From Taklimakanibacter deserti (GTDB lineage Bacteria; Pseudomonadota; Alphaproteobacteria; Rhizobiales; Aestuariivirgaceae), in assembly GCA_003574785.1 (NCBI GenBank), contig QORU01000029.1, positions 1-48,588 of the forward strand: DNA of 48,588 nucleotides, in the 5' to 3' direction. A program made the translations under genes and the position numbers. Under the pieces are notes generated by a model. That model did no database searches. It saw only the letters and a program-made list of their open reading frames with translations, and was not told where the DNA came from. Below, piece by piece: positions 1-48,588 of this stretch (position 1 is the first letter of the stretch; each line of letters starts with the position of its first letter).

Positions 1-1
1 T

Positions 2-103
2 GCCACGCGCTACGAAAAGACCGACAGATGCTTTGCTGGCTTCATCAATATCGTCGCAGCCTTCCTCGCATCCAGTGATTGTAAACAAGCCTTAGTCCTT
101 TGA
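2..103 (+). pseudogene. C-terminal remnant of an IS5-family transposase, cut by window edge
   Basis: Reading from base 2, the frame encodes 33 residues beginning ATRYEKTDRCFAGFIN, then stops at TGA 101-103. The A-T-R-Y-[ED]-K-x-x-x-x-[FY] signature followed by a hydrophobic segment is the usual C-terminal end of the DDE transposase (orfB part) of IS5-family elements. The last residues (SSDCKQALVL) are not typical of those proteins and may reflect decay or read-through beyond the original stop. The rest of the gene lies left of the window, so it cannot be judged whether the element is intact. I did not find a convincing terminal inverted repeat in bases 104-155. Confidence 0.5.
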
Positions 104-155
104 CTTCTCGCGGAAGCGGGGCAAGGCTGAACCAGCGGAACCAGGAGATGAGCCT

Positions 156-1073
156 GTGACTGAGCCAATCGCGACAAAGACAATTGCGACCCCGGATGGC
201 CGCGTGCTCGCCTATGTTGAAGTCGGCGTTCCCGCGGGTCCCCTCGTCATCCACAATCACGGCGGACCGAGCAGCAGGCTCGAGGCGCTGCTCTTTGCGG
301 ATGCGGCAGCGAATCATGGATTGCGGTTCGTGGGCGTCGACCGGCCCGGCATGGGGCAATCGAGCCCGCAAACAGCGCGCAGCTATGAAGGCTGGGCCGA
401 CGACATGACACGCCTTGCCGACGCGCTCGGATATGATGAATTCGGTGTGACCGGGTGGTCGGAGGGTGGCCCTTGGGCACTTGCCGCGGCAGCCTATATC
501 GATCCGAAGCGCCTGATCCATGTGACCAGCATTGCCGGGGGAAGTTATGGCGCGTTCGGCGACAACTGGGCTGCGCAATATCTCTCCAAGGCCGATGCGC
601 TGGGCGGATTTCTTGCCCTGCATTTCAAGCCGGGCTTCCGCCTCATGTATGAGGCCATCGGCCTGACCGCTGCACACTTCCGCAAGAGCTTCTACAGGGA
701 ATTGCAGAAGGCCGTGAACGACTATGACCGGCAGGTGCTGCTTCACAGCGGTTTCGAGGAAGCCTTTTGCGCGTCCTGTGCCGAATGCTTCGCGCAAGGC
801 AGCGAAGGCCTGGTGCGCGACAGCGAGCTCCTCTACCGGCGCTGGGCGTTCGATGTCGCGACCATCGAGCGGCCCGTCCATATGTGGCAGGGTCTCGGCG
901 ACACGCTGGTGCCTGCTCCCATAAACAGGGAAATCGCCGACAAGATGCCGGGAGCGATATGGCACGCGGTGGAAAAGGCGGGCCACTTCGTGGCGGTTGG
1001 CGCGGTCGACCAGGTTCTCGGTATTGTCGCGAAAGACCTCGGCGCTTCGAAATTAGTCGTTCGAAGACACTGA
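156..1073 (+). CDS. alpha/beta-fold hydrolase
   Basis: A 305-residue cytoplasmic alpha/beta hydrolase of unknown substrate. The oxyanion-hole segment HNHGGPSS is at about residues 33-40. The nucleophile elbow G-W-S-E-G-G puts the catalytic serine at residue 102. The remaining triad members are probably Asp249 (GLGDT) and His277 (AGHF). The length is normal for single-domain esterases and haloalkane-dehalogenase-like enzymes. The start is GTG 156, with AGGAG about 8 bases upstream; an ATG slightly upstream is out of frame. The 3' end overlaps the convergent GH25 gene by 21 bp. Nothing nearby indicates the substrate. The fold assignment is secure, the function is not. Confidence 0.85.
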   Translation: MTEPIATKTIATPDGRVLAYVEVGVPAGPLVIHNHGGPSSRLEALLFADAAANHGLRFVGVDRPGMGQSSPQTARSYEGWADDMTRLADALGYDEFGVTGWSEGGPWALAAAAYIDPKRLIHVTSIAGGSYGAFGDNWAAQYLSKADALGGFLALHFKPGFRLMYEAIGLTAAHFRKSFYRELQKAVNDYDRQVLLHSGFEEAFCASCAECFAQGSEGLVRDSELLYRRWAFDVATIERPVHMWQGLGDTLVPAPINREIADKMPGAIWHAVEKAGHFVAVGAVDQVLGIVAKDLGASKLVVRRH

Positions 1074-1853
1074 TTCTGTGGTCTTGCAAATGCAGCCCTT
1101 CTTCAGCACGCGCTGCCAATCGGCGCGCGTACCGTTGAAGCTGTTGCGGTCGACCGGGCCTGCGACGCCGTGCACCCGCCCGGTGGTGGTGAACTGCCAG
1201 AACGCCCAGTCGCGCTCCCGGTACTTCGCTTCCGGCTTCGCCGCCACCGAGCGCAGCCAGAAATCATGATCGGGAAACTCGCCTTCGAGGACCTCGCGGT
1301 GGAATTTCGGGTCGGTGTAGATGATCGGGCGCTTTCCGCTATGCGCTTCCATCGCCTCGAGCATGACTTTGATCTTGGCGATGGCGGCGTCGCGCTTGAG
1401 GCGCTTCGGGCAGGTCTTGGAGTGGAAGTTCCACTCCACATCGAGCACCGGCGGTAGCGCGTCGCCGTCTTCCGGCACGTGCCGCTTGAACCACGACGCC
1501 TGCTGACTCGCGGCCCGGCACCAATACATGAAATGATAAGCGCCGCGGGCGATGCCGGCCTTCTTTGCCGCCTGCCAATTGTCGAGAAATTTCGGGTCGA
1601 CGCGATCGCCCCCTTCGGTCGCCTTGATGTAGGCGAAATGGATCCCCGAATCGCCGACCTTTTGCCAGTCGATGTCGCCCTGCCAATAGGAGACGTCGAT
1701 GCCCTGGACCGGCATCTTGTGGGCCGCGGCGACACCGTTATGCGGCTTCTTGTCCGCGAGCATGCGGGAAAATGCGGCCCCCGCGCCCAAGCTTGCGGCA
1801 AATACTCCCACAGCGACGGCAATGACTGCCATGCGGCGTCGATCAAGCACCAT
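1053..1853 (-). CDS. glycoside hydrolase family 25 lysozyme (muramidase)
   Basis: A 266-residue protein predicted to cleave the MurNAc-GlcNAc bond of peptidoglycan. A membrane anchor or signal segment (VIAVAVGVFAASLGAGAAF-like) occupies residues 9-28. The GH25 barrel then begins with QGIDVSYWQGDIDW (about 50-63). Further family signatures are FAYIKATEGGD (73-83), ARGAYHF (102-108) and the acidic catalytic motif PPVLDVEW (134-141, Asp138 and Glu140). The N-terminal hydrophobic segment argues for export or periplasmic anchoring. The start at 1853 has a weak SD; Met8 (1832) is an alternative. The gene overlaps the 3' end of the convergent alpha/beta hydrolase gene. Confidence 0.88.
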   Translation of the reverse strand: MVLDRRRMAVIAVAVGVFAASLGAGAAFSRMLADKKPHNGVAAAHKMPVQGIDVSYWQGDIDWQKVGDSGIHFAYIKATEGGDRVDPKFLDNWQAAKKAGIARGAYHFMYWCRAASQQASWFKRHVPEDGDALPPVLDVEWNFHSKTCPKRLKRDAAIAKIKVMLEAMEAHSGKRPIIYTDPKFHREVLEGEFPDHDFWLRSVAAKPEAKYRERDWAFWQFTTTGRVHGVAGPVDRNSFNGTRADWQRVLKKGCICKTTESVSSND

Positions 1854-2001
1854 AGGTGAAGTCCCGAATTATCCTAGCGTCAAATCTTGTCTGATCGAAG
1901 TTTAGAGCTTTCTTGCCTCAAGGCAACCCCACTGTGATGGCTCGCCGAATGGAACCCGCCGGTCGTGCGGACAGGCCTTAACCATCTCCGGTCGATTGCT
2001 G

Positions 2002-2099
2002 GCGCATGATCCGGAAAAGTGGATACCGGTTTTCCGAAAAGATCATGTGCAAACAGAAAGCTGAAGCGCGATGGCGCTCGATGTAAGGCCATCGCGCTT
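2002..2099. repeat. composite rhizobial palindromic intergenic repeat (RIME-like) with hairpin
   Basis: Bases 2002-2054 form an imperfect palindrome running from GCGCATGATC through AAAGTGG and CCGGTTTTCC to GATCATGTGC, then AAAC. This is the pattern of a repeat scattered through many Rhizobiales intergenic regions. A second inverted repeat follows at 2064-2099, with arms AAGCGCGATGGC and GCCATCGCGCTT. It abuts the stop codon of the leftward small membrane protein and could act as its terminator, since the leftward transcript continues into CTTTCTGTTT. I recognise the bipartite arrangement from memory of rhizobial genomes. Only one copy was found in this window. Confidence 0.75.
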
Positions 2100-2416
2100 T
2101 AGCGGTATCCCGCCAGTTCGCTGACGTTCCAAGCGGCAACACAAAATACGATAAAGATGACTCCCCCAATGATGTACTGGGGAATCACTGTTTTTTCTTC
2201 CCTAAGGTTGCTTGTCCTCGCCTCTTTCTCAAGCAAGAGATCCGGCTTTGCCACGGCCGCGGCAGTCTTGATGGCCGACATGGCGATACCCAGAACGACA
2301 ACCCAGAAAGTCCAGGAATAGGCATGGAGAAAGTACAAGGTCAGACTTATGGCTACGACAGCAAAGGTGGTCAAAGACGGTTCCCGGATGCGTATCCATT
2401 CTCTTCCGTAAGCCAT
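2099..2416 (-). CDS. small integral membrane protein, function unknown
   Basis: A 105-residue protein not recognised as a named family. It shows two closely spaced hydrophobic helices (residues about 15-50, FAVVAISLTLYFLHAYSWT and WVVVLGIAMSAI), a charged cytoplasmic-type linker (PDLLLEKEARTSNLREEK), and a third helix near the C terminus (about 79-98). It is preceded upstream by the amidohydrolase gene on the same strand with a 72-bp gap, and it ends inside the hairpin of a rhizobial repeat. The SD is weak (AGGG about 13 bases before ATG). The composition and helix pattern look like a real protein, but no motif gives a role. Confidence 0.6.
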   Translation of the reverse strand: MAYGREWIRIREPSLTTFAVVAISLTLYFLHAYSWTFWVVVLGIAMSAIKTAAAVAKPDLLLEKEARTSNLREEKTVIPQYIIGGVIFIVFCVAAWNVSELAGYR

Positions 2417-2488
2417 CTGCTGCCAATCCCTAGCTGTTCAGGCGAATAACATCGGCTACCCGTCGAGCAATCGCGCTATCGACCGAAC

Positions 2489-3901
2489 TCAATTGGGCAG
2501 CGCGTCCTTGTAGATATTGCCATCCTTCATGATGATCGGAAAGTTTTTGGGGTCGGCAACGAGCTCGATATTTTCCAGAGGATTGCCATCGACCAGCAGC
2601 AGGTCTGCAAGGGCGCCTTCTTCCACGACACCGAGCTTGCCGGGATAGGGATTGCGCTTGCCGGACAGCGCCAGCAGGTCGGCATTTGTCGATGTCGCCA
2701 TGATCAGGACCTCGGCGGGTGTGTACCAGCGGGCAAGCGAGGCCAGGATGGCTCCTTGTTGCTGCGCCAGCGCTTGCGAGAACAGCACATCGGTGCCCCA
2801 TGCCGTCTTGAGCTTGTATTTCTTCGCCAACTCGTAGGTCCTGGCTATGCCGGGCCAGACCTCTTCCGCCTTGGCGCGCTGGACCGAACCAACCGGAAAG
2901 CCAAGCTTCAAGGCTTCGGGGAGCGGCTGCATGCTCAGCCAAATCCCCTTCTCGGCCATCAGTTTGGCGGTTGCTTCGTCCATCAACATGCCGTGTTCGA
3001 TGCATTTCACACCGGCGGCAATGGACCGCTGGATCGCAGCCGGCGTGAAGGCATGCGCGGCGACGTAAGTACCCCAGTTCTCGGCCGCTTCGACCGCGGC
3101 GCGCAGCTCGGGCTCGGTGAAGGTGCTCACGTCGATTGGACTGAAGGGTGACGACACGCCGCCGCCCGCCGTCAGCTTGACCTGGGAGGCGCCCTGCATG
3201 AGCTGTTCGCGCGTGCGCACGCGCACCTCGTCAGGGGTGTCCGCAACCATGGCGCCACCGACCACCTCCATGCGGGACAGCGTGCCGATCGCCCGCGGCA
3301 GTTCGGTCAGCTGACGGAAATCCCCGTGCCCGCTCGTGATCGTGATCACGGCGCCGGACGGATAGATGCGCGGGCCCTTGGCGATGCCCGCATCGATGGC
3401 GCGCTTGAGACCGAATACCGGCCCGCCCACGTCGCGAACGGTGGTGAAGCCGCGCATCAGGGTGTCCGCCGCTTCGGCGCCGGCCACGAGATTGTTGTAA
3501 CCGACATCACCGAACGACTCTGCCGGGGTCGGGCGCACCAGCATCGCGTGCCAATGCGCATCGATGAGGCCGGGCATCAGCACGCGCCCGTCCGTCTTGA
3601 TAATGCGGACGTCGGCGCCCGCCTCGACCGTGATCGGGTCCACCGAAATGCGCGCGATGGTGTTCCCTCTGACCAGCACATTGGAGGGCGGCGACAAGGC
3701 GGCGCTCTTGCCGTCGAATATGCGGACGTTCTCAAAAAGCGTCGCCGCGCCGGGCGGCGCCTCGGTTTGGGCAAGGCTCGCCTGCCCAAACCCGGCCAAG
3801 AGCAGCGCAACCACCAACGATCGACAGCGCATGAGTCTGAACGGCTGTAGCATTGTCAGACCAGTCAATTTGCTCCGCCAATCCGCTATCTGACAGCCCA
3901 T
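2489..3901 (-). CDS. exported amidohydrolase family protein (imidazolonepropionase/prolidase-like)
   Basis: A 470-residue metal-dependent hydrolase of the amidohydrolase superfamily. The metal-binding D-A-H-W-H motif (GLIDAHWHA) follows the N-terminal beta-sandwich. The bridging-lysine segment VKLTAGGG, then AAHAFT, CIEHG and the catalytic-Asp segment WGTDVLF, are all present in the expected order. The C-terminal part (GKLGVVEEGALADLLLVDGNPLENI) closes the sandwich domain. A signal peptide is evident around residues 24-45 (RSLVVALLLAGFGQASLAQ), so the enzyme is probably periplasmic. GGAG lies 6 bases before ATG 3901, which supports this start, but it leaves a long stretch before the hydrophobic core; Met17 (3853) or Met24 (3832) would give a more standard signal. 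The substrate is unknown; relatives cleave X-Pro dipeptides or cyclic amides. Confidence 0.85.
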   Translation of the reverse strand: MGCQIADWRSKLTGLTMLQPFRLMRCRSLVVALLLAGFGQASLAQTEAPPGAATLFENVRIFDGKSAALSPPSNVLVRGNTIARISVDPITVEAGADVRIIKTDGRVLMPGLIDAHWHAMLVRPTPAESFGDVGYNNLVAGAEAADTLMRGFTTVRDVGGPVFGLKRAIDAGIAKGPRIYPSGAVITITSGHGDFRQLTELPRAIGTLSRMEVVGGAMVADTPDEVRVRTREQLMQGASQVKLTAGGGVSSPFSPIDVSTFTEPELRAAVEAAENWGTYVAAHAFTPAAIQRSIAAGVKCIEHGMLMDEATAKLMAEKGIWLSMQPLPEALKLGFPVGSVQRAKAEEVWPGIARTYELAKKYKLKTAWGTDVLFSQALAQQQGAILASLARWYTPAEVLIMATSTNADLLALSGKRNPYPGKLGVVEEGALADLLLVDGNPLENIELVADPKNFPIIMKDGNIYKDALPN

Positions 3902-3949
3902 CTTAAACTCCGAATATTGTCGCTGAGTTCAATCGCGTAAGCGGAATGG

Positions 3950-4273
3950 TCACGCCAGTCGGAGCCAACGAACATCGGCAACGCGTCCGTTGCGTGAATC
4001 GACGGCGATTTCCCAACGGCTCCCTCGACGTGTTCCCCGATATATGAAATATCGGCCACTACAATTCCGTCGGCTGACATTTCGAAAACCGCGGTCACGC
4101 AACAGTCGTTCACCCCGAGAACAGCTGATCCGGCGGCCAACGCTGATATTGGTGCCGATGTTGATATCAATACTGACCCGGGCTTCGGCTTCGGTTGGTA
4201 TCGCTAGCGGACTGACCGCCAATCCAATCAAGAGACTCAAGCACGCCATCGAAGTTCTTAGCGCTCGTGCCAT
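3950..4273 (-). CDS. small secreted basic protein, RISC-RG family (paralogue 1)
   Basis: A 107-residue exported protein of unknown function. An N-terminal signal sequence (ALRTSMACLSLLIGLAVSPL) with a likely cleavage after AEA is followed by VSIDINIGTNIS and then a conserved module: RISC-x-RGE, RDRGF-x-NV, RRNCSGRYF-x-Y-x-G, and IAVDSRNGRVADVRW. The same module recurs in the genes at 5965-6591 and 10892-11194, with both cysteines kept. The pattern of a short beta-rich unit ending in DxRNGR(I/V)xDVR resembles a PepSY-like or small beta-sheet fold, but that is a guess. The start is well supported by AGGAGG 7 bases before ATG 4273. Confidence 0.75.
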   Translation of the reverse strand: MARALRTSMACLSLLIGLAVSPLAIPTEAEARVSIDINIGTNISVGRRISCSRGERLLRDRGFRNVSRRNCSGRYFIYRGTRRGSRWEIAVDSRNGRVADVRWLRLA

Positions 4274-4953
4274 TCAATCCTCCTATGGTTAAATGCAATC
4301 GAAGTCACTCCCAGTCCTGGCGCTTAAAGGATCGCCAGGATGCTGTGACGACCCCACGCAAGGCTACAACGAACTGAGATTCCCATCTCAAGATTAAATT
4401 GAACGGCACTTTGGGACAGGAAATGGCCACGCGATAGTTGGACCTAGGACCATCATCGGGCCGAGTTTGCGGGCCGAATGTCCGCCAATTGGTTGATTAT
4501 GCGCGGCCGCAGGGCTCCCAGAACCTCCCCGCGACGAGGAAATCGTCGTTTTCGCCTCTTGTCGGAACAAGCGATAGGAATAAGAGTTTTCGTTGCGTGA
4601 GTGGAGTTTGGAGCCGCCGGTCGGCGGCGCCCAGGAGGGCCTGCAGGATTGGGCGGCGACGGTCCTGTGGGCTCTCCGATGGTGCGGCGGTCATCATCTT
4701 GGATCTTTGCTTGAAAGCAACGGCTGCACGGTGGCGGCCGAAAAGGAACCCGCCACGGGGACGGCACTACCGTGACGGGCTCCCCGCATCCGCACACCTT
4801 GCGACAGGAGCGGATTGCAACCTGATGATTGCCCAAAAGCGTTCGGGCAACAATATCGGCACTTAAAAAAAGCTGTCCCGAAATGATGCGCCGCTGGCGA
4901 AACGGCCGCCTCGCATGTTGGAACCCTTCAAGGGAAGTGGAGCATTGATCGGC
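4274..4953. other. about 680-bp region without a confident gene; GC-rich hairpins
   Basis: No frame here looks convincingly coding. Two adjacent stems are visible: GCCGCC-ggtc-GGCGGC (4613-4628) and GCCC-agga-GGGC (4629-4640). A leftward frame that can start at TTG 4836 contains CRKVCGCGEPVTV then PPPCSRCFQAKI, a C-x3-C-x-C...C-x2-C arrangement that could be a small zinc ribbon, but the rest is low-complexity proline and arginine. Rightward frames over the same bases look like shadows. The region may hold a decayed gene, a structured RNA, or a short zinc-ribbon protein; none is established. Confidence 0.3.
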
Positions 4954-5151
4954 ATGGTTGCCAGTATCAGCAAGCTATTGAAGAAGGTCGATGATCTGCG
5001 CGCCACTGCGCTCGCCGCCAGGGCGTTGGCCGAGCACTTCGCCGGCGATGAGAGGCAAAGCATCCTCGAGCTTGCAAAAGACTGGGACGCTCAGGCAAAG
5101 GATGAAGAAGACCGGATTAATGAGTTTTCGGCCGAAGCTGAGGGGCGATAG
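4954..5151 (+). CDS. small helical hypothetical protein
   Basis: A 65-residue acidic, probably all-helical protein (MVASISKLLKKVDDLRATAL at the N terminus, then ALAEHFAGDERQSILELAKD). It resembles the short rhizobial proteins with LA-x-x-x-x-D-[PE]-x-R-x-x-[IL]-L-x-LA-x-[DE]-[WY] spacing, which are common next to stress and regulatory genes and have no assigned function. An upstream in-frame ATG (4915) would add 13 residues but lacks an SD; GGAAGTGGAG precedes ATG 4954 at a somewhat long distance. The amphipathic pattern and the charge distribution make it more plausible than the antisense frame over the same bases. Confidence 0.45.
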   Translation: MVASISKLLKKVDDLRATALAARALAEHFAGDERQSILELAKDWDAQAKDEEDRINEFSAEAEGR

Positions 5152-5198
5152 GAGCCCGCACGTCGCGTGCTTGTTTTGCGGAACATTTCCGGTGCATT

Positions 5199-5378
5199 AT
5201 GGCGAATGTGTTGGATCGCCAAGCCAAGCGACCGCTACCAGGGAGAATGCCCGTGTCCAAGCCCCCGCTAAGACCAGAACACACAGCCGATGAAGATACA
5301 GAGGTTGGGAAGGCTGAAAAGCTCGGTGACGAATACAAGAAGCCGTCGGCCAAGCCGGAAAAGAAAGAGAAGGAATAA
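5199..5378 (+). CDS. small highly charged hypothetical protein
   Basis: A short frame of 59 residues from ATG 5199, or 43 residues from the in-frame ATG 5247, which has GGGAGA immediately upstream. The C-terminal half is lysine and glutamate rich (KAEKLGDEYKKPSAKPEKK) and is expected to be disordered. No family was recognised. The charged, low-hydrophobicity composition and the position in a run of small genes support coding. The choice of start is uncertain, and no other evidence for expression is visible. Confidence 0.35.
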   Translation: MANVLDRQAKRPLPGRMPVSKPPLRPEHTADEDTEVGKAEKLGDEYKKPSAKPEKKEKE

Positions 5379-5510
5379 GCCCCCGCTAGGACGTAGATCG
5401 CGTCACTTCGACGACCGCTGGCAGGGCGGTTGCGCGCACGCTACAATTTTGAGTCCAAAGCAACTACCAGAGGTAATCACCGCTTAACAGCGCCGTGCTA
5501 TCGTGCCTCC

Positions 5511-5756
5511 ATGAAATTTCCCGTCTTCGGCCGCAGACCGGCGCCGGCCCGACCCACCTCCCCTTCCGCTCTTTCGGGGCACGGCGCTGTGCTCGATCAT
5601 CTGCGCAGGGTCGAGACGGAGCAACCATTCGCCCGCCCATCGCTCGTCGGCCGTCTGCTGTTCGATATGACCCGCAAGATGATCGCCACCGATCGCGGCG
5701 CGCGCCTGGAAGATCTGCTTGCGATCCTCGCATCGACCGGCGGCTTCGTCAGATGA
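5511..5756 (+). CDS. small hypothetical protein
   Basis: An 81-residue protein starting MKFPVFGRRPAPARPTSP. It has a proline-rich N terminus and a helical C-terminal part (RLLFDMTRKMIATDRGARLED, then LLAILASTGG). There is no signal peptide, membrane helix or recognised motif. The SD is poor (CCTCC directly before ATG is pyrimidine-rich). The C-terminal helix looks protein-like, so the gene is listed at moderate confidence; the antisense frames look like shadows. Confidence 0.4.
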   Translation: MKFPVFGRRPAPARPTSPSALSGHGAVLDHLRRVETEQPFARPSLVGRLLFDMTRKMIATDRGARLEDLLAILASTGGFVR

Positions 5757-5964
5757 GCGCAAGCACCGGCTCCCTACCGGGAGCGCACATAGGCCCCACA
5801 ATGCCGCTCACCCCTGCCGTCCAGCCCTAACGCAGTATTCTTTAAAGACGCAGTTCATTGTTCCCGGTCCGCTATCCGGCATGCTCTGTAAAAATTTGTT
5901 AGATTACTTGAGGGAACATGTGAACGAGATGCGCTTTCTCCTTTGCAAGAAAGGAGATTCTTCC

Positions 5965-6591
5965 ATGAGAGGTATTTTTACGACAACCGCGCTCGCATCG
6001 GCACTCCTGTTGGGAACCCTTGCCACGGCGACGATCGGCAAGGCACAGGACGCCCAGCCGACAACCAAGGAATGCATGGGCGAAAACTGCCCGGGCGGCG
6101 CCATGCAGGGCGGTAGCGATCAGGCCGTTCCCAACAAGAAGCGTATGCGCCCGCCGCCGCAGGGCGACCAGCAAGATGGTCAAGCCGAGGACCAGTCGGG
6201 CGACCAGGTCATGCCGCGCAAGAAACGGATGCAGAGCCAGCAGGACACTGACGTCGATGTCGATGTCCGTACCCGCACCAAGGTCAGCGAAGGCAAGTGG
6301 CGGTTCGATTCGAGCCGGCATCAGCGTCGCAACCGCAAGAGCGCCACCTTCCGCTTCTACTATGGCGGCTACTGGTATCCCGAGCCCTATTGGGAAGTTT
6401 ATAGTGTCCGGCCGCGCTATCGCATCAGTTGCGGTGAAGGCCGCAGCATCGTGGCCGAGCGCTTCAACCGCGTTCGCGTGGTCGAGTGCAATGGCGGCAC
6501 CTACACCTATATAGGCCGCGCCCAGGGCGATACCTGGCGGGTCCTCTTGAACGCGCGTAACGGGCGCATTGTCGGACGCGCTCCTATCTAG
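5965..6591 (+). CDS. secreted protein with C-terminal RISC-RG module (paralogue 2)
   Basis: A 208-residue exported protein. The signal peptide (GIFTTTALASALLLGTLATA) ends near the GKAQDAQ cleavage region. Next come a low-complexity Gln/Asp-rich middle with two NKKRM/RKKRM repeats (about residues 52-90), the acidic run DTDVDVDVRTRT, and an aromatic YYGGYWYPEPYW segment. The C-terminal module YRISCGEGRSIV...VVECNGGTYTYIG...VLLNARNGRIVG matches the small secreted genes at 3950-4273 and 10892-11194, with both cysteines conserved. ATG 5965 has AAGGAG 8-9 bases upstream; earlier in-frame starts are less likely. It is probably an envelope or periplasmic protein of unknown role; the NKKRM motif is duplicated within the protein. 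Confidence 0.72.
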   Translation: MRGIFTTTALASALLLGTLATATIGKAQDAQPTTKECMGENCPGGAMQGGSDQAVPNKKRMRPPPQGDQQDGQAEDQSGDQVMPRKKRMQSQQDTDVDVDVRTRTKVSEGKWRFDSSRHQRRNRKSATFRFYYGGYWYPEPYWEVYSVRPRYRISCGEGRSIVAERFNRVRVVECNGGTYTYIGRAQGDTWRVLLNARNGRIVGRAPI

Positions 6592-6601
6592 GTTGGTGAC
6601 T

Positions 6602-6733
6602 GTGTCCTTCCCTCACAAGCGCGACACCCGGCTTGATCGGTCGTTCCTGATGTGGGTGCTCGTCGGCCTGGTCGCCGCCAGCGTTGCCGCAGCCGTTGTG
6701 GCGGGCGCTGTGGTGCTGGCGATACAGGGCTGA
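6602..6733 (+). CDS. small single-pass membrane protein
   Basis: A 43-residue frame starting GTG 6602 (an in-frame GTG at 6596 is an alternative): MSFPHKRDTRLDRSFLMWVL and then one hydrophobic helix of about 25 residues (GLVAASVAAAVVAGAVVLAI). A short positively charged N terminus followed by a single helix fits a type II single-span peptide. No clear SD is present. It follows the secreted protein gene by about 10 bp and may be cotranscribed. Its function is unknown. Confidence 0.35.
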   Translation: MSFPHKRDTRLDRSFLMWVLVGLVAASVAAAVVAGAVVLAIQG

Positions 6734-6942
6734 TGATAGAGATGGTCATCGGTCAAAGGAAATGACCGATGACCGCTATTTCGCCGGCGGCTTTGATGGG
6801 GGCTGCGGGCTGGGAAGCGGATCATGCGGCGGAACCGGACGCGGTTCCGGACCAGGCGGGGTGGGCGGTTCGGGTGTGGGAATGGTTGCCATGCGACATC
6901 AACACATGGCGGTGATCATTGTTCCCGCGCGAACGGGACACC
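6734..6942. other. short region without a confident gene; glycine-rich frame
   Basis: A rightward frame from ATG 6762 to 6989 encodes a glycine-rich peptide (MTDDRYFAGGFDGGCG, then repeated GGxGxGSG). It would read through the EcfG-type promoter at 6943-6967 and overlap the start of the next gene, which argues against it being translated in full. A second frame from the ATG at 6769 is also open and no more convincing. Otherwise I see only a GC-rich near-palindrome, CCGGACGCGGTTCCGG, around 6836-6851. Confidence 0.25.
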
Positions 6943-6967
6943 GGAACATGGCGGCGAGCTGGGCGTT
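6943..6967 (+). promoter_or_regulatory. EcfG-type general stress promoter (GGAAC-N16-CGTT)
   Basis: GGAAC (6943-6947) and CGTT (6964-6967) are separated by exactly 16 bases. This is the consensus for the alphaproteobacterial general-stress sigma factor EcfG (SigT/RpoE2). The predicted transcription start falls at or just before ATG 6976, so the downstream mRNA would be leaderless or would use the internal GTG at 7021. Confidence 0.6.
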
Positions 6968-6975
6968 TTTTGCTC

Positions 6976-7236
6976 ATGAACCGGCGTGACCAGATCAAGC
7001 TCGCCCTGGAGCGGATCAAGGTGACGAAAAGTCTTGTCGCCAACCAGGTCGAATTCATGTCCCTCGCCAAGGCGATCGGCTACGAGCCTGTCCATGCACC
7101 GGCGACGGTCCAGAGATTGCGCGCGCAATTGTCGGACGCGCGCCGGTCGCTCGTCCGTCTGACGAGGAGTGGCCAGAATAAATTCACCCGGCCGGCAAGA
7201 GCCACCCCGTTTGTCGAAGACAAGGCGGCTGCCTAA
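6976..7236 (+). CDS. small basic hypothetical protein, predicted EcfG target
   Basis: An 86-residue basic protein (MNRRDQIKLALERIKVTKSL at the N terminus) with two probable amphipathic helices, the second being RLRAQLSDARRSLVRLTR. No recognised family. ATG 6976 lies about 8 bases after the -10 of a perfect EcfG-type promoter, so the transcript would have almost no leader. GTG 7021 has GGAG 9 bases upstream and would give a 71-residue product. Small basic soluble proteins are frequent members of general-stress regulons in rhizobia, but a specific role cannot be assigned. Confidence 0.5.
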   Translation: MNRRDQIKLALERIKVTKSLVANQVEFMSLAKAIGYEPVHAPATVQRLRAQLSDARRSLVRLTRSGQNKFTRPARATPFVEDKAAA

Positions 7237-7247
7237 GCACGTGCCAT

Positions 7248-7273
7248 GGAACCGGGGTGCCTTTCTCGGCGTT
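7248..7273 (+). promoter_or_regulatory. EcfG-type general stress promoter (GGAAC-N17-CGTT)
   Basis: GGAAC (7248-7252), a 17-base spacer, then CGTT (7270-7273). This is the second match to the EcfG consensus within 330 bp. It lies 26 bases upstream of ATG 7299 and could also drive the permuted ROK gene at 7523. Confidence 0.55.
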
Positions 7274-7298
7274 GCCAAGGACCCGGAAGGCATGATGC

Positions 7299-7487
7299 AT
7301 GAAGGACAAGCGAAATCTCTCGCCGAAGACTCTCAGATCCGATTCGCGCATCGGGCGCGCCAGGAAGCTCGCGGATGCTTCTCTGCCGCTCGTGGCCGAC
7401 CTCTATCTGGCCCATCTGCGGGCCTGCGCGACAAATCGGGATGACGAGACGAAGCGAAGGCGCCGCAAGAAGCCCGCTTCGCAATGA
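7299..7487 (+). CDS. small very basic hypothetical protein, predicted EcfG target
   Basis: A 62-residue protein, MKDKRNLSPKTLRSDSRIGR at the N terminus and a lysine/arginine tail (KRRRRKKPASQ) at the C terminus. The middle (ARKLADASLPLVADLYLAHL) could form one helix. The net charge is strongly positive, so nucleic-acid or membrane association is possible. It sits directly behind an EcfG-type promoter and 35 bp upstream of the permuted ROK gene, on the same strand. No family was recognised. Confidence 0.5.
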   Translation: MKDKRNLSPKTLRSDSRIGRARKLADASLPLVADLYLAHLRACATNRDDETKRRRRKKPASQ

Positions 7488-7522
7488 TCGCCCCACAATG
7501 AACGCATAATCTCGGGACCGTC

Positions 7523-8596
7523 ATGAGCAAGACCGATGCCGCTCAGAGCGATCTTGACCTGCCGGCGCATGGCGCAGCGACCCTGCCCGGCGTCACGGTC
7601 GACAGCTACAATATCGAGATCGAGGACGATGATGGATTCGTCGGCGATCAGGCCAGCAAGCGCGCCTTCTGGGCGCTCATGGACAAATGGCGCAAGCCAT
7701 GGCGAAAAACCGGCAAGGACCCGCTGGGCAAGGAACCGAGCGAGAAGATCGGCAGGCAGAAGCTCGCCGAGCTGCTCGCCGATGGGGATCCCGAGGCGGC
7801 GGCAGTGGTGGCGAGCGCCATCGACGATTACGCCCACGGGCTCGCCAGTGTCATTCGCCGCTATTCGCGCTTGAAGGAATGGCGCAAGACTGAATACCTC
7901 GTTATCGGCGGCGGCTTCAGCGCCAGCCGTCTCGGAAAGCTCGCCATCGCCAGGACGGAGCTCTTGCTGCGCGAAGACGGCTTCAATCTCGATCTCGACA
8001 TCATCCACAACGATCCCGACGAGGCAGGCCTCATCGGTGCGGTTCACCTGCTGCCGACCTGGATGCTCAGAGGGCATGATGCGATGCTGGCCATCGATAT
8101 CGGCGGCACGAATATCCGCGCCGGTGTGGTCAGGTTCGGGAAGCGCCCGGCCGATCTGGCGAAAGCGCGCGTGGTCAAGGTCGAGCGGTGGCGCCACGGC
8201 GATGAGGACGTGACGCGCGATCAGGCGATCAGGAAGCTGATCGGGATGCTTCGCAAGCTCTTGCGTTGGGCCAGGAGCGAAACTATCGAGCTCGCGCCGC
8301 TCATCGGCGTGGCCTGTCCGGGTCTCATCGCGGAAGACGGAGCGATCACGCGCGGCGGACAGAACCTGCCCGGCAATTGGGAGAGCAGCCGCTTCAATTT
8401 GCCCTCCGTCATTCGCGCCGGCATTCCGCAGATCGGGAACGAGGAGAGCCTGGTGGTCATGCACAACGACGCCGTGGTGCAGGGCCTGAGCGAGCTGCCC
8501 CGCGCCCGCAACCGGAAAAGATGGGGCGTCCTCACCATCGGTACCGGTCTCGGCAATGCGCGCTACACCAACCGCAAACCGAATGGAGGCAAATGA
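7523..8596 (+). CDS. ROK-fold protein with circularly permuted motif order
   Basis: A 357-residue protein of the sugar-kinase/actin ATPase fold, probably an ATP-dependent glucokinase-like enzyme. In ordinary ROK kinases the phosphate-1 motif DIGGT is N-terminal, and the adenosine motif (GGG...) and the GLIGA helix are C-terminal. Here VIGGG (127-131) and DEAGLIGA (166-173) come first. They are followed by AIDIGGTNIRAG (190-201), GVACPG (262-267), NLPGNW (281-286), HNDA (314-317, the likely catalytic Asp) and IGTGLGNA (339-346), and the protein ends soon after. The ROK zinc-site motif (GHxxV...CxCGxxGCxE) is absent. I recognise similar proteins in other Rhizobiales, annotated simply as ROK family. 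ATG 7523 follows ACCGTC without a strong SD. The stop overlaps the next gene. Confidence 0.8.
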   Translation: MSKTDAAQSDLDLPAHGAATLPGVTVDSYNIEIEDDDGFVGDQASKRAFWALMDKWRKPWRKTGKDPLGKEPSEKIGRQKLAELLADGDPEAAAVVASAIDDYAHGLASVIRRYSRLKEWRKTEYLVIGGGFSASRLGKLAIARTELLLREDGFNLDLDIIHNDPDEAGLIGAVHLLPTWMLRGHDAMLAIDIGGTNIRAGVVRFGKRPADLAKARVVKVERWRHGDEDVTRDQAIRKLIGMLRKLLRWARSETIELAPLIGVACPGLIAEDGAITRGGQNLPGNWESSRFNLPSVIRAGIPQIGNEESLVVMHNDAVVQGLSELPRARNRKRWGVLTIGTGLGNARYTNRKPNGGK

Positions 8597-8895
8597 TGCC
8601 GACGACACCGGACGCAGCCGGACTTTTCGAGGAACAGGACAAAAGCTCCTGCATCGTCGTCAATGTCAAAGGCGCCGATGCCGAGATCCAGGGCACCGGC
8701 ATGGTCGCCTTGCGCGCGACCATACTTGATCCCAAGAGCCTCGCGCCGAGCGGCATGGAGATCATCGTCCAGATGCTGCCGATCGACGCCGACAAATTCG
8801 CCGCGACCGTTCGCGAAGCCGCCAGGAGCGGTGCGTGGAAATTCCCCGGCGATGCCAAATTCGTCAAATGGGAGGAAGATCGCAGCAAGGAATAG
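8596..8895 (+). CDS. hypothetical protein translationally coupled to the ROK gene
   Basis: A 99-residue acidic protein of unknown family, with an apparent alternation of strands and helices (SCIVVNVKGADAEIQGTGMV; EIIVQMLPIDADKFAATVRE). GGAGG ends 6 bases before ATG 8596, whose A is the last base of the ROK stop codon; ATG 8593 directly precedes it. The overlap makes translational coupling with the permuted ROK protein very likely, so the two probably work together. No signal peptide, membrane helix or catalytic motif is visible. Confidence 0.65.
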   Translation: MPTTPDAAGLFEEQDKSSCIVVNVKGADAEIQGTGMVALRATILDPKSLAPSGMEIIVQMLPIDADKFAATVREAARSGAWKFPGDAKFVKWEEDRSKE

Positions 8896-8973
8896 CGGCG
8901 ATTGGCACGGCGCCTGGACCTATCTATAGTCCGCGGGCTCGAAACCACCTTCCACTTCTGGATTGTCATTCGC

Positions 8974-10122
8974 GTGATCACGCGGCTTGCCATATCGGGT
9001 TACCGGTCGCTGCGCGACGTCACGCTGGCGCTCGGCCGGCTGAATATCGTCACCGGCGCCAATGGCAGCGGCAAGTCGAGCCTCTATCGCGCCTTGCGTC
9101 TGTTGTCGGATGTGGCGCAAGGGCGCGTGGTGGCCTCGCTCGCCGCCGAAGGCGGTATATCATCGACCCTGTGGGCGGGGCCGGAGAAATTCAGCCGCGA
9201 GATGAAGAGCGGCCTGCAGCCGGTCCAGGGCACGCGCCGCTCAGGGCCGATCAGCCTCAGGCTCGGCTTCGCTTCCACCGACTATGGCTATGCCATCGAT
9301 CTCGGTCTGCCGCAGCCCTCCATGTCGCGCTTCTCGCTCGATCCTGTAATCAAGGTCGAGGCGGTGTGGACAGGCGAGCTTCTCGGCCGCGCCAATCTCA
9401 TTGCCGAGCGCCGCGGCCCCGTTACCCGCTTGCGCCAGGCGAAGACCGGCGTTTGGCACGAGAGCGTCGATCATCTGTCGGCCTTTGACAGCGTGATGAC
9501 CCATCGGGCCGATCCGGTCGATGGCTGGGAGCTGCTCCTGCTGCGCGAAAAGATGCGCCAGTGGCGCTTCTACGACAATCTGCGCACCGATCGCGAGGCG
9601 CCGGCGCGCCGGCCGCAGGTCGGAACCTTCACACCGGTCCTGGCCGGCGACGGCAGCGACATCGGTGCCGCCCTCCAGACGATCATCGAGGTCGGCGACG
9701 GACGTGCCCTCGATGATGCGGTCGCCGACGCCTTCGACGGCGCGAGCCTTGCCGTCAATGACCGTTTCGAGGTGGAGATGAAGCAGCACGGGCTGTTGCG
9801 CGAGCTGAATGTCGCGGAGCTCTCGGAAGGCACGCTCAGATACATCCTCCTCATCGCCGCTCTCCTGTCGCCGCGCCCGCCCGAGCTCATGATCCTCAAC
9901 GAGCCCGAAGCGAGCCTGCACCCGGACCTTCTGGCACCCCTCGCCCGCCTGGTGACGAAGGCTGCCGAGCGTTGCCAGATCATCATCGTCTCGCATTCGC
10001 CACAGCTCGTCGCGGCCCTCGACCGGCATGCCGAAAGCTGGCTCATCCGCCTCGAAAAGGAGCTCGGCGAGACGATCGTGCGCGACCGGCCGGCGCCGCC
10101 CTGGAAATGGCCGTCGCGCTGA
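8974..10122 (+). CDS. AAA family ATPase (RecF/OLD-like, AAA_21)
   Basis: A 382-residue ATPase of the SMC/RecF-like group. From GTG 8974 the protein begins MITRLAISGYRSLRDVTLAL, the classic opening strand of RecF-type ATPases, followed by Walker A GANGSGKSS (residues 28-36). The ABC-type signature LSEGTLRY, the Walker B segment LMILNEPEASLHP and the switch IIIVSHSPQLV are near the C terminus. The Walker B aspartate is replaced by Asn, while the catalytic Glu is kept; this variant is common in the subgroup. There is no TOPRIM nuclease domain, so it is not a complete OLD protein. It lies 78 bp after the coupled small gene. Its role is unknown; relatives act in DNA repair, phage defence or transport. 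Confidence 0.8.
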   Translation: MITRLAISGYRSLRDVTLALGRLNIVTGANGSGKSSLYRALRLLSDVAQGRVVASLAAEGGISSTLWAGPEKFSREMKSGLQPVQGTRRSGPISLRLGFASTDYGYAIDLGLPQPSMSRFSLDPVIKVEAVWTGELLGRANLIAERRGPVTRLRQAKTGVWHESVDHLSAFDSVMTHRADPVDGWELLLLREKMRQWRFYDNLRTDREAPARRPQVGTFTPVLAGDGSDIGAALQTIIEVGDGRALDDAVADAFDGASLAVNDRFEVEMKQHGLLRELNVAELSEGTLRYILLIAALLSPRPPELMILNEPEASLHPDLLAPLARLVTKAAERCQIIIVSHSPQLVAALDRHAESWLIRLEKELGETIVRDRPAPPWKWPSR

Positions 10123-10135
10123 AGGTTCAAGATCG

Positions 10136-10537
10136 TCAGGTGACGGCGAGCACGGTCAGCCGGTGCTGCTGCCCGTCCCGTCCGGTCCACAGGATCGACT
10201 GCCCGACGGTAAGCCCGATGAGCGCGGTCCCGACCGGCGTCAGGATGGAAAGCCGTCCCTCGGCGATATCGGCCTCGCCTGGAAAGACCAGTGTCACGAT
10301 TCTGGCGGTGCCCTTCTCATCCTCGAAGCGAACGCACGAGCCCATCCGGACGATGTCATTCGCGATCGCATTGTCCGCCACGATATTGGCACGCTCGAGC
10401 TCGCCGAACAGATCATCGGCCACCGGCGCGTTGCCCGTCGCGATCGAGTCGGCAAGCTTCATCAGGCGCGCGTGATCGCTCGCTGAAATGCTGATTACCG
10501 GCTTCTGCCAGGCTTGGCCGACGACATTTGTATCCAT
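10136..10537 (-). CDS. rnk: nucleoside diphosphate kinase regulator Rnk (GreA/GreB-like)
   Basis: A 133-residue protein related to the C-terminal domain of transcript cleavage factors GreA/GreB, fused to a short N-terminal helical part. The N terminus (KPVISISASDHARLMKLADS) and the C-terminal barrel (VRFEDEKGTARIVTLVFPGE, RLSILTPVGTALIGLTVGQS) match Rnk-type proteins, which bind RNA polymerase and influence nucleotide kinase and alginate levels in pseudomonads. ATG 10537 has AGGAGG 6 bases upstream. It converges on the AAA ATPase gene with a 13-bp gap. It probably modulates transcription, but the specific physiological role in this organism is not evident. Confidence 0.82.
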   Translation of the reverse strand: MDTNVVGQAWQKPVISISASDHARLMKLADSIATGNAPVADDLFGELERANIVADNAIANDIVRMGSCVRFEDEKGTARIVTLVFPGEADIAEGRLSILTPVGTALIGLTVGQSILWTGRDGQQHRLTVLAVT

Positions 10538-10891
10538 GATGGTCCTCCTGCCGCACTGCCGGACCGGCAATGCAGTGTTTCGATGATCGGATTGGTGAGA
10601 GAGCGTCGACGCTTCACAAACGGAAACACGGCCCCAAGCCCCGCGACCCGGGCGCTAAGGCCGAGCCGCGGCTAGGATCCCGCGATGGGACAAGTCCCGC
10701 AATGCCAGAGGGCGATCTGCTGTTTCGTCGACATGGCCTCATAGTTGGAGCCGACTCGGCCAAAGTCAACCCCGTGGGAACCGGAACTCCGATTAACACA
10801 CCCACCTGACGCAGATTGACAGTGACGTTGGAGCATAGGAAAACATATTGGCGAGTTGGGCAAATCAGCCCCGGAAAGGGAGAATAACCGG
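10538..10891. other. intergenic region, no confident gene; short palindromes
   Basis: About 350 bp between the leftward rnk and the next rightward gene. AGCCGCGGCT (10664-10673) is a perfect 10-bp palindrome, and GGGACAAGTCCC (10687-10698) is a short inverted repeat that could be a decayed REP-like element. TTGACA at 10815 is a possible -35 for the downstream secreted protein gene, but no well-spaced -10 follows. Open frames across this region look non-coding. Confidence 0.3.
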
Positions 10892-11194
10892 ATGATTAAG
10901 ATGATGATGGCGGCGGCCGGCTTGTCGATCGGGCTGCTGATGACGCCAGTTGCCACGGCTCCCGCCAAGGCGGGAATCAATATCGACATCAATGTCGACG
11001 GCCAGGGCGGTCGGATCAGCTGCAATCGCGGCCGGAAGATCGTCCAGAACAGTGGTTACTGGGATGTCCGTGCGCGGAACTGCAGTGGCCGCTACTACTC
11101 GTATTTTGGCCGTCGCAAAAACGGCCGCGCATTCGTCATCACGGTGGATGCGAAACGCGCCTATATCACCGACGTTCGCCGGATATATTATTGA
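10892..11194 (+). CDS. small secreted basic protein, RISC-RG family (paralogue 3)
   Basis: A 100-residue exported protein: signal sequence MIKMMMAAAGLSIGLLMTPV with likely cleavage after the PAKA region, then GINIDINVDGQG followed by the module GRISCNRGRKIV, WDVRARNCSGRYYSYFG and VITVDAKRAYITDVRRI. The module and the two cysteines match the genes at 3950-4273 and 5965-6591, and the INIDIN start of the mature protein matches the first of these. AAGGGAG lies about 10 bases before ATG 10892; an in-frame ATG at 10856 would extend the N terminus with a charged stretch unlike a signal peptide. Function unknown. Confidence 0.75.
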   Translation: MIKMMMAAAGLSIGLLMTPVATAPAKAGINIDINVDGQGGRISCNRGRKIVQNSGYWDVRARNCSGRYYSYFGRRKNGRAFVITVDAKRAYITDVRRIYY

Positions 11195-11243
11195 TCGTGC
11201 ACGAGCGGTCTGTGTGACCGTTTGCGACCAAGGACCTTTCATC

Positions 11244-11276
11244 TGCAGCGGGCGAATTTGCCCGCTGCATCCGTTT
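11244..11276 (+). terminator. rho-independent terminator after secreted protein gene
   Basis: The stem TGCAGCGGGC (11244-11253) pairs perfectly with GCCCGCTGCA (11260-11269) around a 6-base loop, followed by TCCGTTTT. It lies between the secreted protein gene and the APH-fold gene, whose ATG is only about 8 bases further on. It could also attenuate transcription of that gene. Confidence 0.6.
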
Positions 11277-11283
11277 TACGCCC

Positions 11284-12150
11284 ATGCTGGAATTCGATCT
11301 CACCTCCCTCAAGCCCATCATCGTCGCTCATTTTCCCGGTCTTGCGCCGGCTCGTTTCTCCCTCCTGCCCAAGGGCTGGCATTCGACCGCCGTCGATGTC
11401 GACAACACATGGGTTTTCAAGTTCCCGCGTGGCGCTGATGCCGAAGCCGCCTTGCGGACCGAAGCCAGCCTGCTCGCCGCTCTCCGGCCCCATGTCGCGA
11501 TGCCGGTGCCCGAGCTTTCGCTCATCGAGGGGCCGCCCCTCTTCTCGAGGCACAGGAAGCTCAAGGGCGAGCAGCTGACCGCCGCGCGCTATGCGCATCT
11601 GCCCGAAGCGGCGCGCCGGCGCCTTGCCGCCGCCCTCGCCCGCTTCTATGCCGATCTGCATGCGCTCGACGAGGCACGGATGAAGGCGGCCGGTGCTGCT
11701 CCCCTCCGTCCCTGGCGCGATGCCGATGACATTGGCCGCAAGATCTGGCCGCTCTTGCCGGCGAGCTTGCGTTCCTACGCCGAGCGCACACTCATGGCCT
11801 GGCAGCGGTTGGAACCTGACCCATACGGGATCATCTACGGCTTCTTCGACGGCCATGGCTGGAACATGGCCTTCGACAACGAAGCGCAACGGCTCAACGG
11901 CGTCTATGATTTCGCCGATTCAGGCTTGGGTCAGCTGCATCAGGATTTCATCTATTCGAACTTCATCGCGCGCGACCTGACCTCGCGCGTCATTGCGGAT
12001 TATGAGCGCATCACCGGCAAGCTTCTTGACCGCGAGCGTATCGCGCTGCTTACCGCAGTCCATCGCCTGTGGGAACTGGCCGAGGTCGCCGATGATCCGA
12101 CGCACATAGCCTTGATGCTGAGGCATGTCGTCGAATGGGCACAGGACTGA
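11284..12150 (+). CDS. aminoglycoside phosphotransferase (APH)-fold kinase
   Basis: A 288-residue protein-kinase-like phosphotransferase. The ATP-binding lysine is likely Lys46 in TWVFKFPRG, with Glu60 in LRTEASLL as its partner. The Brenner-type catalytic loop is IIYGFFDGHGWNM. Asp189 and Asn194 keep the D-x4-N spacing of HGDLHPGN, but the usual His-Gly before Asp is Phe-Phe. YDFADSG (208-213) supplies the metal-binding Asp209. The substrate is not predictable; family members phosphorylate aminoglycosides, choline, homoserine, fructosamines and others. No clear SD precedes ATG 11284, and a terminator lies directly upstream. Confidence 0.8.
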   Translation: MLEFDLTSLKPIIVAHFPGLAPARFSLLPKGWHSTAVDVDNTWVFKFPRGADAEAALRTEASLLAALRPHVAMPVPELSLIEGPPLFSRHRKLKGEQLTAARYAHLPEAARRRLAAALARFYADLHALDEARMKAAGAAPLRPWRDADDIGRKIWPLLPASLRSYAERTLMAWQRLEPDPYGIIYGFFDGHGWNMAFDNEAQRLNGVYDFADSGLGQLHQDFIYSNFIARDLTSRVIADYERITGKLLDRERIALLTAVHRLWELAEVADDPTHIALMLRHVVEWAQD

Positions 12151-12318
12151 GCACCGATTAACCGCTCATTCACGCTAACTTCGGGGAATTACCCAGAGTT
12201 ATGAGTGACAAAACTGCAACAGCATGAACATATCGACATGGATTACCTTGCGTATGGCTGGTTTCGCTGGAAGGAGCTGCGCTAAAGCTTCCGCCGAAGA
12301 TTTCATCGGGAGATTTCC

Positions 12319-12981
12319 ATGTTCAAGAAAGTGTCGATCGGCCTCGCAGCGGCCTTGTCCCTTGGCGCCGCGGGCTATGCCAATGCGGCCGACTATGTCG
12401 AGCCGGAACCGACCTGCGGCAACTGGTCGGGCATCTATGTAGGTGCGCATGCGGGCTACCTGTGGGGGAATGGCAAGGGAGACTCCGACGACATCGCCGC
12501 GATCGACGCCGACGTCGATCCGGACGGCTTCATCGGCGGCGCCCTGCTCGGCGGCAATTTCCAGACTGACTGCCTGGTGTTCGGTCTCGAAGGCGATATC
12601 GGCTTCGGCGATGTCGACGGCTCCGGTGATACCGGCATAGCGGGAATCGACGCCGATGCGGATCTGAAATGGAATGGCCATGTCCGCGCCCGCCTCGGCT
12701 ATTCGCTGGGCGAGGTTCTGCCCTTCATCGCCGGCGGCCTTTCCGCCGCCAAGATCGATGTCGATACCGACGGTTTCGGCGACGACAACAACACGCATTG
12801 GGGCTGGACGGTCGGCGGCGGCATCGATTGGGCCGTCTCGGAGCAGTTCATCATCCGCGCCGAATATCTCTATGACGATTACGGCTCCAAGACCTATGAC
12901 TTCGACGGCGTCGATGTCGACGGCGATCTGACCGCATCGACCGTGCGCGCCGCTCTCATCTGGAACTTCGGCGGGTTGTGA
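12319..12981 (+). CDS. outer membrane beta-barrel protein (Omp25/Omp31-like)
   Basis: A 220-residue exported protein. The signal peptide FKKVSIGLAAALSLGAAGYANA is followed by a mature start ADYVEPEP, then a barrel of alternating aromatic strands (WSGIYVGAHAGYLWG, HVRARLGYSLGEVLPFIAGG, FIIRAEYLYDDYG) and the terminal strand TVRAALIWNFGGL, typical of rhizobial Omp25/31-type porin-like proteins. Loops are unusually aspartate-rich (DADVDPDG, DVDGSGDTG, DFDGVDVDGD), suggesting possible calcium binding. GGAG lies 7 bases before ATG 12319, and a strong terminator follows the stop. It is a surface protein, probably structural or adhesive. Confidence 0.85.
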   Translation: MFKKVSIGLAAALSLGAAGYANAADYVEPEPTCGNWSGIYVGAHAGYLWGNGKGDSDDIAAIDADVDPDGFIGGALLGGNFQTDCLVFGLEGDIGFGDVDGSGDTGIAGIDADADLKWNGHVRARLGYSLGEVLPFIAGGLSAAKIDVDTDGFGDDNNTHWGWTVGGGIDWAVSEQFIIRAEYLYDDYGSKTYDFDGVDVDGDLTASTVRAALIWNFGGL

Positions 12982-13009
12982 ACTCCTCCTTCACTCCGCC
13001 TCCCCAGAA

Positions 13010-13033
13010 GGGCCCGGCTTCCGGGCCCTTTTT
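13010..13033. terminator. strong rho-independent terminator
   Basis: GGGCCCGG (13010-13017), loop CTT, CCGGGCCC (13021-13028), then TTTTT. It terminates the outer-membrane protein gene. The leftward TPR gene ends 11 bases further right, so the stem may also help to end that transcript, although it lacks a T tract in that direction. Confidence 0.85.
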
Positions 13034-13043
13034 CTTGGCGTTC

Positions 13044-14039
13044 TTAGCAGCCAGCTTTACTGATCTCCTGCTGCATCGCCAATCGCTCCTTCTCGTTCCG
13101 CACGATGGAATAAAGCTCCATGGCCCGGGCAAAGCTCGTGCAGGCCTCCGAATTGCGTTTCATCGCAACCAATATCCAGCCATGTGATCGATAGTTGGCT
13201 GCGGCCATGTATTCGCCTTCCGGCGGCGGCGCCAAGCTCTTTTCGGAGTAAGAAAGAGCCGCCTCGAAGCGAGACTGCGCCAGAAGTATTTGCGCTATGG
13301 TGTCATAAAGTGCCGCTCTGAGACGCTTGTCGTCCAAGAGCTCGGCAATCGCCAGCCCTTTCTCAGCGTGCCGAAGAGCCTCGTCATATTGCGCCATCCG
13401 ACGATACATCCAGGCAAGATTGTTGTAGACCAGCGCCTTCCATGACGGATCGGCGGGCTCCTGTGCTTCCGCTCGCTTGCGGACTTCCTCGAGATGATAT
13501 TTCCCGCGATCAAAGTCTCCGAGATGGCCATAGACGAGTCCCAGGCTCAGCAAGCTTTTCTGTTCACCCGTCGGATCGCCTATCTCCTGATAAACCCGGA
13601 GCGACTGTTGAAGATACTCCAGCGCTTCGTCATATCGCCCGCTTTCGTCCAGCAGCATGCCGAGCTCGAGAAGCAAGGCAGCTCTGATGGCGCGCAATCC
13701 AGGCGTATCGTTTTCCGGCTCGACCGCCAGGGCGGCGCGATAGTGCCTCTCCGCCACTTCCCTGTTTTTCAGGAACCGCACATTGAGGCTCGCCAGGCTC
13801 GTTTGAAGACCGACTTGGTAGAACGGCTGCGAGAGCGCCGGGTTCGGCACCGCGTCCAGAAGAACCCGTTCGGCCGCGGCATAGTCCTTGGCTTCCACAT
13901 GCACAACATACTCGGCTCTGACCCGTTCGAACTCGGCGAGCGGGTCCGTCTCCACTTGCAGATATGTGTAAACCGCCAGACCGGTGGCGACCAACGTCCC
14001 CACGATGGTCGCTAAGACCGTAAGCAGTGTTCTTTTCAT
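13044..14039 (-). CDS. membrane-anchored tetratricopeptide repeat protein
   Basis: A 331-residue protein with an N-terminal membrane anchor (RTLLTVLATIVGTLVATGLA) and at least five TPR-like units. Clear examples are LGMLLDESGRYDEALEYLQQ, LGLVYGHLGDFDRGKYHLEE, NNLAWMYRRMAQYDEALRHA and IAQILLAQSRFEAALSYSEK. The TPR array is expected to face the periplasm and to mediate protein contacts. Start ATG 14039 directly precedes the hydrophobic segment and has GGGGG upstream; an in-frame ATG at 14072 is also possible. It is divergent from the lytic transglycosylase gene, which suggests, but does not show, an envelope-related role. Confidence 0.78.
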   Translation of the reverse strand: MKRTLLTVLATIVGTLVATGLAVYTYLQVETDPLAEFERVRAEYVVHVEAKDYAAAERVLLDAVPNPALSQPFYQVGLQTSLASLNVRFLKNREVAERHYRAALAVEPENDTPGLRAIRAALLLELGMLLDESGRYDEALEYLQQSLRVYQEIGDPTGEQKSLLSLGLVYGHLGDFDRGKYHLEEVRKRAEAQEPADPSWKALVYNNLAWMYRRMAQYDEALRHAEKGLAIAELLDDKRLRAALYDTIAQILLAQSRFEAALSYSEKSLAPPPEGEYMAAANYRSHGWILVAMKRNSEACTSFARAMELYSIVRNEKERLAMQQEISKAGC

Positions 14040-14198
14040 GCCGCCCCCGAAATCGGCCAAACGGTAGGCCATGGCGCGGCGCCGGTCGAGAGGCCTTCCG
14101 GCATGCCACGGACTGTCACCGCCGCGCCACATTGCTGAATCAATCCTGACCCGGTAAGTCTCATCTCCGCCCCTCAGCCAAGCCAAGGAGTTCTGACG

Positions 14199-15407
14199 GT
14201 GAAGCTCCCCCTCCTCTCTCTGTCTGCCGCCCTTTTCCTCGCCTCGTCGTCGGCTTTCGCCGCCGAATGCACGACCCCGACGAACCCGTCAAAATTCTCG
14301 AGTTGGCTTTCCGGCGTCAAGAAAGAAGCCGCCGGCATGGGCATTTCCAAACGGGCCATCTCGGTGCTCGACGGCATGACCTACGACCCCTCGGTCATCA
14401 AGCGCGATCGGGCGCAGAGCGTCTTCTCCTTGACTTTCCTCGATTTTCAGGCCCGCCTGATCTCCGCCAACCGGATGAACAAGGGCAAAGCCCTCATGCA
14501 GCAGCATGCCGGCGTCTTCAAGAAGGTGGAGAGCCGCTATGGGGTGCCAGCGGCGGTCATCACCGCTTTCTGGGGCCTGGAGACCGATTTCGGCGGCTAT
14601 ATGGGCGATTTCCACACCATCCGGTCGCTGGCGACGCTTTCATATGACTGCCGCCGTCCGGAGAAATTCCGGCCGCAGGTCTTCGCCGCCCTGCAGATCA
14701 TCGACCGGGGCGACATGACCGAAGACGACATGGTCGGCGCCTGGGCCGGCGAGATCGGCCAAGTGCAGTTCCTGCCCGCCGATTTCCTCGAAAGCGGCGT
14801 CGATGCCGATGGCGACGGCCGTGTCGACCTCAAGCGCAGCATTCCCGACATTTTGATGTCGACGGGAAGCCTTCTGACCACGCATGGCTGGCAGGCCAAT
14901 CAGCCTTGGCTGCAGGAAGTCGCCGTGCCCGAGGATATGCCCTGGGAGGAGGCCGATATCGCCATCCAGCATCCCCGCGCGCAATGGGCGAAATGGGGCG
15001 TGAAGCTCGCCTCCGGAAAGGCGCTCAAGGCCGATAAGGCGCAAGCCTCGCTGCTCTTGCCCATGGGACGCCATGGCCCCGCTTTCCTGGCCTATCCGAA
15101 CTTCACCAAGGTCTATCTCAAATGGAACGAGTCGCTCATCTATTCGACGACGGCCGCCTATTTCGCCACGCGCCTTGCCGGAGCTCCCCCTGTCAGCAAG
15201 GGCAATGGCCCGGTCAACGCGCTCGACTATAACCAGATCATGGAACTGCAGAAAATCCTGACGCGCATGGGCTATGATGTCGGCAAGATCGACGGCAAGC
15301 TCGGCTCGCAGTCGCGCGCCGCGGTCAAGAGCGTACAGATCAAATTCGGCATGCCGGCCGACTCCTGGCCGACGACCGAGCTTCTCAACCGCTTGCGCAA
15401 CAGCTGA
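14199..15407 (+). CDS. lytic murein transglycosylase, MltB family
   Basis: A 402-residue exported enzyme that cleaves peptidoglycan glycan strands with formation of 1,6-anhydro-MurNAc. The signal peptide KLPLLSLSAALFLASSSAFA ends before AECTTP; no lipobox is evident. The MltB-type domain spans about residues 30-330, with the catalytic glutamate Glu128 in the FWGLETDFGG motif and further family segments GEIGQVQFLPADF and HPRAQWAKWG. A C-terminal peptidoglycan-binding domain (about 340-400: LQKILTRMGYDVGKIDGKLG) follows. The GTG start at 14199 is supported by the signal peptide. It lies 18 bp upstream of the Ldh2-type gene, but a functional link is not obvious. Confidence 0.9.
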   Translation: MKLPLLSLSAALFLASSSAFAAECTTPTNPSKFSSWLSGVKKEAAGMGISKRAISVLDGMTYDPSVIKRDRAQSVFSLTFLDFQARLISANRMNKGKALMQQHAGVFKKVESRYGVPAAVITAFWGLETDFGGYMGDFHTIRSLATLSYDCRRPEKFRPQVFAALQIIDRGDMTEDDMVGAWAGEIGQVQFLPADFLESGVDADGDGRVDLKRSIPDILMSTGSLLTTHGWQANQPWLQEVAVPEDMPWEEADIAIQHPRAQWAKWGVKLASGKALKADKAQASLLLPMGRHGPAFLAYPNFTKVYLKWNESLIYSTTAAYFATRLAGAPPVSKGNGPVNALDYNQIMELQKILTRMGYDVGKIDGKLGSQSRAAVKSVQIKFGMPADSWPTTELLNRLRNS

Positions 15408-15425
15408 ACTTTCGGGCTTTCCTCC

Positions 15426-16457
15426 ATGACTGAGCGGCGCCTATCCGCCGAGAAGCTGGCTTCGTTTTCCTTTTCCGTCCTCACCGCCGCCGGCACCGAT
15501 CCGGAATCGGCCGAGGCGACGACGGGCGCCATGCTCCATGCCTCGCTCCTGGGCGTCGACAGCCACGGCATCAGGCTCCTGCCCTTCTATGCCGACTGCC
15601 TGCGCGAGGGCATTTGCAAGCCTGATCCCAAGATCACCGTCTCGCATCCGCGCCGCAGCGCCGTCCTTGTCGATGCCGATGGCGGGCTCGGCCATCTCCC
15701 GACCTATCGGGCGATGGATGAGGCCTGCGCCATTGCGCGCGATACCGGCATCGGCATGGGCGTGGTGATCAATTCGACCCATTTCGGCGCCGCCGGCGCC
15801 TATGCGCTGGCCGCCGCCAATGCCGGCTTCATCGGCTTCGTGACCTGCAATTCAGGCGCCTTCGTCGTCCCCCATGGCGGCAAGACGCCCATTCACGGCA
15901 CGAGCCCGATCTCGCTCGCTGCCCCCTTGGCCGGGCGCGACGATCCCTATTTCCTCGACATGGCGACGAGTTCCATCCCGTGGAACAAGGTGATGCGCTA
16001 CCGCACCGAGGGCCTGTCGCTGCCGCCCGACGCCGCGCTCGATTCGGAGGGTAGCTACACGACCGACCCGAATCAGGCGGTCTGCCTGGGCCCGCTCGGC
16101 GGCGCCGGCTTCGGCTATAAGGGGGCGGCCCTTGCCGGCCTTGCCGAGGTGCTGGGCGGCATGCTGACCGGCATGCGGCTTTCGATCGAGCAGAGCGGGA
16201 TCGTGCTCGCCGACACCAAGGTCGGCCATTTCGTGATGGCCATCGACCCCGGCACTTTCGTGCCCGGCGCCACCTTCGCCGAACGTCATGCCTCCTATCT
16301 CGATGGCTTCAAGGCCCAGCCCGGCACCATGCCGGCGGGCGGTCCCGAATGGGCCTGGCGCGCCGATCGCGCGGAAAAGGGCATCCCTTTGCCCCAGGGC
16401 CTTTATGACGAGCTCTCCGCCGCGGGCCAAAAGGCAGGGGTCCCCTTTCCTCTCTGA
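15426..16457 (+). CDS. Ldh2 family malate/L-lactate-type dehydrogenase
   Basis: A 343-residue NAD(P)-dependent oxidoreductase of the malate/lactate/ureidoglycolate dehydrogenase family, which is unrelated to Rossmann-type LDH. Typical segments are LLGVDSHGIRLLP (near residues 39-51, containing the conserved Ser-His-Gly), INSTHFGAAGAYALAAA, CNSGAFVVPHGG, DMATSSIPWNKV and the glycine-rich GPLGGAGFGYKGAALAGLAE. The family reduces 2-oxo acids, or oxidises 2-hydroxy acids, sulfolactate or cyclic imino acids; the substrate here is unknown. It is followed by an EamA exporter and a class II aldolase-like gene on the same strand, suggesting a small catabolic unit. The start is ATG 15426. Confidence 0.87.
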   Translation: MTERRLSAEKLASFSFSVLTAAGTDPESAEATTGAMLHASLLGVDSHGIRLLPFYADCLREGICKPDPKITVSHPRRSAVLVDADGGLGHLPTYRAMDEACAIARDTGIGMGVVINSTHFGAAGAYALAAANAGFIGFVTCNSGAFVVPHGGKTPIHGTSPISLAAPLAGRDDPYFLDMATSSIPWNKVMRYRTEGLSLPPDAALDSEGSYTTDPNQAVCLGPLGGAGFGYKGAALAGLAEVLGGMLTGMRLSIEQSGIVLADTKVGHFVMAIDPGTFVPGATFAERHASYLDGFKAQPGTMPAGGPEWAWRADRAEKGIPLPQGLYDELSAAGQKAGVPFPL

Positions 16458-16540
16458 GAGGGGCCATGCATAGGGCGCATTCATGATCGCCTGGATTGGC
16501 AATTGGCTTCATAGGTCGGCTTGCCTATAGCTCGCTATCG

Positions 16541-17461
16541 ATGAGCGTCGCGGGAGAAGCTGTCGAGCAGCGCGAGAACAGTGCCGTCGGCATACTATGG
16601 ATGCTGGCGACGGTATTATGCTTCACATCGCTCGATACGATGATGAAGGAGCTGATGCTCACCTATTCCCTGGTCCAGGTGACCTGGGCGCGCTTCTTCT
16701 TCGCCACCATCGTTGCGGCCCTTGCCGCCGGCCCGAGCCTGCCGTCGATCATCAAGAGCAAGGCGCCCGGCCTGCAGCTCTCCCGTTCCTTGCTGCTCGC
16801 CCTTACCACCGGCATCTTCAATGCCGGCGTGCGCCTGGTGCCGCTGGCGACGGCGACGACCATCATGTTCCTCTCTCCCATCCTGATCACGGTGCTTTCC
16901 GTTCCCTTGCTCAAGGAGCATGTGGGCCTGCGCCGCTGGATCGGCGTCGGAATCGGCTTCCTCGGCGCGCTGATCGTGGTGCAGCCCTGGGAGAGCGACA
17001 CGGACACGTTCTTTGTGGGCGCGGTCCTTTTGCTGGTCGCCGCCCTGCTGAACGCCAATTACCAGATCATGACGCGCAAGGTTCGCCTTTATGACGAGCC
17101 GCTGACCTCCTTGTTCTACACCGCCGTGATCGGCGCCGTCGTCACCAGCCTGATCGTTCCCTGGTATTGGGAATGGCCGCAGGGGACAGATTGGTTGTTG
17201 CTGATGTCGACCGGTCTTCTGGGCGGCGTCGGGCATTTGTGCCTGATCCAGGCTTTCCGCCATGCGCCCGCGGCGGTTGTCGCCCCCTTCTCCTATTCCT
17301 CGCTGATCTGGGCTTCCCTCTTCGGCTGGCTTTTGTTCAACGAGTGGCCTCAGTTCTCGACATGGCTGGGTGCCGCCCTCATCATCGGCAGCGGCCTTTA
17401 CATTTTCCATCGCGAAAGCCAGCATAGGCGCAACACGCTCATTCGGGAGAAAGCAAGATGA
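16541..17461 (+). CDS. DMT family (EamA) transporter
   Basis: A 306-residue inner-membrane protein with ten predicted helices arranged as two EamA repeats. The first begins ILWMLATVLCFTSLDTMMKE; the second covers FVGAVLLLVAALLNANYQIM to the C-terminal LGAALIIGSGLYIF. Such proteins usually export metabolites. The start was placed at ATG 16541; TTG 16496 would add 15 residues. The stop overlaps the start of the class II aldolase gene as ATGA, so the two are translationally coupled. The transporter probably handles the product or substrate of the neighbouring dehydrogenase or aldolase, but this is an inference from position only. Confidence 0.85.
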   Translation: MSVAGEAVEQRENSAVGILWMLATVLCFTSLDTMMKELMLTYSLVQVTWARFFFATIVAALAAGPSLPSIIKSKAPGLQLSRSLLLALTTGIFNAGVRLVPLATATTIMFLSPILITVLSVPLLKEHVGLRRWIGVGIGFLGALIVVQPWESDTDTFFVGAVLLLVAALLNANYQIMTRKVRLYDEPLTSLFYTAVIGAVVTSLIVPWYWEWPQGTDWLLLMSTGLLGGVGHLCLIQAFRHAPAAVVAPFSYSSLIWASLFGWLLFNEWPQFSTWLGAALIIGSGLYIFHRESQHRRNTLIREKAR

Positions 17462-18216
17462 CAGCGGTGACCAAGCTCAAGACCAGGACCTCCGAGGAAG
17501 GGCAGCTGCGCGTCGACCTCGCCGCGGCCTTCCGCCTGGCCGAGCATTTCAACTGGCACGAGGGTATCGCCAATCATTTCAGCCTCGCCGTGTCGCCCGA
17601 CGGCAAGAAGTTCCTGATGAACCCGAGGTGGCGGCATTTCTCCGGCATCAAGGCCTCCGACCTCCTGTTGCTCGATGCCGATGACAAGGAGGCGATGAAG
17701 CGCCCGGACGCGCCGGACGAGACCGCCTGGTGCATCCATGGCCGCATGCACGCTTTGGTTCCGAGCGCGCGCTGCGTCCTCCATGTCCATCCGGCCTATG
17801 CGACGGCGCTTGTCGGGCTTGCCGATCCCGAGATCAAGCCGATCGACCAGAACACCGCGCGCTTCTACAAGCGCGTCGCCTATGATCTGGGCTATGAGGG
17901 CATGGCCAATTCGGATGCCGAGGGCAACCGCTTGGCCTCCCTCATCGGCAACCACAAGACCATGATGATGGGCAATCACGGCGTGCTGATCGCCGCGGCG
18001 TCGGTGGCCGAGGCCTTCGATGAGCTCTATTATCTCGAGCGCGCCTGCCAGACCCTGGTGCTGGCCTATTCCACCGGCCAGAAGCTCAATGTGATGAGCG
18101 ACAAGGTCGCCGAGCAGACGGCGCGCGACTGGGATCTCTATTCCGACTCCGCCTTCGCGCATTTCGAGGAGATGAAGAAGGTCCTCGACCGCAAGGATCC
18201 CTCCTACGCGGAATGA
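17458..18216 (+). CDS. class II aldolase/adducin family protein
   Basis: A 252-residue protein of the AraD/FucA-like fold. Zinc ligands are visible as VLHVHPAY and MMGNHGVL. The position normally held by the catalytic glutamate (E-x3-H in aldolases) reads IHGRMH here, with His in place of Glu, as in adducin-like members that lack aldolase activity. Conserved substrate-loop segments NHFSLAV and HFSGIKASDLLLLD are present. The start overlaps the transporter stop. The stop codon abuts, with no gap, the stop of the convergent DUF2000 gene (TGATCA). It may be a decarboxylase, an isomerase or a non-catalytic binding protein; it is probably linked to the Ldh2-type dehydrogenase. Confidence 0.85.
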   Translation: MTAVTKLKTRTSEEGQLRVDLAAAFRLAEHFNWHEGIANHFSLAVSPDGKKFLMNPRWRHFSGIKASDLLLLDADDKEAMKRPDAPDETAWCIHGRMHALVPSARCVLHVHPAYATALVGLADPEIKPIDQNTARFYKRVAYDLGYEGMANSDAEGNRLASLIGNHKTMMMGNHGVLIAAASVAEAFDELYYLERACQTLVLAYSTGQKLNVMSDKVAEQTARDWDLYSDSAFAHFEEMKKVLDRKDPSYAE

Positions 18217-18627
18217 TCAAGGGTGAAGCTTGAGACCCTTGATGATCTTATCAACGAGCTTGCGTTCGGAATGGAGCGCCAGGCCCGCGAGATCTAACTT
18301 TTCGGTTGAAACAGCGGCGACCGCGGCGCGATTGTCGATATCATTGTAGGTCGTAAAAAGATCCAATGTGTAGATCGACGGCACGACGCCGCGTTCACGT
18401 GCCCGTGTGAGCGTGCGCGCAAGCTCTTCCAGTGATGCGGTGAAGACCAGGACCGGCTGGCGCACGAGCGGCCCATAAGTTCCGCCGGACGCGTCACTAT
18501 AGCGCTCGCCCACGATCTCGGGATAGACTCCGGCGAGGCCACCGCTGAGAAACGCGGTGACATTCAATTTCTGCCAGGGAGCCAAATCCTCCCTGACCAC
18601 GATGGCGATCTTGGTATCGAAGGTCAT
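18217..18627 (-). CDS. DUF2000 family protein
   Basis: A 136-residue cytoplasmic protein starting MTFDTKIAIVVREDLAPWQK. The family typically opens with a strand followed by D-L-x-x-W-Q-x-x-N-x-x-A-F-L, matched here by DLAPWQKLNVTAFLSGG, and continues with GPLVRQPVLVF. DUF2000 resembles peptidyl-tRNA hydrolase 2-like folds, but its function is unknown. Its start codon (18627-18625) overlaps the start codon of the divergent AraC gene (18626-18628), and its stop abuts the class II aldolase stop, so the gene has no intergenic DNA at either end. This arrangement implies that its promoter lies inside the AraC gene. Confidence 0.8.
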   Translation of the reverse strand: MTFDTKIAIVVREDLAPWQKLNVTAFLSGGLAGVYPEIVGERYSDASGGTYGPLVRQPVLVFTASLEELARTLTRARERGVVPSIYTLDLFTTYNDIDNRAAVAAVSTEKLDLAGLALHSERKLVDKIIKGLKLHP

Positions 18628-19486
18628 GGCGAAAAGCGTAAGAGAAATCAGCAAGGCCCGTCTTGAACAATCGTGCGGCAGCACATCGGGCGATTGGATC
18701 GGCCAGGCGCCGTCCGAGCCCGGCATCGAGCGCATCGAGGCCTTCTTTGCCGGCCATGCCTATGATCCTCACCGGCATGACACTTATGCGCTGGGCTTCA
18801 CCGTCAGCGGCGTCCAGTCCTTCGATTATCGCGGCAGCCGCGCCGACAGCCGCTCCGGCAACGCCATCGTCCTCCATCCCGACGAGGTGCATGACGGCAG
18901 GGCCGGCGCCGAGCATGGCTTCCGCTACCGCATGCTCTATATCGAGCCGCGCCTCATCGCCGAAGCGCTTGCCGGCAAAGCGAGCGCCTTGCCTTTCCTG
19001 CGCTCGGCCGTTTCATCCGATCCGCGGCTCCTGAACGCCCTCTTCGCCGCCCTTGCCGATCTCAGTCGCCCGTTCGAGCCCTTGGAGCGCGACAAGATCG
19101 TGGCCCGGATCGCCGATGCCCTCCTCGCCCTCGACACATCGCAGAGACCGCCATCGTCTTTCGCCACATCGGCGGTCGCGGTCGATCGCGCCCGCGCCTT
19201 CCTGGATGAGAATTTCATGCGCATGGTCGCCTCCGAGGAGCTCGAGGGCGTAACCGGCCTGGACCGCTACACGCTGGCGCGCCATTTCCGCTGGCGTCTC
19301 GGCACCAGCCCTTATCGTTATCTCACCATGCGCCGCCTAGATCGCGTCAAATCGGCGATCAGCGCCGGTCACGCCCTGGCCGAAGCGGCCTTCATGGGCG
19401 GATTTGCCGATCAGAGCCATATGACGCGCCAGTTCAAGCGGGCCTTCGGCATGACGCCCGGCCACTGGCAGGCTCTTCGCAACTGA
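18626..19486 (+). CDS. AraC family transcriptional regulator
   Basis: A 286-residue regulator. The N-terminal cupin-like sensor domain includes HAYDPHRHDTYALGFTVSGV and AIVLHPDEVHDGRAG (about residues 40-90). The C-terminal AraC-type DNA-binding domain (about 190-286) has two HTH units, the second ending GGFADQSHMTRQFKRAFGMT followed by PGHWQ. ATG 18626 was chosen because no later in-frame ATG, GTG or TTG lies before the sensor domain; it overlaps the start codon of DUF2000 on the other strand. The inducer may be related to DUF2000, the aldolase, or the following SnoaL-like/EamA genes; the sequence does not settle this. Confidence 0.85.
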   Translation: MAKSVREISKARLEQSCGSTSGDWIGQAPSEPGIERIEAFFAGHAYDPHRHDTYALGFTVSGVQSFDYRGSRADSRSGNAIVLHPDEVHDGRAGAEHGFRYRMLYIEPRLIAEALAGKASALPFLRSAVSSDPRLLNALFAALADLSRPFEPLERDKIVARIADALLALDTSQRPPSSFATSAVAVDRARAFLDENFMRMVASEELEGVTGLDRYTLARHFRWRLGTSPYRYLTMRRLDRVKSAISAGHALAEAAFMGGFADQSHMTRQFKRAFGMTPGHWQALRN

Positions 19487-19489
19487 CCC

Positions 19490-19520
19490 TTGACCTCAAG
19501 TTGAGTTGAGGTTCTATGAA
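19490..19520 (+). promoter_or_regulatory. MerR/SoxR-type promoter with 19-bp spacer
   Basis: The -35 TTGACC (19490-19495) and -10 TATGAA (19515-19520) are 19 bp apart, with the dyad CCTCAAGTTGAGTTGAGG (19494-19511) filling the spacer. This is the same layout as the E. coli soxS promoter (TTTACC, CCTCAAGTTAACTTGAGG, TATACT). It should drive the SnoaL-like gene at 19553. No SoxR or other MerR gene lies in the window, so the activator would act in trans. Confidence 0.6.
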
Positions 19521-19552
19521 GGATGCTCCCGCTGCCGACCCGAGGAGCACTC

Positions 19553-19975
19553 ATGCCGCACGCCGCCCTAAGCGCCGCACCCGCCGATCTCGATCGCAAG
19601 GCCAGCGATCTCTTCGACCGGATCGCCATCATCGATCTCATCACCCATATCGGCCTCTCGCTCGATGAGAAGCGCTTCGACAACCTGCGGTCGATCTTCA
19701 CCGCGGACGTCGTTGTGAAGCGCGGTCACTCGCAAGGACGCTTGGCAAGCACCCATCACCTCTTCACCGACTATCTGATCGAATTGTCGGGCGACAAGGC
19801 GGAAGTGCGCGCCAATCTGCGGGGCTTCCACGTCCATCGCGCCGAAGCGCCCGCGTCGCATTTCGATATCGCCGAGCGCTATCGTTTCGAGATGGTCCGC
19901 ACCGCCGAAGGCTGGCGGGTGTTCCGCATGACCACGGAGCCTGTCTGGACTGCCGGCGATGCGCCAGCTGGCTGA
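19553..19975 (+). CDS. SnoaL/NTF2-like protein (nuclear transport factor 2 fold)
   Basis: A 140-residue protein with the SnoaL-like opening helices DRIAIIDLITHIGLSLDEKR, then FDNLRSIFTADVVVKRG, and the closing strands of the cone fold, HFDIAERYRFEMVRTAEGWR, then VFRMTTEPVW. Such proteins act as isomerases, cyclases, dehydratases or ligand binders. ATG 19553 has GAGGAG upstream. The gene sits behind a SoxR-box-like promoter, so it is probably induced by redox-cycling compounds; with the downstream EamA transporter it could form a detoxification pair. The substrate is unknown. Confidence 0.78.
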   Translation: MPHAALSAAPADLDRKASDLFDRIAIIDLITHIGLSLDEKRFDNLRSIFTADVVVKRGHSQGRLASTHHLFTDYLIELSGDKAEVRANLRGFHVHRAEAPASHFDIAERYRFEMVRTAEGWRVFRMTTEPVWTAGDAPAG

Positions 19976-20049
19976 GGCAGGCGTCGGGCCTGTTGCACCG
20001 ATGTCGCGAACAGGCAGGCTGTTGCACCGGAGCCGTTTCATTCTTGGGG

Positions 20050-21024
20050 ATGATCCGATTTGCCGGCAACCGCAACCTCATCGGCATTGCTTCGCTCTGC
20101 CTGGGCGTCTTCGTCTTCTCGACCCAGGATGCGATCATCAAGGCGGTGAGTTCCGACTATGCCGTGACCCAGGCGATCGTCACCCGTTCCATTGTGGCCT
20201 TCCCCATCCTTCTCCTCTTCATCCATTGGGAAGGTGGCCTGCGCCTCATCTTGTCGCCACGTTTCTGGGCCTTGAGCTTTCGCGGCCTCATCCTGCTCGT
20301 CGCCTATACTTCTTATTACTTGGCTTTTCCGGCCTTACCGCTCGCCGAAGCCATCGTGCTCTTCTTCACCGCCCCCTTCCTCGTCACCTTCCTCGCCGTG
20401 CCCATCCTGGGCGAGCGCATAAGGCTCAAGGCGATCGTGGCGCTCATTGTCGGCTTTGCCGGCGTGCTCGTCATCCTGAGGCCGGGTTTCGGCTTCTTCG
20501 AGCCCGCCGCCTTGCTCAGCCTGCTCAGCGCCGTCACCTACGCGCTCGCCATGCTGTTCGCCCGCAAGCTCGGCGTCTACGAGCCGGCCTCGGTCATGGC
20601 CTTCTATCAGAACGCGGTCTATCTGCTCGGCGCCGCTCTCATGGCGCTCACCTTTCATCTGGTGGGCTGGACGACGGCCGAGCATCCGAGCCTGGCCTTC
20701 CTGGTCCGGCCCTGGACCTGGCCGGACGCCAAGGGCCTGATCATGATGGGTGCTTGCGGCGTGATCGCCGCCGTCGCGATGTCGCTTCTCACCCATGCCT
20801 ATCGCATGGCCGATGCCGGCCTCGTCACCGTCTTCGAATATACGGGCATGATCTGGGGGCCGCTCTGGGGCTTCCTGTTCTTCGCCGAGGTCCCGCCGGT
20901 GACGACGCTTCTCGGCATGCTGCTCATCATGGCGGCCGGGTTGATCGTGCTTCTAAGGCCCCGGCTGCCGGATCAGCCCGCCGCGATGACGGCCGGGGAG
21001 AAAGCGCCTGACCCGCGCGCTTGA
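20050..21024 (+). CDS. DMT family (EamA) transporter
   Basis: A 324-residue inner-membrane protein with ten predicted helices. The first EamA repeat starts with NLIGIASLCLGVFVFSTQDA; the second starts near FEPAALLSLLSAVTYALAML and ends LGMLLIMAAGLIVLL. It is a separate paralogue from the EamA gene at 16541. Start ATG 20050 follows TTGGGG; an in-frame ATG at 19993 would add 19 residues without transmembrane character. Upstream at 19989-20030 there is a direct repeat of CTGTTGCACCG, and CCTGTT/AACAGG forms an inverted repeat, possibly an operator. It likely exports a metabolite or toxicant, perhaps together with the SnoaL-like protein. Confidence 0.84.
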   Translation: MIRFAGNRNLIGIASLCLGVFVFSTQDAIIKAVSSDYAVTQAIVTRSIVAFPILLLFIHWEGGLRLILSPRFWALSFRGLILLVAYTSYYLAFPALPLAEAIVLFFTAPFLVTFLAVPILGERIRLKAIVALIVGFAGVLVILRPGFGFFEPAALLSLLSAVTYALAMLFARKLGVYEPASVMAFYQNAVYLLGAALMALTFHLVGWTTAEHPSLAFLVRPWTWPDAKGLIMMGACGVIAAVAMSLLTHAYRMADAGLVTVFEYTGMIWGPLWGFLFFAEVPPVTTLLGMLLIMAAGLIVLLRPRLPDQPAAMTAGEKAPDPRA

Positions 21025-21049
21025 CTCCGGCTCCAAAACTGGCGATGAT
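21021..21049 (+). promoter_or_regulatory. sigma-70-type promoter of the ROK/ABC operon
   Basis: TTGACT (21021-21026), a 17-bp spacer, then GATGAT (21044-21049) with four of six -10 positions matched. The -10 touches the ROK-type palindrome at 21049-21073, so the expected transcription start lies within the operator. It overlaps the last codons of the upstream transporter gene. Confidence 0.45.
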
Positions 21050-21073
21050 TAGTTCGGCGACTTGACGAACTAA
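21049..21073. promoter_or_regulatory. 25-bp palindromic operator, XylR/ROK type
   Basis: TTAGTTCG (21049-21056), 9 bases, CGAACTAA (21066-21073). It is a perfect 8-bp inverted repeat over 25 bp. Its TTAGTT...AACTAA ends and total length match the Bacillus xyl operator, bound by XylR, a ROK repressor. It lies 17 bases upstream of the ROK repressor gene, overlapping the predicted transcription start, so autorepression is likely. Confidence 0.65.
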
Positions 21074-21090
21074 CTTGGGCGGGATCGATC

Positions 21091-22302
21091 GTGAAAAGCG
21101 TCCGTTCGCCTCTGGTCAGGCAGTATTCGCGCCGCCTCGCAGCAGAAGTGCTGATCAAAGAGGCGCCGATTTCGCGCGCCGATCTCGCCCGGGCGACGGG
21201 CCTCTCCAAGCAGACCATGTCGGAAGTGGTTGGCGAGCTCGTCAGCGAAGGATGGGTGAAAGCCGTCGGCTCGACGAGCGGCAGCGTCGGACGCAGCGCC
21301 GTCACCTATGAGGTCGCGCGGCAAGCCGCCTTTTCGCTCGGCATCGACCTTGGCGGCAGCAAGGTCTCGGCCGCCCTCGCCAATCTCATCGGCGAGGTGG
21401 TCGCCGAGACGACCGAGACGACCGACCCGCGCGGCGGGCGGCACATCCTCAAGCAGATACACGCGCTCGCCATCGGGCTCGCTGCCGGCAGGCGCATTCC
21501 CTTCGACGCGATCAGGAGCGTCGTCGTCGGGACGCCCGGCGTGCTCGACCCGGCGACCGGCGCGATCCGGCTCGTCCCCAACATTCAAGGCCTGTCCGAG
21601 ATCGATGTCGCGGCCGAGCTCAAGCAGCTTTTCGGCCAGACCGTCACGATCGAGAACGACATCAACCTCGCAATGCTCGGCGAGACCTGGCAGGGCTGCG
21701 CGCAAGGCTGCGAGAACGCCGCTTTTCTCGCTCTTGGCACCGGCACCGGCCTCGGCCTCATCGTCAACGGCAAGCTGGCGCGCGGATCCGGCGGCGCTGC
21801 CGGCGAGATCTCCTATCTGCCGGTCGGCTCGGATCTTTATTCGCCCGAGGCGCTCGCGACCGGCGCTTTCGAGCGTGAGGTCGGAGCACGGGCGATCCTC
21901 GATCGCTATGGGGCGGCGGGCGGCACGGCAGTCGACGGCGTCCGTGACATCTTCGCCCGCCTCGAAACCGGTGACCCCCTCGCCTCTCGCGTCATCGACC
22001 AGACGGCGCAAGTCGTGGGACTGGCGATCGCCGCCATTTGCGCGATCGTCGATCCGCAGATCGTCGTCATGGGCGGCAGCATCGGCATCCGCAGCGAGCT
22101 CATCGCGCGCGTCCGTGGCGGCATGGGCAAGGTTTTCGATCGGCCGGTCAGCATCGTGCCGAGCCTGCTCGGCAGTCGCGCCGGCCTGATCGGCGCATTG
22201 TCGATGGCCGTCAACCGTCTTCACAACACGCTTTTCGGCATTGCCGGACTGCCGGGAGATCTCGGCCTGCCGGCCATATCGATCGCGAAGGCTGCCGAAT
22301 GA
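21091..22302 (+). CDS. ROK family transcriptional repressor (NagC/XylR-like)
   Basis: A 403-residue repressor. A winged HTH occupies residues about 10-65 (LIKEAPISRADLARATGLSK followed by QTMSEVVGELVSEGWV). The sugar-binding ROK domain follows: FSLGIDLGGSKVSAAL, VVVGTPGVLDPATGAI, IENDINLAMLGE, ALGTGTGLGLIVNG and VVMGGSIG. The zinc-binding CxCGxxGCxE motif is missing, and GEISYLPVG replaces the usual GEIGH. GTG 21091 is the start. A palindromic operator lies just upstream. The stop overlaps the M20 gene start as ATGA. It most likely represses this operon and is relieved by the transported ligand, probably a sugar or derivative. Confidence 0.88.
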   Translation: MKSVRSPLVRQYSRRLAAEVLIKEAPISRADLARATGLSKQTMSEVVGELVSEGWVKAVGSTSGSVGRSAVTYEVARQAAFSLGIDLGGSKVSAALANLIGEVVAETTETTDPRGGRHILKQIHALAIGLAAGRRIPFDAIRSVVVGTPGVLDPATGAIRLVPNIQGLSEIDVAAELKQLFGQTVTIENDINLAMLGETWQGCAQGCENAAFLALGTGTGLGLIVNGKLARGSGGAAGEISYLPVGSDLYSPEALATGAFEREVGARAILDRYGAAGGTAVDGVRDIFARLETGDPLASRVIDQTAQVVGLAIAAICAIVDPQIVVMGGSIGIRSELIARVRGGMGKVFDRPVSIVPSLLGSRAGLIGALSMAVNRLHNTLFGIAGLPGDLGLPAISIAKAAE

Positions 22303-23564
22303 CCCAGACCCGGGACCTTGTTGCAAAATTGCGGCCCCTCCTCGACCGGGAGGCGGCGCTCGCTTTGCTGCGCCGCGCCGTCGGCATGCCGAGCATCACC
22401 GGGACGGAAGCGGCCTTCGCTCGCCTTCTGGCGGAGGAGCTCACATCGCTCGGCGCCGAGCAGGTCACGCTGACCGATTTCGCGGCCGGACGGCCGAATG
22501 TCCGCGGAGTGCTGCGCGGGTCTCGGGGCGGATCGTGTCTCTTGCTCACCGGCCATACCGACACGGTACATGTGCGCGGCTGGACGGAACGCTGGGCCGG
22601 CACGCCGCGCGAGAGCCCCTTCGCCGCCGCTTCTGTCGATGGCGCCATCTGGGGCCGCGGTGTCGGCGATCTCAAGGCCGGCATCTGCACCACGCTCGCG
22701 GCGTCGCGGCTCCTGGCCGCAGCAGGGCTCACGCCCGGATCGGATGTTCTCTTCGCTTTCATCGGCGATGAGGAGAGCGGCGAGCCCGGTACCGGCATAA
22801 GCCTGGGCATCAAGGCGCTCGTGGCGGAGATCGAAGCCGGCGCCGTGCCACGGCCCGATTTCGCCATCTATGTCGAACCGACCGAGCTCAATGTCTATCC
22901 GGCGCAAATGGGCTTCCTCATTTGCGACATCACCGTCACCGGCCGCTCGGCCTATTTCGGCGTCCCGGAGCTGGGCGTGGATGCGCTCAAGGCCGCGCAT
23001 GCGGTTCTGTCGGCGATCTGGGCACATTCGGCGGCCCTCGAAGCGCGCGTACCTCATCCTCTCGTCGGCCGGCCCTTCGTCCTGGTCACCGGCATTGAGG
23101 GCGGCGGCTATATCGCGGTTCCGGGGGAATGCCGCATCAGCCTGATCCTGAAGCTGCTGCCGGGCGAGAGCCTGGACCGTGCGGTTTCAGGCCTCGAGAC
23201 GGCGGTGCGCGCGGCATCTGTCGCCGACGGCATCTCGATCTCATTCGCCTATCCCGCCGGCCGCGATCATCGCTTTGGCGGCACGCCCATGGAGGCAGCA
23301 CCCGATCTTGCCGCGGTCGGCCTGCTGCGCGAGGCCATTCACGCAATCCGCCCCGACCGGGGGCAGATCGAGGGCGCCCCTTACTGGTCGGAAGCGCCCT
23401 TCCTGACCAACCGGCTCGGCATCCCGACCGTCTATTGCGCGCCGGGCGACATACGCAATTGCCATACGCTCGAGGAGCATGTGGTCATCGACGACTATCT
23501 CGACGGTATCCTGGCCTTTGCGGTCTTTCTTGCAGGCTTCGATCGAAGCGCCATCAACAGCTGA
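22299..23564 (+). CDS. M20 family metallopeptidase/deacylase
   Basis: A 421-residue di-zinc amidohydrolase related to acetylornithine deacetylase and succinyl-diaminopimelate desuccinylase. Metal ligands and catalytic residues are visible: LLTGHTDTV (His86, with Asp88 supporting), GRGVGDLKAG (Asp124 bridging), FIGDEESGEPGTG (Glu158 general base, Glu159 ligand), IYVEPTEL, and the late CHTLEEHV histidine. A dimerisation domain lies at about residues 200-320. The start overlaps the ROK stop codon by 4 bp, so the two genes are coupled. In this operon it probably removes an acyl or amide group from the imported ligand in the cytoplasm; the exact substrate is unknown. Confidence 0.88.
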   Translation: MTQTRDLVAKLRPLLDREAALALLRRAVGMPSITGTEAAFARLLAEELTSLGAEQVTLTDFAAGRPNVRGVLRGSRGGSCLLLTGHTDTVHVRGWTERWAGTPRESPFAAASVDGAIWGRGVGDLKAGICTTLAASRLLAAAGLTPGSDVLFAFIGDEESGEPGTGISLGIKALVAEIEAGAVPRPDFAIYVEPTELNVYPAQMGFLICDITVTGRSAYFGVPELGVDALKAAHAVLSAIWAHSAALEARVPHPLVGRPFVLVTGIEGGGYIAVPGECRISLILKLLPGESLDRAVSGLETAVRAASVADGISISFAYPAGRDHRFGGTPMEAAPDLAAVGLLREAIHAIRPDRGQIEGAPYWSEAPFLTNRLGIPTVYCAPGDIRNCHTLEEHVVIDDYLDGILAFAVFLAGFDRSAINS

Positions 23565-23603
23565 CGGCCCTATCCGGGCCAATAACAGGAGGAGGAAAAT
23601 GCC

Positions 23604-24671
23604 ATGAGGTTCAAAAACAGGCTGATCGGCGCCGCGATCGGCGGCGTTCTCGCTTTGACGATCGCAGGTGCGGCAATGGCGCAGACCATCGGCCCCAATG
23701 GCGAAACCGCCACGCCGTCGAGCGCCCTGACGCTCACCGATGCCGAAGTCGCCAAGGTCAAGGACGGCAAATATACCGCGGCCCTCGTCTGGCATACGTC
23801 GTCGGATTTCGTGACGGCGGTGACCGCCGGCGCCACCGATAAGTTCAAGCGTCTCGGCGTCGAGGTCGTGGCGACCACCGATGCGGGCTTCGATTCCGCC
23901 CGGCAGCTCAGCGACGTCGAGACCGTCATGGCGAAATCGCCGAGCGCCATTCTGGCTCTGCCGCTCGATCCCGTAGGCTCGGCCAAGGCCTTCCAGGCGG
24001 CAAAGGACAAGGGCGTCAAGCTCGTCTTCCTGTCCAATGTGCCCGCTGGCTACAAGCACGGCGCCGACTATGTGGCAATCGTCACCGATGATCTGTTCCA
24101 GATGGGCAAGCAGGCCGCCGATGTGCTCGCCAAGGCGCTGGGCGCCAAGGGCAAGCTCGCCTGGATCTTTCACGACGCGCAATATTACGTGACCAACCAG
24201 CGCGACAATGCGTTCAAGACGACGATCGAGAAGGACTACAAGGACATGTCGATCGTCGACAGCCAGGGCATTTCCGATCCGGCCCGCGCCGAGGAGATCG
24301 CGCAGGCGCTGTTGACCAAGACGCCCGATCTCGACGGCATCTATGTGACCTGGGCGGAGCCGGCGGAAGGCGTGCTCGCCGCTTTGCGCTCACAAGGCAA
24401 CAGCAAGACGAAGATCGTGACTCTCGATCTGTCGGAGCCGATCGCCCTCGACATGGTGAAGGGCGGCAATGTCGCCGGCATCGTCGCCGACAAGGCCTAT
24501 GAGCTTGGCCGCGCCATGGCCACTGCCGCCGCCTATGGGCTCCTCGGCAAGGAGGCGCCGGCCTTCGTGGTGGCGCCCGCCGTCACCGTCACCAAGGAGA
24601 ATGTGAAAGAGGGTTACAGCGAGTCGCTCAACCGCGACACGCCGCAATCCGTCCTCAATGCATCGAAGTGA
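23604..24671 (+). CDS. ABC transporter substrate-binding protein (RbsB-like), copy A
   Basis: A 355-residue periplasmic binding protein of the Peripla_BP_4 type used by ribose/xylose/fructose ABC systems. The signal peptide (RLIGAAIGGVLALTIAGAAM) is cleaved near AMAQ. The mature protein begins TIGPNGETATPSSAL, and the binding fold starts at YTAALVWHTSSDFVTAV. AGGAGGAGGA lies upstream of ATG 23604. It is clearly paralogous to the next gene over the whole length; both share YVTNQRD, IYVTWAEPAE, TKIVTLDLSEP and ALDMVKGGNVA. The ligand is likely polyol- or sugar-like from family membership, but the M20 and PLP-enzyme neighbours suggest an amino-containing compound. Confidence 0.9.
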   Translation: MRFKNRLIGAAIGGVLALTIAGAAMAQTIGPNGETATPSSALTLTDAEVAKVKDGKYTAALVWHTSSDFVTAVTAGATDKFKRLGVEVVATTDAGFDSARQLSDVETVMAKSPSAILALPLDPVGSAKAFQAAKDKGVKLVFLSNVPAGYKHGADYVAIVTDDLFQMGKQAADVLAKALGAKGKLAWIFHDAQYYVTNQRDNAFKTTIEKDYKDMSIVDSQGISDPARAEEIAQALLTKTPDLDGIYVTWAEPAEGVLAALRSQGNSKTKIVTLDLSEPIALDMVKGGNVAGIVADKAYELGRAMATAAAYGLLGKEAPAFVVAPAVTVTKENVKEGYSESLNRDTPQSVLNASK

Positions 24672-24681
24672 GGAGGAAGAC

Positions 24682-25734
24682 ATGTCGTTCAAGCAAGCAC
24701 TGATAGCCACCGGAATTCTCGCGGCGCTGGCGCTGCCGGCTCTGGCCCTCGACGCCACCAAGGGCCCGCATGGCGAGGCGGCGACCCCTGCCGCCTCGGT
24801 CACGCTGACGCCCGAGCAGGAAGCCAAGGTCAAGGACGGCAAGTTCACCGCCGCCATGTCCTGGCACACGACGTCAGACTGGTCGGCGGCCGTGAGCAAC
24901 GGCGCCAAGGATGAATTCACGCGCCTCGGCATCGCGGTCGTCGCCGAAACCGATGCCGGCTTCGATGCCGCGCGGCAGAAGAACGATGTCGAGACGATCC
25001 TGGCGAAGAAGCCGAGCGTCATCGTCTCGCTGCCGGTCGATCCCGACACGGCCGCCGAAGTCTACCGTCCGGCGCTCGCCGCCGGTACCAAGCTGATGTT
25101 CGTCGACAACGCGCCGAAGGGCTTTCAGCAGGGAACCGACTATGTCGCGATCTCCTCCGCCGACCTGGTGCAGATGGGCGCCAAGGCGGGCGAGGCCATG
25201 GCCCAGGCCCTCGGCGGCAAGGGCAAGATCGGCTACATCTTCCACGACGCGGCCTTCTATGTGACCAACCAGCGCGACCAGTCCTTCAAGGCCACCATCG
25301 AAGCCAAGCCCGACATGAAGATCGTCGCCGAGCAAGGTCTTGCCGATCCGGCGCGCGCCGAGGACATCGGCAATGCCTTCGTCGCCCAGAACCCTGATCT
25401 CGACGCGATCTATGTCACCTGGGCCGAGCCCGCCGAGCTGGTGCTCGCGGCGCTGCGCAATGCCGGCAACAAGCACACGAAGATCGTGACCCTCGATCTC
25501 TCCGAGCCGCTGGCGCTCGACATGGTGAAGGGCGGCAATGTCGCGGCGATCGTCGCCGATGAGGCCTATGGCATCGGCGTCACCGCGGCGCGGGCGGCGG
25601 CCCTGGGGCTCATCGGCGAGAAGGTGGCGCCCTTCCTTGCCGTCAATGCCATCGCCATCACCAAGGACACGGTCAAGGAGGGCTGGAACGCCTCCTTGCA
25701 CCGCGACCCGCCGGCTTCTCTCGGAGCCAATTGA
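24682..25734 (+). CDS. ABC transporter substrate-binding protein (RbsB-like), copy B
   Basis: A 350-residue periplasmic binding protein, a tandem duplicate of the preceding gene with a 10-bp gap. The signal peptide (SFKQALIATGILAALALPAL) ends near ALALDATKG. The binding fold opens with FTAAMSWHTTSDWSAAVSNG, and the C-terminal half is nearly superimposable on copy A. AGGAGG lies 5 bases before ATG 24682. Differences cluster around the FVDNAPKGFQQG and FHDAAFYVTNQ segments versus FLSNVPAGYKHG and FHDAQYYVTNQ in copy A, so the two may bind related but different ligands. Its stop overlaps the permease start by one base. Confidence 0.9.
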   Translation: MSFKQALIATGILAALALPALALDATKGPHGEAATPAASVTLTPEQEAKVKDGKFTAAMSWHTTSDWSAAVSNGAKDEFTRLGIAVVAETDAGFDAARQKNDVETILAKKPSVIVSLPVDPDTAAEVYRPALAAGTKLMFVDNAPKGFQQGTDYVAISSADLVQMGAKAGEAMAQALGGKGKIGYIFHDAAFYVTNQRDQSFKATIEAKPDMKIVAEQGLADPARAEDIGNAFVAQNPDLDAIYVTWAEPAELVLAALRNAGNKHTKIVTLDLSEPLALDMVKGGNVAAIVADEAYGIGVTAARAAALGLIGEKVAPFLAVNAIAITKDTVKEGWNASLHRDPPASLGAN

Positions 25735-26702
25735 TGTCGTTCTCCTCCAGCCTTCGGCGAATACCGGTCATCGGCGGGCTCGATCCCAGCGCCTATGTCG
25801 TCTATGTCGGGTTCCTGCTGATCTTCGCGCTATTCGCCGTGGTGCTGTGGGACGACGGTTTCCTCACGGCCTCCAATCTGCTCAACATCGTGCAGCAGAC
25901 GGCGCCGGTCACCATCATGGCGATCGGCATGGTCTATGTGCTGACCGCAGGCGAGATCGATCTCTCGATCGGCTCGGTGGTGGCGGTCTCCGCTTTGCTG
26001 GCCGCCGTGGTGATGCGCGATCATCACTGGACGCTGGGGGTCGTGGCCGGCCTTGGCGCAGGCGTCGTCATTGGCCTCGTCAATGGCGCCCTCGTCGCCT
26101 ATGTAAGGCTGCCGTCTTTCCTCGTGACCTTGGCGACCATGGGACTTCTGGCGGGCGTCGCGCGCTGGATGACCAATCTCCAGTCCGTGCCGGTGACGGA
26201 CGCGACCTTCACCGGCCTGTTCGGCTCGGGCTCGCTCTTCGGCATCCCGTCTCTCGTCATCTGGACGGTGCTGGCCGTCGCCATCGGCCATTATGTCTAT
26301 CGCGAGACGCCTTTTGGCGCGCATGTGCTCGCGACCGGCGACAATCCCCGCGCCGCGCGCGCCGCCGGCATCAAGGTCGATCGCTTGCGGCTCAAGATCC
26401 TCGTCCTCGGCTCGACCTGCGCCGCGCTCGCCGGCCTTCTCTATCTCGGCCGCATCCAGGGAGCGCGTTATACGCTGGGAGAGACCGATCTACTGACCGT
26501 GATCGCCGCCGTGATCGTCGGCGGCACGCGCCTCACCGGCGGCACCGGAACTGTCGTCGGCGCGCTGGTCGGCTCGCTGCTGATGGGAATCCTGAACAAT
26601 GGCCTCATCCTGATGGGGCTCGCCGTCTCCCAGCAGCTGATCGTCCGCGGCCTCATCATCCTTCTCGCGGTCGCGCTCACCTTGCGCGAGCCGCAACGCT
26701 GA
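25734..26702 (+). CDS. ABC transporter permease (RbsC-like, BPD_transp_2)
   Basis: A 322-residue inner-membrane permease of the branched-chain/sugar type with about 8-10 helices. Typical motifs are VYVLTAGEIDLSIGS, GAGVVIGLVNGALVAYVRLP, the cytoplasmic coupling loop HVLATGDNPRAARAAGIKVD, and IAAVIVGGTRLTGGTGTVVG. ATG 25734 shares its A with the stop codon of the upstream binding-protein gene. It pairs with the two binding proteins and the ATPase further downstream to form an importer; the YhfX-like enzyme gene is inserted between permease and ATPase. Confidence 0.9.
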   Translation: MSFSSSLRRIPVIGGLDPSAYVVYVGFLLIFALFAVVLWDDGFLTASNLLNIVQQTAPVTIMAIGMVYVLTAGEIDLSIGSVVAVSALLAAVVMRDHHWTLGVVAGLGAGVVIGLVNGALVAYVRLPSFLVTLATMGLLAGVARWMTNLQSVPVTDATFTGLFGSGSLFGIPSLVIWTVLAVAIGHYVYRETPFGAHVLATGDNPRAARAAGIKVDRLRLKILVLGSTCAALAGLLYLGRIQGARYTLGETDLLTVIAAVIVGGTRLTGGTGTVVGALVGSLLMGILNNGLILMGLAVSQQLIVRGLIILLAVALTLREPQR

Positions 26703-26724
26703 AATCCAAGCCGGAGCGAGGAAT

Positions 26725-27924
26725 ATGTTTCTTGATGTACTGCGCCGCCGCAATCCCCGCCTGATCGAGGCGGCTATCCGCCTGCACCAGGAAAGAGTGC
26801 TGCCGGCGAACAGCTATGTGATCGACGTCGATGCGGTCGAGGGCAACGCTCGGGCCATCCGCGCCGCCGCCGACCGTCACGGCCTCAAGGTTTTCGCGAT
26901 GACCAAGCAGATGGGCCGCAACGCATCCTTCTGCCAGGCCGTCAAGCGCGGCGGCATCGGTGAGGCGGTTGTCGTCGACATGGAGTGCGCGCGCGCCTGT
27001 CATCGCGCCGGCCTCGCCATTGGACATGTCGGTCATCTGGTTCAGGTGCCGCGGGCCGAAGCCGATGCCGCCGCGCGCCTCGAGCCCCGTTATTGGACGG
27101 TCTTCAACGACGAGAAGGCCGGCGAAGCCGGCGCCGCGCTCAAGGCGGCGGCCGGCTCAGGGCGCCTCCTCGCCCGCATCCAGGCGGAAGGCGATGTCTT
27201 CTATATAGGCCATGAGGGCGGCTTTCCCGCCGCCGACATTCTTGCCGTTGCCGACCGCATCGACCGGATCGCCGACGGGCGTTTCGCCGGCATCACGACG
27301 TTTCCGGCTCAGCTTTTCGATGCGAAGACGCGCCGCATCAAGCCTACGCCCAACACCACGACGCTCAAGCGCGCCGCCGATGCGCTCGCCAAGGCCGGCC
27401 GTAAGGATATCGAGATCAATGCGCCCGGCACGACCTCGGCAGCGGTCATCCCGGCCCTTGCCGAGGTCGGCGCGACGCAATGCGAGCCCGGCCACGGCCT
27501 CACCGGCACGAGCCCGCTGCATGCCGTTGAAGACCTGCCGGAGCTGCCGAGCGTCGTCTATCTGAGCGAGGTCTCGCATCTCCATGGCGGCCGCGCTTAT
27601 TGCTTCGGCGGCGGGCTTTATATCGATCCGGTCTTTCCGGACTATGACCTCAAGGCGGTCGTCGCGCGCGAGCCGACCAGTGCCGCCTCCGCCTTGCGCA
27701 GCGTCGAGATCCCGCCGCCGGCAGCCATCGACTACTACGGCATGATCGACGCATCGGGACCCGAAGCTGCGCGCCCCGGCGACAGCGTGGTATTCGGCTT
27801 CCGCCCGCAGGCCTTCGTCACCCGCGCCTATGTCGTCGGCGTCTCGGGCCTCGCCAAGGGCAAGCCGAAAGTGGAGGCCATCCACGACGCGACGGGCAGA
27901 GCCGTCGCCTGGCCGGTAGGATGA
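26725..27924 (+). CDS. YhfX-like PLP-dependent enzyme (alanine racemase N-terminal fold)
   Basis: A 399-residue fold-type III PLP enzyme resembling E. coli YhfX along its whole length. It opens MFLDVLRRRNPRLIEAAIRL, then SYVIDVDAVEGNARAI. The probable PLP lysine is Lys61 in FAMTKQMGRN. Further shared segments are GHVGHLVQVPRAE, TVFNDEKA, EGGFPAADILAV, ITTFPAQLFD, EPGHGLTGTSPLH, YLSEVSHLHGGRAYCFGGG and FRPQAFVTRAYVVGVSG. YhfX proteins are uncharacterised but are expected to act as a racemase, epimerase or decarboxylase on an amino compound. The stop overlaps the ATPase gene as ATGA. Its place inside an ABC operon with an M20 deacylase argues for catabolism of an imported amino or acylamino compound. 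Confidence 0.85.
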   Translation: MFLDVLRRRNPRLIEAAIRLHQERVLPANSYVIDVDAVEGNARAIRAAADRHGLKVFAMTKQMGRNASFCQAVKRGGIGEAVVVDMECARACHRAGLAIGHVGHLVQVPRAEADAAARLEPRYWTVFNDEKAGEAGAALKAAAGSGRLLARIQAEGDVFYIGHEGGFPAADILAVADRIDRIADGRFAGITTFPAQLFDAKTRRIKPTPNTTTLKRAADALAKAGRKDIEINAPGTTSAAVIPALAEVGATQCEPGHGLTGTSPLHAVEDLPELPSVVYLSEVSHLHGGRAYCFGGGLYIDPVFPDYDLKAVVAREPTSAASALRSVEIPPPAAIDYYGMIDASGPEAARPGDSVVFGFRPQAFVTRAYVVGVSGLAKGKPKVEAIHDATGRAVAWPVG

Positions 27925-28682
27925 GTGCCATGAGCGCCGTGCCCGCCCTCAGCCTGCGCAATATCCACAAGAACTTCGACGGCATCATCGCCATCGAGAC
28001 ATTCGATCTCGACATCGCGCGCGGTGAGGTAGTGGCGCTCGTCGGCGACAACGGCGCCGGCAAGTCGACGCTGGTCAAGATCATTGCCGGCATGTATCAG
28101 CCGACCTCTGGAGAAATCCGCCTCGATGGCGAGGCCGTGCATTTCACCGACGCCAGCCAGTCGCAGGCGAAAGGCATCCAGGTCGTCTACCAGGACCTGG
28201 CGCTGGCCGACAGCCAGACGGTCTATATGAACCTGTTTCTCGGGCGCGAGAAGACGACAGGCTCCTTTGGAAAGCTCGACCGGCGCAGCATGATCGCCGA
28301 GACCGAGAAGCTGGTGCGCGATCTCGATGTCCGCATTCCCTCGGCGAAGTCGATCATCCGCTCGCTGTCGGGCGGACAGCGCCAGGGCGTGGCTATCGCG
28401 CGCGCAACCCATTGGGCAACCAACCTGGTGCTGATGGACGAGCCGACCGCAGCACTCGGCGTCGCCGAGACGGCACGCGTGGAGAGCATCATCACCGGCC
28501 TCAAGGCGCGCAACCTGGCGATCCTCATCGTCAGCCACAGCCTCGATCAAGTCTTCCGTCTGTCCGACCGCATCTGCGTGCTGCGGCGCGGCAAGCAGAT
28601 CGGGATACGCAAGACCGGCGAGACGGACAAGAACGAGATCGTATCGATGATCACCGGCCTGCAGGCCGCCACACGCATATGA
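27921..28682 (+). CDS. ABC transporter ATP-binding protein, single domain (FrcA-like)
   Basis: A 253-residue ATPase with Walker A GDNGAGKST, Q-loop VVYQDLALAD, signature LSGGQRQGVAIARA, Walker B LVLMDEPTAALG and switch IVSHSLDQ. It has only one nucleotide-binding domain, whereas RbsA/XylG-type ATPases of this importer class carry two; single-domain versions occur in the rhizobial fructose importer FrcBCAK. It is translationally coupled to the YhfX-like gene and is the last gene of the operon. It energises import through the permease at 25734-26702, presumably as a homodimer. Confidence 0.9.
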   Translation: MSAMSAVPALSLRNIHKNFDGIIAIETFDLDIARGEVVALVGDNGAGKSTLVKIIAGMYQPTSGEIRLDGEAVHFTDASQSQAKGIQVVYQDLALADSQTVYMNLFLGREKTTGSFGKLDRRSMIAETEKLVRDLDVRIPSAKSIIRSLSGGQRQGVAIARATHWATNLVLMDEPTAALGVAETARVESIITGLKARNLAILIVSHSLDQVFRLSDRICVLRRGKQIGIRKTGETDKNEIVSMITGLQAATRI

Positions 28683-28825
28683 TGGAAGGCAATCTCTTGA
28701 AAAATATGGAAGATCCGGTGCCAAGCTGACTTTCGCACAACCGCGCATTCATGCGCGCTTCAGCCGTCCTGGCCTATGCTTCGACGATGAGATGGGGGCT
28801 TGACTGCTTGAGGATGGAGGGCGCC

Positions 28826-28918
28826 ATGCGTCCCGTCGAAGCCGTTTTGTATGGTCTTGTGATCAGTGGTGTCTTGGCCGCGGCCTTGAATGTCATGACC
28901 TTGCTGCTGTCACGGTGA
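28826..28918 (+). CDS. 30-residue single-span membrane peptide
   Basis: MRPVEAVLYGLVISGVLAAA followed by LNVMTLLLSR: one hydrophobic helix with an arginine at each end. GGAGG lies 5 bases before ATG 28826, a near-ideal SD, which is the main reason for calling it; an in-frame ATG at 28814 is a weaker alternative. The end overlaps the convergent SnoaL-like gene by 9 bp. It could be a regulatory membrane micropeptide. Function unknown. Confidence 0.45.
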   Translation: MRPVEAVLYGLVISGVLAAALNVMTLLLSR

Positions 28919-29272
28919 TCCGTGCGGCAGATCGTAGAACACGGTCGCTTTCTTCAAAAGCCCGTTGCCGTCACGCTCTCCGCAGGTCACGCCTCTCGCC
29001 ACCGCATTGCTGTTGCCGTCCTGCAGCGTCCAACCGACCAGGCAGGCGTCGTGATGCTCGGCAAAGGATGTCGTGACGATGCGCAGCCCGGGAACGGTCT
29101 GCTGCAGTTCGCCGATATAGCGCGACAGCGCATCTTGGCTCTCGGTCCGCGTCACCGGATCGCTATAGACGAATGTCGCATCGAGTGTGAGGCGGAGGAT
29201 CGTCGCCCGCCTGCCGGGATCGCTTTCGCTCCAGGCTTCCTCATAGGCTGCCCATGTCTCACGCAAGGCCAT
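28910..29272 (-). CDS. SnoaL/NTF2-like protein
   Basis: A 120-residue protein with the NTF2-like pattern: helix ALRETWAAYEEAWSESDPGR, LTLDATFVYSDPVTR, LSRYIGELQQTVPGLRIVTT, CLVGWTLQDGNS, and a terminal strand ATVFYDL. It is similar to short rhizobial proteins annotated as nuclear transport factor 2 family. ATG 29272 has GGAGG 9 bases upstream; an earlier in-frame ATG (29314) lacks one. The MGMT-like gene lies just upstream (17-bp gap) and they are probably cotranscribed. Likely a small-molecule binder or isomerase; the substrate is unknown. Confidence 0.75.
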   Translation of the reverse strand: MALRETWAAYEEAWSESDPGRRATILRLTLDATFVYSDPVTRTESQDALSRYIGELQQTVPGLRIVTTSFAEHHDACLVGWTLQDGNSNAVARGVTCGERDGNGLLKKATVFYDLPHGSP

Positions 29273-29288
29273 GCCGACGTCCTCCTTT

Positions 29289-29759
29289 TCAAATCGCGGC
29301 GAGCTTCTTTTCATAATCCTTCACGAAACAGCGTTGGCCTTGCCGCACCACGACATGGCCTTCCGCTTCCAGGCGCCGCTTCACATCGCTGAGCCCACCC
29401 GGATATTTGCCGTTGAGCTCGCCGCCGTTCTTGAGCACCCGCCAATAGGGCGTGACCGCCTTTCTGCCCATGAGCTCGGCCTCATGTGCCGCATGGGCGG
29501 CGATCCAGACGAAGATCCCGGTCGTCACCGGGCAGCACACGGTGGTGCCATGCCGGCGTGCGATCAGGCCGGCGATCTCGCGCGCCGTTGCGAGCTTGCG
29601 CTTCTTCACCACCTTGATCGCCGCATCGACCTCGCGCGGCGCCGGCACGACCATCGACCCCGAGCCTGAGCGCTTGACCATCTTCGGCGGGATCGGCTTG
29701 ACCAAAGGCAGGTTCTTGTCGTCCGCCAGCCTTTCCGCCCATGACTTGCGCTTGCCCAT
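29289..29759 (-). CDS. MGMT/ATL-like protein with altered active-site motif
   Basis: A 156-residue basic protein. The C-terminal two-thirds resemble the DNA-binding domain of O6-alkylguanine-DNA alkyltransferases: a helical segment (ATAREIAGLIARRHG) followed by TPYWRVLKNGGELNGKYPGG and a closing LEAEGH. The acceptor motif PCHRV is replaced by PYWRV, so alkyl transfer is not expected at that position; ATL proteins have PWHRV there. A separate Cys-Cys (TTVCCPVTTG) is present. The N-terminal 45 residues are lysine-rich. AGGAGG-like sequence precedes ATG 29759, and a 22-bp palindrome lies 21 bases upstream, matching a site at the TetR promoter. It probably binds damaged or modified DNA, or is a diverged non-repair member. 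Confidence 0.6.
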   Translation of the reverse strand: MGKRKSWAERLADDKNLPLVKPIPPKMVKRSGSGSMVVPAPREVDAAIKVVKKRKLATAREIAGLIARRHGTTVCCPVTTGIFVWIAAHAAHEAELMGRKAVTPYWRVLKNGGELNGKYPGGLSDVKRRLEAEGHVVVRQGQRCFVKDYEKKLAAI

Positions 29760-29779
29760 GATCTCCTCCGTGACGACAA

Positions 29780-29801
29780 TAACAGAACATATGTTCTGTT
29801 A
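29780..29801. promoter_or_regulatory. 22-bp perfect palindrome, probable TetR operator
   Basis: TAACAGAACATATGTTCTGTTA is a perfect inverted repeat located 21 bases upstream of the MGMT-like gene and downstream of the tetR-type gene. A related, less perfect site (CAGAA-N6-TTCTG) lies immediately upstream of the TetR start. That supports TetR as the ligand, although the core GAAC-N4-GTTC also resembles Gram-positive LexA boxes. Confidence 0.6.
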
Positions 29802-29819
29802 CTTGTAAAGCCGATTCAA

Positions 29820-29831
29820 GAACGATCGTTC
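29820..29831. promoter_or_regulatory. second GAAC-N4-GTTC palindrome
   Basis: GAACGATCGTTC is a perfect 12-bp palindrome whose centre is 35 bp from that of the 22-bp palindrome. It lies just after the TetR stop codon. It shares the GAAC-N4-GTTC core with its neighbour and may be a secondary site. Confidence 0.4.
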
Positions 29832-29833
29832 CG

Positions 29834-30424
29834 TTATCCCTGTTTGTCCAGGGTCGCTAGCGTGACGGCGATATGGTTCGCGATTACCTTGGATCCGGCG
29901 GACGAGCGGGCCAGCAGCCACACCGTCTGCAGCGCCCCGGTGAGGAAATCGGCATGCCGTGCGGGATCGATCCCCTGCCCGATCTCGCCTTTGCGCCTTG
30001 CATTGACGAGCGCCCGGCGGAAGGCCTGCCGGGCATTGTCCTGGAAATTCCTGACCCGCGCGGCCACATCCCTATCGAACGGCGCCACCTCGCTCGCCGA
30101 ATTGCACATCAAGCATCCGATCCCGCCGCCGGGCTTGCGGGCATAATGGAGGAGCACGCCGAAATAGTCGCGAATCTCGGCAAGCCCGGCATCGGGCTTG
30201 GTGACCGGCGCCAGCATGGGCTCGAAGATCGTTGCGTAATAGTGATCGAGCGCTGCCAGGAACAGGCCACGCTTGTTCTCATGGATATCGTAGAGCCCAT
30301 AGCGGCTGACGCCGGTGGCGGCGACGATGTCGTCGATCGAGCTGTTGAAATAGCCCCTTTCCCAGAAGACCATCATCGCTTTCCTGAGCGTGGCGGCGGG
30401 ATCGAAGGCGCGCGGTCTTGCCAT
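29834..30424 (-). CDS. TetR/AcrR family transcriptional regulator
   Basis: A 196-residue repressor. The N-terminal HTH domain reads MARPRAFDPAATLRKAMMVF, then WERGYFNSSIDDIVAATGVSRYGLYD (recognition helix about residues 38-47). The C-terminal ligand domain contains GGGIGCLMCNSASEVAPFD, as in the group including AcuR-type regulators. The start ATG 30424 gives the typical short TetR N terminus. A CAGAA-N6-TTCTG dyad sits 13 bases upstream, and a perfect version lies before the MGMT-like gene, suggesting control of both. It is divergent from the tartrate-dehydratase-like gene, which may also be regulated. The effector is unknown. Confidence 0.88.
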   Translation of the reverse strand: MARPRAFDPAATLRKAMMVFWERGYFNSSIDDIVAATGVSRYGLYDIHENKRGLFLAALDHYYATIFEPMLAPVTKPDAGLAEIRDYFGVLLHYARKPGGGIGCLMCNSASEVAPFDRDVAARVRNFQDNARQAFRRALVNARRKGEIGQGIDPARHADFLTGALQTVWLLARSSAGSKVIANHIAVTLATLDKQG

Positions 30425-30436
30425 TTGGCTATTTTT

Positions 30437-30454
30437 CCAGAATGCTTGTTCTGA
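30437..30454. promoter_or_regulatory. imperfect TetR operator at the TetR promoter
   Basis: CCAGAATGCTTGTTCTGA has CAGAA and TTCTG arms with a 6-base centre, matching the arms of the palindrome at 29780-29801. It lies 13 bases upstream of the TetR start, within the 89-bp divergent region shared with the enolase-superfamily gene, so it could control both directions. Confidence 0.5.
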
Positions 30455-30513
30455 TATCTTCCGCGGTCTTTCCGGCCTTGTCAAATCGGCCAAGGATCGG
30501 ACATGACTGCGCC

Positions 30514-31680
30514 ATGCGCATCACCGACATTCGCGAACGCTCGACTCCGGTTTCCCGCTATGCCGATCCGGCCTTACGCTCCGGCGATCTCACCACGAGC
30601 CTCGTGATGGTGACCACGGATGCCGTCAGGGCGGGAAGGCGGGTCACCGGCTATGGCTATGCCTCGGTCGGCCGCTATGCCCAGGGTGGTCTGATGCGTG
30701 AACGCTTCATCCCGCGCCTGCTCGCGGCACAGCCGGACTCTCTTCTCGATGCGACCTCGGGCGCTCTCGATCCCCGGCGTGCTTGGGATGTGATGATGGC
30801 GGGCGAAAAGCCGGGCGGGCATGGCGAGAGATGCGTCGCCGTCGGCGCCCTCGACATGGCGCTGTGGGATATTGCCGCGAAGATGGCGGAAGAACCGCTT
30901 CACACGGTTCTCGCCCGGGGGCTCGGCCGCGGGCACGAAGTTCCGGCCCGCCTTCGCATCTATGCCGGCGGCGGCTATCGCTACCCGCATAATGACCTCG
31001 AAAGGCTGGCGGACGAGATGCGCCGTTTCGTCGACCAGGGTTTTACCCATGCCAAGATGAAGATCGGCGGCGTTCCGATTGAAAGTGATCTGAACCGGAT
31101 CGAAGCGGCCATGCGGCAGCTCCCTGCCGCCGCTCATCTCGCCGTCGATGCGATGAATGCTTATGACGTCGAGATGGGCCTCACGGCCGCCGCGCGTCTT
31201 GCACCTCTCGGCCTCTGGTGGTTCGAGGATATTTGCGACCCGCATGACTTTGCGGCACAGGCGCGCGTGGCTTCAACCTATGCACGTCCGGTCGCTGCCG
31301 GCGAGGCCCTGTTCTCGCTTCCCGAGGCGAGGCTCCTCGATACCCATGGCGGGCTCCGCCGCGACCGCGATTTTCTCCTCTTCGATCCCGTCCATTGCTA
31401 TGGGCTCACCGGCTATTTGCGCATCATCGAGCATCTCACTCAACAAGGATGGCCGCGCTCCGCGTTCTGGCCGCATGGCGGACATCTCTTCAGCCTGCAT
31501 ATCGCCGCGGCATTGGGCCTCGGCGGCGCCGAGGTGACGCCTTTCGCTTTCCACCCGTTTTCGCAACTGTCGGACCGATTGCGCATCTCGGAAGGGCATG
31601 TTGATCTGCCGCAACAGTCGGGTATAGGCTTCGAGCTCAATCCGGATATCATGCAGGCCTTCGCCGCCGCTTTTGCCTGA
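30514..31680 (+). CDS. tarD: D(-)-tartrate dehydratase-like enzyme (enolase superfamily)
   Basis: A 388-residue mandelate racemase/muconate lactonising-type enzyme, almost exactly the length of Bradyrhizobium D-tartrate dehydratase. Shared features with that enzyme are the N-terminal TTSLVMVTTDAVR-x-GRRVTGYGY, GRYAQGGLMRERF and EKPGGHGER segments, KMKIGG with Lys181/Lys183, metal ligands Asp212, Glu238 and Glu264, and the catalytic histidine His321 in WPHGGH. The reaction would be dehydration of tartrate to enol-oxaloacetate. The conserved Asn after the first metal ligand is Met here (VDAMN), so the substrate range may differ. The start is ATG 30514, divergent from the TetR gene. It is followed 21 bp later by a GFA-family gene. 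Confidence 0.8.
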   Translation: MRITDIRERSTPVSRYADPALRSGDLTTSLVMVTTDAVRAGRRVTGYGYASVGRYAQGGLMRERFIPRLLAAQPDSLLDATSGALDPRRAWDVMMAGEKPGGHGERCVAVGALDMALWDIAAKMAEEPLHTVLARGLGRGHEVPARLRIYAGGGYRYPHNDLERLADEMRRFVDQGFTHAKMKIGGVPIESDLNRIEAAMRQLPAAAHLAVDAMNAYDVEMGLTAAARLAPLGLWWFEDICDPHDFAAQARVASTYARPVAAGEALFSLPEARLLDTHGGLRRDRDFLLFDPVHCYGLTGYLRIIEHLTQQGWPRSAFWPHGGHLFSLHIAAALGLGGAEVTPFAFHPFSQLSDRLRISEGHVDLPQQSGIGFELNPDIMQAFAAAFA

Positions 31681-31701
31681 CATACACCAGGAGACCGGAA
31701 C

Positions 31702-32130
31702 ATGCTGGACGCGCAAGCCCGACCACCGCTCACCGGCGGCTGCCAATGCGGCAAGGTGCGCTATGAGATTGCCGGGCCTTTGCGCCGTCTCTTCATCTGC
31801 CACTGCCGCGAATGCCAGAAGCAGTCGGCCTCGGCCTTCGCCATATCGGCGATGTTCGGCTCGGCCGGCATGCGGCATCTCACCGGTGAGGTCCGCCAAT
31901 GGTCGCGCCGGACGGAGTCCGGCTGGACTCTCGTCTCCTCCTTTTGTCCCGCTTGCGGGTCGCGGCTGTGGGATGGCGACAAGGACCAGGAAGAAGAAGT
32001 CTGCATCAAGGGCGGCTCGCTCGATGCGCCGCTCGATCTGACGGATGCCGTTCACATCTGGACCTGCCGCAAGCTTCGGGGCGTGATCATCCCCGATGCG
32101 GCCCGGCAATATGCGAAGGAACCGGAATAG
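31702..32130 (+). CDS. GFA family (CENP-V/GFA domain) zinc-binding protein
   Basis: A 142-residue protein with the zinc-binding Mss4-like fold of glutathione-dependent formaldehyde-activating enzyme. Conserved cysteines are in TGGCQCGKVRYE, ICHCRECQKQSAS and FCPACGSRLW. True Gfa adds glutathione to formaldehyde, but most family members are uncharacterised. AGGAG lies upstream of ATG 31702. It is cotranscribed with the tartrate-dehydratase-like gene and converges on the DUF2182 gene with a 5-bp gap. The precise role is unknown. Confidence 0.85.
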   Translation: MLDAQARPPLTGGCQCGKVRYEIAGPLRRLFICHCRECQKQSASAFAISAMFGSAGMRHLTGEVRQWSRRTESGWTLVSSFCPACGSRLWDGDKDQEEEVCIKGGSLDAPLDLTDAVHIWTCRKLRGVIIPDAARQYAKEPE

Positions 32131-32135
32131 CCCTT

Positions 32136-32894
32136 TTATGCGCGCAACAGCGACACGGCCAGGACTGCGGACCAGATCAGCAGCAGCACGCCGGTGAACT
32201 GAGAGAGGCGCCACTGCGCCGGGATCAGCTTCTCCGCCAGCACATAGAGTGCCAGGCCCCCGATCCAATTGGCTTCCATCACGCCGCCATAGAACAGGAG
32301 CAGCATCAGCATGCCGCAGCAGCCGGTGCAGTAAAGCCCGTGCCGCAGCCCGCGCTCGAAGGCGGCCGCGGCGCCCGGGCGCCATTGTCCAGGAATGAAG
32401 GCGAAGGGGGACTGGCACTTGGTGAGACAGGCCTGCTTCGCCGGCGTCAGCTGATAGAGGCCGGCTATGGCGAGAAGTGCGACGCCGACGAGCTGGCTGG
32501 TGATCGCCATCATCGGCGTCATCTGGATGACGGTTCCGAGGAGGATATTGACCAGCGTCGCGGCCAGCGCGAAGGCCGACCAGACGGCCACATAGCCCGC
32601 GGCGAAGGCGGCCTGCGTCCAGGCCGGATCCTTTGCCGGTGAAAACTTGCGGACGATCGCCGCATCGGTCAGCAAAGCCGGCACGGCGGTGGGCAGCATC
32701 ATCGCCATCATCATCGTCCACCACATGAGGAAGACGAAGGCGGCATAGAGGACGGCGCCGCTCGTCAGATCGATCATCATCAGCCGGTCGCCCGACCATT
32801 GCATGAGCGACGCGCAGAGCGCGACGACGACCGCAAGGCTCGCGATCGTGACAAGCCGGCGATAGTGAAACAGAGATGCGAAGAAACTGCCCAT
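32136..32894 (-). CDS. DUF2182 family membrane protein
   Basis: A 252-residue inner-membrane protein with about six helices. Diagnostic DUF2182 segments are WWTMMMAMMLPTAVPAL, GLYQLTPAKQACLTKCQSP and GLRHGLYCTGCCGMLMLL, rich in Met and Cys and suggestive of metal (copper-like) handling. It lies 9 bp after the DUF1326 gene on the same strand; the two families commonly occur side by side and probably form a functional unit. The function is not established. Confidence 0.87.
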   Translation of the reverse strand: MGSFFASLFHYRRLVTIASLAVVVALCASLMQWSGDRLMMIDLTSGAVLYAAFVFLMWWTMMMAMMLPTAVPALLTDAAIVRKFSPAKDPAWTQAAFAAGYVAVWSAFALAATLVNILLGTVIQMTPMMAITSQLVGVALLAIAGLYQLTPAKQACLTKCQSPFAFIPGQWRPGAAAAFERGLRHGLYCTGCCGMLMLLLFYGGVMEANWIGGLALYVLAEKLIPAQWRLSQFTGVLLLIWSAVLAVSLLRA

Positions 32895-32903
32895 CAGGCC
32901 AGC

Positions 32904-33539
32904 TTAGCGCACAACCCCCTCGCCGGTGATATGGATCATCGCCAGATGCCCATGCCGCCCCGACCAGTCGAGGGCGATCTTGCCTTTCGCCTTGGTCGTG
33001 CTCGAGGCGAATTCGGCGGACAGGAATTCAAAGCCCTTGCGCAGCGAGAGCTTGGCGTGATGCGGCTCGCCCGTCACCGGATTGCGGATGGGCTCGGCTT
33101 TCGATTCGATGACGCCGTCGACCTTGAAATGCCCGGTGGCCTTGTCGATGTCGGCCGTGAAGGCGATCGGCTTGAACAGCGGATCATGCACCTTGTCGAT
33201 CATCGTGCTGAAAACCTGGAAATAGGTGGCGCCAGGTACACTCTCCTGGCCCGACATGATCTTGAGCAGAGCCTCGCGCTGCTCCGGGCTCGCCCGCTCA
33301 TCGACGATCGGCTGTGCCTGGCCATGGCCCTCATGGATGGGTCCGGGCCAGGCGAAGACTCCGGCCCAATGCAGCCCGTCGAGCTTCGTCTTGCCGAAAT
33401 GGCCCTTGTCGATGCGCATGGCGACGCTGGCGGTGCAATTGCCATGGGTGGGCAGCGCGTTGAACTGGCACGGACAGCCATAGGCGCAGTTGCAGGTCGC
33501 GATCTCGGGACCGCGGATCATCCAATCGATCATGGTCAT
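32904..33539 (-). CDS. DUF1326 domain-containing protein
   Basis: A 211-residue protein. The N-terminal motif IATCNCAYGCPCQFNALPTH, with four closely spaced cysteines, is the DUF1326 hallmark, followed by HFGKTKLDGLHWAGVFAWPG and WSGRHGHLAMIHITGEGVV. No signal peptide is evident. GGGG lies about 8 bases before ATG 33539; ATG 33533 is two codons further in. It is encoded upstream of DUF2182 and divergent from an ArsR-type repressor whose operator lies between them. Cysteine clusters in both partners suggest metal binding, which is an inference. Confidence 0.85.
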   Translation of the reverse strand: MTMIDWMIRGPEIATCNCAYGCPCQFNALPTHGNCTASVAMRIDKGHFGKTKLDGLHWAGVFAWPGPIHEGHGQAQPIVDERASPEQREALLKIMSGQESVPGATYFQVFSTMIDKVHDPLFKPIAFTADIDKATGHFKVDGVIESKAEPIRNPVTGEPHHAKLSLRKGFEFLSAEFASSTTKAKGKIALDWSGRHGHLAMIHITGEGVVR

Positions 33540-33612
33540 GGCGATATCCCCTTTCGGATCCGCGCCCGGGCCGATTTTACCAGACTCCGTCCCGCTGCGT
33601 AAACCTAACTTA

Positions 33613-33641
33613 TTGACAGATTGTAAGTATAAACTTACAGT
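33613..33641 (+). promoter_or_regulatory. ArsR promoter overlapped by palindromic operator; leaderless mRNA likely
   Basis: TTGACA (33613-33618), 17 bp, TACAGT (33636-33641). A perfect dyad TGTAAGT-ATAA-ACTTACA (33622-33639) fills the spacer and overlaps the -10. The expected transcription start coincides with ATG 33647, so the ArsR mRNA should be leaderless. The dyad is a good candidate for the ArsR binding site. Confidence 0.65.
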
Positions 33642-33646
33642 AAGCA

Positions 33647-33955
33647 ATGGCTTACCAAATTACCGCCCTTGCCGATCCCACCCGACAGTTGATTTTCGAG
33701 CGCCTCGCCCGCGGTCCGCAAGCCGTCAGCGAACTCGCCCGCGGCCTGCCGGTCAGCCGGCCCGCCGTGTCTCAGCATCTGGCGTCCCTCAAGGCCGCCG
33801 GCCTGGTTCGCGATCATGCGCAAGGGACACGACGGATCTATCGCATCGATCCCGACGGCCTCGCCGCCATCAGGGTGTGGCTCGACCAATTCTGGGCGGC
33901 GGCCCTTGAAAACTATGCCGAAGACATCGCCCGCCATGAGGAAGGCTCGCCATGA
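33647..33955 (+). CDS. ArsR family transcriptional regulator
   Basis: A 102-residue winged-helix repressor: MAYQITALADPTRQLIFERL, HTH AVSELARGLPVSRPAVSQHLA, then wing LVRDHAQGTRRIYRIDPDGL. It belongs to the SmtB/ArsR group that pairs with AHSA1/SRPBCC proteins; no metal-binding ELCVCDL motif is present, so metal sensing is unlikely. The start ATG 33647 lies where transcription is predicted to begin. Its stop overlaps the AHSA1 gene as ATGA. It probably represses itself and the partner gene, and possibly the divergent DUF1326 gene. Confidence 0.9.
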   Translation: MAYQITALADPTRQLIFERLARGPQAVSELARGLPVSRPAVSQHLASLKAAGLVRDHAQGTRRIYRIDPDGLAAIRVWLDQFWAAALENYAEDIARHEEGSP

Positions 33956-34422
33956 ACCGGCAAATCTCCCCTGCTCCCGTCCGCAAGACCGTGACCGTCA
34001 AAGCAGGAATCGAGCGCGCCTTCGCGATCTTCACCCAGGATATGGGACGCTGGTGGCTGAAGAGCCATTCACTCAACCCGGCGACAACGCAAAAGGATGT
34101 CGTCATCGAGCCCCGGCCTCAGGGCCGCTGGTATGAGATCGGCGCCGATGGAACCGAGTGCCAATGGGGCCATGTCATCGACTGGGATCCGCCGCGTCGC
34201 CTGCTGCTGGCGTGGCAGCTCAGTCCGGACTGGCAATTCGATCCGGCGCTGATCACCGAGGTCGAGGTCCGCTTCACGAGCGAAGGCGCCGATACGACCC
34301 GTGTCGATCTCGAGCACCGCCTGCTCGAGCGTTTCGGCGAACGCGCCGAGAAAATGCGGCAATCCTTCGACGACAAGCAGGGTTGGCCCGGCCTTCTCGA
34401 GGCCTATGCCATGGCGATCTGA
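33952..34422 (+). CDS. SRPBCC (AHSA1-like) family protein
   Basis: A 156-residue START/Bet v 1-like lipocalin-type ligand-binding fold. It opens APVRKTVTVKAGIERAFAIF, then TQDMGRWWLKSHSLNP, and continues with GRWYEIGADGTECQWGHVID, WDPPRRLLLAWQLSPDW and the C-terminal helix FDDKQGWPGLLEAYAMAI. Bacterial AHSA1 proteins bind hydrophobic small molecules; several are encoded with ArsR repressors, as here by a 4-bp overlap. The ligand is unknown. Confidence 0.88.
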   Translation: MNRQISPAPVRKTVTVKAGIERAFAIFTQDMGRWWLKSHSLNPATTQKDVVIEPRPQGRWYEIGADGTECQWGHVIDWDPPRRLLLAWQLSPDWQFDPALITEVEVRFTSEGADTTRVDLEHRLLERFGERAEKMRQSFDDKQGWPGLLEAYAMAI

Positions 34423-34508
34423 CTCGTCCGACAGGTTCGTTCATTTGACAAGCGAGGCTATTTTTGTCACGCGCCTCTGAGGCAGAGCAGGATAAAGTGC
34501 GAGCTGCC

Positions 34509-35879
34509 ATGGACACCAAGCCCGTACCATTCGTCCCTCCCGCGCCCAAACCTCGCGCCAGGCCGGCGTCGAAGCTGGCGACGATCGCCATTGTCTACCG
34601 CAACTCGCTCGAGCTGTGGGCCGAGCCTGCCTATAACGAGCCATGGATTTTGTTCCCGGGTGTCAGCAGCGCGATCGTCGTCGCCAATGATCCCGGCCTC
34701 GTCCGCCATGTGCTCGTCGACAATGCCGCCAATTACCGGCTGGCGACCGGGCGCCAACTAATCCTGCGCCCCATCCTGCGCGACGGACTCCTGACCTCGG
34801 AAGGCGACGTCTGGAAACGCTCGCGCAAGGCGATGGCGCCGGTCTTCACGCCGCGCCACATCCAGGGCTTCGCGCCAAAGATGCATGAGAGGACGGTCAA
34901 GTTCGCAGCGCGCTATGAACGGGCGGAAGAGCCGGCCGATATCGCCAAGGACATGACCATGCTCACTTTCGACATCCTTGTCGAAACGCTGTTCTCGGGC
35001 GAGGTCGCGATCGAGCCCGAGGTGTTCCTCGATCATGTCGAGCGCCTGCTCGAGACGATGGGGCGCATGGATCCGCTCGATCTCCTGCGCGCCCCGCAAT
35101 GGCTGCCGCGTATCACGCATCTTCGCGGGCGCCGGCCCTTGGCGCATCTTCGCAAGATCGTCGCCGAAACCATTGCCCTGCGCGAAAAGCGGCTCCGCGC
35201 GGATCCGGGAAACGCACCACGCGACTTCCTCGCCCTTCTGCTCGAGGCCGAAGGACCAGGCGGGCTCACGCGGGCCGAGGTCGAGGACAATCTCATCACC
35301 TTCTTTGGCGCCGGCCACGAGACGACGGCGCGGGCCCTCGGCTGGACGATCTACTTGCTGGCCAAGGCGCCCTGGGAGCGCGAGCGGGTCGAGGCCGAGA
35401 TCGACCGCGTCGTCGCGCGCGAGCCCGATCCCCTGAAATGGGTGGACGCCATGCCCTTCACGCGTGCTGCCTTGGAGGAAGCGCTCAGGCTTTATCCGCC
35501 TGCCCCCGCCATCAATCGCGAGCCGATCGAGGATGATGTCTACGGTGGCTTTTTCCTGCCGAAAGGAGCCCAGGTTTTTGTCATGCCCTGGACCATCCAT
35601 CGCAACCGCAGGCTCTGGGAAGAGCCCGATGCCTTCCTGCCGGAGCGTTTCCATCCGGGCAATCGCGAGAAGATCGATCGCTATCAATATCTGCCGTTCG
35701 GCGCCGGCGCCCGGATCTGTATCGGCGCAAGCTTCGCCATGCAGGAGGCGATGATTGCGCTCGGCGTTCTTCTTTCGCGTTTCCGCTTCGATGCGATCGC
35801 GGCGACGCAGCCATGGCCGGTTCAGAGGCTCACGACCCAGCCGCGCGGCGGACTGCCCATGCGGATTTCGCGGCGATAA
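34509..35879 (+). CDS. cytochrome P450
   Basis: A 456-residue soluble P450. The oxygen-activation helix I motif is FFGAGHETTARAL, the ExxR motif is EEALRLYPPAP, and the heme-binding loop is FGAGARICIG with the axial cysteine about 50 residues from the end. W-K-R-S-R-K-A near the start of helix C and a PERF motif (FLPERFHPG) are also present. The absence of a membrane anchor fits a bacterial class I P450 needing ferredoxin and reductase; a [2Fe-2S] ferredoxin gene lies 0.8 kb downstream but is in the cys operon. TTG 34464 is an alternative start. The substrate is unknown. Confidence 0.9.
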   Translation: MDTKPVPFVPPAPKPRARPASKLATIAIVYRNSLELWAEPAYNEPWILFPGVSSAIVVANDPGLVRHVLVDNAANYRLATGRQLILRPILRDGLLTSEGDVWKRSRKAMAPVFTPRHIQGFAPKMHERTVKFAARYERAEEPADIAKDMTMLTFDILVETLFSGEVAIEPEVFLDHVERLLETMGRMDPLDLLRAPQWLPRITHLRGRRPLAHLRKIVAETIALREKRLRADPGNAPRDFLALLLEAEGPGGLTRAEVEDNLITFFGAGHETTARALGWTIYLLAKAPWERERVEAEIDRVVAREPDPLKWVDAMPFTRAALEEALRLYPPAPAINREPIEDDVYGGFFLPKGAQVFVMPWTIHRNRRLWEEPDAFLPERFHPGNREKIDRYQYLPFGAGARICIGASFAMQEAMIALGVLLSRFRFDAIAATQPWPVQRLTTQPRGGLPMRISRR

Positions 35880-35887
35880 GAGAGGGA

Positions 35888-36508
35888 TTACGACGCGTCG
35901 GACGAGGCCATCTGGCGCAGGACCAGGACCATCGTGGCATGGGCATAGTCCGTGCCCGGATTAAAGAGCCGGTGCGGCCGGTCGCCGCGGAAGCGGACCG
36001 ACTCGCCGGTCCTGAGCAGGCGCGTTTCGCCATCGCAGGTGACTTCGAGCTCGCCCTTGAGCAGATAGAGATGCTCGACCGTGCCCGGCGGATGCGGATC
36101 GGATTCGAGCGCCCCGCCCGGTCGCGCCTGGAAATCATACCATTGCAGCTGATCGACCAGGTTGAGGGGCCCGGCGATCGCCAGCCGGCACAGCCCATCC
36201 TGGCTTTCGAGGATGGGGACGCCCGATTTGGTCTGGACCTCGACGAAATTGGGGTCGTCGTCGTGCTTCAGCACCTCGTCGATCGTCGTGTCGAGCGCCC
36301 GCGACAACCGGTAGACGGTACCGATCGTGGGGTTCGTCTCATTGCGCTCGATCTGCGAAATGATCGACTTGGCGACACCCGATTGCTCGGAAAGCTCGCC
36401 CAGCGACATATTGTAAGCCTTACGCAACCTCTGGATGGTCTTGCCGAGCGCCGGGGTCATATCGATCGCCTGGGCGTCGCCTGATTTGCGCCCGCGGCGC
36501 GTTGACAT
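35888..36508 (-). CDS. XRE family regulator with cupin domain
   Basis: A 206-residue regulator: an HTH_3 domain at about residues 20-75 (GKTIQRLRKAYNMSLGELSE, then SGVAKSIISQIERNETNPTI) and a C-terminal cupin (about 135-200: GTVEHLYLLKGELEVTCDGE, GESVRFRGDRPHRLFNPG). The architecture matches SutR/PuuR-like regulators, which sense small metabolites and often control amino-acid or sulfur genes. It is divergent from the ferredoxin-cys operon and convergent with the P450. Three GAAC half-site arrays lie directly upstream. Control of the P450 or of the cys operon are both possible. Confidence 0.88.
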   Translation of the reverse strand: MSTRRGRKSGDAQAIDMTPALGKTIQRLRKAYNMSLGELSEQSGVAKSIISQIERNETNPTIGTVYRLSRALDTTIDEVLKHDDDPNFVEVQTKSGVPILESQDGLCRLAIAGPLNLVDQLQWYDFQARPGGALESDPHPPGTVEHLYLLKGELEVTCDGETRLLRTGESVRFRGDRPHRLFNPGTDYAHATMVLVLRQMASSDAS

Positions 36509-36526
36509 TCCGGCGTTCCTTCTATA

Positions 36527-36555
36527 GAACAGCTGTTCGTAATAACGAACGTTCG
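36527..36555. promoter_or_regulatory. GAAC palindromes upstream of the XRE-cupin gene
   Basis: GAACAGCTGTTC (36527-36538) and CGAACGTTCG (36546-36555) are both perfect palindromes, and a further GAACAG half-site lies at 36563-36568. They sit 19 bases and more upstream of the XRE-cupin start and about 120 bases before the ferredoxin gene, so they are candidate binding sites for this regulator. Confidence 0.5.
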
Positions 36556-36678
36556 GATTGTCGAACAGCGTATTTGCTCTTCTACCGCCAGATTCCCTTG
36601 CAAATCAACAGGAATCTAAAGGCTTGAAGGGGGAGCGCCGCCGGATCCGACCGTGCTGATGGACGAACGGTTAAGCCA

Positions 36679-36993
36679 ATGGGCATCATTCACGTAACGG
36701 ACCTGGACGGGAATCACCACGATCTCGATGCCGTGGAAGGCTGGCGGATCATGGAGATCATCCGCGAGCATGGTTTCGAGGTCGGGGGCCTGTGCGGCGG
36801 CGCCTGCGCCTGCGCCACCTGCCATGTCGAGGTCTGCGCCAACTGGGCGCCGAAGCTCCATCCCGCCCGCGACGATGAAGAAGCGATGCTGGACGAGGTG
36901 CCGGTGCTGACGCCGACCTCCAGGCTCTCTTGCCAGATCATCTACACGCCCGAGCTCAATGGGCTCGCGGTCAAGCTTGTGCCCCAGGCTTGA
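36679..36993 (+). CDS. [2Fe-2S] ferredoxin, adrenodoxin type
   Basis: A 104-residue electron carrier. The cluster ligands are in LCGGACACATCHVE (Cys39, Cys45, Cys48; spacing C-x5-C-x2-C) plus Cys85 in RLSCQI. Additional cysteines at 43 and 53 are present. Adrenodoxin-type ferredoxins serve P450s, Isc assembly or reductases. The gene is only 12 bp upstream of cysG and in line with cysI, which needs a reduced electron donor, and no flavoprotein CysJ is encoded here. It is therefore most likely the donor to sulfite reductase; donation to the nearby P450 is a second possibility. Confidence 0.88.
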   Translation: MGIIHVTDLDGNHHDLDAVEGWRIMEIIREHGFEVGGLCGGACACATCHVEVCANWAPKLHPARDDEEAMLDEVPVLTPTSRLSCQIIYTPELNGLAVKLVPQA

Positions 36994-37005
36994 GAAGGAA
37001 AAGTC

Positions 37006-38421
37006 ATGCGTTATTTCCCTCTCTTTCTCGATCTCGACAACCGCAAGGTCGTCATCGTCGGTGGCGGCGAAGAGGCATTGCGCAAGGTCCGTCTCCTCTT
37101 GAAGACGAAGGCCCGCATCAATGTCGTCGCTCCGGCTTTGCATGAAGAGCTCGCAGCCTATCGGAACGACGGCCGCATCGTCTGGCTCGCCAAGAGCTTC
37201 GCCGCTCCCCTTCTCGATGACGCCGCCCTCGTCTATTCGGCCGATGACGATCTGCATCATGACGTCGCCGTTGCCGCCGGCGACCGGGGCATACCCGTCA
37301 ATGCCGTCGATGATGCCGCTCTCTCGACTTTCATCACGCCCTCGATCGTCGATCGCGATCCCGTCGTGGTGGCGATCGGCACCGAAGGCACCTCCCCGGT
37401 GCTGGGCATGGGGCTGCGCAGCCGGATCGAGGCGCTGCTGCCGCAAGCTCTGGGCTCGCTCGCCGAAGCCGCGAGCCATTTGCGCCAGAGCGTCGCCGAG
37501 CGTGTGCCGCAGGGCAATCGCCGCCGCTCCTTCTGGCAGCGTTATTTCTTCGGCTCGATTCGCGACTCTTTCCTGGCCGGCGATGCCCGATCCTATACCC
37601 GCGAGCTCGAGGCTGCGCTCATCGATGTTACCTCCCCGTCGGTGGGCCGCGTCTCGCTCGTGGGTGCAGGACCTGGCGATCCTGAGCTCCTGACGCTCAA
37701 GGCGCAGCGCAAGCTTCAGGAAGCCGACGTCATCGTCCATGACCGTCTGATCGGCCCCGGCATTCTCGAGCTCGCCCGCCGCGACGCGATCCGCATTCCG
37801 GTCGGCAAGACGCCTTTCGCCGCATCGCCCAAGCAGTCCGAGATCAATGCCATCCTGATCCGCGAGGCCAAAGCCGGCCGCCATGTCGTGCGCCTCAAGG
37901 GCGGCGATCCTTATGTGTTCGGCCGCGGCGGCGAGGAACAGGCAGCGCTTGCCGATCAAGGCATTCCGGTCGATGTCGTTCCCGGCATCACCGCGGCCTT
38001 GGGCTGCGCCGCCTCCGTCGGCCTGCCGCTCACCCAGCGCGGCCAGAACCGCAGCATCACGCTGTTGACCGGCGCTTCCGAAGACGGGCTCGCCCAGCAT
38101 GACTGGGCAGCGCTTGCCAAGCCCGGCCAGGCTTTCGCCATCTATATGGGCGTCAATGCCGCCGGCGATATTTCGGCGGAGCTCCTCGATGCCGGCATCG
38201 ATCACCGCACGCCGGTCACTGTCGTCGAGAACGGCACGCTCGCCAATGAACGGGTGATGATGTGTAGCATCGGCTCGCTTTGGGAAACCCTCGCCCTCAA
38301 CGGGGTCGAAGGTCCCGCCATCATCTATGTCGGCCTCAAACCCGCAACGACCTCCGCCGACATTCTCACCTTCCCTGCCCGCGAAGCAACCGGGCACCAA
38401 GTTTTGAGAGCAGCGTCATGA
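37006..38421 (+). CDS. cysG: siroheme synthase (multifunctional CysG)
   Basis: A 471-residue fusion enzyme that makes siroheme from uroporphyrinogen III. Residues about 1-150 form the precorrin-2 dehydrogenase/ferrochelatase part (VVIVGGGEEALRKVRLLL; the usual GGGxVA is GGGEEA). The middle contains the dimerisation region. Residues about 215-460 are the SAM-dependent methyltransferase (RVSLVGAGPGDPELLTLKAQ, VVRLKGGDPYVFGRGGEE, VPGITAALGCAASVGLPLT). Siroheme is the cofactor of the sulfite reductase encoded two genes downstream. The gene follows the ferredoxin by 12 bp and its stop overlaps the DUF2849 start as ATGA. Confidence 0.95.
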   Translation: MRYFPLFLDLDNRKVVIVGGGEEALRKVRLLLKTKARINVVAPALHEELAAYRNDGRIVWLAKSFAAPLLDDAALVYSADDDLHHDVAVAAGDRGIPVNAVDDAALSTFITPSIVDRDPVVVAIGTEGTSPVLGMGLRSRIEALLPQALGSLAEAASHLRQSVAERVPQGNRRRSFWQRYFFGSIRDSFLAGDARSYTRELEAALIDVTSPSVGRVSLVGAGPGDPELLTLKAQRKLQEADVIVHDRLIGPGILELARRDAIRIPVGKTPFAASPKQSEINAILIREAKAGRHVVRLKGGDPYVFGRGGEEQAALADQGIPVDVVPGITAALGCAASVGLPLTQRGQNRSITLLTGASEDGLAQHDWAALAKPGQAFAIYMGVNAAGDISAELLDAGIDHRTPVTVVENGTLANERVMMCSIGSLWETLALNGVEGPAIIYVGLKPATTSADILTFPAREATGHQVLRAAS

Positions 38422-38762
38422 CCACCGCCACTGAAAAGGGCAAGATCCTCACCGCCAACCGTCTGCAGGACGGCGAAGTCGTCTTCCTCACCCATTCGGG
38501 CCAATGGAGCGAGAATATCGACGGCGCGGTGCTCGCCACCGAACCCCAGGCACAGGCCGCATTGGAAGCGCGCGGCAAGGAGCAAGAGCGCGTCAATGTG
38601 GTGACTGGCGTCTATCTCTTCGACGCCGAGCGCCGCGACGGCCATGTCTTCGCCAGCCATATCAAGGAGCGCATCCGCTCGCTCGGGCCCACGGTGCGCA
38701 TCGACCTCGGCAAGCAGGCCGAGGGCAAGGGCGGCCACTTCGCCGCCTTGCAAGGAGTTTGA
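38418..38762 (+). CDS. DUF2849 domain protein of the sulfite reductase operon
   Basis: A 114-residue protein: GKILTANRLQDGEVVFLTHS, then GQWSENIDGAVLATEPQAQA and a C-terminal HIKERIRSLGPTVRIDLGKQ. The DUF2849 family is almost confined to alphaproteobacterial cys operons and precedes cysI. Its role is unknown; a small partner or assembly factor for sulfite reductase is a common suggestion. It is coupled to cysG by a 4-bp overlap and to cysI by a 2-bp gap. Confidence 0.9.
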   Translation: MTTATEKGKILTANRLQDGEVVFLTHSGQWSENIDGAVLATEPQAQAALEARGKEQERVNVVTGVYLFDAERRDGHVFASHIKERIRSLGPTVRIDLGKQAEGKGGHFAALQGV

Positions 38763-38764
38763 CC

Positions 38765-40420
38765 ATGTATCGCTATGATGAGTTCGACCGTCAATTCGTC
38801 CATGATCGCGCAGCGCAGTTCCGCGACCAGACCCGCCGCCGCCTTTCGGGCGAGCTGACCGAGGACGAGTTCCGCCCCTTGCGCCTGATGAACGGCCTCT
38901 ATCTGCAGCTCCACGCCTATATGTTCCGGATCGCCATTCCCTACGGCACGCTCGACTCGCGCAAGCTCAACCAGCTGGCGATGATCGCCGAGAAATGGGA
39001 CCGCGGCTACGGCCATTTCACCACGCGCCAGAACATCCAGTTCAACTGGATCAAGCTCGAAGACACGCCCGACATTATCGATGCGCTGGCCGAGGTCGAG
39101 ATGCATGCCATCCAGACCTCCGGCAATTGCATCCGCAATGTGACGACCGATCAGTGGGCGGGTGCGGCGGCCGACGAGCTGGCGGATCCCCGCCCCGTGG
39201 GCGAGCTCGTGCGCCAGTGGTCGAGCCTCCATCCCGAATTCTCCTACTTGCCGCGCAAGTTCAAGATCGCCGTCACTGGCGCTCCCAATGACCGCGCCGC
39301 GGTGAAAGTGCATGACATTGGCCTCAGGCTCCATCTCAACGACAAGGGCGAGCGCGGCTGGGAAGTCCTGGTCGGCGGCGGCCTCGGCCGCACCCCGGTG
39401 ATCGCCGTCACGGTGCGCGACTTCCTGCCCGAGCATGAGCTCATCGCCTATCTCGAGGCGATCATGCGCGTCTACAATCTCTATGGGCGGCGCGACAACA
39501 AATACAAGGCGCGCATCAAGATCCTGGTCCACGAGCTTGGGCCGGAAAAGTTCCGCGCCGAGGTCGAGGCCGAATATGCCAGGCGCCCGCATGCCGACAC
39601 CAAGGTCGAGGAGCGCGAGCTGCAACGCATCAGCGTCTACTTCGCCCCGCCCAAATTCGAGAAGCTGCCGCGCTGGTCGCCCGGCTTCGAGGAAGCGCGC
39701 GCCAGGAACAAGGATTTCGCCCAATGGGTGCGCACCAATGTCGCCGCCCATCGCGTCGACGGCTATTCCATCGTCAACATCTCGCTCAAGCCCGAAGGCG
39801 GCATCCCGGGCGATGCGACGGCCGATCAGATGCGCACCGTCGCCGATCTGGCGTTGCGCTATTCCTTCGACGAGATCCGCGTCAGCCACCATCAGAACCT
39901 CGTGCTGCCGCATGTGAAGCGTGACGATCTCTTCGCCATCTGGAAGATTCTCGGCGCTTCGGAGCTGGCCGCCGCCAATCTCGGTCTTGCCGGCGACATC
40001 ATCGCCTGCCCCGGCCTCGATTACTGCTCGCTGGCGACCGCCCGCTCGATCCCGATCGCGCAATCGATCTCGCGCCGCTTCGCCGATCTGAACCGCCAGC
40101 ATGAGATCGGCCCGCTGCGCATCAACATCTCGGGCTGCATCAATGCCTGCGGCCATCACCATGTCGGCCATATCGGCATCCTCGGCCTCGATAAGAAGGG
40201 CGAGGAATATTACCAGATCACGCTCGGCGGCTCGTCCTCGGAGACGGCCTCGATCGGCACCATCTTAGGCCCGGGCTTCGCCGGCGAGGACGTTCCCGAC
40301 GCCATCGAGAAGATCGTCAACACCTATCTGGCCCACCGCCAGCCGGGCGAGGAATTCCTCGCCGCCTATCGCAGGCTCGGGCCTCAGCCTTTCAAGGAGG
40401 CGCTCTATGCCGCTGCTTAA
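38765..40420 (+). CDS. cysI: sulfite reductase hemoprotein subunit (nitrite/sulfite reductase family)
   Basis: A 551-residue siroheme-[4Fe-4S] enzyme reducing sulfite to sulfide with six electrons. Ligands for the coupled cluster and siroheme are IACPGLDYCSLATA and GCINACGHHHVGHIG. Other family segments are FTTRQNIQFNWIKLED and TSGNCIRNVTTDQWAG near the N terminus, as in the duplicated NirA/CysI fold. The N terminus MYRYDEFDRQFVHDRAAQFR is typical of alphaproteobacterial CysI. ATG 38765 was chosen from family length and operon spacing. There is no partner CysJ, so ferredoxin dependence is likely. The last 14 bp overlap the DUF934 gene. Confidence 0.93.
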   Translation: MYRYDEFDRQFVHDRAAQFRDQTRRRLSGELTEDEFRPLRLMNGLYLQLHAYMFRIAIPYGTLDSRKLNQLAMIAEKWDRGYGHFTTRQNIQFNWIKLEDTPDIIDALAEVEMHAIQTSGNCIRNVTTDQWAGAAADELADPRPVGELVRQWSSLHPEFSYLPRKFKIAVTGAPNDRAAVKVHDIGLRLHLNDKGERGWEVLVGGGLGRTPVIAVTVRDFLPEHELIAYLEAIMRVYNLYGRRDNKYKARIKILVHELGPEKFRAEVEAEYARRPHADTKVEERELQRISVYFAPPKFEKLPRWSPGFEEARARNKDFAQWVRTNVAAHRVDGYSIVNISLKPEGGIPGDATADQMRTVADLALRYSFDEIRVSHHQNLVLPHVKRDDLFAIWKILGASELAAANLGLAGDIIACPGLDYCSLATARSIPIAQSISRRFADLNRQHEIGPLRINISGCINACGHHHVGHIGILGLDKKGEEYYQITLGGSSSETASIGTILGPGFAGEDVPDAIEKIVNTYLAHRQPGEEFLAAYRRLGPQPFKEALYAAA

Positions 40421-40937
40421 GAACGGTTCCATCGTCGCCGATGATTGGATCATTCTGGGTACGGATGATCCGAAGCCCGAAAGTGGCGACATCGTCCTCC
40501 CCTATGCCCGCCTCCTGAAGGAGTGGGAAAGCCTCGCCGACCATGACGGGCGCCTCGGCGTCGTCTTCACCAATATCGATCGGGCCGAGGCGCTGTCTCT
40601 GTTCCTGCCGCGCCTTGCCTTGATCATTCTGCCCTTCCCGTCCTTCACCGATGGGCGCGCCTACTCGCTGGCACGCCAGATCCGCGAAGTGGGCTATGCG
40701 CGCGAACTGCGCGCCGCCGGCAATGTGCTGCCCGATCAGGTGCAGTTCATGCTGCAGGTCGGCTTCGACTCGTTCGAGATCGGCGACCGCTTCTCGGCCG
40801 ATGTCTGGCTCAAGGCCTCGCGCCGCATGTCGCTGGCCTATCAGCGCGGCCTCTATCGGCCGGGCGGCCAGCAGGAAGTGTGGAGCGAGCGCCATCGCGA
40901 AGCCGAGCCCTGGCTCGAGCAGCCGCATGCCGGGTGA
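40407..40937 (+). CDS. DUF934 protein of the sulfite reductase operon
   Basis: A 176-residue protein starting MPLLKNGSIVADDWIILGTD. Conserved segments are GVVFTNIDRAEALSLFLPRL, FPSFTDGRAYSLARQIREVG and ELRAAGNVLPDQVQFMLQVG. DUF934 proteins accompany cysI/cysH and are sometimes annotated as oxidoreductases; no catalytic motif is evident. GGAGG is located inside the cysI end, 6 bases before ATG 40407. Its function in sulfite reduction is unknown. Confidence 0.9.
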   Translation: MPLLKNGSIVADDWIILGTDDPKPESGDIVLPYARLLKEWESLADHDGRLGVVFTNIDRAEALSLFLPRLALIILPFPSFTDGRAYSLARQIREVGYARELRAAGNVLPDQVQFMLQVGFDSFEIGDRFSADVWLKASRRMSLAYQRGLYRPGGQQEVWSERHREAEPWLEQPHAG

Positions 40938-40945
40938 TGTGATCC

Positions 40946-41653
40946 GTGTACGAACATCTCATCAAGCGCCTGAGCTTCTTTGACGGCATCGACATCCTCG
41001 AGCCCTTGGTCAAGCACGTCTTCCGCGACCGCATCGCGCTCGTCTCTTCCTTCGGCGCCGAGTCGGCCGTGCTGCTGCATATGGCGGCGCAGGTCGACCG
41101 CAACATCCCGGTGATCTTTCTCGATACTCAGAAGCTCTTCTGGGAGACCATCGCCTATCGTTCCAAGCTCGTCGATCTCTTGGGGCTCACCAATATCCGC
41201 ATCTTCAAGCCTGACGAGGACAATGTCCGCCTCCTCGATCCCAGAGGCGAATTGCACCAGAGCGATCCCGACATGTGCTGCAACATCAGGAAGACGCAGC
41301 CCTTGCAGGAGGCGCTTTCGGGCTACGATGCCTGGATTTCCGGACGCAAGCGCTATCATGGCGGCGGCCGCACCAATCTCCCGACGCTCGAAGAGGCTGA
41401 TGGGCGCCTCAAGGTCGAGCCCCTGGCGCGCTTCACGGCAGCGGACCTCAAGGCCTATATGAGCCATTTCGGCTTGCCGGCGCATCCGCTCGTTGCCGAG
41501 GGTTATCATTCGATCGGCTGCGTGCCCTGCACGGTCAAGGGCGGCTCGAGCGATAATCCCCGCGCCGGCCGCTGGGCTGGTCAATCAAAAGAAGAATGCG
41601 GCATTCACTGGACGGTGAACGGCCAGCCGGTTCGTCTCGCCAAAGCGAGCTGA
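40946..41653 (+). CDS. cysH: adenylylsulfate (APS) reductase, thioredoxin-dependent
   Basis: A 235-residue enzyme reducing adenylyl sulfate to sulfite. SSFGAESAVLLHM carries the PP-loop-like nucleotide site. Cys111-Cys112 (DMCCNIRK) and the Cys192/Cys195 pair (GCVPCTVK) are the [4Fe-4S] ligands that distinguish APS reductases from cluster-free PAPS reductases. Cys218 in EECGIH is the catalytic cysteine forming the sulfo-intermediate. GTG 40946 begins the protein, 8 bp after DUF934. It supplies sulfite to CysI. ATP sulfurylase genes (cysDN) are not in the window. Confidence 0.93.
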   Translation: MYEHLIKRLSFFDGIDILEPLVKHVFRDRIALVSSFGAESAVLLHMAAQVDRNIPVIFLDTQKLFWETIAYRSKLVDLLGLTNIRIFKPDEDNVRLLDPRGELHQSDPDMCCNIRKTQPLQEALSGYDAWISGRKRYHGGGRTNLPTLEEADGRLKVEPLARFTAADLKAYMSHFGLPAHPLVAEGYHSIGCVPCTVKGGSSDNPRAGRWAGQSKEECGIHWTVNGQPVRLAKAS

Positions 41654-41681
41654 TCCGCGCTGATTTGCTTGAGGGGGGCCT

Positions 41682-42530
41682 ATGCCTGAACTGGGTGAGT
41701 TCTGGATCTTTCTATGTGTCGGTTTCGCAGCACAGCTCATCGATGGCGCGCTCGGCATGGGCTATGGCGTCATCTCCTCGGTCGTGCTGCTGGCGAGCGG
41801 CGTGCCGCCGGCCCATACATCGGCAAGCGTCCACTCGGCCAAGCTCTTCACCACCGCGGCTTCTGGCACGTCCCATCTCCTGCATGGCAATGTCGATCGC
41901 CGGCTGTTCTGGCTCCTGTCCCTTACCGGCGTCATGGGCGGCGTTGCGGGAGCGCTGTTTCTCACCCAGGTGCCGGGCAAGGTGATCCGGCCCTATGTCT
42001 TCGGCTATCTCCTGATCATGGGCCTGCTCATTCTCTGGCGCTGCTGGCGCGAGGGAAAGGAACGCCATGTCCTGCCGGGCGGATTTGTCGGCCCGCTCGG
42101 CGGCGTCGGTGGCTTCCTCGATGCGGTCGGCGGAGGCGGCTGGGGCCCGGTCGTTACCTCGAGCCTCATCGGGGCCGGTGCCAGGCCGCGTCAGGTCGTC
42201 GGCACGGTCAACGCGGCGGAGTTCGTGGTGACCTGCGCCGTCGTCGCGGCCTTCGCCACGACGCTGCTGACCGGCTTCTGGAGCGAGGGCGAAGGCCTCT
42301 TGGATCACCTGTTGCCGATTGCCGGCCTCGTCCTCGGCGGTCTGCCGGCCGCGGCCGTCGCCGGCTTCCTCGTCAAGCGCGCGCCGCGCCGGGCGATGAC
42401 TTTCGCGGTGGCGTTTCTGGTGATCGTGCTGTCGTCCTATGAGCTCCTGCGCCTGGGCGACATCTTCACGACCCCGAGCGCCGCCCAGCCGACCGTGAGC
42501 ACGCCCTTTATCGCCGGCATGGCGAAATAA
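41682..42530 (+). CDS. TauE/SafE family sulfite/organosulfonate exporter
   Basis: A 282-residue inner-membrane protein with about eight helices. The TauE/SafE pattern is visible in LIDGALGMGYGVISSVVLLA, HTSASVHSAKLFTTAASGTS, and the second-repeat GGFLDAVGGGGWGPVVTSSL. ATG 41682 follows a run of G residues, 28 bp after cysH, so it is probably in the same transcript. The likely role is exporting excess sulfite or importing/exporting a sulfur compound. It is the last gene of the cys cluster. Confidence 0.88.
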   Translation: MPELGEFWIFLCVGFAAQLIDGALGMGYGVISSVVLLASGVPPAHTSASVHSAKLFTTAASGTSHLLHGNVDRRLFWLLSLTGVMGGVAGALFLTQVPGKVIRPYVFGYLLIMGLLILWRCWREGKERHVLPGGFVGPLGGVGGFLDAVGGGGWGPVVTSSLIGAGARPRQVVGTVNAAEFVVTCAVVAAFATTLLTGFWSEGEGLLDHLLPIAGLVLGGLPAAAVAGFLVKRAPRRAMTFAVAFLVIVLSSYELLRLGDIFTTPSAAQPTVSTPFIAGMAK

Positions 42531-42634
42531 CGGATCTGTTTCAGCTGTAACCGTGTTCCAGGTCCCGGAAATCACCCTGTAACGCCGCTCTTCGACGATA
42601 TGCGCGTCGTCAAGCCGACTACAGGAGAACGATC

Positions 42635-42955
42635 ATGAACACGACAACCCGTGCAAAGCGCGCAGCGATGGCGGCCTCACTGGCCATGCTGACGGCCGGC
42701 GGCGTGCTCGCGATGGGAAACGAGCCCGCCGCAGCAGCATGCCCGCACAAGTTCGATAGGCTGGGCGGATATCACCGCGTCCACTTCTGGTGCGCGAACA
42801 CCTATGTGAAGGTCTCGGTCGCGTGCCGGATCGGCACGGTTCACACCAGCAGCTACTACCGGTGGGGCTACAACAAGGCTCAATGTCACGAAGGCAGCGA
42901 GGGCATCATCGTCTCCAAGAGATACCACACCTGCAAGAGCTGCAAGCGAGGCTGA
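42635..42955 (+). CDS. small secreted cysteine-rich protein
   Basis: A 106-residue exported protein with signal peptide RAAMAASLAMLTAGGVLAMG, cleaved near AAAA-CPHKF. The mature part has six cysteines (36, 53, 64, 84, 100, 103), enough for three disulfides, and is rich in Tyr, His and Lys (VHTSSYYRWGYNKAQC, YHTCKSCKRG). No family recognised. AGGAG lies 8 bases before ATG 42635. A GC-rich hairpin without a T tract follows the gene. The disulfide-rich basic design is compatible with an extracellular effector, inhibitor or toxin-like peptide, but nothing proves that. Confidence 0.65.
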   Translation: MNTTTRAKRAAMAASLAMLTAGGVLAMGNEPAAAACPHKFDRLGGYHRVHFWCANTYVKVSVACRIGTVHTSSYYRWGYNKAQCHEGSEGIIVSKRYHTCKSCKRG

Positions 42956-42961
42956 GGCCCC

Positions 42962-42984
42962 GTGGCCGGGTTTAACCCGGCCAC
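42962..42984. terminator. GC-rich hairpin after the cysteine-rich gene (terminator-like)
   Basis: GTGGCCGGGTT and AACCCGGCCAC pair around a single T (42962-42984), forming a very stable stem 7 bases after the stop codon. There is no following T tract, so classic rho-independent termination is uncertain; it may instead protect the mRNA 3' end. Confidence 0.45.
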
Positions 42985-43054
42985 CCAGCTCGACGCCGAA
43001 CATTGAATATTCGGGTTATTGAGCGCAAACTTGCCGCATCGAAGGACTGAAGCG

Positions 43055-43483
43055 ATGCTCGCTGGTCAACTGGCGCTCATTCTTGCCGCCGCCTTTGCCG
43101 GAGCCGCCTTCTATGTCGGCTTTGCCGAGCATCCGGCGCGCATGGGATTGGACGACCGCAGCGCCCTCGAGCAATGGAAACCGAGCTACGATGCCGGCTA
43201 CATGATGCAAGCAAGTCTCGCCGCCGCTTCAGCAGTGCTCGGCTTCTTCGCCGCGTGGAGCACCGGCGATTGGCGCTGGATCGTCGGTGCGGCTCTCATT
43301 CTCGCCAACTGGCCCTATACGCTTCTCGGCATCATGCCGACAAATCGGAAACTCAAGGACATTGCGGAAGGCGATGCAGGTCCGGCATCTCGCGCCCTGC
43401 TCGCCTCATGGGCAAGGCTGCACGCCGTCAGAACGGTGCTAGGCGCCCTCGCGACGCTGGCCTATCTCTGGGCTCTCAACTGA
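43055..43483 (+). CDS. DUF1772 (anthrone oxygenase-like) membrane protein
   Basis: A 142-residue protein with four helices: LAGQLALILAAAFAGAAFYV, YMMQASLAAASAVLGFFAAW, WIVGAALILANWPYTLLGIM and RTVLGALATLAYLWAL. The motif WPYTLLGIMPTNRKL (helix end followed by P-T-N) is typical of DUF1772, which includes anthrone oxygenases and uncharacterised membrane proteins. The start was set at ATG 43055, preceded by GAAGGA; TTG 43019 would extend it by 12 residues. Its stop abuts the metZ stop on the other strand (TGATCA). The function is unknown. Confidence 0.75.
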   Translation: MLAGQLALILAAAFAGAAFYVGFAEHPARMGLDDRSALEQWKPSYDAGYMMQASLAAASAVLGFFAAWSTGDWRWIVGAALILANWPYTLLGIMPTNRKLKDIAEGDAGPASRALLASWARLHAVRTVLGALATLAYLWALN

Positions 43484-44683
43484 TCAGGCGGCGATCGCCT
43501 GCTTGACGTCGGCGATCACGTCGTCCGTATCCTCGAGCCCGACCGAGAGCCTGAGCATGCCGTCGCTGATGCCCATGGCCGCACGCGCTTCGGCGCCGAT
43601 ATTGCGATGAGTGGTCGTCGCCGGATGGGTGATCAGCGATTTCGCATCGCCGAGATTGTTGGAGATGTCGACGAGCTCGAGACGGCGCAGCACGTCGAAG
43701 GCCTTTTCCTTGCCGCCCTCGACCTCGAAGGTCACCATCGTACCGCCGGCGCCCATCTGCTGCCGGCATAGAGCCGCCTGCGGATGACAATCGAGATGCG
43801 GATAGATCACGCGGCTGACGCCCTTGAGGCCGAGCAGCGTCTCGGCGACGCTCTTGGCCGACTGCGACTGGTGCAGCACCCGGAGCTTCAGCGTCTCGAG
43901 GCCCTTGAGCAGGATCCAGGCATTGAAGGGCGAGATCGAGGGGCCGGTATGGCGCAGGAACGGCTTCAAAAGCTCTTCCTTGAACTTGCGCGTCGACAGG
44001 ATGGCGCCGCCCAGCACCCTGCCCTGCCCGTCGAAATGCTTGGTGCCGGAATAGACGACGACATCGGCGCCATAGCTCAGAGGTTTCTGCAGGATGGGTG
44101 TGGCGAAGACATTGTCGACCACGATCGAAGCGCCCGCCGTCTTGGCGATGTCGCAGACGGCGGCAAGATCGATCACATCGAGGGTCGGATTGGACGGCGT
44201 CTCCAGGAACACGCATTTGGTGTCCTTGGTGATCGCTTGTCTCCAGGCATCGATATCGGAGCCATCGACCAGCGTCGAGCGGATGCCGAAGCGCGGCAGG
44301 ATGCTGGTGACGATCTGGTAGCACGAGCCGAACAGCGCCTTGGACGAGACCAGGTGGTCGCCGGCCTTGAGCTGGCAGGCGAGCGCGCCGAAGACGGACG
44401 CCATGCCGGACGCTAGCGCATAGCAGGATTCCGCTCCTTCGAGCAGCCTGAGGCGCTCTTCGAACATGGTGACGGTCGGGTTGCCGTAGCGGCCATAGAC
44501 ATAGCCGTCATCTTCGCCGGCGAAGCGCTTCTCGGCCGTTTCCGGCTCGTCATAGACGAAGCCCGAATTGAGGAAGAGCGCTTCCGAGGTCTCGCCATGG
44601 GGCGAGCGGTCGAGCCCGCCGCGCACCAGCTTGGTGTTCTCGCCCCAGCGGGCGGGTGAGGAGGATTTGACGTCTTTCTTCAT
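43484..44683 (-). CDS. metZ: O-succinylhomoserine sulfhydrylase
   Basis: A 399-residue PLP enzyme of the Cys/Met metabolism family that joins sulfide to O-succinyl- or O-acetylhomoserine to give homocysteine. PLP lysine Lys215 lies in YSGTKHFDGQGRVLGG, and PLP-phosphate contacts are in YALASGMASVFGAL. FVYDEPETAEKRF and YVYGRYGNPTVTMFEERL are characteristic of MetZ rather than cystathionine synthases. ATG 44683 overlaps the stop of the rhodanese gene (TGATG), indicating translational coupling. It uses sulfide made by the cys operon on the opposite strand. The choice of acyl donor is inferred from the family. Confidence 0.9.
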   Translation of the reverse strand: MKKDVKSSSPARWGENTKLVRGGLDRSPHGETSEALFLNSGFVYDEPETAEKRFAGEDDGYVYGRYGNPTVTMFEERLRLLEGAESCYALASGMASVFGALACQLKAGDHLVSSKALFGSCYQIVTSILPRFGIRSTLVDGSDIDAWRQAITKDTKCVFLETPSNPTLDVIDLAAVCDIAKTAGASIVVDNVFATPILQKPLSYGADVVVYSGTKHFDGQGRVLGGAILSTRKFKEELLKPFLRHTGPSISPFNAWILLKGLETLKLRVLHQSQSAKSVAETLLGLKGVSRVIYPHLDCHPQAALCRQQMGAGGTMVTFEVEGGKEKAFDVLRRLELVDISNNLGDAKSLITHPATTTHRNIGAEARAAMGISDGMLRLSVGLEDTDDVIADVKQAIAA

Positions 44684-45084
44684 CAGCTTTGGATCCAGGG
44701 AAGCCCGGCGGCCTTCCAGCCGCCCGCCGTGCCGCGATGACCTTGCCCGTCGCGGTCGCCTTCGAAACCTTGCGCCACATTCCAGCAATTGGTGAAGCCG
44801 GCCTTGGTCAGGGCCGCCGCCGCATTGGCCGAACGGGCGCCCGAGCGGCAGATGCACAGGATCTCTGAGTCCTTGGGCAGGCCCGAATCCTCGACCTGCT
44901 TCACGAAATCGGCGTTCACTTGCATCTGCGGATAGGACTGCCAGGAAAGCCGGATCAGCCGGTCGACCGCCGGCACGCCGACAAACGCCCATTCGGGCTC
45001 CGTCCTGACGTCGATCAGCACCGCCTGTGGGTTTTTCGTCAGCCTTTCATGCGCCTCGGCCGGTAAAATATCGCCCTTGTACAT
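44683..45084 (-). CDS. rhodanese-like sulfurtransferase
   Basis: A 133-residue single-domain rhodanese. The opening MYKGDILPAEAHERLTKNPQ, AVLIDVRTEPEWAFVGVPAV and the active-site loop ILCICRSGARS with catalytic Cys79 are typical. The product probably handles persulfide sulfur. It is upstream of and coupled to metZ, an association found in other alphaproteobacteria, so it may supply or channel reduced sulfur for homocysteine synthesis. The start ATG 45084 follows a 233-bp region that contains a TGTCA dyad; no riboswitch was recognised there. Confidence 0.85.
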   Translation of the reverse strand: MYKGDILPAEAHERLTKNPQAVLIDVRTEPEWAFVGVPAVDRLIRLSWQSYPQMQVNADFVKQVEDSGLPKDSEILCICRSGARSANAAAALTKAGFTNCWNVAQGFEGDRDGQGHRGTAGGWKAAGLPWIQS

Positions 45085-45165
45085 GCTGAAAACCAATCCG
45101 TTCTGAATTCCGAACACTTCATAGGGGAAAGCCCGGCGACGGGAAAGCGGAAAAGTAGGCCCGAT

Positions 45166-45177
45166 TGTCACCTGACA
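45166..45177. promoter_or_regulatory. TGTCA-N2-TGACA dyad upstream of rhodanese-metZ
   Basis: TGTCACCTGACA is an inverted repeat 82 bases upstream of the rhodanese start and 140 bases upstream of the FAD oxidoreductase start, in the divergent intergenic region. It may be an operator for either direction. No regulator gene is adjacent. A SAM-II riboswitch was looked for but not recognised. Confidence 0.3.
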
Positions 45178-45317
45178 TTGCGGCTGTCGGACCTGCCAAA
45201 TGGCTCGACTGGTGAGATTCTGCCGCAGCAGGCACAAAAGGACTAACCTTCAATTTCGATGGTCCTCCCGTTAGGGTGCGCCCCCGAGTCCAGCCTCCTT
45301 TCTGCAAGGTTTCTCTC

Positions 45318-47777
45318 ATGTCAAAGTCCCTGCCCGCCCGCGCCGATGTCGTCATTGTCGGGGGTGGTATCGTCGGCACCTCCATCGCCTATCATCTGGC
45401 CAAGCTCGGCATTAGGAACACGGTCCTTCTCGAGCGCAAGCAGCTCACTTGCGGCACCACCTGGCATGCGGCGGGACTGGTCGGCCAGCTGCGCGCCTCG
45501 CGCAACCTGACCGAGCTCGCCAAATACACGACGGGCCTGTTCGAGGGGCTGGAGAAGGAGACGGGCCAGGCGACCGGCTTCAAGCAGAACGGCTCGATCT
45601 CCGTCGCCTTGACCGAAGGCCGGCTCGAGGAATTGAAGCGCGGCGCCTCCATGGCCAAGAGCTTCGGCCTCGAGGTGAATGTCGTCTCGGTCGGCGAGAT
45701 CCAGGAGCGCCTGCCCCATTACAATCTCAAAGGCGCGGTGGGTGGCGTATTCCTGCCCAAGGACGGCCAGGTCAATCCGATCGACGTCACCCAGGCGCTG
45801 GCCGCAGGCGCCCGCATGAACGGCGCCAAGATCTTCGAGAACAGCAAGGTCAGCCGCATCCTGGTGAAGGACGGCAAGGTCATGGGCGTCGAGACGACGG
45901 ACGGCACCATTCATGCCGACAAGGTCGTCATCGCCGCCGGCATGTGGTCGCGCGAATTGGGCCGCTCCATCGGCGTCAATATCCCGCTCCATGCGGCGGA
46001 GCATTTCTACATCGTGACCGAGCCGATCGAGGAATTGCCGCGCAACATGCCGGTGGTGCGCGTGCCCGATGAATGCACCTATTACAAGGAGGATGCGGGC
46101 AAGCTGCTCATCGGCGCCTTCGAGCCCGTGGCCAAGCCCTGGGGCAGCGACGGCATCGCCGAGGACCATGCCTTCGAGACGCTGCCCGAGGACATGGACC
46201 ACTTCGAGCCCATCCTCAATGATGCGGTTCAGCGCCTGCCGATGCTGGAGAAAGCCGGCATCGCCCTCTTCTTCAACGGCCCTGAAAGCTTCACGCCGGA
46301 CGATCGCTACTATCTGGGCGAGGCGCCGGAGGTGAAGGACCTCTATGTCGCGACCGGCTTCAACTCGATCGGCATCCAGTCATCGGGCGGCGCCGGCCTC
46401 GTCCTCTCGCAATGGATCAAGAACGGCCATCCGCCGATGGATGTGAATGGCGTCGATATCCGCCGCATCCACCCCTTCCAGTCGGTGCGCGAATATGTGC
46501 ATGACCGCACCGTCGAGAGCCTGGGGCTTCTCTATGCCATGCACTGGCCCTATCGCCAGGTCGAGACCGCGCGCGGCGTCAGGCGTTCCGCCATTCATGA
46601 CAAGCTCGTTGCAGCTGGCGCCTGCATGGGCGAGGTCAATGGCTGGGAGCGGCCCAACTGGTATGCGCCGCGCGGCGTCGAGCCCCGATACGAATATTCT
46701 TACGGCCGACAGAACTGGTTTCCCTATGCCGATGCCGAGGCCAAGGCGCTCCAGTCCAAGGTCGCCTTCTTCGACCAGTCGAGCTTTTCGAAATATCTCG
46801 TCCAGGGCAAGGACGCGGTGAAGGTCCTGAACAGGATCTCGGCCAATGACGTCGATGTCGAGGATGGGCGCATCGTCTATACCCAATGGTGCAACGAGCG
46901 CGGCGGCATCGAGGCCGATCTGACCGTCACCCGCCTCGCGCCAGACAAGTTCATGGTGGTGACCGGCTCAGCGCCGCAGACGCGCGATTTCGCCTGGCTC
47001 AAGACGAACACGCCGGATGACGCGCACTGCATCGCGACCGACATTTCCTCAGGGCTTCCGATGTTCGCGCTGATGGGCCCGAACAGCCGGCCGCTCTTGC
47101 AGAAGCTCTCAGGGCTCGACCTTTCCAATGAAGCCTTTGCCTTCGGAACCTCGAAGGAGATGGAGATCGGCTACGCCCGTGTGCGCGCGAGCCGCATCAC
47201 CTATGTCGGCGAGCTCGGCTGGGAGCTGTATATCCCGACCGAATTCGCCGCCCATGTCTTCGAGCGCATCCTTGAGGCCGGCGCCGATTTCGGCCTCAAG
47301 CTTGCCGGCATGCATACGATGAACAACTGCCGCGTCGAGAAGGCCTACCGCCATTGGGGCCACGATATTTCCGACGAGGACACGCCGGTCGAAGCGGGCC
47401 TGGGCTTCGTCGTCGCCTGGGAAAAGAAATCGGGCTTCATCGGCAAGAAGGCGCTGGTCAAGCAGCGCGAGCGCAATGTGCAACCGAAGCGAATGATCTG
47501 CCTGGCGCTGGCCGATGGCGGCGACAAGGCGCCCCTGATGTATCACGAGGAGCCGATCTATCGCGACGGCGTCATCGTCGGCTCGACCACCTCCGGCGCC
47601 TGGGGCCACCGCATCAACGCCTCCTTGGGCATGGGCTATGTGAAGAATGAGGATGGCGTCAGCAAGGACTGGCTCCAATCCGGCAAATGGGAAGTCGAGA
47701 TCGCCTGGCAGCGCTATCCCGCCAATGTGCAACTGCAGGGCTTCTATGATCCGAAGGGGGAAAGGATCAAGGCGTAG
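45318..47777 (+). CDS. FAD-dependent oxidoreductase-GcvT fusion (dimethylglycine/sarcosine dehydrogenase-like)
   Basis: An 819-residue enzyme with an N-terminal DAO-type FAD domain (VVIVGGGIVGTSIAYHLAKL, residues 11-30; His50 in TTWHAAGLVG is the probable site of covalent FAD) and a C-terminal folate-binding GcvT-like domain (about 420-800: GYARVRASRITYVGELGWEL, HTMNNCRVEKAYRHWGHDIS, and GHRINASLGMGYV near the end). The family demethylates dimethylglycine, sarcosine or related N-methyl compounds and passes the one-carbon unit to tetrahydrofolate. It is probably soluble. The start ATG 45318 was chosen at the FAD domain. No betaine- or choline-degrading neighbours are visible, so the exact substrate stays open. 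Confidence 0.9.
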   Translation: MSKSLPARADVVIVGGGIVGTSIAYHLAKLGIRNTVLLERKQLTCGTTWHAAGLVGQLRASRNLTELAKYTTGLFEGLEKETGQATGFKQNGSISVALTEGRLEELKRGASMAKSFGLEVNVVSVGEIQERLPHYNLKGAVGGVFLPKDGQVNPIDVTQALAAGARMNGAKIFENSKVSRILVKDGKVMGVETTDGTIHADKVVIAAGMWSRELGRSIGVNIPLHAAEHFYIVTEPIEELPRNMPVVRVPDECTYYKEDAGKLLIGAFEPVAKPWGSDGIAEDHAFETLPEDMDHFEPILNDAVQRLPMLEKAGIALFFNGPESFTPDDRYYLGEAPEVKDLYVATGFNSIGIQSSGGAGLVLSQWIKNGHPPMDVNGVDIRRIHPFQSVREYVHDRTVESLGLLYAMHWPYRQVETARGVRRSAIHDKLVAAGACMGEVNGWERPNWYAPRGVEPRYEYSYGRQNWFPYADAEAKALQSKVAFFDQSSFSKYLVQGKDAVKVLNRISANDVDVEDGRIVYTQWCNERGGIEADLTVTRLAPDKFMVVTGSAPQTRDFAWLKTNTPDDAHCIATDISSGLPMFALMGPNSRPLLQKLSGLDLSNEAFAFGTSKEMEIGYARVRASRITYVGELGWELYIPTEFAAHVFERILEAGADFGLKLAGMHTMNNCRVEKAYRHWGHDISDEDTPVEAGLGFVVAWEKKSGFIGKKALVKQRERNVQPKRMICLALADGGDKAPLMYHEEPIYRDGVIVGSTTSGAWGHRINASLGMGYVKNEDGVSKDWLQSGKWEVEIAWQRYPANVQLQGFYDPKGERIKA

Positions 47778-47780
47778 GCC

Positions 47781-48401
47781 ATGCCGAAAGACCGTCCATC
47801 ATCCGACGACAAGACGACGTTGCGCTTCTATGCGGAGAAGGCGGAAATCTATGTGGCGAGTGGTCGCGGCGTGAGCCCGCATCTCCATGGTTTCCTGAAG
47901 AAGCTCACGCCCGGCGCTCGCATTCTCGAACTGGGCTGCGGCAGCGGGCGTGATGCCGAGGCCATGATCAAGGCCGGCTTCGACGTCGAGCCGACCGACG
48001 GCACGCCGGAGATCGCGCGTGAGGCCGAGGAGCGTCTTTCACGCAAGGTGCGTGTCATGCGCTTCGATGAATTGGATGCCAGCGAGGAATATGACGCCGT
48101 CTGGGCCGCTGCCAGCCTGCTGCATGTGCCGCGTCCCGCTTTGCCGCGTGTTCTGGGCCTCATCTACAAGGCGCTGAAGCCGGGGGGCTTGCACTTCGCC
48201 AGCTACAAGGCCGGCGGTGTTGAAGGCCGCGACGATCATGGTCGCTATTTCAACTATCTCGCGCGCGCCGAGGTGCTCGAACTCTATCGCACCGCGGCAC
48301 CCTGGGAGGTGGAGGAAGTCTTCGACACTGTTGCGGACGGCTATCTGGGCAAGCGAAGCCCCTGGGTGGCGATCACAGTCCGCAAGGCGGATCGCCGATG
48401 A
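47781..48401 (+). CDS. class I SAM-dependent methyltransferase
   Basis: A 206-residue methyltransferase. Motif I is ILELGCGSGRDAEAMIKAGF (SAM binding), followed by PTDGTPEIAREAEERLSRKV (acidic loop) and YDAVWAAASLLHVPRPALPR with the motif-IV-like region, then LKPGGLHFASYKAG. The N-terminal TLRFYAEKAEIYVA is typical of the tellurite-resistance/UbiE-like methyltransferases. It starts 3 bp after the FAD-GcvT gene, so it is cotranscribed. The substrate is unknown. Confidence 0.88.
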   Translation: MPKDRPSSDDKTTLRFYAEKAEIYVASGRGVSPHLHGFLKKLTPGARILELGCGSGRDAEAMIKAGFDVEPTDGTPEIAREAEERLSRKVRVMRFDELDASEEYDAVWAAASLLHVPRPALPRVLGLIYKALKPGGLHFASYKAGGVEGRDDHGRYFNYLARAEVLELYRTAAPWEVEEVFDTVADGYLGKRSPWVAITVRKADRR

Positions 48402-48482
48402 GCGGATCGACATGCCGCAATGCGCAATCGCAGGGCTCCTGTGATCCCAAGCGCGGGCGGATTCGCGCCAATTCTCCCTCCG

Positions 48483-48497
48483 CCGCGCGAAGCGCGG
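48483..48497. terminator. small hairpin between convergent genes
   Basis: CCGCGC-GAA-GCGCGG (48483-48497) forms a 6-bp GC stem with a three-base loop, flanked by CTCC and GGAG that extend it imperfectly. It lies between the methyltransferase stop and the stop of the leftward gene at the right edge. No T tract is present in either direction. Confidence 0.3.
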
Positions 48498-48516
48498 GGA
48501 GCGACTATCTGGGGTG

Positions 48517-48588
48517 TCAAGTTGCATTTGCATATTGCGCTCGCGCATCGCGTGCTTTGGCATTGAGGCGGACGAGAAGCTTGTGAGC
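48517..48588 (-). CDS. 3' end of a leftward gene, cut by window edge
   Basis: Reading leftward from the window edge, the frame AHKLLVRLNAKARDARAQYA ending NAT-stop (TGA at 48519-48517) is helical and protein-like, and the overlapping rightward frame is not convincing. Only the last 23 residues are visible, so the family cannot be determined. Confidence 0.35.
   Translation of the reverse strand, partial: AHKLLVRLNAKARDARAQYANAT

Follow-up and report, generated by a model that had tools for sequence, protein, structure and literature searches.

The protein P0001 is encoded in a 48,588-nucleotide stretch of DNA from Taklimakanibacter deserti (contig QORU01000029.1; the whole of this stretch is referred to below as the window). 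On the basis of its sequence and of a predicted structure, it very probably represents the ROK (actin/hexokinase-like) sugar-kinase fold in a naturally circularly permuted form, and is most likely a cytoplasmic hexose kinase. The motifs that are C-terminal in ROK kinases precede the phosphate-1 motif in P0001, as an original prediction made from the DNA alone had pointed out, and 212 of 214 aligned relatives show this swapped order. The permuted order is a stable trait of a large bacterial family and not a one-off.

The permuted gene and its motifs

The reading frame of P0001, which opens with an ATG codon, and the motifs VIGGG, DEAGLIGA, AIDIGGTNIRAG and IGTGLGNA were found where they had been predicted (Table 1). 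The proposal that the protein ends just after IGTGLGNA is right in that this motif lies near the C-terminus, but 11 further residues follow it and extend past a predicted strand (residues 343-350); among them, Asn350 and Arg351 are conserved in 203 and 210 of the 214 rows, respectively.

Table 1. Positions in the window of the permuted kinase gene, its motifs and the promoter-like sites upstream of it.
Feature	Position	Strand	Remarks
Second strict EcfG-type match	6943-6967	+	580 bp upstream of kinase start
EcfG-type general-stress promoter-like site GGAAC-N17-CGTT	7248..7273	+	275 bp upstream of kinase start; putative link to gene
Gene of permuted ROK-type kinase P0001	7523..8596	+	357 aa
Residues 1-186, equivalent of ordinary ROK kinase C-terminal half	7523..8080	+	
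His16, probable equivalent of ExGH His, close behind new N-terminus	7568..7570	+	Conserved in 212/214 rows; placed so by hhalign, not by MAFFT
VIGGG, adenosine-side motif, residues 127-131	7901..7915	+	
DEAGLIGA, last motif in ordinary ROKs, residues 166-173	8018..8041	+	
Junction of former C- and N-termini, residues ~179-186	8057..8080	+	Spacing constant in 211/214 rows
Residues 186-357, equivalent of ordinary ROK kinase N-terminal half	8078..8593	+	
AIDIGGTNIRAG, phosphate-1 motif, residues 190-201	8090..8125	+	
NLPGNW, sugar-side motif, residues 281-286	8363..8380	+	Every column in 213 or 214 of 214 rows
Asn315-Asp316, equivalents of sugar-binding Asn and catalytic-base Asp	8465..8470	+	213 and 214 of 214 rows; roles as described for N104-D105 of NagK (passages of PMC10031466)
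IGTGLGNA, phosphate-2 motif, residues 339-346, close to new C-terminus	8537..8560	+	

The Pfam profile of the ROK family (PF00480) recognizes P0001 with 24.8 bits, above its gathering cut-off of 22.9, and is matched at an E-value of 0.01 or better by all 49 family members of set A1. The best stretch of this match places residues 189-356 on profile positions 2-147 of 294 only, while residues 16-185 do not have any Pfam match of their own. The canonical colinear order, with phosphate-1 first and GGG/AGLIGA last, is not the one found in P0001, and a full-length match requires rotation of the sequence.

Evidence for a circular permutation

The alignment used to evaluate the motif order consists of P0001, 119 other rows listed by a protein search and 94 locus proteins, with some entries duplicated between loci and genomes. 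The columns for GGG (residues 129-131), DxGG (192-195), Asp316 and GTG (340-342) hold in 212 of its 214 rows, the two exceptions being L090, whose row stops ahead of GTG, and L057, which has DIGDT. When the order was judged by a narrower regular expression it was recovered in 175 rows, and 37 of the 39 misses pass the column test. The spacing between AGLIG and DxGGTN is 30 residues in 211 of the 214 rows. A hidden second DxGGT-like motif near residue 25, which the original prediction had named as the finding that would speak against a permutation by filling the P-loop, is carried by none of the 214 rows anywhere in residues 1-185, and this objection therefore fails.

Profile-profile comparisons assign each half of the family to the opposite half of ordinary ROKs. 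A profile of 32 ordinary ROK sequences (including L081 and L099) was split behind the phosphate-2 strand; family residues 1-186 match its C-terminal half with an E-value of 4.9e-7 (0.22 against the N-terminal half), and residues 184-357 match its N-terminal half with an E-value of 8.5e-9 (0.17 against the C-terminal half), each of these values applying to one pair of profiles. In native order, the family profile aligns with 98 of the 299 ROK columns at a score of 47.2, whereas rotation at residue 187, the best of 21 rotations, aligns 289 of the 299 at a score of 79.0 and an E-value of 1.8e-10. Other comparisons are less informative. The first half does not reach significance (E 0.08, hhalign) against a shallower profile of the P0122 family, which groups polyphosphate glucokinase-like ROKs of Hyphomicrobium and relatives (nearest NCBIfam model NF045942; solved structures 1woq and 3lm2). 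The global rotation scan with this profile is ambiguous, with a probability sum of 126.9 at rotations 174-180, 83.8 without rotation and up to 117.2 at other rotations, and with rotation 48 as the best one when judged by score; it is the ordinary-ROK profile that resolves this ambiguity. Rotation of the single sequence raises its match to Pfam ROK by only 0.8 bits.

The predicted structure agrees with the rotated profile, since residues 186-351 of P0001 fall on residues 2-142 of the ROK glucokinase 3vgk and residues 24-183 fall on residues 143-313. Together, the profile comparisons with rotation and these swapped structural halves support the circular permutation originally proposed. When a rotated query was compared with 150 genomes of the order, 20 matched, in all of which two pieces appear in swapped order and meet near the junction, with no match crossing it; a colinear version of the family was found in none of the 150.

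Two explanations dispense with a permutation. According to one of them, P0001 would be a colinear actin-fold protein whose pseudo-twofold only appears swapped. This is highly improbable. No sequence match to actin, MreB or CoaX (type III pantothenate kinase) appears among the family hits, and a colinear fit to these proteins is read as the internal two-fold likeness of the fold. The other one postulates a fusion or misassembly artefact, in which the end of one ROK gene was joined to the start of another, and it could appeal to the resemblance of each half to a partial ROK and to the neighbouring ROK genes present in some genomes. The constancy of the junction throughout a family, with the same spacing in 211 of 214 rows across many independent contigs, chromosomes and complete plasmids, makes such an artefact so improbable that it was rejected as a candidate.

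In the circular permutant proposed here, the former C-terminal helix, ending at about residue 182, would be followed, after a short linker, by the strand with which the former N-terminal half begins (from residue 187). The large domain would carry the new ends, at a point that separates the phosphate-2 strand pair from the ExGH stretch. According to the prediction, the chain adopts a two-domain cleft, in which phosphate-1 (Asp192 and Thr196), Asn315-Asp316, phosphate-2 (Thr341) and the adenosine wall formed by GGG and AGLIGA could meet as they do in ordinary ROKs.

Distribution and annotation of the family

A protein search in which the 8,000 candidates with most words in common were scored returned at least 7,999 matches that pass an E-value of 0.001. 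The 120 listed of these 7,999 are 60-100% identical to P0001 over 94-100% of the query, and the remaining 7,879 may include ordinary ROKs matched over one half. In a scan of genome contigs, a relative is encoded in at least 573 of 597 stretches; the best 80 of these 573 come nearly all from Hyphomicrobiales (Hyphomicrobium, Bradyrhizobium, Rhodoplanes, Rhodopseudomonas, Devosia and others), L002 being placed only as Proteobacteria and L067 only as Alphaproteobacteria. Whole genomes were sampled around Hyphomicrobium facile in three overlapping sets, with matches below an E-value of 1e-90 in 20 of 150 genomes of its order, and with matches in 14 of 289 of its class at an E-value of 0.001 (12 of them below 1e-90), and in 36 of 398 of its phylum for any match (22 of them below 1e-90).

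The family is also present in plasmids. Residues 16-185 are carried by 204 plasmid records, from Rhizobium (111), Sinorhizobium (79) and Shinella (9), with one record each from Bradyrhizobium, Methylobacterium, Phyllobacterium, Ensifer and Roseateles, while the whole protein matches 206 records, two of them over less than 80% of its length. Many of these copies do not have a listed annotation, and the annotated ones are mostly named ROK family protein, as the original prediction had stated for similar rhizobial proteins, or in some cases hypothetical protein. This label rests on half a profile and so hides the rearrangement.

Partial copies were found as well. In genome G284, a 111-codon reading frame matching residues 256-352 only is an apparent gene remnant (L101), and a full-length match is located elsewhere in the same genome. 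In genome G472, a piece of contig C151 (167216-167335) matches residues 5-44 only, and a full-length match is found about 4 kb away.

The break point and the putative modified sugar site

The original prediction located the new break near the ExGH/zinc-site loop and considered this loop to be missing. The place is about right and can be refined to the region between the phosphate-2 strand pair, predicted at residues 333-339 and 343-350, and the ExGH stretch. As for the loss of the loop, the zinc cysteines are absent and the position of the ExGH glutamate is occupied by Leu or Ile, but the histidine seems to be kept as His16. The hhalign comparison with ordinary ROKs superimposes the LPAH of P0001 on ExGH and thereby pairs His16 with the His and Leu13 with the Glu; in the comparison with the P0122-type profile, the partner of His16 is the second His of ELAHH. 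The MAFFT alignment shifts this stretch by a few columns, and the match is for this reason probable rather than certain. Column 13 holds Leu in 132 rows and Ile in 72 of the 214, and column 12 is mixed.

The zinc motif CxCGxxGC is not found in P0001, which does not contain any Cys in residues 1-185; the same is true for 77 of the 214 rows, and only two rows have three or more Cys in this region. Nevertheless, the colinear polyphosphate-glucokinase-type ROKs P0122, 3lm2 and 1woq likewise lack the zinc cysteines, indicating that their loss need not stem from the permutation. The zinc loop is replaced by a near-invariant run that follows the ExGH stretch (Asn30, Glu32, Asp35, Gly38, Phe39, Gly41 and Asp42), in which Asp42 or Glu32 may take over the sugar contacts.

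Catalytic residues and probable activity

The ROK kinase NagK offers a guide to the active site. According to the passages on its mechanism in PMC10031466, D6 of NagK coordinates the metal, T10 and T132 the phosphate, and S78, N104, D105, E154, H157 and D187 bind the sugar, D105 acting as the catalytic base; the mutants D105N and D6N/A are inactive, and E154Q is much slower. Judging by the alignments, the equivalents in P0001 would be Asp192, Thr196, Thr341, Asn315 and Asp316, with His16 as a further probable one. Every row of the family has Asp192 and Asp316 (214/214), and Asn315 and Thr341 are nearly invariant (213/214 each, with one gap in the case of Thr341), which makes an active ATP-dependent sugar kinase likely. 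The protein would function as a cytoplasmic hexose kinase using Mg-ATP (or polyphosphate), in which Asp316 would deprotonate a sugar hydroxyl that then attacks the terminal phosphate.

It has also to be considered that the permuted ROK fold may have been kept while the kinase role was lost, the protein serving as a sensor of sugars or nucleotides or having another ATPase role in stress. The replacement of the ExGH glutamate by Leu or Ile in 132 and 72 of 214 rows, the absence of zinc cysteines and the lack of a pathway operon, with no neighbour cluster in more than 7 of 29 loci, fit this possibility. However, Asp192, Asn315, Asp316, Thr341 and NLPGNW are all invariant or nearly so, whereas a protein serving only as a sensor should have lost them in some members, and the only sign of a DNA-binding domain is a weak HTH_63 match in one of 49 members. 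A loss of the kinase role is regarded as unlikely, and the simplest reading would be that the protein still works as a sugar kinase, with changes at its sugar site.

Comparison with colinear kinases and origin

The permuted family shares with ROK sugar kinases (PF00480; among them the Streptomyces griseus glucokinase 3vgk, the ManNAc kinase of GNE 2yhw and NagK) the DxGGT, catalytic ND, GTG, GGG and AGLIGA motifs and, as predicted for P0001, the two-domain fold. It differs from them in its swapped halves, in the missing zinc-binding cysteines, in the Leu/Ile found at the ExGH glutamate and in extra residues ahead of the GGG strand. It is homologous to ROK kinases and probably similar in action, yet it stands outside the canonical definition of a colinear, zinc-bearing ROK. 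Glucokinases of PF02685 belong to the same superfamily as ROKs and have the same phosphate motifs; they are colinear, unlike P0001, which scores 11.9 bits against this profile (gathering score 22.1). ROK repressors of the NagC/Mlc type have an N-terminal helix-turn-helix where the first half of P0001 is equivalent to the ROK C-terminal half, and a Pfam comparison of P0001 up to an E-value of 10 gives no hit to any HTH family.

The P0122 family also lacks the zinc cysteines, and has in common with the permuted proteins the ND-x-x-VQGL sequence and a Y-N...GD stretch past the ExGH region. In contrast, P0122 is colinear, with 255 aa and a short C-terminal half, and falls into a separate group of the tree, and P0001 reaches only 20.3 bits against the polyphosphate–glucose phosphotransferase model NF045942, whose cut-off is 250. 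One such colinear 255-aa protein is encoded in H. facile (L082, 1195-1962, minus strand) and scores 113 bits with the same model, also below the cut-off; the reading frame upstream of it on the same strand presumably encodes a 6-phosphogluconolactonase.

An origin of the permuted proteins from the P0122 family, suspected because of the common ND-x-x-VQGL, was rejected, as the permuted rows stand apart from the sampled colinear ROKs on a long stem. In a tree of 69 rows (23 rotated permuted, 12 P0122-like, 32 ordinary ROK and 2 solved proteins), they form one side of a branch with a value of 100/100 and a stem of 3.2 changes per column, in a tree with long branches, bootstrap values that are not fully settled and a root that serves for drawing only. 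Circular permutants usually arise by duplication, fusion and trimming, and a single old permutation event is favoured here.

Genetic context and EcfG-type promoter-like motifs

No conserved operon was found across 29 loci. The two largest neighbour clusters, covering 7 and 6 loci, seem to consist of overlapping ORF debris next to or across the kinase gene, and those of 5 loci reflect the synteny between Bradyrhizobium and Rhodopseudomonas, whose genes we take to be rplU-rpmA-obg. In two of six annotated plasmid loci, both from Rhizobium (L118 and L151), the trehalose-phosphatase gene otsB adjoins the kinase gene divergently; it is not beside it in L116, L117 and L119 nor, by annotation, in L152. 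In the window, the kinase gene is followed by an AAA_21-type ATPase gene (8902-10122, plus strand), and other genes encode a glycosyl hydrolase 25 (1053-1853, minus), an amidohydrolase (2489-3901, minus), an APH-type phosphotransferase (11284-12150, plus) and an SLT_2 transglycosylase (14199-15407, plus).

The two EcfG-type sites of Table 1 are the only strict matches (GGAAC-N16/17-CGTT) on either strand of the window. The nearer one stands just ahead of a 62-codon reading frame (7299-7487), and it might be speculated that this frame and the kinase gene form one transcript. The motif GGAAC-N16-CGTT has been reported as that of EcfG in Rhizobium etli and Sphingopyxis, according to the passages on it in PMC3892343 and PMC7083833.

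Across the family, GGAAC-N15..18-GTT occurs within 250 bp upstream of the kinase gene in 25 of 112 loci, compared with 39 of 2,240 random stretches from the same loci. Among 108 non-redundant loci, for which 820 bp were considered, 22 of the 32 forward-strand matches are located 51-100 bp upstream, while only 2 of the 11 reverse-strand matches are found at the same distance. Of the loci with names other than Bradyrhizobium, 24 of 55 have the EcfG-type motif within 160 bp, as against 2 of 55 Bradyrhizobium loci and none of 33 ordinary ROK loci. Since related loci are not independent, the Fisher p of 1.1e-6 (24/55 versus 0/33) is only a guide. At this distance, most Bradyrhizobium copies lack the motif, as do 31 of the 55 others, the window included. 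These data point to a possible role of the permuted kinase in the general stress response.

The main texts of PMC3892343, PMC6180224, PMC7083833 and PMC3616915, as far as available, mention neither the ROK family (or ROK) nor glucokinase, and the one paper that mentions both EcfG and the ROK family, PMC11387232, does so in passages that do not connect them. It seems plausible, on balance, that one ancient permutation founded a separate sugar-kinase branch across Hyphomicrobiales (and in one Roseateles plasmid), with hundreds and probably thousands of members, whose swapped halves work and which in many lineages acts as an effector in the general stress response governed by EcfG/RpoE2, its substrate perhaps being glucose derived from trehalose or other stress glycans.

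Significance of the permuted family

Among the listed open-licence PMC papers that combine permutation terms with glucokinase, hexokinase, sugar kinase, ASKHA or ROK, none was seen to describe a permuted ROK kinase. The one paper in which circular permutation and the ROK family occur together, PMC1976428, uses the latter only as a test set in the relevant passages, and PMC2213659 describes a segment swap in ADP-dependent glucokinase, which has a different fold. A 2025 review of the glucose-kinase superfamily contains, in the text available, no word starting with "permut" (PMC12696579), and the passages of a 2005 kinase classification admit circular permutation inside fold groups in general (PMC1079889).

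Natural circular permutants provide a direct test of how the connectivity of a fold relates to folding and catalysis, and in this family many permuted members can be compared with colinear kin from the same bacterial order. Filters based on domain coverage may misread the permuted kinase as a truncated protein. The position of the new ends, close to the sugar side of the large domain, may alter hinge motion and substrate choice, and the link with a stress promoter suggests a role of the permuted kinases that can be tested in rhizobia and related bacteria.
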